DNA of 30,294 nt from positions 1 through 30,294 of IMG/VR virus record IMGVR_UViG_3300025853_000429, one strand, 5' to 3'. How positions within the stretch are numbered: position 1 is the first letter of the stretch; every line of letters begins with the position of its first letter. Below the pieces are notes generated by a model. It saw nothing but the letters and a program-made list of their open reading frames with translations, was not told the origin of the DNA and made no database searches. This document shows positions 1-30,294 of this stretch, piece after piece. The position numbers were made by a program, and so were the translations under genes. This DNA is from a virus.

Positions 1-2
1 GC

Positions 3-1289
3 GCAGCTAACAGCTTAATGCGTGTTGAATATGATAGTAGTGCCGACACAATTAAGATATTTGATGACGGCGTGGAGATATTTCCCGCTGCCACAGGCGT
101 AAGTAATACGGTTGGCCTGACGGGACAAAACTCGCTCCACTTTGGTTGTGCGCCGTATGGCTCTGGCACAGTTATTACAGCAACTTTCCAAGGCTTGAGC
201 GGCACACCAACGGCAGATTTTAAAGAGTTGACAAGTGCCAACCTTGCCACACCATCAATCAAAGATGGGTCCGAGTATTTTCATCCACAACTTTACACTG
301 GCAACGGCAGCAGCGGCCTAGCTATTACAAACGCCGCAAACGCCGGAGATTTTGAAGCGGACCTTCTCATTCTCGCACCCCGATCTAACGGTGATAATAA
401 AGTCTGGTTTGATGATGTACGAGGCACAACCTCACGGATTTATTCCAATAAAGCTGATCCGGCAGATGTAGATGGCACCGCGCAGCTTACGTTTGAGAGT
501 AACGGATTTGATCTAGACACGACAGATGTAAACTTTAACGGGTCAGGTAGAACCTATGTCGCGTGGCAATGGAAAAAAGGAGCAACCCCCGGTTTTGATA
601 TTGTCCAGTACACGGGCAACAAAACCAACCGCACAATTTCGCATTCGTTAGGAGTTGCCCCAGAGTGGATTGTTATTAAAGACTATTCAAATACTGAAAG
701 TTGGAATGTTGGTCACAATTCGATTGGCTGGACAAAAAACCTTTTTCTCAATCTGACTAACGGTGAGGCAAGCAGTTCTACGATTTGGCAAGACACTGCG
801 CCAACAAGTTCTGTTTTCTCAATCGGAACAAGCGACGGTGTAAACAAAGTTGGATCGCACATAGCGTACCTTTGGGCATCGGTTGCTGGATTTTCAAAGT
901 TTGGTTCCTACACAGGAAATGGAAATGTAGACGGGCCTTTTGTTTATACCGGCTTTAAACCCCGTTGGGTTATGATAAAAAGCACTGGAACAGAAAGCTG
1001 GCCGATTTTGGACACAGCCCGAGGTAGCGGAAACTTTGGGTCTGCGGCTGGCGCAAATGGTAATAGCCCTACAGCGGGCAACGACATGAACGCAGTTCTT
1101 GTTATGAGCACCAACAACGCAGAAGAAGATAACGCTGCTGGATCGCGCCGTGCTTCATATCTGTCTAACGGTTTCAAAGTGAGAACGACTAACAGCGCCA
1201 TGAATAGTAGTGGTCAAAAATATGTGTTCATGGCCTTCGCAGAGCATCCGTTTGGCGGTGACGGCGCAGCGCCAGCGACAGCAAGATAG
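3..1289 (+). CDS. Phage tail fibre / receptor-type structural protein (DUF7483-like), 5' end missing
   Basis: The frame is open to the left edge: codons before the first in-frame ATG at 18 read A-N-S-L without a stop, so the true start lies outside the window and the ATG at 18 is probably internal. The visible ~428 residues hold a beta-rich N-terminal part (DSSADTIKIFDDGVEIF) and then two repeats of a marine-phage module: YTGN-x(n)-SLGVAPEWIVIKD..ESW.V around residues 195-245 and YTGNGNVDGPFVYTGFKPRWVMIK around 300-330. It ends with YVFMAFAEHPFGG, a closing motif I associate with DUF7483-type proteins of marine phages. These usually lie among distal tail or fibre genes. The next gene looks like a tail-assembly chaperone, which fits a host-recognition fibre. 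Receptor binding itself is inferred. No signal peptide or enzymatic motif is seen. Confidence 0.72.
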   Translation, partial: AANSLMRVEYDSSADTIKIFDDGVEIFPAATGVSNTVGLTGQNSLHFGCAPYGSGTVITATFQGLSGTPTADFKELTSANLATPSIKDGSEYFHPQLYTGNGSSGLAITNAANAGDFEADLLILAPRSNGDNKVWFDDVRGTTSRIYSNKADPADVDGTAQLTFESNGFDLDTTDVNFNGSGRTYVAWQWKKGATPGFDIVQYTGNKTNRTISHSLGVAPEWIVIKDYSNTESWNVGHNSIGWTKNLFLNLTNGEASSSTIWQDTAPTSSVFSIGTSDGVNKVGSHIAYLWASVAGFSKFGSYTGNGNVDGPFVYTGFKPRWVMIKSTGTESWPILDTARGSGNFGSAAGANGNSPTAGNDMNAVLVMSTNNAEEDNAAGSRRASYLSNGFKVRTTNSAMNSSGQKYVFMAFAEHPFGGDGAAPATAR

Positions 1290-1298
1290 GATAAGGTT

Positions 1299-1859
1299 AT
1301 GTGGAAATACTCCGGCAGAACTATTAAGGAACACAAAGCGTGGACCGATGACAACGGCATTACGCACCCTAAGAACTGGCACATCTGGTCGCCCAGTGAC
1401 AAAGCCGCTGCTGGTTTAACTGAGGTAACACCGGAGACGCCGCCGGATAGCCGCCTTTACACATGGGGTTATCAGGCTGATGGTGTGACGATCTCTAAGA
1501 CAGCGAAAAGTCTGACCGATGTGGGTTTGGTGGATAGCGACGGGAATGCGGTAAACGATGATGATGGCAACCAGATTATGGAACCGGGCGTCCGCTCCCA
1601 GCTAAAGGCTGAAGTAAAGGCGCAACAGGCATCTCTTCTGGCTGAGACAGATTGGGCCATCGTTCGTAAGGCTGATAACAATACCGCTGTTCCAGCTAAC
1701 ATCCAGACCTATCGCGATGCGATTCGCACCAAAGCAACTGCAATGGAAAGCGCAATTGACGGTGCGGCAAACACTGATGCTGTAGCGGCGCTGTTTGTTA
1801 CGTTTGATTCAGAAGGAAATAAGTCTGGTATCCTTTATGATTGGCCGGAGCTTGGCTAA
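1299..1859 (+). CDS. Putative tail fibre assembly / tail assembly chaperone-like protein
   Basis: The product is 186 residues. The C-terminal half carries the pattern A-x-L-LAETDWAIVRKAD...VPANIQTYRDAIRTKA (about residues 112-150), typical of phage tail-assembly-chaperone and fibre-assembly proteins, where a T/SDW...YR..LR helix pair recurs. The N-terminus (WKYSGRTIKEHKAWTDDNG..HPKNWHIWS) resembles the short 'what is expected to be entered' domain of tail-adjacent proteins. It follows the fibre gene by 9 nt with an AAGG motif before the ATG. In many phages the fibre gene is followed by its chaperone, so a role in folding or attaching the upstream fibre is likely but inferred. The stop overlaps the next start as TAATG, suggesting translational coupling. 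Confidence 0.6.
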   Translation: MWKYSGRTIKEHKAWTDDNGITHPKNWHIWSPSDKAAAGLTEVTPETPPDSRLYTWGYQADGVTISKTAKSLTDVGLVDSDGNAVNDDDGNQIMEPGVRSQLKAEVKAQQASLLAETDWAIVRKADNNTAVPANIQTYRDAIRTKATAMESAIDGAANTDAVAALFVTFDSEGNKSGILYDWPELG

Positions 1860-2023
1860 TGGCAACTGTTAAGGATGTTGAAGCCAAATTAAACACACAC
1901 GAAGCAGTGTGTGCGGAGAGGTGGAAAGAGACAATCGAGCGGATTAAACGGCTGGAGCTTATTATGATTAGCGCAGCCGGTGCCGTCATCCTGATGATGG
2001 CTGGAATGCTGTGGAAAATGTAG
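1859..2023 (+). CDS. Small single-TM protein, XhlA/holin-associated-like
   Basis: The 54-residue product begins MATVKDVEAKLNTHEAVCAE. I chose the ATG at 1859 rather than the upstream in-frame ATG at 1841 because it forms a TAATG overlap with the preceding stop and gives the usual length for this type. Residues 1-33 are a charged amphipathic helix (ERWKETIERIKRLE), followed by one hydrophobic segment (about 34-51) and a positively charged end. Helix plus one C-terminal TM matches XhlA-like or other small phage membrane proteins often next to lysis genes, though sequence similarity cannot be tested here. It directly abuts the next gene, an exported protein (stop 2021-2023, ATG 2024), so it heads a run of membrane or envelope genes. 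Confidence 0.55.
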   Translation: MATVKDVEAKLNTHEAVCAERWKETIERIKRLELIMISAAGAVILMMAGMLWKM

Positions 2024-2581
2024 ATGTCTGCCCGGTTGATTGCAGCTTTTATACTGGTTGTCGTCTTTGTGGATTTCCTGTTCAGTCTCCCAACCTATGC
2101 GGCTGATACAGTAACGTCAGCCACAGTAAGTAGTTCAACAGTAGTTGATAAAACACCACCTACAGCGTCTAGTCCTTCTATAGTCGTTAACAACAACGAC
2201 ATCTGTCAGGTCGGAACCAGCGGTGCTCTGCAAACTGGTCTTTTTGGCGTTTCCGGTGGCACAACGACTCGTGACTTAAACTGCGAGAGAATAAAGCTGG
2301 CGCGGTCAGTATTTGGTATGGGGCTGAAAGTCGCGGGCATTAGCATTCTTTGCCAAGAGGTTCGAGTATTTGACGGTCTTTGGATGGCTGGGACACCCTG
2401 CCCGTTTATGGGCAAGATTGGGGACGCGGCGAAACAGGAGTGGGTCAAGAATCCAGAACAGGCACCGGAAGGTTCTATTGTGCGATTGCAGGTAAAAGCG
2501 GAAACGGCATCTTCGCAGCCTCAACAAGATTCCGAGCACGTTAATTTTCCTGACCAAGAAGAATGGTACGGAGGCGATTGA
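2024..2581 (+). CDS. Exported four-cysteine phage protein of unknown function
   Basis: The product is 185 residues with a clear Sec signal peptide: MSAR, a hydrophobic core at about 5-22 and a likely cut after S-L-P-T-Y-A (residue 26). A Thr/Ser-rich spacer (27-55) leads to a conserved-looking core with Cys61, Cys87, Cys110 and Cys126, consistent with two periplasmic disulfides. Core motifs are NNDICQVG, NCERIKLAR, FGMGLKVAGISILCQ and WMAGTPCPFMGKIG. I have seen this pattern in hypothetical proteins of marine phages but know no function. The C-terminal 45 residues are hydrophilic. The gene lies between a small TM protein and another exported protein, and its stop overlaps the next start (TGATG). 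Periplasmic targeting suggests a lysis accessory or envelope-modifying role, which is inference. Confidence 0.6.
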   Translation: MSARLIAAFILVVVFVDFLFSLPTYAADTVTSATVSSSTVVDKTPPTASSPSIVVNNNDICQVGTSGALQTGLFGVSGGTTTRDLNCERIKLARSVFGMGLKVAGISILCQEVRVFDGLWMAGTPCPFMGKIGDAAKQEWVKNPEQAPEGSIVRLQVKAETASSQPQQDSEHVNFPDQEEWYGGD

Positions 2582-3936
2582 TGCGTTGGCTGATTGCATT
2601 TCTGCTTATGTCGTCTTCTGCGTTGGCGGAAACTGTAACGACGACCAATGTCCTTCCTAATATGTCCGCGTTTACGACGAGTGGGTCAACGACATCTGAT
2701 GGTTCTGCAAGAGGCTGTTCTGCCGGGGAGTTTTGCACAGGTAACGCTACGGCGGGTGGCGGCACTTATACGAGCACGTTTGACGTTCCATTGACCGAGG
2801 ACGAGGTTCGCAGAGGCTTTACCCTCAACAGCGCGGTTACCGTGGACAGTCATCCTAGCAACGCCACGCTATCCACTTGTACCAGCATCACGCAGGGCGG
2901 CGATTGCCGCGATATTTTTAACCTAACGGTAGCGTTGTTTGATGTCACAAATACAGTAGTTGAGAAGTTTGAGCGTCAGGTTGAATTAGATTTTAGTGGT
3001 CTTCGCACATTTGATTTCACGGATACCGTTCAAGAAAACAGCTTCAGCATACTTACGGGGGAGTTTGAGCTATTCGGCGTGGATGCCGGGTTTCACTCTG
3101 GATTTTTCGGACCTAAATTCTCGCAGCCTTCGCTTACGTTTACGCATGAACAGGTAGTAGAGCAGCAAATTTTAGACCAGATTGTGCAGAACGATGTAAT
3201 AGCGTCTGCGCCTCCGGTTCAGATTAACGTGCCTCCTCCTCCAGTTGACTTGCCGCCACCGCCAGCAGCGGCCCCAATCGCTGTTGCCGTTGCGCCGCAA
3301 GCTCCATCTGCGCCACCTCCCCCTCCAGAGATAGCGCCCATTCAAATTGATCTGCCGCCACCTCCTATGGAACAGCAGCAACAGGAATCACGGGCAGAGG
3401 CGACTATTGAAGCTCAAATAGAGCAGGATATAGCGCCTCCCCCTGTAGAACAGCCTCGCGCACGAGAGCCGGAACCTGAGCCGGAACCGGAACCCGAGCA
3501 ACCGCAGCAGTCTTCTGAACGGGAGCCGGAACCAGAGGGACAGTCAGCAGAAGCGCAGCCAGAGCCTCGACCCTCTGAGACTGAACCAGAACCGGAGCCT
3601 TCGGTAGAACCCCCGGCAGAGACTAGAGAGGCGCAAGCTCCTCCAAAGCCCAAGAGCCGACAGGAAAAGGTTAAAGCGGCGGCTGAAAAGGCGGTTGCAA
3701 AGATAGCTCCGTCGCAGAGATACTCAGCAGCATCACAAACCACCACTATGGTGGCTATGGGTATGATATCACCTAAGATTGCAGCACCATTAGCATTGGT
3801 TGATACACCCGGTTTCTTTACAGGTGCAAAAGTTCCTGATGGGCCTTCTTTGGTAGACAGGATGCAGAATTACACCTTGTTCGGCAAATCAAACGGGTCG
3901 CACAACGCTCTCGTAGAGCTTGATTGGAAACGCTGA
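2581..3936 (+). CDS. Exported protein with beta-rich N-domain and long Pro/Glu-rich repeat tract
   Basis: The start is set at ATG 2581, where TGATG overlaps the previous stop and the product begins with a short signal peptide (MRWLIAFLLMSSSALA, cut near residue 16). The in-frame ATG at 2563 would bury that peptide behind charged residues. The product is 451 residues. About 17-200 form a Ser/Thr- and Cys-containing beta-rich domain (four Cys: CSAGEFC, then STC and GDC). About 205-260 are PPP/PPPP proline runs, 285-365 contain (EP)n repeats such as EPEPEPEPEPE, and a Lys/Ala-rich helix (KSRQEKVKAAAEKAVAK) and globular tail follow. The Pro/Glu tract resembles the periplasm-spanning rods of TonB-like proteins or spanins. 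No enzymatic motif is seen. A periplasm-spanning or adhesive role is speculative. Confidence 0.55.
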   Translation: MRWLIAFLLMSSSALAETVTTTNVLPNMSAFTTSGSTTSDGSARGCSAGEFCTGNATAGGGTYTSTFDVPLTEDEVRRGFTLNSAVTVDSHPSNATLSTCTSITQGGDCRDIFNLTVALFDVTNTVVEKFERQVELDFSGLRTFDFTDTVQENSFSILTGEFELFGVDAGFHSGFFGPKFSQPSLTFTHEQVVEQQILDQIVQNDVIASAPPVQINVPPPPVDLPPPPAAAPIAVAVAPQAPSAPPPPPEIAPIQIDLPPPPMEQQQQESRAEATIEAQIEQDIAPPPVEQPRAREPEPEPEPEPEQPQQSSEREPEPEGQSAEAQPEPRPSETEPEPEPSVEPPAETREAQAPPKPKSRQEKVKAAAEKAVAKIAPSQRYSAASQTTTMVAMGMISPKIAAPLALVDTPGFFTGAKVPDGPSLVDRMQNYTLFGKSNGSHNALVELDWKR

Positions 3937-3937
3937 C

Positions 3938-4474
3938 ATGGCTGAAGTTGAATTTGCAGGTGTTAAGTTTAAAGGCGGCAAGATGGTGGCCGTATTTCTT
4001 GCGTTATCTACGCTGGTTGGTGGCTTATATGGCGCGTTTGAAGTGTACAAAGACTACGAAAGCATGAAGAAAAAAATAGCCAGCTATTCGGCTCCTGATC
4101 TTTCAGGCATACGACAAGAGTTAGCGGTGCAAAACGAAACCGTTGAAGCAGTAAGAAAGGAGATGGCGTCGGTTCGGCTTCGTGTTAGCGAGATACAAGA
4201 AATTGCCCGAGATTTAAGGGAAGACCAGCGCAGCGATAGCAGTAAAGTGTACGGGGCTATTAGTGCTGTAGACAGACGTTCTCGCGATGCTGACGCTGAT
4301 ACACGCTCGGCAATGAGGCAAGCAGAGAAGACCCTGCGCGATATAACATCCTCTGCTTCCGATAGATTTGACGGCAAAATCAACAGCGTTGATGCTAAAC
4401 TCGACGCCTTAGAAGATCGATTAAACAAGACGCTTCAGAGGGCGTTGGACAATCCGTTATTAAAAGGAAAATAA
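3938..4474 (+). CDS. TM-anchored coiled-coil protein, possible lysis/spanin-like component
   Basis: The product is 178 residues from ATG 3938, which lies 1 nt after the previous stop. A TTG 18 nt upstream is possible but less likely. One hydrophobic segment (about residues 16-35, VAVFLALSTLVGGLYGAFEVY) follows a short N-terminus. The rest is almost entirely helical and heptad-rich: SMKKKIASY, QNETVEAVRKEMASVRLRVSEIQEIARDLREDQ, DADADTRSAMRQAEKTLRDI and KLDALEDRLNKTLQRAL. The architecture (N-in, single TM, long external coiled coil) resembles inner-membrane spanin subunits (Rz-like) and other phage membrane coiled coils. The two exported proteins upstream and the holin-like gene downstream make a lysis link plausible. 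No sequence family is recognised with confidence. Confidence 0.5.
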   Translation: MAEVEFAGVKFKGGKMVAVFLALSTLVGGLYGAFEVYKDYESMKKKIASYSAPDLSGIRQELAVQNETVEAVRKEMASVRLRVSEIQEIARDLREDQRSDSSKVYGAISAVDRRSRDADADTRSAMRQAEKTLRDITSSASDRFDGKINSVDAKLDALEDRLNKTLQRALDNPLLKGK

Positions 4475-4475
4475 A

Positions 4476-4700
4476 ATGGCTGACGAGAAAGTAGACAACA
4501 TTCCAGATAAGGAAGCATACCAGATTAATCGCCGACTTATGTGTTGGGCTGCGCTTGCGTTAATGGGTGTTACTGTAGGTTTTGTCCTAATAAATCCATC
4601 GTCGTATAGTAATGCTCCAATAGGTCCAATCTTTTATGGGCTATCTGGATTAGTCGCGGTATATTTTGGTGCCACTAGTTTCACTCAAGCAAAGAAGTGA
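4476..4700 (+). CDS. Small two-TM protein, candidate holin
   Basis: The 74-residue product has a charged N-terminus (MADEKVDNIPDKEAYQINRR), two hydrophobic helices (about 22-41 and 49-68) joined by a short polar loop (NPSSYSNAPIGP) and a short basic C-terminus (TQAKK). Size and topology match class II holins or other small phage membrane proteins. An AAGGA Shine-Dalgarno-like motif lies about 8 nt before the ATG. It closes the first membrane-protein cassette, and its stop codon (4698-4700) directly abuts the parS-like palindrome. A separate set of holin-like genes sits beside the lysozyme near 22.7-23.4 kb, so this may be an antiholin, a second holin or unrelated to lysis. Confidence 0.5.
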   Translation: MADEKVDNIPDKEAYQINRRLMCWAALALMGVTVGFVLINPSSYSNAPIGPIFYGLSGLVAVYFGATSFTQAKK

Positions 4701-4716
4701 TGTTTCACGTGAAACA
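4701..4716. promoter_or_regulatory. parS: Exact canonical parS-like palindrome (ParB/Spo0J binding site)
   Basis: The 16-bp perfect palindrome TGTTTCACGTGAAACA equals the consensus chromosomal parS site bound by ParB (Spo0J) in bacteria such as Bacillus, Caulobacter and Vibrio. It starts immediately after one stop codon and lies in the only intergenic gap (30 nt) of this part of the late operon. It is followed by TTTTT, so a six-pair stem with an ACGT loop plus a T-run could also act as a weak intrinsic terminator. No parA or parB gene is visible, so host ParB would be the likely binder. The sequence match is direct observation; function as a centromere site is inference. Confidence 0.7.
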
Positions 4717-4730
4717 TTTTTAGGTGCTAG

Positions 4731-7055
4731 ATGCTACAGAAATTGACCTTCAAGCCCGGAATAAATAAAGACCTTACCCGATACGCTGGTGAGGGCAGTT
4801 GGTTTGACTGTGATAAAGTTAGATTTGTAAATGGACTACCTCAAAAAATGGGTGGTTGGGTTAAAATTAACTCGACAGCATTTTCTGGGGTTTGTCGCTC
4901 TCTGTTTAACTGGTCAACTCTTAGCGGCCAAGACTTAATGGGTATAGGAACCTCGAAAAAGTTAATACTTGAAGAGGGTGGCGGAATACATAATGTGACG
5001 CCTTTGAGAATATCAAATTTCACCCTTGGCTCTAACCCATTCCAGACCTTAACTTCTGGCACAGGAACTTTGAATGTTACTCATACTGGGCATGGCGCTG
5101 CGGTAGGAGACACTGTAATTTTTGCTGCGGCTGCCACTTTTGATGGAATTACGGCTGCTCAAATAAATACTGCTCATGTCATTACGCAAATAATTGACTC
5201 AAACAATTATTACATAGTGACAACCGGTTCGTCGTCTTCTGGCTCTACGGCTGGGGGTGGCTCGTCTGTTTTAGCTTCTTACGAAATTACGGTTGGCGCG
5301 GCGACGAGTGATTCAGGAGGTCTTGGTTGGGGCGCAGGTCTTTTTGGCGGTACTGTTTCTGGTAAAACAACAACAACGCTCTCTGGTGGTATTAACGATT
5401 CAGCCACAACTATTCCTCTGACAAGCGCTACGGGCTTTGACACGGCTTCGACAACGCTATCAGCGATCTTGCAAATCGGTGACGGGGAAATGAGTGTTGC
5501 GTCGGTCTCCGGCCTTCCTTGGATTGGTATAGTAAAGATTGGTACTGAGCAGATTAAGTACGAGAACGTAGATACCACTAACAATAAAATTTCTTCTTTA
5601 ACTCGTGGTTTTAACGGGACAACGGAGGCAGCGCATTCTTCAAGCGCTTCGGTTACTTATGTCGGAACCATCGTGATTGACAACGAGATTATTACATACA
5701 CTGGCGTCTCGACTAATGACCTGACAAGTGCTGTGCGCGGTCAGCTTGGCACTGATAATGTTGCTCACGATTCCGGTGCAACAGTTGTCGAATCAAACGA
5801 GTTTGTTGGTTGGGGTTCGGGGGTGCCGGTGGAGACAGGCACAACCGAGACTATAACCGTTCGTCTATGGCGTCAGGACAACTTTGGTGAAGATTTGTTA
5901 GCCAACATTTACGGTGGCGGTATTTATTACTGGGACGCAAGCTCGGGTTTCGGTAACAGGGCAGTGGAGCTTTCTAGTCTTTCCGGTTCCTCCGGTTGCC
6001 CTACAGCAGCGCGTGTTATCCTTGTTTCAGACAATGACAGGCATGTTGTTGCCCTTGGCACCACCGATCTATCGAGTGGAGGATTTGATCCTCTTTTAAT
6101 ACGTTGGGGCGATCAGGAGTCCTTAACTCAGTGGACCCCCTCGACGACAAATACAGCCGGTGATCTTAGAATCAATAATGGCTCAGAGATTATTACTGCG
6201 CTTGAGAACAGACAAGAAATACTCGTTTGGACAGACAGAAGCCTTCATTCTCTAAGATTTGTAGGCTCACCCTTTATTTTTGGTCAAACCCTTCTTTCTC
6301 AAAATGTCACAATTATAGGCCCAAATGCCCATGTGGCAGTCGGGGATACGGCGTTTTGGATGGGTACAAATAATTTCTATGCATACGATGGTCGTGTAAC
6401 GTCAATACCGTGCTCTGTACGCAATTTTGTTTTCCAAAACATGAATTTCGGTCAACGCAATAAGTTCTTTGCGGGCAGCAATTACGAGTTTGGGGAAGTT
6501 ATATGGTTCTACGTTTCGAGTGACGCGACAGAAATTGATAAGTACGTCATATACAATTTTGTTGAAAAGGCTTGGTATACAGGTTCTCTTGAAAGAACAG
6601 CTTGGATAGATCGAAGCCAGCGAGAGTTTCCGAATGCCGCAAGCTCTGATGGATTCTTGTACTCGCACGATAATGGATTTGATGATGGGAGTCAGAATCC
6701 TCCAGCACCCATAACAGCTTTTATAGAAAGTTCTGATTTTGAAATTGGAGACGGGGATAGGCTTCAGTTTGCCTCTAGAGTAATTCCCGATTTGAGCTTT
6801 AACGGATCGTCTGCTTCGGCCCCTGCCGCAACCTTTTCTTTTCTCCCGCGTAATTTTCCCGGCCAATCTTTCGGCACATCGTCGTCATCTACGGTAACCG
6901 CTAGTCAGACTGTTGATGTAGAGCAGTTTACAGAACAGGCATTTATAAGACTCAGAGGCAGAGAGATGTCGGTTAAAGTGCAGTCAACCGAAGAGGGCGT
7001 GTTTTGGCGCTTGGGTGCTCCGCGCATAGATATTCGACCTGATGGGAGAAGATAG
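4731..7055 (+). CDS. Virion protein resembling P22 gp10-type packaged-DNA stabilisation / tail adaptor protein
   Basis: The 774-residue product begins MLQKLTFKPGINKDLTRYAG followed by G.WFDCDKVRFVNGLPQKMGGW, a signature I associate with the head-completion 'stabilisation' proteins of podoviruses (P22 gp10 type), which plug the portal vertex and contact the tail. Later motifs fit the same family: LYDWR-like ILEEGGGIHNVTPL, DNDRHVVALGT near residue 440, RWGDQESLTQWTP near 460 and a WTDRSLHSLRFVG segment near 505. An insertion of about 90 residues (265-354) holds two copies of an I-x-Y...RG..GT..AH.S.A.V module. The start has an AGGTG motif a few nt upstream, just past the parS-like site. The stop overlaps the next start (TAGTG). 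Role by family analogy; no enzymatic site. Confidence 0.65.
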   Translation: MLQKLTFKPGINKDLTRYAGEGSWFDCDKVRFVNGLPQKMGGWVKINSTAFSGVCRSLFNWSTLSGQDLMGIGTSKKLILEEGGGIHNVTPLRISNFTLGSNPFQTLTSGTGTLNVTHTGHGAAVGDTVIFAAAATFDGITAAQINTAHVITQIIDSNNYYIVTTGSSSSGSTAGGGSSVLASYEITVGAATSDSGGLGWGAGLFGGTVSGKTTTTLSGGINDSATTIPLTSATGFDTASTTLSAILQIGDGEMSVASVSGLPWIGIVKIGTEQIKYENVDTTNNKISSLTRGFNGTTEAAHSSSASVTYVGTIVIDNEIITYTGVSTNDLTSAVRGQLGTDNVAHDSGATVVESNEFVGWGSGVPVETGTTETITVRLWRQDNFGEDLLANIYGGGIYYWDASSGFGNRAVELSSLSGSSGCPTAARVILVSDNDRHVVALGTTDLSSGGFDPLLIRWGDQESLTQWTPSTTNTAGDLRINNGSEIITALENRQEILVWTDRSLHSLRFVGSPFIFGQTLLSQNVTIIGPNAHVAVGDTAFWMGTNNFYAYDGRVTSIPCSVRNFVFQNMNFGQRNKFFAGSNYEFGEVIWFYVSSDATEIDKYVIYNFVEKAWYTGSLERTAWIDRSQREFPNAASSDGFLYSHDNGFDDGSQNPPAPITAFIESSDFEIGDGDRLQFASRVIPDLSFNGSSASAPAATFSFLPRNFPGQSFGTSSSSTVTASQTVDVEQFTEQAFIRLRGREMSVKVQSTEEGVFWRLGAPRIDIRPDGRR

Positions 7056-7363
7056 TGGCGTCTTCTGTTCAAAGGAGTCAGATACAATCGTTTACCCTGC
7101 CTACACCTACGTCTGGGTATTCCACTGAATACATGAACTCTTTGGTTAGAACCTTAGAGATTTTCTTTCAAAGGGAGCAAGAAACAGGTAACATTAGGGG
7201 GTCAACGCTTATATTGACATCTCTGCCGACTGAAGTTGCAGACCTTAGGGTCGGTGATGTTTATGTTGATGAGGACGGCTTTTTGAAAGTCGCCCGGTCT
7301 GAAGACAATTTTACTTCCGCCTTGGCGGGTGCTGTTGGCTCGGTAACGGTAAGTACTTCTTAG
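7055..7363 (+). CDS. Small virion-associated protein
   Basis: The product is 102 residues with a GTG start that overlaps the upstream stop (TAGTG). Its sequence shows a helical centre (YMNSLVRTLEIFFQREQETG) followed by LILTSLPTEVADLRVGDVYVDEDGFLKVAR. The LPT...GLR.GDVY.D.G.LKV pattern recurs in small proteins placed between head-tail connector genes of marine podoviruses. It lies between the gp10-like gene and the large Gly/Ala-rich protein gene, so a minor structural or tail-junction role is likely. I do not recognise a named family and no catalytic residues are evident. Confidence 0.55.
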   Translation: MASSVQRSQIQSFTLPTPTSGYSTEYMNSLVRTLEIFFQREQETGNIRGSTLILTSLPTEVADLRVGDVYVDEDGFLKVARSEDNFTSALAGAVGSVTVSTS

Positions 7364-7373
7364 GAGTTTTTTG

Positions 7374-9557
7374 ATGGCTGTCATATATCCTCAAGTCGAT
7401 CAAGCATCTAATCCGCCAATTACCATCACCTCTCAGAAAATGGTGGGGACCACGCCTGACGGCTCAGAGTACACCCGTGCTGGGCTTGAAAGTTTTTTTG
7501 ATGCTGCCGAAAAACAAGGCGGCATCGGGGGAACTCTTTTGAGTATGCCCTCGGTCCAACAACAAATGACAGATCAAATTTTTGGTCCCGAAGAATTAGT
7601 AGAATACAACCCCACCCCCCGCGTCCCCATTACGCCACCATCAAGCTATGAGCCGGGAATGGACCCGATGTTCAATTACTTTGAGGGGCAGAAAGCGCCA
7701 GATGCGGTTTTAATGGAAGGTGGCGGCCTTGTGGGTGAGGCCAAGCGCGTACAGCAGCAGGGTCGTAACGGCGACAGTATGCTCGTTCACATGAATCCTG
7801 ATGAATTTAACGCTATGACAGCCATCGGCGGTCTTGGCGGCTTAGTTGAGAACGGCGCAACCATCAACCCGGAAACGGGCTTGCCTGAGATGTTCAACTT
7901 TAAGGACATCCTTCCGACTGTTATTGGTGTCGCTGGCGCTGCATTTGGTCTTCCGACTTGGGCAGTTGCCTTGGGTACCGGGGCGACAACGGCTATTACC
8001 ACGGGCGACATTGGTAAGGGTATCCTTGCTGGTCTTGGCTCTTACGCCTTAGGCAGCTTGTTTGAAGGCGTTGGCGCTAGTGGTGTCGCTGATCCCAGTG
8101 TGGCGGCGGCTGGGGCTGATCCGGGCGGAAGTCTTTTGGCTAGTCAGCCCGCCATGAATGCTGCCTCCTCTACAGCTAACCTTCCAAATGCGCCTGACCT
8201 TATTGCTGGTGGAATGCCTGTCTCTGACGCTTCTATCATCAATGCCCCTAGCATTTACGAAAGAGCGGCAGCAGCTAAGGGCTTTACCCCTCAGGCTGTT
8301 TCCCCAATCACACCCCCGGCCCCGTCCGGCCCCATTAACTTTACTGGTACCGGAGGGTTTCCCTCTACAAACTTCCCGGCACGTGGTTTTACTGGTGACA
8401 TTTCGGCGATACAGGCAGGAAATGAGGCGGCTTTTGGTCTAGGTAGCGGGGCAACAGGTGCGGCTCAAAATGCTGCTTTTTCGAGCGCTTACAAGGATGC
8501 TGCTTTCGGAAACGCACCTTTTACCACGGCTTTCGATTCCGCTGCTACCGGCCCCAGTAAACTAGAATTGTTTGGTGAGGGGATATCCCAAATAGGGCAG
8601 CCCGGTGGTGTTAGTTATCTTGACGCAGCCACAAAAGGTTTGGGTGGCCTTGGTGCTACGGCTGCCGGTGCAGGTCTCTTTGATGAAGAGCCTTACAACT
8701 ACGCTGGTTTTAGTGGTTCTAGGCGCAGATATAACACTGAGCCTATGGCTCCTCTCAGTCGCACACGCTTAACCCCCGGTGCTGACTACCGCCCCGGATT
8801 TGACCCTGCCTTTAGCTACTTCGCACAGGATGGGAAGCGTGGTGAGCTAGACCCGTCAATGGGTGGCGTTATGAGTAATCCTGCTAGAAATGCTGTTATG
8901 CAGAGCGCACAGGAAATTGCATCTAATGCGACACCTCAGCCTCAAATGATGGCTCCGAGACCCGCAATGTACAGCCCTAACGCAGCGGCGAGGGCAGTGC
9001 TTCCGATGACGAGAATGGCTAATGGTGGGGTTCCTGAAGAGCAGGTGATGGCAGGTTTAATGGATGTAGCCTCCGAAGAGGTTAAAAATAACCTAGACGA
9101 GCGTATGTCCGTGCCAGCCCAAGATTCAGAGCCTCAAAGTCCAGAAGAGCGCATTGTCTACGATAATGCGATGCTTGCTGTTCAGGGTGTCCTTGAAGAT
9201 GAGGCCGCTCAAGATGCGGTGTCAGAATTTATTGAGACCTTTGGTTTCGAGGCATATCAAGCTCTTGTTGATGCAGTGAATACTCCTCGTGAAGAGGGCG
9301 GCGTTATAAAGCCCGCTGATGGTCAAAGTTCTGTAAAGGATGGGGCTATCCAAGGCGAGGACGTTATCGCTGGGATGATTGTTGACCCGGAAACCGGCGA
9401 AGAAAGTGCCAATCTGCGTATTGGTGAGAATGAGTATGTGGAACCTGCGGAAAGCCTTACGCGACGGGCTATGGCAGCGGGTCTGCCGCCTACGCCGAAA
9501 AATGGCGCAATGGTAAGAAGTGCTGAGGAGGATCAGCTTCGGATGGCTTATGGCTGA
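7374..9557 (+). CDS. Large Gly/Ala/Pro-rich phage structural or ejection-associated protein
   Basis: The start is ATG 7374 with an AGGAG at 7362-7366 (7-nt spacing); the TTG at 7371 is not needed. The product is 727 residues. The N-terminal quarter is polar. A conserved-looking segment follows: GDSMLVHMNPDEFNAMTAIGG, TINPETGLPEMFNFKDILPTVIG, then a Gly/Ala-rich hydrophobic stretch (about residues 180-235) that could be membrane-active. A low-complexity Ala/Gly/Pro region leads to an acidic C-terminus (EEGGVIKPADGQSS, DVIAGMIVDPETGEESANLRIGENEYVEP). Such MLVHM...TINPETGLPE proteins recur in marine podoviruses between connector and internal-core genes. I infer an internal virion or ejection role. 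No enzyme motif is seen. The reading frame overlaps the next gene by 8 nt. Confidence 0.55.
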   Translation: MAVIYPQVDQASNPPITITSQKMVGTTPDGSEYTRAGLESFFDAAEKQGGIGGTLLSMPSVQQQMTDQIFGPEELVEYNPTPRVPITPPSSYEPGMDPMFNYFEGQKAPDAVLMEGGGLVGEAKRVQQQGRNGDSMLVHMNPDEFNAMTAIGGLGGLVENGATINPETGLPEMFNFKDILPTVIGVAGAAFGLPTWAVALGTGATTAITTGDIGKGILAGLGSYALGSLFEGVGASGVADPSVAAAGADPGGSLLASQPAMNAASSTANLPNAPDLIAGGMPVSDASIINAPSIYERAAAAKGFTPQAVSPITPPAPSGPINFTGTGGFPSTNFPARGFTGDISAIQAGNEAAFGLGSGATGAAQNAAFSSAYKDAAFGNAPFTTAFDSAATGPSKLELFGEGISQIGQPGGVSYLDAATKGLGGLGATAAGAGLFDEEPYNYAGFSGSRRRYNTEPMAPLSRTRLTPGADYRPGFDPAFSYFAQDGKRGELDPSMGGVMSNPARNAVMQSAQEIASNATPQPQMMAPRPAMYSPNAAARAVLPMTRMANGGVPEEQVMAGLMDVASEEVKNNLDERMSVPAQDSEPQSPEERIVYDNAMLAVQGVLEDEAAQDAVSEFIETFGFEAYQALVDAVNTPREEGGVIKPADGQSSVKDGAIQGEDVIAGMIVDPETGEESANLRIGENEYVEPAESLTRRAMAAGLPPTPKNGAMVRSAEEDQLRMAYG

Positions 9558-9990
9558 TCTTGAGGTTTCTCTGGTTGACCCTAATTATGTCAGCCGTGTT
9601 TGGTCAGAGGTTGAGCCTATACTAGGCAAGTCTATAGGCTCTGCTCACGGTAGATACGACATGAAGGATATTTTGGCAGAAATTGTTAATTTTGAGCAGC
9701 ATTTGTGGGTAGTGTTTGACGAGAAAAGTAAGATTATTGCGGCTTTGACAACGAGGTTTGTTAGCTACCCGAAGAAGAAAGTATTAGCCGGTCAGTTTTT
9801 AGGCGGCACAAAAATAATGAGATGGCGTGATCCCATGTTAAACACATTAGAGAATTGGGCAAAAGACAATAGCTGTGATGGTCTTGAAATGACTGGCCGC
9901 AATGGCTTTGAAAAAGTTCTCGGACCATATGGTTGGACGCCTGAGTATGTGGTGTTCGAGAAAATGTTTGAGGAGAAAGTAGATGGGTAA
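9550..9990 (+). CDS. GNAT-fold-like internal virion protein, T7 gp13-like (DUF2833-type)
   Basis: I start at ATG 9550, which overlaps the previous stop (ATGGCTGA) and gives 146 residues; the alternative TTG at 9520 lies deep inside the upstream gene. The pattern is that of small acetyltransferase-fold proteins placed before the internal-core genes of T7-like phages: VWSEVEPILGKSIG...YDMKDILAEI, LWVVFDEKSKIIAALTTR (the central beta strands), VLAGQFLGGTKIMRW and LENWAKDNSCDGLEMTGRNGFEKVLGPYGW with a C-terminal VVFEKMF. The T7 gp13 family is required for correct assembly of internal virion proteins, and acetyltransferase activity is not established for it. Position before the three internal-protein genes supports this. 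The acetyl-CoA loop is not well conserved by eye. Confidence 0.6.
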   Translation: MADLEVSLVDPNYVSRVWSEVEPILGKSIGSAHGRYDMKDILAEIVNFEQHLWVVFDEKSKIIAALTTRFVSYPKKKVLAGQFLGGTKIMRWRDPMLNTLENWAKDNSCDGLEMTGRNGFEKVLGPYGWTPEYVVFEKMFEEKVDG

Positions 9991-10978
9991 AGGAGGAGGC
10001 GGCGCACCGCCGCCAGCACAGCCGCAGAATGTCACCACTACGACCAGTAATCTGCCCGAATACGCTGAACCCTTTTTCACGCGCTTGATGCAGCGTGGCG
10101 AGGCTATTTCGCAAGAAGATTATATTCCAATCGAACAGCAGCGACTGGCTGGCTTTGACCCCTTGCAAGAGCAATCCTTTCAGCAGGCAGAGGCTATAGC
10201 GGGGGCAGGTACGCCTGAAGAATTCGGCGCGGCTAGAGGTCGTTATCAGGAAGCATTGGATTTTCAACCGGGCTACACTCCCGGAGCCATTGACGCGGGA
10301 AGGTTTACCGATGCTGGTGTAGCTCAAAGCTACATGAATCCTTTTGTTGAGAACGTCATCGACGTACAACAGGCCCGCGCTCGTCGTCAGTTTGAAGAGG
10401 ATCAGGGTCAGAGAGTTTCAGACGCGGCAGTTAGAGCAGGTGCTTTCGGCGGCTCTCGTGAGGGCCTTGCTAATCAGCTTGCCCGCTCAAGGTTTGAAGA
10501 CAGGCTTTCTGATATGGAAGCTACGCAAAGAGCACAGGCGTTTGATCAAGGCCAGAGAGCATTTACGGCAGATCAGACCGCTGGCCTCCGAGCAGCGGCT
10601 TTGAGAGAAGAGGCTGGGCAACAAGCTGGCCGTCTTGGGCTGGCCGGTGAGCAGATTGGTCTCGATGCTGCGCGTCAGGTCGCTGCTCTTGGAGAGGGAG
10701 AGCTTGGTCTTGGTCTTCGTCAAGCTGATGTTCTTCGCCAAATTGGTGAGCAACGTCAGGCCTTGGATCAGCAACAGCTTGATATCGGAGTTTCCGATTT
10801 TATCTCTCAACGAGATTTTCCCCGTCAACAGCTTGCCTTCCAAAGCGGTATTTTGCGTGGTGTCCCTGTTAGTCCAGTTAGCGAGACCGCACAGTTCCAA
10901 GCACAGCCTAGTAACGCGCAGCAGCTTTTAGGCTTTGGCCTTGGTGGTCTTGGTTTGGCAAGAAGTGTTTTTGGGTAG
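9983..10978 (+). CDS. Internal virion / ejection protein, Gln/Arg-rich helical
   Basis: The 331-residue product overlaps the previous gene by 8 nt. It opens MGKGGGGAPPPAQPQNVTTT followed by NLPEYAEPFFTRLMQRGEAI, and the middle holds YMNPFVENVIDVQQARARRQFEEDQ, then AVRAGAFGGSREGLANQLARSRFEDRL. The sequence from about residue 120 to 285 is almost wholly helical and rich in Gln, Arg and Ala. The Y.NP....V.D.Q......F......R..A..AGAFGGSR pattern is common in structural proteins of marine podoviruses and phage metagenomes. It lies in the position of T7 gp14/gp15 internal-core proteins, so a role in the ejection complex is inferred. No membrane segment is obvious except the C-terminal LLGFGLGGLGLARSVFG, which is Gly/Leu-rich. 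Confidence 0.6.
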   Translation: MGKGGGGAPPPAQPQNVTTTTSNLPEYAEPFFTRLMQRGEAISQEDYIPIEQQRLAGFDPLQEQSFQQAEAIAGAGTPEEFGAARGRYQEALDFQPGYTPGAIDAGRFTDAGVAQSYMNPFVENVIDVQQARARRQFEEDQGQRVSDAAVRAGAFGGSREGLANQLARSRFEDRLSDMEATQRAQAFDQGQRAFTADQTAGLRAAALREEAGQQAGRLGLAGEQIGLDAARQVAALGEGELGLGLRQADVLRQIGEQRQALDQQQLDIGVSDFISQRDFPRQQLAFQSGILRGVPVSPVSETAQFQAQPSNAQQLLGFGLGGLGLARSVFG

Positions 10979-10987
10979 GATATAATC

Positions 10988-13405
10988 ATGGCCGTCACAA
11001 ATATGTCGATCATTGAAAAAGATGATTTGATTAAAAAAATGCCACGGGATTCTCTTAAAGAGGAATTGAAGAACCCATCTGGTAATTTCCCACTGTTCTT
11101 GGTCGCAGCCCGCCTCAAAGAAGTTGAGGAGATGGAGCGCGATGTAATGGCTCGTCAGGCGGCACAGCAGTCTTCTCAGGACGCGGAGTCGGTCGCTGCG
11201 CGTTTAGCGCAACAGGCTATGCCACAGTCCCCGATGTCAGCAGTTGCGGCTAACCCGGCACCCCAGCCTCGGCCTGACCCCCAAGGTATTATGGCTCAAC
11301 AAATGGCTGGCCCCACTCAACCGTTGCCCACGGTAATGGCTCAGACTGGATTACGGGGGAAGTATCCGGGTCAAGCGTCAGAGATCAATCAAGAAATAAT
11401 TGCTGCTGCGGCTCGTGCTCGTCAGGCCAAAGGAACTCCGCGTCTATATAATCAAGCCAGACAGGCTGGTTTTGAGAAAGCTGGCAGGAAAGGCGCAGCC
11501 CCAGCGAGTCAAATACCTGCACTCCTTGGCCTTGCCTCCGCTTTAGCAAAAACCGAAGAGCGGGCTTATGGCGGCATGGAGACATTGCCACCGTTTCAGG
11601 TTCAGTCGAGTACAATGCCAATGAGTGGTAAGGGCTTCACGGCCCCTGCACGTTCTCTCGCGTCAAGAATGCCTAAGGAAGAAGACGGTCTTGCTTATGT
11701 CTCTCAACTCTTAAAGTCTATGGGAGGCTCTTCAGGTGACAAGCCTACTGTATTCGCTGAGAACGGTTTTGGCAGTCAACCCGGTATGGGGTATGACCCA
11801 GTTCTACAGAGAGATTTAGAAACCTTTGGTCTTAGTGACCAGCAATTTTCGCGTCTTGATCCTCAATCTCAACAATTAATTATGGATTCTGGCGAACGCT
11901 ACGCCGATCCCTCGGCATATGAACGCGCCGCTGGCATTCCTAGAGTTCGCCGCGATGCCATAAGAACAACCCTTGAACGCGCTCAAAGAAAAAACCCCGA
12001 TAGTCTGCCGTTTGGGACCGGTATTAGAAGTTACTTCGCTCCTGAATCTGAAGTTCCGCGCATCAGAGCAGAACAAGATGCGTTTGAAACGAGTATGGCT
12101 CAACTTAGGAATGTTCTTCAACCTCCTGCGCCACCTAGTCCTCCTAGTGGATCAGCCCAAGCGGCTCCTCCCGTGAAGCCTCCCGCGAAGCCTCCCGTGA
12201 GTGAAGGGCCAGTCGTAAAAAAATTAAGCAGTCCTATTGACCCTGCGACAGTGAAGGGAGATACGTCTGCTGTACCGGGAGAGAAGACTCCCGTGGTTCC
12301 TCCCGTGGTTCCTCCCGTGGTTCCTCCTGTGGTTTCCCCCGTGGTTCCCGATGCCACTAAATCTGATGATACCGCTCCCAATGTAAATCTCGAAGCTACG
12401 AAAATAGGCGAAGTTGACACGTTGAGCAGCATTGGGGAAAAATACGGCGATCTTATTTCGGACCCGAACGAACAGTTCAAGCCTATAATTGAAGCGTACA
12501 CCACTCAACTTAAAAAGGTTGAGGCCAATGAGCCTGTCCCTCAAAGCATGAAGGACATGAAAGACCGTTATCAAAATCGTTTGGATTCTCTTGAGAAAAG
12601 CCCGCTTCCGTTTATGACTGCCGCCGCTGCCGTAATAAAGGGTAACCAGCCAATTCTTGTTGCGATGACCAATGCTATGATTGGTTACACTGCTGGTGAT
12701 GAAAAGGTCAAAAACCAAGGTCTCAAGATTATGGGCGAGATGGTTGATTTGGATGTCAACATCAAGACTCTGGAGGCAAAGCAGCAAGAGTCAGAGATGA
12801 AAGCTAGAAACGCAATGCTTGGCGCTCGTGAAGCGGCGATGAAGGGACAAAGAGAACGCGAAGCTCAACTCCTCTCGCTTGCGACCAGAGAACAACAGTC
12901 CCTTAGAACGGCAGCAGCGGATCAGGCAAAACTAGAGGACGCTGCGAAGAATAGAGCCGTCCAGCTTAGAATAGGGACGTTTAAGACTCAGGCAGAAAAG
13001 GATTTATTTGACAGAGCCTATAATGCCTTCAAGAAGGACAACCCCGGCGCTTCTGAATTTGAAGCGATAGGTGCGGCTATGGCGCTCGTTAAACCCAAGG
13101 CAACAAACTTTGGTCAGAGTAATTATGAAATAAAACTAGATGGTATGGTAGATGACTTTTTTACCAAGGGAAAAGAAGGCATTCGTAAACTCATAAGTCA
13201 ATATAATGCAAAAAACCCAAACGATAGAGTTGATACAGTAAACACTTCGCCTCAAGACATTGCAAAAGTCATTAGGTCTATCGGCGTTGATAAACTTCCG
13301 TCCAATGACGACGTTAGGCGTCGAATCCTCCAAGACCCAAGATCAGGCATGGGTCGTGGCGCTAGTGGAACTGGAACGGTTCCGTTTAGCAGTCTAGCTA
13401 GATAG
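10988..13405 (+). CDS. Large internal virion protein (gp15-like position) with Pro/Val repeat
   Basis: The product is 805 residues. N-terminal helical motifs (PLFLVAARLKEVEEMERDVMARQ) lead into an Ala/Gln/Pro-rich region. Segments such as AEINQEIIAAAARARQAKG and LPALL..A-like IPALLGLASALAK follow, the latter resembling amphipathic or membrane-inserting helices. A Pro-rich linker (about 378-455) contains VVPP repeats encoded by tandem 12-bp units. A C-terminal coiled-coil region (about 590-670, NIKTLEAKQQESEMKARNAM) closes the protein. The order gp13-like, 331-residue protein, this gene, then a giant protein with protease parallels the T7 internal core (gp13-gp14-gp15-gp16), so I infer an ejection-tube component. 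A perfect TATAAT sits 2 nt before the ATG but has no suitable -35. No enzyme motif is recognised. Confidence 0.55.
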   Translation: MAVTNMSIIEKDDLIKKMPRDSLKEELKNPSGNFPLFLVAARLKEVEEMERDVMARQAAQQSSQDAESVAARLAQQAMPQSPMSAVAANPAPQPRPDPQGIMAQQMAGPTQPLPTVMAQTGLRGKYPGQASEINQEIIAAAARARQAKGTPRLYNQARQAGFEKAGRKGAAPASQIPALLGLASALAKTEERAYGGMETLPPFQVQSSTMPMSGKGFTAPARSLASRMPKEEDGLAYVSQLLKSMGGSSGDKPTVFAENGFGSQPGMGYDPVLQRDLETFGLSDQQFSRLDPQSQQLIMDSGERYADPSAYERAAGIPRVRRDAIRTTLERAQRKNPDSLPFGTGIRSYFAPESEVPRIRAEQDAFETSMAQLRNVLQPPAPPSPPSGSAQAAPPVKPPAKPPVSEGPVVKKLSSPIDPATVKGDTSAVPGEKTPVVPPVVPPVVPPVVSPVVPDATKSDDTAPNVNLEATKIGEVDTLSSIGEKYGDLISDPNEQFKPIIEAYTTQLKKVEANEPVPQSMKDMKDRYQNRLDSLEKSPLPFMTAAAAVIKGNQPILVAMTNAMIGYTAGDEKVKNQGLKIMGEMVDLDVNIKTLEAKQQESEMKARNAMLGAREAAMKGQREREAQLLSLATREQQSLRTAAADQAKLEDAAKNRAVQLRIGTFKTQAEKDLFDRAYNAFKKDNPGASEFEAIGAAMALVKPKATNFGQSNYEIKLDGMVDDFFTKGKEGIRKLISQYNAKNPNDRVDTVNTSPQDIAKVIRSIGVDKLPSNDDVRRRILQDPRSGMGRGASGTGTVPFSSLAR
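12167..12348 (+). repeat. Two clusters of in-frame 12-bp tandem repeats
   Basis: Five head-to-tail units of TCCCGTGGTTCC (the fourth and fifth slightly changed) occupy 12289-12348 and encode (V-V-P-P)n. Three units of a related CTCCCGTGAAGC repeat lie at about 12167-12201 and encode a P-P-V/A-K pattern. Both keep the reading frame, so slippage would change linker length without breaking the protein. Confidence 0.85.
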
Positions 13406-13415
13406 GTTCTAATTT

Positions 13416-16400
13416 ATGGATGTAACGCTTCCAAACGGGCGTGTTATTAGCGGCGTCCCTGACGGCATGACTCAGGATAGTCTTCGGGAAATTGCGATCA
13501 AAAATGGCCTCGCTACCGCCGAAGACTTTGCCTCCGTACAGCCAGCCCAGCCCGCAGGACAGCCAACGGCTGCTCAGTCTGAAGAGTTTGAGGGCAACTA
13601 CTTCCTTACTGGTATAGGGCGCGGCGTTGATGTTCTACAGGAAGGTTATGGCTCTGCCATAGAGGGCTTTGGTGGTGTTTTTGACCTTCCGGGTGTTGAG
13701 CAATATGGCGCTGATGTTGTTGCTGCTCAGAAAAAACAGTTAGAGGAAACCTCTGCTGGTGCTTTGCAGACTAAAGATATTAAGGAGAAGGGCCTCCTTA
13801 GCTATATATCGGCGACTTTGGGCGCTCAGGTTCCGCAGCTTGGTAGCACTCTTGGCGGTGCCTATCTTGGCGGCAAGGTCGGCGGAGGGATCGGCGCTGC
13901 GTTTGGCGGCGTTGGCGCTATTCCCGGAGCACTTATTGGCAGCGTTGTCGGCGGTATAGCGGCCAACCTTCCGTTTTTCTACGGATCAAACCGAGAAGCT
14001 CAGAAGCAGGAGATTGCTAAGGGTAACCGCGTGGAAGTAAGCGAGAGCGCAGCTATTTTAGCAGCGGGTCCCCAAGCCCTTCTTGATTATATAGCAGACC
14101 GATTCCTTATTGGCGGACTAACTCCGAAGGCCATCAGGCAGGGTGGTCTCTTTACAAGAGGCATAAAGGGGGGAACCGCTGGCGTAGTGACTGAAGTTCC
14201 AACTGAAATTGGGCAGCAAGTTCTTCAGCGCCTTCAAGCTGGGCAGGACCTTACTAGCGATGAGGCTATGGATGAGTATTTTGAGGTCGCGGTTGCCGCT
14301 GGTCTCGTCGGTGGCACAGTCAGAGGAGGAACAAGTATATTTCAAGGCCGCGTAGAGGATGATGCTCCGCCGCCACCTAAAACTGAAGATGAGCTTGCAG
14401 CCGATGCTGCTGCCGTTTTCAACGAAGATACTGAGCCTCTTGCGCTTCCTGCGCCCGAAGAAACCCCTCTTCTTCCTGATTTCTCCAACGAAGGGGTCCC
14501 GATTGTCGATCCAGATGTTGATATTGGAAGTCTTGTTGATGGCGTTGTTTCTAATTTCTCTTCTGACCTGCCTCTTTCTTTTAATAAAGGGAAGGTCGTC
14601 GTAACTGACGATGTTGGAACACCAGCCTCTTACGAGGTCGCATCTAGCTCTGATGGTATATTTGTTGTTTCTAAACAGGGTGTCCGGGTTTCCCCCAATT
14701 TCTCTTCTACGGAACAGGCGGCTGAATTTCGTGACCGGCTGAATGTGTCCGTTAACGAGATGATGGCTGTTCAGGATGAAGTCGAAACACAGAGACAGGC
14801 TACAGAGGCTGTAAAGCGGGCCAAACTTGAGGAAACGGGCGCAACACTGGAAGCGGCGAGAGCAACCCTATCCTCGCCTTCTATTGATTTCTCCTCTATT
14901 CCGGGGGACGCAGCCCAAGCGATAAATGTTAAGAGGACCCAGACTGGGCGCAGTACACTTGGCGCTCAAGACACAGTAACCCTTGAGGAACTCAGTGATA
15001 ACAATGTCTCTCAGGAGGTAATCGACGGTCTGTTACCCTCCTCCGAAGCGGCCACCGTCGAAGATGTGCGTTCTGCTGCCGCGTCTAAAAACATTTTGGT
15101 TGAAGACGCTGGCTTTGAGCGCTTTGCCCGCAGAAATACTGGCTCCGCAAACATAGAGAGAATGTCGCCTACTCAGCTTGGCTACATGATCGACGCTATC
15201 GAGGGGCTGCCAGCGATACCCGGTGAAACCGCACAGGCACTGCCTGTTATCCAAACACCCGAATTTACAGGCCCTCAGTACAGCGCAACCATATCTCTTG
15301 CTAAACGCAAGGGCGAGGAAGGTGTTCTAAAGTCTGAGGTTTCCAAGAACATCGATATGAAACGCGGTGCTCCCACGCAATCCCTGATACAGGCTGGCTT
15401 GGATCGTGGCGATCTTGTGCCGCATCCCACAAAAAAGAATAGGTGGGTCAGTAGGCAGTTCTACGAAGAGAGACTTAATAGACCCCGTACACCTCTAGAG
15501 AGAGGCGAACAGGTAGAGGCAGAGGCCCGCGCAAGGGAAGAGCAAGCGCAGCCAGAAATGCCAGCCCGTGAGACCCTTGGCCCCGGCATTATCGTAGAAA
15601 CCACGCGGGAAGAGGGTGATACGCGCTCTATCCCTGAACGTAGCAGGGAATTCCAAGAACGTCTTGGAGAGACCACGCCCACGCCCGAGGCCCTATCCAG
15701 ACGCGAGGAGATACAGCAATCCCTCACTGATGAGCTTAACAGGTTTGCTGCTAGTCCCGCTGGTAGGGCGGCAAAACTGGATGCCAGCAAGATCGGCGTT
15801 GAGATTGTTGATTCAGTAACGACTGGGGCGGGGACAAGGGCAGAGGGCCAGCTACTCGCTGACGCTGACAGCGGTAAGGTAATTATTCAACTAGCTTTGG
15901 ACACGGCTCAAGAGGGCGCAGCAACTGACGCACAAGTTAAAAATAACCTCAGAGATGTCTTCAATCACGAAGTGGTGCACGCTCTAAAAGCGCTAGGCGT
16001 TATCAACGAAGCTGATATGGCATCACTCGTTAAGTACTCAAAGAACGCCCGTATAAAAGGCTCGAAGAAAACGATTTATCAAGAGATCGTAGAGAACTAT
16101 ACGGAAAAGAATGTCGGACGCCAACTCTCTAAAGAAGAGCTTGAAGAAGAGGCGGTTGCCGATGCTTTCCGTTACTGGGCTGCTGGTCAACTCAAGGTCA
16201 CCGGCAAGCCTAAGAGCATATTCGACCGCATTGTGCGCTTCTTCCGCAGCATTGGTTCCGGCCTAAGCAACGCTGAAATAACATCTGCCGAGCAAATCTT
16301 TAATAATCTACGCGCACCGATTGGTGCACGGTCTGCTCCCGTTGCTCCTGCTAACAGAGAAGCCGCAAGACAGGCAGAGGCGGCTGCTGCTGCCGAAGGC

Positions 16401-19400
16401 ATGGATGTGCCAGATGCGCCAATAGATGCGTATGAGGGGAAGTATTCTCTATACCCCGCACAGTTGGATGGTCTGGCGCAAAAAATTATGGGCGTCGAGA
16501 CTGTGCGAGAAGGGAATATTGTTCGCCGCTTCAGGGCTACCGATCTCCCCGCCGCAGTGAAGCAAAGGCTGCGCTTAAACAAAGAGCAGAAGAAGGCTCT
16601 AGATCGACAAAAAGCAGCTATAGACGGCAAGTATTCTTTGGCAAGAAAGCCTATTGATCCAAAAGACCCGGTCTTTTCTTCGCGTGACTCAAAACATGAT
16701 AACGCAGAAGTAGCGGGTAAAGCGCTACCTCCACGAGGTAAGGCGCGTCGTCTGTCTGTCCTCGACCTCCTGTACAATGACAATCTCCTGCCCCGAACTG
16801 GAAGCAGCACTGGGTACGTTGCCCGACTGTTGCAGGAAAGGTCGAGAAAGGTTTTGAGCGGCAAGCCGGTGGCTATCGAATCGGACACAAGCAAGGACGG
16901 ACTGCTTTCTGATGTGTTCGCTGCTGAGGCTATTGCCGCTCTTGAAGAGACAGGCAACGCGGCGACTTGGTACAGCGAGAAAGTTACGGAAGCCATTGAG
17001 GTGGCGTCTCAGTTGTACCCTGAGATAGCGACTGATGCTGATGCCCGTTTTGCTTTTCTGGCAGCCCTCTCGGTAACAAGCCAGAACACTCCGGTTATGG
17101 AGAACTCGGTCTATACGTCAGAGGTGTATGAGTATTTCCGTGAGAACCAGCGCTTCCCTGAGGACTTCTCAAAAGGCAAGCACGGCAAGTCTATGGCGAG
17201 TAATTTCGCTCTTTTGAACGATCTGTTGGACACTATGGGTCCGCAAGGTGTTCGAGCCTTCTTTGATAAACAGTTTACAGTTAAGCAGTTAAAGGATGCT
17301 GGTTTTAAGCCGCCGAGTGGTGAGAACGTAGACACCGTTGTTTACGGGTCTTTTCTGCTTGGCCCCAAAATCGGTCAGGGTTTTTATCAAAACCTGAACG
17401 GGAACTTCTCTCCGGTCACTATCGATATGTGGCTGATGCGGACTGTTGGTCGGGCAACTGGTCGATTAATCGGCAAACCTGAAATTGTTGAAAAACAAGC
17501 AGACAGGCTGCTAAAGGGGCTTAACGCCGATCCAGAAAAGAGCCGCAACAATTTCTTGATAGCCTCCATTCGGGATGCACAGATTGATGGCGACCTTGAC
17601 GCTTTGGTCGAGGTAGCTGATGAGCTTCGTCTGGAGCATGACCGTCTCTTTCTGACACCTGAGGTACAAGCACTATTCCGTCAGAAAAAATACAATAAGC
17701 CCGAGTGGGCAAAGGCTGCTGAAGCAATCATAACGCAGCAAAACAAGCCTCAGGATGCCCCATCCGGGGGCAACTTCCGAAATGCTGTTCGCCGCATTAT
17801 GGACAAGACGCGCCAAAAGATGGCCGACAGTGGGTATGACGTAACCAACGCGGACCTTCAGGCTATTCTTTGGTATCCAGAGAAGAATCTGTACAAGAAG
17901 TTGGGCGTTCGCACGAAAGATAACCTGAACATTGATTACGCTCAGGCGTTTGAAAGAATTTTAGAAGGAAGGACTGAGTTAGATGCCGAAGGAAATGTTT
18001 TACAGCCCGTGGGGAGAGGGGTCGGAACAGAAACCGCCGATGTCACGGGAAGAGCAGAAGAAGATGGTCTCGAACTTGATGAAATTACGTCCGGTGAAGG
18101 GGCCGGATCAGACCCCGGAAGACCAAAGTTCTCGTTAGCTCCTCAACGTGAAACCCCGGAGAACACTCTTCTTAACTTTATCAAGCAGAACCCTGAAGGC
18201 TTTACCGTCACGATTGACGGTCAGCCCGCCCCTGCTGGCTACGTTGTCGCTCCCGTAAAGGCTGCCGAGATAACTGTTAAGGCTGATGAGCTTAACGCTG
18301 ACTCGGTGCGCGAATACGCAGAAATCTTGAAGGATGTTGCGGACTCGACAAATCGCGAGACCTACGCTGGTGGGTGGCTAAACTCCGAAGATGGCCTGTA
18401 CTACCTTGATGCAGTCCATATTTACGATGAGCTTGACACCGCACTCTATATTGCTGATAGTGCAGAACAGCTTGCTATATTTGACCTAAGGACATTCGAT
18501 GAAGTCAGAACCCCAGAAGGTATCGAACAACTCAAATCGGCTGGAACTTACAGCGATCAAGCCCGGAATGAGCGTGGAAGAGATTCAGACCAAGCTGCTC
18601 GAAAGTATGCGGAAATCCGCGCAGACAGAGGTCCGAAATTCAGTCTCTCAAGAGAGCAGTTAACAGAGAGAGACAGCTTCTCTCGGTACAACGAACAGTT
18701 CAGTGTACCGATTGATGCCTACGAGGCATCGAGCTTATCTAGAGTAACATCTCCAAGTCCTCACTCCGAGAACGGCTCTCATAGGATTTTGTTTGGCAAC
18801 AAAGCCTTGACCGTCTTTGTGCCGAAGGGCTTTGACAAGTTTAGTCGTAATCGTGACAAGACCTTTGGTTTCGGCCAAAGGCATATGGTGAAGCACGATG
18901 TAGAGGCCTCCAAGCGAACAGGGGGTACCTATAACAGCATAGCTGATCTTGCCACAGCCGCCTTAAATGCATATTGGCCGCTCAGGAATAACTTAGGGGG
19001 AAGCCCGTTTAAGGTAACTGAGGTGCAAGGCGCGACGGGCAGTCCTCAGATGAGGATGGAGTGGAAGAACGAAAGCTCTGGATACCCTGCCGTATTTATT
19101 TTTGAGCCGTTCTACGTCTCGACCGTTATGCCGGGTGTCGCTCAAAAGAATCCGAATTTAGCAAACACACAGGTCATGTACCTGAAGAACGGTTTTGTTG
19201 GCGCTTCTGATGGTAAGAGCAGCAGCCCCGTACCTCAGCCAGCTATTCGAGTAAAAGACCGCACTCGTGAGATGGAAGTTTCTATCCAGCGGGGAATGGC
19301 TAACGCTGTCTCCGCACAAGAGAGCGCAAAAGTTGAACGCGAGGTTCTTACACTCAAAAGAAAATATAGCCTGAAGCGCAGTGAGGACAATCTCTCTCCT

Positions 19401-22310
19401 GACGCTAGAAAGATTTATCAGGATCGTATTTCTACACCAGAAGATCAGACATTCTTTCAGCGGATAATGTCTTCTTTTGATATGAGTGACCCAAGCAAGC
19501 GCTCTGTGATGCTCAAGATCAGGCGTAACATAGCTGATAACTATGCTGGTGCTCGTGCGATGGGCAAGAGGGCGCAAGAAATTGCCGATATCAATGCTGA
19601 GGCTCAAGTCAATTCAGCAATCGGTCAGCTTGAGAGAAAGCGCGGAGTTGTTGCCGCTGGTTTGAATATAGGCCCGCTTGTAAGGTTTGGCGGTCAAGTC
19701 ACTGCCATCAATGAGAACATTGTTGAGAACCTTGAGAACGATCAAGCCCGTGCAAAATTCCAAGCTGCGTTTGATCGTTTACAGCAAGAGACGCAGTACA
19801 TAGAAACTGACCCCGTGACTGGGGAGCAGACTGTTGTTCGCTACGAAAGCACCGCAGACCTCAAAGGTTTAGCGAAAATTTTTGAAGAAATTGAACAAGA
19901 AGGTCTTTGGGCTGGTTTTAACTTGTACGCTGCGGCTAAAAGAGCCAACAGGCTCATGACAGAGGGGCGTGAAAAAACCTTTACTCAGGAAGAGATCAAT
20001 CTCTCACTTGAAGAGGGGGCCAAAAACCCGGCGATTGTGCGGGCGTATCGAAACTACCAGCTTTGGAATAATGCTTTCGTTGGGGTTATGGAAAACTCCG
20101 GTGTGATCTCAGGCGAAGCGGCGCAACTGTGGAAAGACAATTCGGACTATCTTCCGTTCTATCGTCAAGCCTTTGAGAATGAAGGTGCCATTTATGACAT
20201 ACCGACCGCTCAGGAAACGGCAAGCGGAGATGTTATCTTCACTCCCGATGGGGCGTCTCCTAACAACAGTGTGCTGCAAAATGTTTATAACATTAAGGCT
20301 CCTAAAGAACTGAAGGGTGGCAAGCCGTTTTACTTTGTGATGGTGAATAACGTATCTGACAGTAAGTCCTATACGAACGCCGAGGACGCTGCCACTCGGT
20401 TAAACGAACTAAGGAAAATGAACCCGAGGGCAAAGGTTGGTCTAGCAAAGAGCAATCAGCGCATTGACAACCCAATCAACAACATACTCAGAAACTTCGA
20501 CGCTGGTGTAACATCTGTTCTGACTAACGTGGTCGCGTCACGCGCTGTTCGAGACCTTCAACGTCTTGGTCTTGCCCAGAGAATTCCCACTCCCAATAGA
20601 GTGGAGCCGACGCCTGATGTCGTAGGCATTCGTGTTAACGGAGAGACAAAGTACTACAGGGTGCAGGACGAGCTTCTTCTTGCTTCGTTGGGAGCCACTG
20701 GCGACTTCCAGATGCCGGGTCTCGACCTCATGGCTGCACCAGCAAACCTCCTTCGTGAATTGATCACGAAAGACCCCGGATTTATGGCAGCAAACATGCT
20801 GCGTGACTCTGTGTCCGCTTGGACAACTTCGGGAGTCACCAAGATACCGGGACCCAGCACAGTTGCCGGGTTTGTCAAAACAATTGCAAAAGATGCCAGC
20901 GCTGAGGCTTTGGAGGCCTCTGGGGTGGTTGGTGGCTACGATGCAAAGCAGGACAAAGAAGCTGTAAAGCTGTTCAAAAAAATCAACAGGCAGCGAGGAC
21001 GCGGTGGACTCAGTCCTATAGCTTGGTGGGATAAGTGGGACAAGTTGTCCTTGGCCTCAGACACCGCAACCAGAGTCGCTGTCTACAATCAAATCTTAAA
21101 AGACACGGGTGGCAATATAGCCGCAGCCAATACCGAAGCTCTAGATGTTATCAACTTTAGCCGCAAAGGCTCTTCTCATGGCATCCGCTTCTTCTCTGCC
21201 GTTGTCCCATTCTTGAACGCTCGTATTCAGGGCCTTGACGTTCTTTATCGTAGTGGGGCGCGAGGCGATGTGGGAACTACATCATCTATGACCAAAGCGC
21301 AAAGGCAACGGCGCTTCTTCATGAGGGCATTGGCAATCATATCTATGTCCACCGCGTATGCTATGGCGTCTATGGATGACGAGGACAACGAGTGGTACCA
21401 AAACGCTACTGAAGTAGACAAGGATAACTACTGGATTATTCCGCCTACGTGGCTTGGTCTCGACACAACTCCTGACACCCCGGCCCTCAAGATACCCATT
21501 CCTTTTGAGGTTGGTGTTCTCTTCAAGGTTGTCCCGGAAAGGATCGTGCGTACCGTTCGTGACGACACGGGAATGTCAGGGAACTGGGGCGCTTTTCAAC
21601 GCCACTTTATGGGGACATTCGCTATTAACCCGGTTCCTCAATTTATGCTGCCAATCGCAGAAACAGTGGCTAACTTTGATTCCTTCACGGGCAGACCTGT
21701 CGTCACCTATTGGGATGAAAAGAGAGAGCCTTATTTATCTAATCCTGATTACGTCTCACCTTTAGCCATTGAGACTTCTAAAGGAATTTCCGATAAGTTT
21801 AACATTCGCGTTCCCGCAGAGAATATCGATCATTTGGTTCGTGGATACACCGGAACCTTAGGCAGCTATGCCCTTATGGCAGCAGATGGCATCATGAGGT
21901 CTGCCGCTGGTATGCCTGATAGGCCCGCGAGAAGGCTGGATCAGTATCCTGTCCTCAGCCGTTTCCTACAGGAAGGTCAGGGAACTGGGCCTGTGGAGTC
22001 TTTCTTTGATATTTACCAAGAAGTGATGCTTTTCTCTAGTTCAGTTAGCGAATATGAAAATACGGGTAGGCTTGAAGAATTAGATAAATACATTGGACAG
22101 AGACAGAATGTGGCTCTCGAAGCAGATTACATCAAGAGTTTGGCTGAATCGTTGAAAGAACTCCGACGCTTTAGAAAACAGGTTTCCACTGACCCTGTGA
22201 TGAGCGCGGATGACAAAGCGGACTACTTCAAAGAAATACAGACCCAGATGAATGAGATTGTCTCTGAAATAACCAAAGACAAAGAGAGAATAATTCGGAG
22301 GACTGACTAA
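13416..22310 (+). CDS. Giant polyvalent virion protein (2,964 aa) with zinc metalloprotease motif and LPD38-like C-terminal domain
   Basis: A single uninterrupted frame with several modules. Residues 1-45: small domain (LPNGRVISGVPDGMTQD). About 132-189: Gly-rich hydrophobic stretch, possibly membrane-inserting. About 618-690: winged-helix-like segment. Residues 851-855: HEVVH zinc motif with candidate third ligand E912 in EAVAD, a gluzincin pattern. About 1075-1480: DUF7178-like helical domain (LSVTSQNTPV, IDMWLMRT, ILWYPEKNLY). About 1580-1735: domain with VHIYDELDTALYIADS..QLAIFDL. About 1760-1960: possible nuclease-like or toxin-like domain (GFGQRHMVKHD), unassigned. About 2440-2800: LPD38-type region (LLRELITKDPGFMAANMLRDS, FFSAVVPFLNARIQGLD). 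Recurrent K[YF]SL tetrapeptides separate modules. Polyvalent proteins are packaged and injected with phage DNA; position after internal-core genes matches T7 gp16. The stop overlaps the lysozyme start (TAATG). Individual domain calls are less certain than the overall class. Confidence 0.75.
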   Translation: MDVTLPNGRVISGVPDGMTQDSLREIAIKNGLATAEDFASVQPAQPAGQPTAAQSEEFEGNYFLTGIGRGVDVLQEGYGSAIEGFGGVFDLPGVEQYGADVVAAQKKQLEETSAGALQTKDIKEKGLLSYISATLGAQVPQLGSTLGGAYLGGKVGGGIGAAFGGVGAIPGALIGSVVGGIAANLPFFYGSNREAQKQEIAKGNRVEVSESAAILAAGPQALLDYIADRFLIGGLTPKAIRQGGLFTRGIKGGTAGVVTEVPTEIGQQVLQRLQAGQDLTSDEAMDEYFEVAVAAGLVGGTVRGGTSIFQGRVEDDAPPPPKTEDELAADAAAVFNEDTEPLALPAPEETPLLPDFSNEGVPIVDPDVDIGSLVDGVVSNFSSDLPLSFNKGKVVVTDDVGTPASYEVASSSDGIFVVSKQGVRVSPNFSSTEQAAEFRDRLNVSVNEMMAVQDEVETQRQATEAVKRAKLEETGATLEAARATLSSPSIDFSSIPGDAAQAINVKRTQTGRSTLGAQDTVTLEELSDNNVSQEVIDGLLPSSEAATVEDVRSAAASKNILVEDAGFERFARRNTGSANIERMSPTQLGYMIDAIEGLPAIPGETAQALPVIQTPEFTGPQYSATISLAKRKGEEGVLKSEVSKNIDMKRGAPTQSLIQAGLDRGDLVPHPTKKNRWVSRQFYEERLNRPRTPLERGEQVEAEARAREEQAQPEMPARETLGPGIIVETTREEGDTRSIPERSREFQERLGETTPTPEALSRREEIQQSLTDELNRFAASPAGRAAKLDASKIGVEIVDSVTTGAGTRAEGQLLADADSGKVIIQLALDTAQEGAATDAQVKNNLRDVFNHEVVHALKALGVINEADMASLVKYSKNARIKGSKKTIYQEIVENYTEKNVGRQLSKEELEEEAVADAFRYWAAGQLKVTGKPKSIFDRIVRFFRSIGSGLSNAEITSAEQIFNNLRAPIGARSAPVAPANREAARQAEAAAAAEGMDVPDAPIDAYEGKYSLYPAQLDGLAQKIMGVETVREGNIVRRFRATDLPAAVKQRLRLNKEQKKALDRQKAAIDGKYSLARKPIDPKDPVFSSRDSKHDNAEVAGKALPPRGKARRLSVLDLLYNDNLLPRTGSSTGYVARLLQERSRKVLSGKPVAIESDTSKDGLLSDVFAAEAIAALEETGNAATWYSEKVTEAIEVASQLYPEIATDADARFAFLAALSVTSQNTPVMENSVYTSEVYEYFRENQRFPEDFSKGKHGKSMASNFALLNDLLDTMGPQGVRAFFDKQFTVKQLKDAGFKPPSGENVDTVVYGSFLLGPKIGQGFYQNLNGNFSPVTIDMWLMRTVGRATGRLIGKPEIVEKQADRLLKGLNADPEKSRNNFLIASIRDAQIDGDLDALVEVADELRLEHDRLFLTPEVQALFRQKKYNKPEWAKAAEAIITQQNKPQDAPSGGNFRNAVRRIMDKTRQKMADSGYDVTNADLQAILWYPEKNLYKKLGVRTKDNLNIDYAQAFERILEGRTELDAEGNVLQPVGRGVGTETADVTGRAEEDGLELDEITSGEGAGSDPGRPKFSLAPQRETPENTLLNFIKQNPEGFTVTIDGQPAPAGYVVAPVKAAEITVKADELNADSVREYAEILKDVADSTNRETYAGGWLNSEDGLYYLDAVHIYDELDTALYIADSAEQLAIFDLRTFDEVRTPEGIEQLKSAGTYSDQARNERGRDSDQAARKYAEIRADRGPKFSLSREQLTERDSFSRYNEQFSVPIDAYEASSLSRVTSPSPHSENGSHRILFGNKALTVFVPKGFDKFSRNRDKTFGFGQRHMVKHDVEASKRTGGTYNSIADLATAALNAYWPLRNNLGGSPFKVTEVQGATGSPQMRMEWKNESSGYPAVFIFEPFYVSTVMPGVAQKNPNLANTQVMYLKNGFVGASDGKSSSPVPQPAIRVKDRTREMEVSIQRGMANAVSAQESAKVEREVLTLKRKYSLKRSEDNLSPDARKIYQDRISTPEDQTFFQRIMSSFDMSDPSKRSVMLKIRRNIADNYAGARAMGKRAQEIADINAEAQVNSAIGQLERKRGVVAAGLNIGPLVRFGGQVTAINENIVENLENDQARAKFQAAFDRLQQETQYIETDPVTGEQTVVRYESTADLKGLAKIFEEIEQEGLWAGFNLYAAAKRANRLMTEGREKTFTQEEINLSLEEGAKNPAIVRAYRNYQLWNNAFVGVMENSGVISGEAAQLWKDNSDYLPFYRQAFENEGAIYDIPTAQETASGDVIFTPDGASPNNSVLQNVYNIKAPKELKGGKPFYFVMVNNVSDSKSYTNAEDAATRLNELRKMNPRAKVGLAKSNQRIDNPINNILRNFDAGVTSVLTNVVASRAVRDLQRLGLAQRIPTPNRVEPTPDVVGIRVNGETKYYRVQDELLLASLGATGDFQMPGLDLMAAPANLLRELITKDPGFMAANMLRDSVSAWTTSGVTKIPGPSTVAGFVKTIAKDASAEALEASGVVGGYDAKQDKEAVKLFKKINRQRGRGGLSPIAWWDKWDKLSLASDTATRVAVYNQILKDTGGNIAAANTEALDVINFSRKGSSHGIRFFSAVVPFLNARIQGLDVLYRSGARGDVGTTSSMTKAQRQRRFFMRALAIISMSTAYAMASMDDEDNEWYQNATEVDKDNYWIIPPTWLGLDTTPDTPALKIPIPFEVGVLFKVVPERIVRTVRDDTGMSGNWGAFQRHFMGTFAINPVPQFMLPIAETVANFDSFTGRPVVTYWDEKREPYLSNPDYVSPLAIETSKGISDKFNIRVPAENIDHLVRGYTGTLGSYALMAADGIMRSAAGMPDRPARRLDQYPVLSRFLQEGQGTGPVESFFDIYQEVMLFSSSVSEYENTGRLEELDKYIGQRQNVALEADYIKSLAESLKELRRFRKQVSTDPVMSADDKADYFKEIQTQMNEIVSEITKDKERIIRRTD

Positions 22311-22750
22311 TGGACATTGAAGAGTTAAGGGTTGAACTCGAAGAAGATGAGGGAATAAAATACGAAATATATAACGATCACCTTGGTTACCCCACTTTTG
22401 GCGTAGGCCATCTGGTTAAAGACGACGACCCGGAGCATGGTATGCCGGTTGGCACTCCAGTAGACGAGGGAAGGGTTGCTGAGGCGTTCGAGCAAGACAT
22501 AGAGACAGTATTGGAAGATTGTTGTAGGCTGTACTCTGATTTTGACGACCTCCCCGAAGAGGTGCAAAAAATCGTAGCCAATATGATGTTTAACCTTGGC
22601 TACCCAAGGCTTAGTGCATTTCGGGGAATGAAGGCTGGCGTTGATGCCAGAGATTGGCATAGGGCTGCTAACGAGATGGTAGATAGTCGCTGGTACAATC
22701 AAGTTCCTAATCGCGCAAAGCGGTTAGTAAACAGAATGAGGAGTGTCTGA
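22310..22750 (+). CDS. Endolysin, GH24 (T4-type) lysozyme / muramidase
   Basis: The 146-residue product cleaves peptidoglycan glycan strands at the end of infection. The N-terminus aligns with T4 lysozyme: the EEDEGIKYEIYNDHLGYPTFGVGHL segment carries the catalytic triad equivalents Glu14, Asp23 and Thr29, followed by the GVGHL signature. The second half has MMFNLGYPRLSAFRGMKAG, matching the MvFNmG...F..m conserved stretch of GH24 enzymes, and ends in ...MVDSRWYNQVPNRAKRLVNRMR, also typical. Length fits compact phage lysozymes. There is no signal peptide or SAR segment, so it needs a holin to reach the cell wall. The start overlaps the previous stop (TAATG), and three small membrane-protein genes follow directly. 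Confidence 0.93.
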   Translation: MDIEELRVELEEDEGIKYEIYNDHLGYPTFGVGHLVKDDDPEHGMPVGTPVDEGRVAEAFEQDIETVLEDCCRLYSDFDDLPEEVQKIVANMMFNLGYPRLSAFRGMKAGVDARDWHRAANEMVDSRWYNQVPNRAKRLVNRMRSV

Positions 22751-22751
22751 T

Positions 22752-22931
22752 ATGAAGTTCGTAAGAAAAATTCGTTCTTGGATCATTAACCGCGTCTTAG
22801 AGATCACAACGTGGGGCGGTATCGGATTGGTTCTGGTCTCCGTTGCCGTAATTATGGATTCATCATTTATTCTGGCAGCATTGGCCGCCGCGTGTGGTGT
22901 AATCTCCATCATCGGGCGCGAGAATAAATAG
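22752..22931 (+). CDS. Small two-TM protein, holin-like
   Basis: The 59-residue product starts at ATG 22752, 1 nt after the lysozyme stop; a GTG at 22743 is possible but would overlap. It begins with a basic stretch (MKFVRKIRSWIINRV) and has two hydrophobic segments (about 22-37, GIGLVLVSVAVIMDSS, and 40-54, FILAALAAACGVISIIG) ending in GRENK. Size and topology suit a holin or antiholin. Its place immediately after the endolysin supports a lysis role. I do not recognise a specific family. Confidence 0.6.
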   Translation: MKFVRKIRSWIINRVLEITTWGGIGLVLVSVAVIMDSSFILAALAAACGVISIIGRENK

Positions 22932-22949
22932 CCAAAATAGGAGGGGAAT

Positions 22950-23036
22950 ATGCCTTTCGCTATGAGTTTGACAGGCGGAGAGGTGGTTATTATTTCTCTG
23001 CTACTGCTAACCTTGTTTGCATTGTTTAGAAAATGA
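22950..23036 (+). CDS. 28-residue single-TM microprotein in the lysis cassette
   Basis: A very short reading frame (MPFAMSLTGGEVV, then an IISLLLLTLFALF hydrophobic run, ending in RK) is preceded by AGGAGGGG at 22939-22946, about 5 nt before the ATG and the strongest ribosome-binding site in this neighbourhood. Its stop overlaps the start of the 3TM holin gene (ATGA). One TM segment and a basic C-terminus suggest a lysis modulator, such as an antiholin-type peptide, or simply a leader that couples translation of the holin. No homologue is known to me. Confidence 0.6.
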   Translation: MPFAMSLTGGEVVIISLLLLTLFALFRK

Positions 23037-23437
23037 TTGGTTTAATCAGCGCTGTCCTTCCCTCTGTCATGGATGTGGCGGGGAGATTTCTCCCAGAGGA
23101 CAAAGAAAAACGAGCAGCGGCGGAGCGAGAAATTGAGGCACAGCTAACAACTCACCTCGCAAAGATCGACCTCGCTCAGTTGGACATCAACAAGACGGAG
23201 GCGGCTCACCGTTCAATTTTCGTGGCCGGTTGGCGACCATTCATCGGTTGGTCATGCGGTCTGGCGATGTGCCTTAATTTCCTCATATTTCCGCTTGCCT
23301 CCTTTGTTCTCGCGCAAACTGGTCATCTGGTGGAATTACCTAATTTAGACATGACCCAGATGATGCCTGTTTTGATGGGAATGCTCGGGTTGGGGGGCCT
23401 CAGAACCGTGGAAAAGATTAAAAAAATTACTAAATAG
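23033..23437 (+). CDS. Holin of the 3TM (GTA_holin_3TM) family
   Basis: The 134-residue product forms inner-membrane holes that release endolysin. The family hallmark is visible: a charged amphipathic N-terminal half (EKRAAAEREIEAQL..HLAKIDLAQLDINKTEAAH) followed by RSIFVAGWRPFIGWSCGLAM at about 60-79, a hydrophobic segment at 72-93 and a second one with MMPVLMGMLGLGGLRTVEKIK at 108-130. The S.F..GWRP.IGW.C...... signature is diagnostic of GTA-type and alphaproteobacterial phage holins. It starts on the overlapping ATGA of the microprotein gene. Two other small membrane proteins sit between it and the lysozyme, making a multi-gene lysis cassette. Confidence 0.88.
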   Translation: MIGLISAVLPSVMDVAGRFLPEDKEKRAAAEREIEAQLTTHLAKIDLAQLDINKTEAAHRSIFVAGWRPFIGWSCGLAMCLNFLIFPLASFVLAQTGHLVELPNLDMTQMMPVLMGMLGLGGLRTVEKIKKITK

Positions 23438-23439
23438 TC

Positions 23440-23455
23440 AGGTTAAAAATAACCT
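23440..23455 (+). promoter_or_regulatory. Hairpin covering the ribosome-binding region of the hydroxylase gene
   Basis: A perfect inverted repeat, AGGTTA-AAAA-TAACCT, has a six-pair stem and four-base loop and ends at the base just before the ATG at 23456. The only purine-rich SD-like bases (AGG) are inside its 5' arm, so folding would hide the ribosome site. It starts 3 nt after the holin stop. Confidence 0.55.
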
Positions 23456-24154
23456 ATGAGCGCTCTATTTATCGAACGGCTGTTGCAGCCTTTGTACAGA
23501 CGGTTCTCGCTGTGGGGAGATTTCGCAACTCAGCCGACGCATCTCTATCGTGGGACGAAGGACCTCGAAAATAATTTCGATGTCATCCGCGCTGAGTATG
23601 ACCAGATAATCAAGCGATATGATGATTTCGCGCCGTTTCAAGAAATATCCCCTCACCAGACGTACATATCTAATGACGACAAATGGCGTCTATTCTTTTT
23701 GAAGGGGGCGGGGCTTTGGTTTCCTAGAAACTGCGAACAGATGCCCAATACGGCTAAGATAATTAAACGCAATAAAGAGATCGTAAGCGCTTACATATCT
23801 GTTCTGGGACCGCGAAAGAAGCTAGAGCCTCATGCTGGACCGTATTCCGGTGTGCTTAGGCTTCATCTTGCGCTTGATATACCGCACCAACAGAGGTGCT
23901 ATATCGATGTGAAAGACGAGAGGCTTCACTGGAGCGAGGGAAAGTGCATCATGTTCGATGACACATATATACATTCAGCAGTCAATAATACTGACAAGCT
24001 CAGGTCTGTTTTGTTCATCGATATAGTGCGGCCTCTACCATTTCCATTGCATGTGATAAACTTGGCAGTGATCAGAATGGCTCGTTTGTTTTCGTATGTG
24101 CGGATACCCTTAGCGAACCACAAGAAGTGGCAGAAAGTCTTTTACGATGGCTAG
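23456..24154 (+). CDS. Aspartyl/asparaginyl beta-hydroxylase-like 2-oxoglutarate/Fe(II) dioxygenase
   Basis: The 232-residue product resembles the Asp_Arg_Hydrox family: KGAGLWFPRNCEQMPNT (about 83-99), then SVLGPRKKLEPHAGPYSGVLRLHLALDIP (about 115-143), then WSEGKCIMFDDTYIHSAVNNTD (about 158-179) and RSVLFIDIVRPLP. The two Fe(II)-binding histidines are probably His126 (EPHAGPY) and His173 (YIHSAVN), and Arg183 is the likely 2-oxoglutarate ligand. Members hydroxylate Asp or Asn side chains of proteins or modify lipid or peptide substrates; the substrate here is unknown. A C-terminal hydrophobic stretch (LHVINLAVIRMARLFSYV) may be a membrane-association helix. It sits at the end of the late/lysis region as an accessory gene. 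It overlaps the next gene by 8 nt. Confidence 0.82.
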   Translation: MSALFIERLLQPLYRRFSLWGDFATQPTHLYRGTKDLENNFDVIRAEYDQIIKRYDDFAPFQEISPHQTYISNDDKWRLFFLKGAGLWFPRNCEQMPNTAKIIKRNKEIVSAYISVLGPRKKLEPHAGPYSGVLRLHLALDIPHQQRCYIDVKDERLHWSEGKCIMFDDTYIHSAVNNTDKLRSVLFIDIVRPLPFPLHVINLAVIRMARLFSYVRIPLANHKKWQKVFYDG

Positions 24155-24371
24155 AAATTACAAGAAAGAATACAAGAAGTATCACTCTAAGCCCGACCAG
24201 AGAGCCAACCGAAGTTCTCGAAACAAAGCTCGTCGGAAGATGGTTAGCTCTGGCCGGATTAAAAAGAGCGATAAGCGAGATGTCGATCACAGGGACGGCA
24301 ACCCGCGCAATAATTCATTGAAAAACTTGCGCGCCCGTCCGAAGAAAACGAACAGGTCACGCAAGAAATAG
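24147..24371 (+). CDS. Small basic HNH-like phage protein
   Basis: The 74-residue, very Lys/Arg-rich product reads MARNYKKEYKKYHSKPDQRA, then RSSRNKARRKMV and DKRDVDHRDGNPRNNSLKNLR. The VDH.DGNP.NNS..NLR string is the core of an HNH nuclease finger: the DH pair and Asn/His region are present, but the protein lacks a full-length zinc-binding frame. Closely similar short proteins occur in many marine phages, where they are annotated as HNH endonuclease-like; activity is unproven. It is the last gene of the + strand late operon. Its stop codon directly abuts the integrase stop on the other strand. Confidence 0.7.
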   Translation: MARNYKKEYKKYHSKPDQRANRSSRNKARRKMVSSGRIKKSDKRDVDHRDGNPRNNSLKNLRARPKKTNRSRKK

Positions 24372-25208
24372 TCAGGCGGCTATCGTGAGTTTTGACACAG
24401 CGTTGTTTAGGTAGTCGGGCGAGAACTTAGCGTAGACCTTTTCCGTTATCCGACTGTCTTTGTGACCCAGCAGCTTTGCCACCTCAATAATTGGTACCCC
24501 ATCGCGCACAAGGTTCGTCGCAACAGAATGACGAAGAACGTGTGGGGTCACGCCTTCCAAGCCGCAATCCTCAAGAATGTTCGCCCACGCCTTTCGCATA
24601 TCACGAATGCGTCTGCCGTTGTTGGAGATGACATACATACTATCACGGTCTATCCCCGACAGGAGCGTATGCATCTCTGACGAAATCGGTATCACTGCGC
24701 GGTTCTTGCGTCTGTTTCTACGGTCGTGCTTGTCCCTGAAGTCGATCACCCCTTCCTTCCAGATCACTTGAGGCCACTGAAGAGACAGGATTGCCTCCTT
24801 GCGCTGCCCGGTGAGCAGGGCGATAGCGACAAAAAGAAAGACATGCGGGTACCTTTTTGAGGCTTCTAGGAATCGAAGACACTCCTCCTTATCAAGCCAC
24901 ATCTTCCTTGGCTCAGGCTCAGGTAGTCTTTTGATAACAATTACGCGGTCAATTATTCCTTCCGCGTTTGCCCATCTCAGTGCTGCGCTCAATACACCCA
25001 ACTCTCGATTGACTGTACCGGCACTGGCGTCTCTCTTCTTGGTGTAAGCGGAGACATGCTTGCCGCTTAATTTGTGGATTGGAATGTCTCCGAAGTGAGG
25101 GGCTAACCTCTTCCAAGCGATAGATGCTCGTTTGTGGTCGATAGCTACATGATCAACATGATCAGAAATATACCTATTTACGACCTGCTCCACTGATGTT
25201 ATTTTCAT
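24372..25208 (-). CDS. int: Tyrosine recombinase (phage integrase)
   Basis: The 278-residue enzyme catalyses site-specific integration and excision. An N-terminal SAM-like core-binding domain (1-95, with TVNRELGVLSAALRWANAEG) precedes the catalytic domain. Catalytic residues visible are Arg136 (LLTGQRKEAI), probably Lys168 (RRKNRAVIP), His223-x-x-Arg226 (TPHVLRHSVAT), His249 (LLGHKD) and the nucleophile Tyr259 (VYAKFSP). All key positions are intact, so the protein should be active. No long arm-binding domain is present. It lies at the far end of the leftward early operon and converges with the late operon with no bases between the stops. Its presence implies a temperate lifestyle; the attachment site was not identified. 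Confidence 0.95.
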   Translation of the reverse strand: MKITSVEQVVNRYISDHVDHVAIDHKRASIAWKRLAPHFGDIPIHKLSGKHVSAYTKKRDASAGTVNRELGVLSAALRWANAEGIIDRVIVIKRLPEPEPRKMWLDKEECLRFLEASKRYPHVFLFVAIALLTGQRKEAILSLQWPQVIWKEGVIDFRDKHDRRNRRKNRAVIPISSEMHTLLSGIDRDSMYVISNNGRRIRDMRKAWANILEDCGLEGVTPHVLRHSVATNLVRDGVPIIEVAKLLGHKDSRITEKVYAKFSPDYLNNAVSKLTIAA

Positions 25209-25214
25209 GTCGTG

Positions 25215-25232
25215 CGATTTCCTTTCAAATCG
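25215..25232 (-). promoter_or_regulatory. Hairpin displaying the SD-like site of the integrase gene
   Basis: The inverted repeat CGATTT-(6 nt)-AAATCG is centred upstream of the integrase ATG (its complement at 25206-25208). On the coding strand the loop reads GAAAGG, the only SD-like sequence, about 12 nt from the ATG. It may be an operator, an integrase/excisionase arm site or a translational control element. Confidence 0.35.
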
Positions 25233-25251
25233 TATGTCACCTCATGACTTT

Positions 25252-25278
25252 GGGGAGGCGTCTAGTCAACGCCTCCCC
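25252..25278 (+). terminator. GC-rich hairpin with T-rich flank on the + strand, candidate rho-independent terminator
   Basis: A perfect ten-pair stem (GGGGAGGCGT / ACGCCTCCCC) with a seven-base loop is followed on the + strand by TTTATCTT. On the - strand the flank is AAAG, so it would work best against rightward transcripts, that is, late-operon read-through crossing the integrase gene. It overlaps the stop codon of the HTH gene and lies in the 57-nt gap before the integrase gene. Confidence 0.5.
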
Positions 25279-25478
25279 TTTATCTTGTGAACGTCGATCT
25301 CATATCCCAGTTCACTGAACCATTTTTCGACTGTGCTAAAGGCAACATTCGTCTTGCCATTTTCAAAATTAGCTATTGTGCTGGCGCTAGTGCCTGTAAG
25401 AGAAGCAAGAACCTCTCTCGACAAAGGGGCTTCTTTTCGCAGAACCTGAAGTTCTGTGCAAAGCCAGTGGATGTTCAT
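25266..25478 (-). CDS. Small XRE-type helix-turn-helix regulator
   Basis: The 70-residue product has a classic helix-turn-helix: SREVLASLTGTSASTIANFENG (about 20-41), with T-G-T-S-A-S-T-I as turn and recognition helix and the NFENGK consensus after it. The remainder (STVEKWFSELGYEIDVHKIKGRR) resembles short HTH_XRE or HigA-like DNA-binding proteins. It could be the phage repressor, a Cro-like protein or a regulator of the neighbouring integrase. It starts on an ATGA overlap with the RHH gene, so the two are probably co-translated. No dimerisation or protease-cleavage domain is present, unlike CI repressors. Confidence 0.78.
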   Translation of the reverse strand: MNIHWLCTELQVLRKEAPLSREVLASLTGTSASTIANFENGKTNVAFSTVEKWFSELGYEIDVHKIKGRR

Positions 25479-25660
25479 TTCTTTTCGCTTTCTTCTTCTT
25501 CAACGTAACGCTCTGCTGCCTCCCTCACCACAGAGGCTGCTGTAACATTTTGCTTGGAGGCGATATCCCTAATCCGATTTATGAGACGGAAGGGAAAAAC
25601 AATGTTCCAAGTCTTACTTGGTTCCGTCATTCGACGAGGTCGGTTCAGTTGTCCCGCCAT
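25475..25660 (-). CDS. Ribbon-helix-helix (CopG/Arc-like) DNA-binding protein
   Basis: I place the start at the ATG complementary to 25658-25660, preceded on the coding strand by GGAGG with about 6-nt spacing; an upstream in-frame ATG at 25684 has no such site. The resulting 61-residue protein has a beta strand (TWNIVFPFRL, 17-26) and two helices (INRIRDIASKQN and TAASVVREAAERYVEEEE), the RHH layout in which the strand pairs in a dimer and inserts into the DNA major groove. It overlaps the upstream DUF6378-like gene by 47 nt and the HTH gene by 4 nt (ATGA). A role as repressor or excisionase-like control factor for this operon is plausible. Confidence 0.75.
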   Translation of the reverse strand: MAGQLNRPRRMTEPSKTWNIVFPFRLINRIRDIASKQNVTAASVVREAAERYVEEEESEKK

Positions 25661-25958
25661 TGTCTGCCTCCATAATCTTTTCATATATGTCCTCAGCTAC
25701 TGCTGCATACCCAGCTATATCAATGTGTGAGTCAAGTTTGGGTCTATTCATGCACCGGGCAACTTTTACCAAGCCCATCATCATTGCAACATCGTAGGCA
25801 GTTAGAGGTTTGCCAGACCACTCTCTTCCGGTAATCCATGTATTCCACAGATTAGCTATGCGGGTATGATTAACGAGGGAATCCCCGTAATCTTTGTGCC
25901 TGTCTCCGCATACGTTTTCTATCGCGCCCTCAAGCACATCTAATTTCTTTTCATGCAT
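25614..25958 (-). CDS. DUF6378-like phage protein
   Basis: The start at 25958 overlaps the previous stop (ATGCATGA on the coding strand) and has AGAGG about 6 nt upstream; the longer in-frame start at 25982 is less likely. The product is 114 residues. The motif series GDRHKDYGDSLVNHTRIANLWNTWITG, then LTAYDVAMMMGLVKVARCMNRP..DSHIDIAGYAAVAEDIYEKI is characteristic of DUF6378 proteins: R..YGD...NH..IA.LW, DV..MM.L.K.AR and H.DN..D.AGYAA. The protein is all-helical and has been compared with MazG-like NTP pyrophosphatases, but activity is unproven. Nucleotide-pool control is one guess. It sits in the early operon between an unknown gene and regulators. Confidence 0.75.
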   Translation of the reverse strand: MHEKKLDVLEGAIENVCGDRHKDYGDSLVNHTRIANLWNTWITGREWSGKPLTAYDVAMMMGLVKVARCMNRPKLDSHIDIAGYAAVAEDIYEKIMEADNGGTTEPTSSNDGTK

Positions 25959-26391
25959 AGTTACCTCTGCTTTCAAATTCACCGAGAAGTTCTGTCCATA
26001 ATTTCTGTGCGGTTTTGTTAGACGAAAGTTCTATGCGACTGTGTATGCCGCAATGTTGACGCACAGCCATTGCAGCGGCCTCTTCGTTTTTCTCAAAAAT
26101 CAAACCTTGATCAAACAACCAATCTTGGAATGAATCCTCCCGGCAAAGCATACCGGCTTGATTGACGATCTTGTTAGCCTCTCGCACACTGGGTGGCGTG
26201 ATGATTGTATCGTCGTCGTCCAGTCGCGCCATGCCAACCATATACCGAGAACCAATCGGATCAGACATGAGGTCTGGGGGAACATCGTTTGGGTGAACAA
26301 CAAGCGTTATAGCTATGCCGTCTTTGGTTTGGCGAAGAGCGGTCTTTATGGCTTCAAGTCCGTAGCTTCGCTCTTGAATTGTTTTATCCAT
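25951..26391 (-). CDS. Conserved phage protein of unknown function
   Basis: The product is 146 residues with an N-terminal half built on IKTALRQTKDGIAITLVVHPNDVPPDLMSDPIGSRYMVGMARLDDD, a pattern I recall from unannotated early proteins of many phages (L.LRQTKDG..LTLV.HP.DVP..L). The second half is helical with ANKIVNQAGMLCREDSFQDWLF, RQHCGIHSRIEL and KLWTELLGEFESR. No catalytic motif is evident. It overlaps the upstream HNH-like gene by 46 nt and the downstream DUF6378 gene by 8 nt, so it is embedded in the recombination operon. A role in recombination or replication is inferred from that position only. Confidence 0.65.
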   Translation of the reverse strand: MDKTIQERSYGLEAIKTALRQTKDGIAITLVVHPNDVPPDLMSDPIGSRYMVGMARLDDDDTIITPPSVREANKIVNQAGMLCREDSFQDWLFDQGLIFEKNEEAAAMAVRQHCGIHSRIELSSNKTAQKLWTELLGEFESRGNYA

Positions 26392-26633
26392 TCTTCTGGG
26401 TCAACTCCTTGCAAAGCCCACCACCTTTTCTCGTTGCCGTGCATGTGAAGTTCTTTGTGGTGCATATCGCACAGAGGAACAGTCATATCGTCAGGCACTT
26501 TTAGAGACATCGCGGCGGGCGCTGTGAAGGTTACGTGATGAGCGACAGTGTAGGGAGAGCCACACACTAAGCATGGTCTCTCCCTGACTGAGGCCAGCCA
26601 TTTCTTAGAACGGAATCTCGTCGTCGAGATCAT
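26346..26633 (-). CDS. HNH-like zinc-finger protein (DUF968/NinZ-like)
   Basis: The start is the ATG complementary to 26631-26633, preceded by GGAGG about 9 nt upstream. A longer frame exists but its first 72 residues are a shadow of the SSB gene. The 95-residue product has FRSKKWLASVRERPCLVCGS, AHHVTFTAPAA, VPLCDMHHKELHMHGNEKRWW: a CxxC pair, a His-His and a CxxHH..LH cluster, the metal-binding frame of HNH nucleases and the DUF968 / lambda-type NinZ group that acts on recombination intermediates. It overlaps SSB by 29 nt. Position between SSB and other early genes suits a recombination-linked nuclease or junction-binding factor. Activity not certain. Confidence 0.72.
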   Translation of the reverse strand: MISTTRFRSKKWLASVRERPCLVCGSPYTVAHHVTFTAPAAMSLKVPDDMTVPLCDMHHKELHMHGNEKRWWALQGVDPEEWIKQFKSEATDLKP

Positions 26634-26967
26634 CGTTTTGAACCTCCGGTTCAGGCGTTGGTTTCTTGTACGGCTCCTGTAGCCAGACCGAAAGATACTG
26701 ACCGCTTTTGCCCTGCCAGACCTTCCCGGCAATCTCAAGTTTCGCAACCTGCTGACCTTCTGTTTGCCTTCTTTTAGACATCCCTGTCTCTTTGTTTTTG
26801 AAGGCCTCAACGAGGTACCGTGCCGCATCTTTGGTGATCTCAATATCACCGCTGATATCAGGCTGCTTCTCGTTGTGGTTGTCAGCGTGGCTGATGTTGA
26901 TCGACATGGAGTCGATTTTGCGTTGATTGCGGAAGATATTACCGCCGCCGAAATTAGACTTCGCCAT
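26605..26967 (-). CDS. ssb: Phage single-stranded DNA-binding protein with acidic C-terminal tip
   Basis: The 120-residue product has a short OB-fold-like core (SGDIEITKDAARYLVEAFKNKE, then KLEIAGKVWQGKSGQYLSVWLQEPYK) and ends NDDLDDEIPF. The acidic tip finishing in Ile-Pro-Phe is the hallmark by which SSB proteins recruit partner enzymes. The core is not the E. coli SSB sequence but matches the type seen next to recombinase genes in marine phages. It starts on a TAATG overlap with the annealing-protein gene. Role: protect and organise ssDNA for the exonuclease/annealing protein pair and for replication. Confidence 0.82.
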   Translation of the reverse strand: MAKSNFGGGNIFRNQRKIDSMSINISHADNHNEKQPDISGDIEITKDAARYLVEAFKNKETGMSKRRQTEGQQVAKLEIAGKVWQGKSGQYLSVWLQEPYKKPTPEPEVQNDDLDDEIPF

Positions 26968-27860
26968 TAATTTTCTCCTTCTTCGTATGAATATACCTCA
27001 CCGCTCTGCGCGGCTTTCTTTGCTTCCTTAAAGAACCCCATAACTCGCTTGTGAATTTCTGGAGCACTCTCTGCGATCATTCCAATCGCGTCCTTGTTGT
27101 GCTTGTAGAAGGCCTCGACGGCTTTAACGCACTCGTCGTTAGTGTCGTAGACAGGCTCACCGGAGAAACCTTCCTCGGGATTAGCACCGGCCCGATCACC
27201 AAGTGACGGCATGAACGTCGAGAAAACCTTCTCAACAATGTCGAACGCATCGCTATCGCCGTTGATCGTGGCGAACTGTTCGCCCTCCTCCATCTCAACA
27301 ATATCAGCATGATGGTCGAGCATCTTTCCTCGGAAACCATCTGTTGATGGGTTAATTTTAACCTCTGGCTCCTCTTTCTTAACCTTCTTCGGTTTAGCCT
27401 TGGGCTTCTCTTCGATCTTCTCTTCGATCTCTTCCGGCTCTTCCTCAGCAATCAACTCGTCGGCTGCGCCTTCGTAAAGGAGCAAACCAAACCCGTGGTA
27501 AGCAATCGTTTTCACAAGCCCTCTCTGTAAGGCTGTGTTGACTGCCATCGGATCGGGTGTCTGCACCGCCTTGTTGCGGTAATCTAGAACCGGAAAGGTC
27601 TCGGTTATTGAATCGCCATCAATCGTGACGGTGACCTTAACGTATGCAAAACCCTTCTTGTCCATCGCGTAGGGTATGGAATAACTCGGCTCCCCCACTG
27701 TAAACCAATGCTTTTCAAAAGAAGCATCTGGGTGCCTCTTTTTGATCTGGGACCAAGCATATGACCACTTTAAATAGTCAAACCCATTCTTCTTTTCGAT
27801 CTTGTCCGCAGGGATTTTAGCCTCAAAGAGGCTCTCAAAATTACCCTTCTTGGTTGTCAT
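26967..27860 (-). CDS. Single-strand annealing recombinase, Sak3/DUF1071 family
   Basis: The 297-residue product catalyses annealing of complementary ssDNA. Residues 15-140 show the DUF1071 pattern: KNGFDYLKWSYAWSQIKKRHPDASFEKHW, Y.D..G..AYVKVTVTIDG..ITE.FPVLDYRNKAV, then MAVNTALQRGLVKTIAYHGFGLLLYEG, the NTALQR.LVK..A..G.GL..Y.G signature shared with Sak3 annealing proteins of the Rad52/ERF-like class. A Lys/Glu-rich linker (EEEPEEIEEKIEEKPKAKPKK) leads to a helical C-terminal region (about 200-297). Start: ATG with GAGG about 6 nt upstream. It overlaps the exonuclease gene by 20 nt and the SSB gene by TAATG, so the three probably form a coupled unit. Confidence 0.83.
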   Translation of the reverse strand: MTTKKGNFESLFEAKIPADKIEKKNGFDYLKWSYAWSQIKKRHPDASFEKHWFTVGEPSYSIPYAMDKKGFAYVKVTVTIDGDSITETFPVLDYRNKAVQTPDPMAVNTALQRGLVKTIAYHGFGLLLYEGAADELIAEEEPEEIEEKIEEKPKAKPKKVKKEEPEVKINPSTDGFRGKMLDHHADIVEMEEGEQFATINGDSDAFDIVEKVFSTFMPSLGDRAGANPEEGFSGEPVYDTNDECVKAVEAFYKHNKDAIGMIAESAPEIHKRVMGFFKEAKKAAQSGEVYSYEEGEN

Positions 27861-28722
27861 CTTTTACCTCATGCCATTGGTTGCACCATTGATTGACCCG
27901 GCAATAGTTGTTCGCACATCTGGTGAACTCACCGGGCCTCTTTTCCACTCGCCGGGTGTCATCCTCGGCGGCGAAACTCTGGGCGTCGTCTTCATTATCG
28001 AAGACCCGCAACGCCCTTTTATTCTTACCTTTGTGGACTGCCCATTTGGTGGGACGCGCCCATCTCTCTGCATCAGAGCAGTCGGGCAGCCCGTTGAACT
28101 CTTTCTCAAGTTCTGCTCTCGAATGCTCACGAACCCGACCTTGAACGTAGGCGTCCTGTTCAGGCTCTGACCATAAAGGAACATCGATCTCGACAATCGG
28201 TGCAGCAGGATAATCTTCTCGCCTGTCGGCGTCGGCTTTGCGCCAGTCTCGTAATACCCCGATAACTGACGCAGAACGAACGCGCAGACCCTTGGCGTGG
28301 CGAACCAGATAGGCATAGACGTTTAGCTGCCGCTCCCAATCTGAGTGGTCCGACATCATCGCCTTGTATACGGAGGTGGATTTGAAATCTTTGAGATCGA
28401 CCTCGTCGTCGTCTTCGTACTGGAGATCAATCTGCCCGGAGATCAAGGTGCCATCTACGTCGTGCTCAAGTCTCTCCTCTGCGACGTAGCTGTTGCTGGC
28501 AGCGTTCTCGAACACGGTGTGGATAGCAGTACCCATCACGCGGTAGACGAGTTCCGATACGTCCTCGGTTATTTCGTGTCCGTGCTCTTGCCGCAGTTGT
28601 GAAATTCTGGGAGAATCGATCAGCGTCGTGACACGGGTGCCTTCGACTACCTCTCCTTTTTCAAACTCAGTGAGCGCTTTCACCACTGGGTCTGGTAAAC
28701 CAGTCTTATTTGTGTACCTCAT
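27841..28722 (-). CDS. RecB/Cas4-like PD-(D/E)XK exonuclease with candidate Fe-S cysteines
   Basis: I chose ATG 28722 (MRYTNKTGLPDPVVKALT), as homologues begin like this, giving 293 residues; ATGs at 28734 and 28758 only add unconserved residues. Active-site motifs are G-T-A-I-H68, GQID99L, D112-F-K114 (LKDFKS) and Q132-L-N-V-Y (QLNVYAY), the RecB-family nuclease set. Cys215 (GLPDCSDAERWARPTKWAV) and Cys269, Cys274, Cys280 (FTRCANNYCRVNQWC) form a one-plus-three pattern like the Fe-S site in Cas4/AddB nucleases. It probably resects DNA ends to supply ssDNA to the annealing protein encoded just downstream. No SD motif lies before the start, and the initiation region may be leaderless. Confidence 0.83.
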   Translation of the reverse strand: MRYTNKTGLPDPVVKALTEFEKGEVVEGTRVTTLIDSPRISQLRQEHGHEITEDVSELVYRVMGTAIHTVFENAASNSYVAEERLEHDVDGTLISGQIDLQYEDDDEVDLKDFKSTSVYKAMMSDHSDWERQLNVYAYLVRHAKGLRVRSASVIGVLRDWRKADADRREDYPAAPIVEIDVPLWSEPEQDAYVQGRVREHSRAELEKEFNGLPDCSDAERWARPTKWAVHKGKNKRALRVFDNEDDAQSFAAEDDTRRVEKRPGEFTRCANNYCRVNQWCNQWHEVKDDNQEG

Positions 28723-28758
28723 GTGAGCGAACATACAGAGGGAAATAACTAATGGCAA
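28723..28758 (-). promoter_or_regulatory. Candidate leftward promoter in the divergent gap
   Basis: On the - strand, TTGCCA (complement of 28753-28758) and TATGTT (complement of 28730-28735) are separated by exactly 17 bases. That gives 5/6 and 4/6 matches to sigma-70 boxes. Transcription would begin at or next to the exonuclease ATG, giving a leaderless mRNA, which fits the absence of an SD motif there. The -35 box overlaps the start of the rightward resolvase gene. A weaker rightward pair (TTGTGT at 28710, CATACA at 28732) also exists. Confidence 0.35.
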
Positions 28759-29150
28759 TAGATTTATTAGATACCGATAAATTGTGGCTCACGGATTGGT
28801 TATTTAGTTGTGAGATTTTAGGTGAGCCAGCCAGTAAGGCTAACTCCCGCAAGATTGTTAAGTTTGGAAACAGGCCAGCTTCGATCAAGTCTGACAAGGC
28901 GAGGGCCTACGAGAAAACATTTGCCAGTCAATGCAGGGTTCTAGATGAATTGATCGAAGATGATGTCTTGCTCTGGTGCAAAATTTGGTACGCCTCCCGC
29001 CGACCTGATCTTGATGAAAGCCTGATCATGGATTTGTTGCAGGACCGCGCAATCAAGAACGACCGGCAGATTAAAGCGAAGGTTGTTTTACATGCTCTGG
29101 ACAAGGAAAACCCACGAGCAGAAATAAGGTTGGCGAAAATTCCTGTTTGA
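28752..29150 (+). CDS. rusA: RusA-family Holliday junction resolvase
   Basis: The 132-residue product probably cuts four-way junctions arising in recombination and replication. It has the RusA layout: GEPASKANSRKIVKFG (about 24-39) in place of the P.K.R.R N-terminal segment, then KIWYASRRPDLDESLIMDLLQDRAIKNDRQI (77-107) with the metal-binding aspartates Asp86, Asp88 and Asp104, and AKVVLHALDKENPRAEIRL forming the last strands. A GAGGGA SD-like motif lies about 8 nt before the ATG. It opens the rightward operon, divergent from the exonuclease with only 29 bases between the starts. The long hydrophobic/acidic N-terminus (LLDTDKLWLTDWLF) is unusual but ordinary in size. Confidence 0.85.
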   Translation: MAIDLLDTDKLWLTDWLFSCEILGEPASKANSRKIVKFGNRPASIKSDKARAYEKTFASQCRVLDELIEDDVLLWCKIWYASRRPDLDESLIMDLLQDRAIKNDRQIKAKVVLHALDKENPRAEIRLAKIPV

Positions 29151-29161
29151 CGATTTGTTAA

Positions 29162-29189
29162 ACCACCACTATGACAGAAGTGGAGGTGA
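29162..29189 (+). promoter_or_regulatory. Hairpin containing the SD site of the primase-helicase gene
   Basis: CCACT (29166-29170) pairs with AGTGG (29179-29183) across an eight-base loop. Beyond an A-A mismatch, three more pairs (29162-29164 with 29185-29187) extend the stem. The perfect SD GGAGGTGA (29182-29189) lies in the 3' arm, five nt before the ATG, so folding would block ribosome entry. Confidence 0.45.
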
Positions 29190-29193
29190 CAAA

Positions 29194-30294
29194 ATGACTG
29201 ACTTACAAGACACACTGCGCGGTAGATACGCGCATCGATCTATCGGGCAATACAGAGACACCTGTCCTGTCTGCTCACACACCCGAAGAAAATCCAATCA
29301 AAAGCAAAAAGTCTTGTCCATCAAGGTGACAGAGGACGGCGTCCGCTGGCTCTGCCACCATTGTGGTGAGAACGGAGGAACAGACAGAGTGGAAAAAACA
29401 GCAGAGATTAAAAAGTTTACGCCGCCAAAACAGAAAATAGAGGATGACGCCGTTGACTACCTTAGGTCACGCGGACTGTCTGACAAGGTAATCGCCTCGG
29501 GGCGAGTTGTCTCTGCCACGAAGTGGTTACGCAAAGCGAACGCAGAGGTGCCGGTGGTTGGCTTCCCATACGTTGATCCAAATACCGATAACATTTACGC
29601 GGTCAAATATCGTGGGATCGATATCAAGGATCACATTCAAGAGGGCAGCGCGACCAGCTTCTATGGCGTCGAGCGTATCGTTGATGAAGAGCCGATAGTT
29701 ATCGTGGAGGGGGAGATTGATTGCCTCAGCGCGAGAGAGGCTGGGGTGCGGAACGCAATTAGCGTCCCGAATGGCGCTCCCGTCAAGGTCAGTGACGGGA
29801 CAGTCGATCCATCGGAGGACCGGAAGTTCAACTACGTGTGGCAAGCACATGAGAAGTTGAAGAAGGCTGAGAAGATCGTCATCGCTGTAGATGGTGATGC
29901 TCCGGGCAAGGCCCTCGCGGAAGAACTGGCGAGACGCATAGGCAAGTCCAAGTGCTGGACCGTCGAGTTTCCTGACGATTGCAAAGACGCTAACGATGTT
30001 CTGCTGCGGCACGGCAAGGCAGAACTCCGCAACATGATTGATGCGGCAACTCCTTGGCCGATAGCCGGACTGTATGACACCGACCACTACGCTGATGCGG
30101 TGAAACATCTCTACCAGAACGGTGCTGGCAAGGGACTGACCACTGGCTTCGCTTGTGTAGATGAACTTTTCACGATTAAGAGCGGGATGCTTCACATCGT
30201 GACCGGTGTTCCGTCGATGGGTAAATCAGAGTTTGTTGATCAAATCTTATTCAACCTCGCTGCAACCTACGATTGGAAACATGCCATATGCAGC
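29194..30294 (+). CDS. Bifunctional primase-helicase (T7 gp4 / Twinkle-like), 3' end cut by window edge
   Basis: The frame begins at ATG 29194 behind a perfect GGAGGTGA and is still open at the right edge (367 codons visible). Order of domains: zinc finger Cys24, Cys27 ... Cys54, Cys57 (TCPVCSHT and WLCHHCGE) that recognises primase sites; TOPRIM primase core with VEGEIDCLSA (Glu172, Glu174) and VDGDAPGKAL (Asp233, Asp235); linker; then the start of the RecA-like hexameric helicase with TTGFACVDELFTIKSGMLHIVTG and the Walker A GVPSMGKSE (338-346). Walker B and later motifs lie outside the window. The protein unwinds DNA and makes primers at the phage fork. It follows the resolvase after 43 nt. 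Truncation is due to the window only. Confidence 0.93.
   Translation, partial: MTDLQDTLRGRYAHRSIGQYRDTCPVCSHTRRKSNQKQKVLSIKVTEDGVRWLCHHCGENGGTDRVEKTAEIKKFTPPKQKIEDDAVDYLRSRGLSDKVIASGRVVSATKWLRKANAEVPVVGFPYVDPNTDNIYAVKYRGIDIKDHIQEGSATSFYGVERIVDEEPIVIVEGEIDCLSAREAGVRNAISVPNGAPVKVSDGTVDPSEDRKFNYVWQAHEKLKKAEKIVIAVDGDAPGKALAEELARRIGKSKCWTVEFPDDCKDANDVLLRHGKAELRNMIDAATPWPIAGLYDTDHYADAVKHLYQNGAGKGLTTGFACVDELFTIKSGMLHIVTGVPSMGKSEFVDQILFNLAATYDWKHAICS

Follow-up and report, generated by a model that had tools for sequence, protein, structure and literature searches.

A stretch of 30,294 nucleotides from a virus record, IMGVR_UViG_3300025853_000429 (the window, analysed at its full length), contains an exact copy of the chromosomal parS. 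This copy is probably a genuine orphan host-type site, carried by a phage without a ParB or ParA of its own, through which host ParB, and perhaps ParA or SMC, would be recruited to the phage DNA. At the sequence level, this reading is supported by the exactness of the site, the absence of par genes, the enrichment of the site in viral records and, in a sister clade, its conservation as a single copy with a shifting position. The phenomenon reaches well past the window: a whole clade of marine relatives carries one exact copy.

The site, TGTTTCACGTGAAACA, is a 16-bp palindrome identical to the consensus chromosomal parS, which is also written as TGTTNCACGTGAAACA (PMC7022226), and a scan of the whole window finds it once. 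Its first base follows immediately on the TGA stop codon (4698-4700) of an upstream 74-aa ORF, and 14 nt separate its end from the ATG of a 774-aa ORF; the gap between the two ORFs is 30 nt long and belongs to the late operon. Between 2563 and 7055, this gap is the only one exceeding a couple of bases. The features concerned are as follows.

4476-4700, plus strand: 74-aa ORF, small and membrane-protein-like, whose stop codon abuts parS
4701-4716, no strand assigned: parS, exact match to TGTTTCACGTGAAACA; in context, GATGTTTCACGTGAAACATTTTT
4717-4730, plus strand: TTTTTAGGTGCTAG, spanning the interval from parS to the 774-aa ORF and containing a T-run and a likely ribosome-binding site (AGGTG)
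4731-7055, plus strand: 774-aa virion structural or 'stabilization' protein (phrog_3287), the first gene 3' of parS
24372-25208, minus strand: tyrosine integrase, a marker of temperate phages
25266-25478, minus strand: Cro/C1-type helix-turn-helix regulator

An exact match to a 16-mer is expected by chance about 7e-6 times per 30 kb (length/4^16), and at up to three mismatches the window holds two matches, against 0.18 expected in shuffles. The site differs from the Noc-binding site (NBS, TATTTCCCGGGAAATA) at the A in position 2 and the C in position 7 of the NBS. Across viral sequences, the gene for the 74-aa membrane-protein-like product is present at 35 loci, mostly with different genes after it, and is a small mobile gene of late operons. 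In 32 of these 35 loci parS is absent from the whole locus at up to two mismatches, the three exceptions being near-identical copies of the window phage.

The window phage is a temperate podovirus and is present in three further records (G001, G003 and G004), all of which carry the parS. The longest of these, G004, is 54 kb long and 99.98% identical, and there too the site is single-copy. It encodes a terminase, an SU10-type portal, a capsid protein, a structural operon, a holin, a C1-type regulator and the tyrosine integrase, together with a Sak annealing protein and a primase-helicase. The late region includes an LPD38-domain protein of 2964 aa, of the large polyvalent protein type, whose gene extends over nearly 9 kb (13416-22310), and a protein with an aspartyl/asparaginyl beta-hydroxylase domain lies just 3' of the holin gene (23456-24154). 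Outside the window, the same phage encodes a DUF2201 metallopeptidase/VWA-like protein (L182:11844-13112), which adjoins a protein with a weak DUF3150 match, under the family cut-off (L182:13124-14065), as in MoxR-type modules. By terminase, the closest cultured phages are DSL-LC04 and HTVC023P-type pelagiphages, while the integrase, helicase and terminase matches are scattered across many hosts. A search of GTDB genomes with the 774-aa protein finds no lysogens. In nine of 14 bacterial assemblies with related phage contigs, parS matches are found that in each case include one or more exact copies; some of these sit on the phage contig itself.

Searches for segregation genes detect no ParB_N domain (PF02195) in G000-G004 and, in the copies of the window phage including the 54-kb G004, no ParA-type ATPase (PF13614) and no HTH_ParB (PF17762) above the cut-off. 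The parB and parA genes that define a phage-plasmid ParABS system on the same replicon are thus not found in the window phage. A phage with a host-type parS but without a ParB gene therefore probably borrows the segregation machinery of its host. The original prediction had described an exact parS at 4701-4716, very unlikely as a chance match, directly after a stop codon in the sole short gap of this stretch and with no parA or parB visible; all of these points are borne out, the last also elsewhere in the phage.

A gene-order search through the 774-aa protein yields only one divergent relative that shares the order of the window, G002, with about 78-80% DNA identity. At the same place, G002 has TGTTTCACATGAAACA, in which 15 of the 16 bases are kept and the central CG is changed to CA (G to A, giving CACATG). 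Conservation in the lineage of the window while the flanks diverge is thus seen as 15 of 16 bases in a single divergent relative. Since 60% of the 4-fold sites in the 774-aa gene differ between the two phages (40% identical), such retention appears unlikely under neutrality if the 4-fold rate is used (P about 1e-5), but it is not significant alone at the overall identity of 78% (P about 0.10). The CACATG centre may lower the affinity for ParB and would leave a hairpin unaffected. Two sister-clade members, L418 and L419, show the same CACATG/CATGTG variant at the position occupied by the exact parS in their siblings. Homologues of the 774-aa protein at 28-45% identity are without the site. As for the palindrome at the syntenic position in relatives, to which the original prediction had pointed, the outcome is mixed: the one divergent relative keeps nearly all of it, with a changed centre.

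The relatives closest by terminase lend some weight to the view that the match in the window phage alone is an accident, independent of the general phenomenon. In the 80 viral loci nearest to the window TerL (64-86%), 820 kb of DNA contain no exact parS and two one-mismatch sites, the reversed control giving none. The site is sporadic among these relatives, most of them being without it in the DNA examined, and G002 is mismatched at the centre. Even so, the minute number of exact matches expected by chance, the intergenic location, the retention of 15 of 16 bases in G002 against a background of saturated 4-fold sites and the over-representation of the terminase family of the window phage among parS-bearing viral contigs make an accident most improbable. 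Whole records of three of the TerL relatives contain accepted parS variants: TGTTCCACGTGGAACA is found in G104 as one copy and in G110 as two at a distance of 39 bp, and TGTTTCACGTGGAACA occurs in G107, with no control matches in the same search. The cultured Pelagibacter phage HTVC027P, which has neither a ParB nor an integrase, carries CGTTTCACGTGAAACA, one mismatch from parS, at 16412-16427 (L476:1913-1928), in the intergenic region between gp31 and gp32. A blastn query of cultured phages with the 16-mer between N flanks gives no match, such a short query being under the sensitivity of BLAST.

At least 120 viral records contain an exact parS. Requiring a flanking G still gives at least 120 records, and 25 of the first 120 exact-parS records listed fall in this subset, from which a total of about 576 or more is extrapolated. 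The reversed palindrome of the same composition is found in one viral record, and a control with the same hairpin stem and the centre swapped (TGTTTCAGCTGAAACA) in 33. The placement of the sites is also distinctive: 42% of 146 parS sites lie inside ORFs and 58% outside, against 83% and 17% of random positions, and the same-stem control lies inside ORFs in 32 of 33 cases (97%), as expected at random. In whole-record searches of the first 90 parS records, ParB_N is missing from 86 and matched in four, one of the four below the cut-off. A parS without parB is therefore common on viral contigs, many of the records being fragments and some possibly host DNA.

Homologues of the window phage (terminase, portal, capsid or a neighbour) are present in 45 of the first 120 parS records and in none of the 33 control records. 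Among the 120 listed contigs, 34 have a homologue of its terminase, 30 of its portal and seven of its capsid, and in many of these parS lies within about 150 nt upstream of terL. Mis-sorted host DNA was considered as the source of the parS contigs and is ruled out for these 45; some of the others could be host DNA. Three contigs (L036, L063 and L072) contain three to five exact copies within about 1 kb, an arrangement unlike that of the single-site clade; their terminase is distant (about 28% identical), and no ParB_N is found in them.

The sister clade (alignment A2, TerL about 57% identical to that of the window phage) was sampled by TerL similarity and picked because it contains parS contigs, so that the 63 of 80 loci with an exact parS, against none for the control patterns, give the rate within this clade and not among phages at large. 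Within 400 nt upstream of terL lie 49 of the 63 sites, and the rest are about 1,050-1,960 nt upstream. Where 3 kb of upstream DNA is available, 34 of 39 loci hold the exact site, and L463 has it elsewhere in its record. Each of the ten long records (31-57 kb) has exactly one site at up to two mismatches and no reversed control. In 33 distinct upstream sequences, which were selected for the exact site, the 16 positions are constant while the neighbouring bases vary. The long records have no ParB_N, no ParA, no tyrosine integrase and no HTH_ParB over the cut-off.

Other conserved blocks accompany parS upstream of terL in L392-L471 (for example L392:1237-1356), with GGGCCATGTTTCTCACAAATA upstream of the site and CTTGTTAACTG and GTGCATATT downstream; these blocks look like regulatory or packaging-related elements. 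Such an intergenic setting upstream of terL, beside other conserved blocks, could also be seen if a DNA-binding protein encoded by the phage, for example a regulator or a packaging factor, used the palindrome and its identity to parS were mimicry or convergence. We regard this as highly improbable, since all 16 bp are those of the host consensus, relatives carry accepted host parS variants, unrelated viral contigs also bear parS and no ParB-type helix-turn-helix protein is found above the cut-off. Furthermore, the position of the site shifts, from about -110 to -1058 relative to terL or to elsewhere in the record.

The site lies upstream of terL in the sister clade and in a late-operon gap in the window. 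The position of the window phage outside the sister clade makes a separate acquisition of its site plausible. The TerL tree requires 23 gains or losses of the parS label, 17 of them forced by well supported branches, which suggests repeated gain and loss; the tree is only suggestive because a site may be wrongly scored as absent from a fragment and the presence of parS was the ground for including some of the rows.

The original prediction offered a terminator as its alternative; in a reading of this kind, the palindrome would be a weak transcription terminator or an RNA-processing hairpin between two late genes, and the match to parS accidental. The sequence can form an 8-pair hairpin of -6.8 kcal/mol followed by TTTTT, and G002 retains the stem, its single change being a loop base. 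However, on the sense strand this energy is within the ordinary range of shuffled sequences (z -1.6), and the hairpin falls short of an intrinsic terminator, its six-pair core (TGTTTC/GAAACA) having two G-C pairs. A terminator scan of the window does not list the site, and RNA-family and terminator searches return nothing. The T-run is interrupted in G002 and absent after the site in the sister clade, where the loop bases are invariant. The control palindrome with this stem occurs in far fewer viral contigs than parS does and is genic in its placement. On these grounds together, a terminator or processing hairpin is quite improbable.

Dimers of ParB nucleate at the parS sequence and then form sliding CTP clamps, recruiting ParA and SMC. 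Plasmids gain stability from chromosomal par operons that have a single parS (reviewed in PMC7022226), and ParB gathers on a parS borne by injected lambda DNA (PMC13190303). In view of these properties, host ParB should load on the DNA of the window phage, provided that the host has a canonical ParB. For an orphan host-type parS, we infer ParB binding, spreading and a benefit to the phage as follows. Host ParB would load at parS during infection, and in any extrachromosomal stage preceding integration; the loaded ParB would close into CTP clamps and slide over adjacent phage DNA, bringing ParA and/or SMC along. The likeliest benefit would be the positioning, partition or resolution of unintegrated phage DNA by the host machinery, and such an extrachromosomal function, whether through ParB, ParA or SMC, fits all cases. 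The core of the original prediction, a host-type parS without parAB that recruits host ParB, is well supported by the very large enrichment over controls, the intergenic placement and the strict 16-bp conservation in the sister clade; the mismatched centre in G002 counts against it. Its reading of the site as an ectopic parS of a prophage does not stand as a general function: upkeep of an integrated prophage is excluded as a purpose common to all, since no tyrosine integrase is seen in the clade with the best conservation of the site and an obligately lytic lifestyle is described for HTVC027P (PMC12753301).

Retention of the site by these relatives without an integrase, the one-mismatch site of HTVC027P included, would also suit a decoy, in which replicated phage copies titrate ParB, and SMC with it, off the host chromosome and block segregation or division in lytic growth; replication turns one site per genome into many. 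Titration would not favour the strict single copy of all ten long sister-clade records, however, and among the matches listed arrays of several sites are confined to a few other contigs. A centromere requires no more than a single site per genome, so a centromere-like role is favoured and a decoy appears unlikely. We would give about an even chance to a broader proposal, that orphan host-type parS is a widespread and repeatedly acquired viral element, exactly one copy of the host centromere being kept by lytic and temperate phages to have their DNA organised, placed or separated in infection by host ParB-CTP clamps and SMC. This would be a layer of phage-host interaction new to description.

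ParB-parS is the main segregation system of bacteria, and phages with their own version of it were known, but to our knowledge none with a bare host site. No published report of parS on phages without ParB was found in the literature searched, subscription papers and preprints being outside its scope. That phages in which no tyrosine integrase is seen conserve one host parS would imply that recruitment of ParB/SMC matters during infection itself, and orphan parS phages would provide natural small replicons on which ParB clamps and SMC could be studied.

Each of the known systems resembles the viral site in one respect and differs in another. The chromosomal parS, the nucleation site of ParB/Spo0J, has the identical 16 bp and is likewise palindromic and mostly intergenic, but it lies near the bacterial oriC, whereas the viral site is found within a late operon or ahead of terL, in a single copy and without parAB on the replicon. 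The ParABS systems of phage-plasmids (P1, N15, Mic1 and mycobacteriophages) also give a phage genome a centromere-like site, which presumably serves extrachromosomal phage DNA; these phages encode their own ParA and ParB with plasmid-type sites, whereas here none is found and the site is that of the host. XerCD-dependent filamentous phages borrow host chromosome-maintenance factors, and in both cases a short cis-site gives viral DNA the use of such a protein; XerCD acts in recombination at dif, whereas the predicted factor of the window phage is the ParB clamp. The engineered lambda-parS with CFP-ParB is similar in that ParB assembles on a phage-borne parS after injection, but that site is an artificial label with ParB supplied by the experimenter (PMC13190303), while the site in the window is natural.
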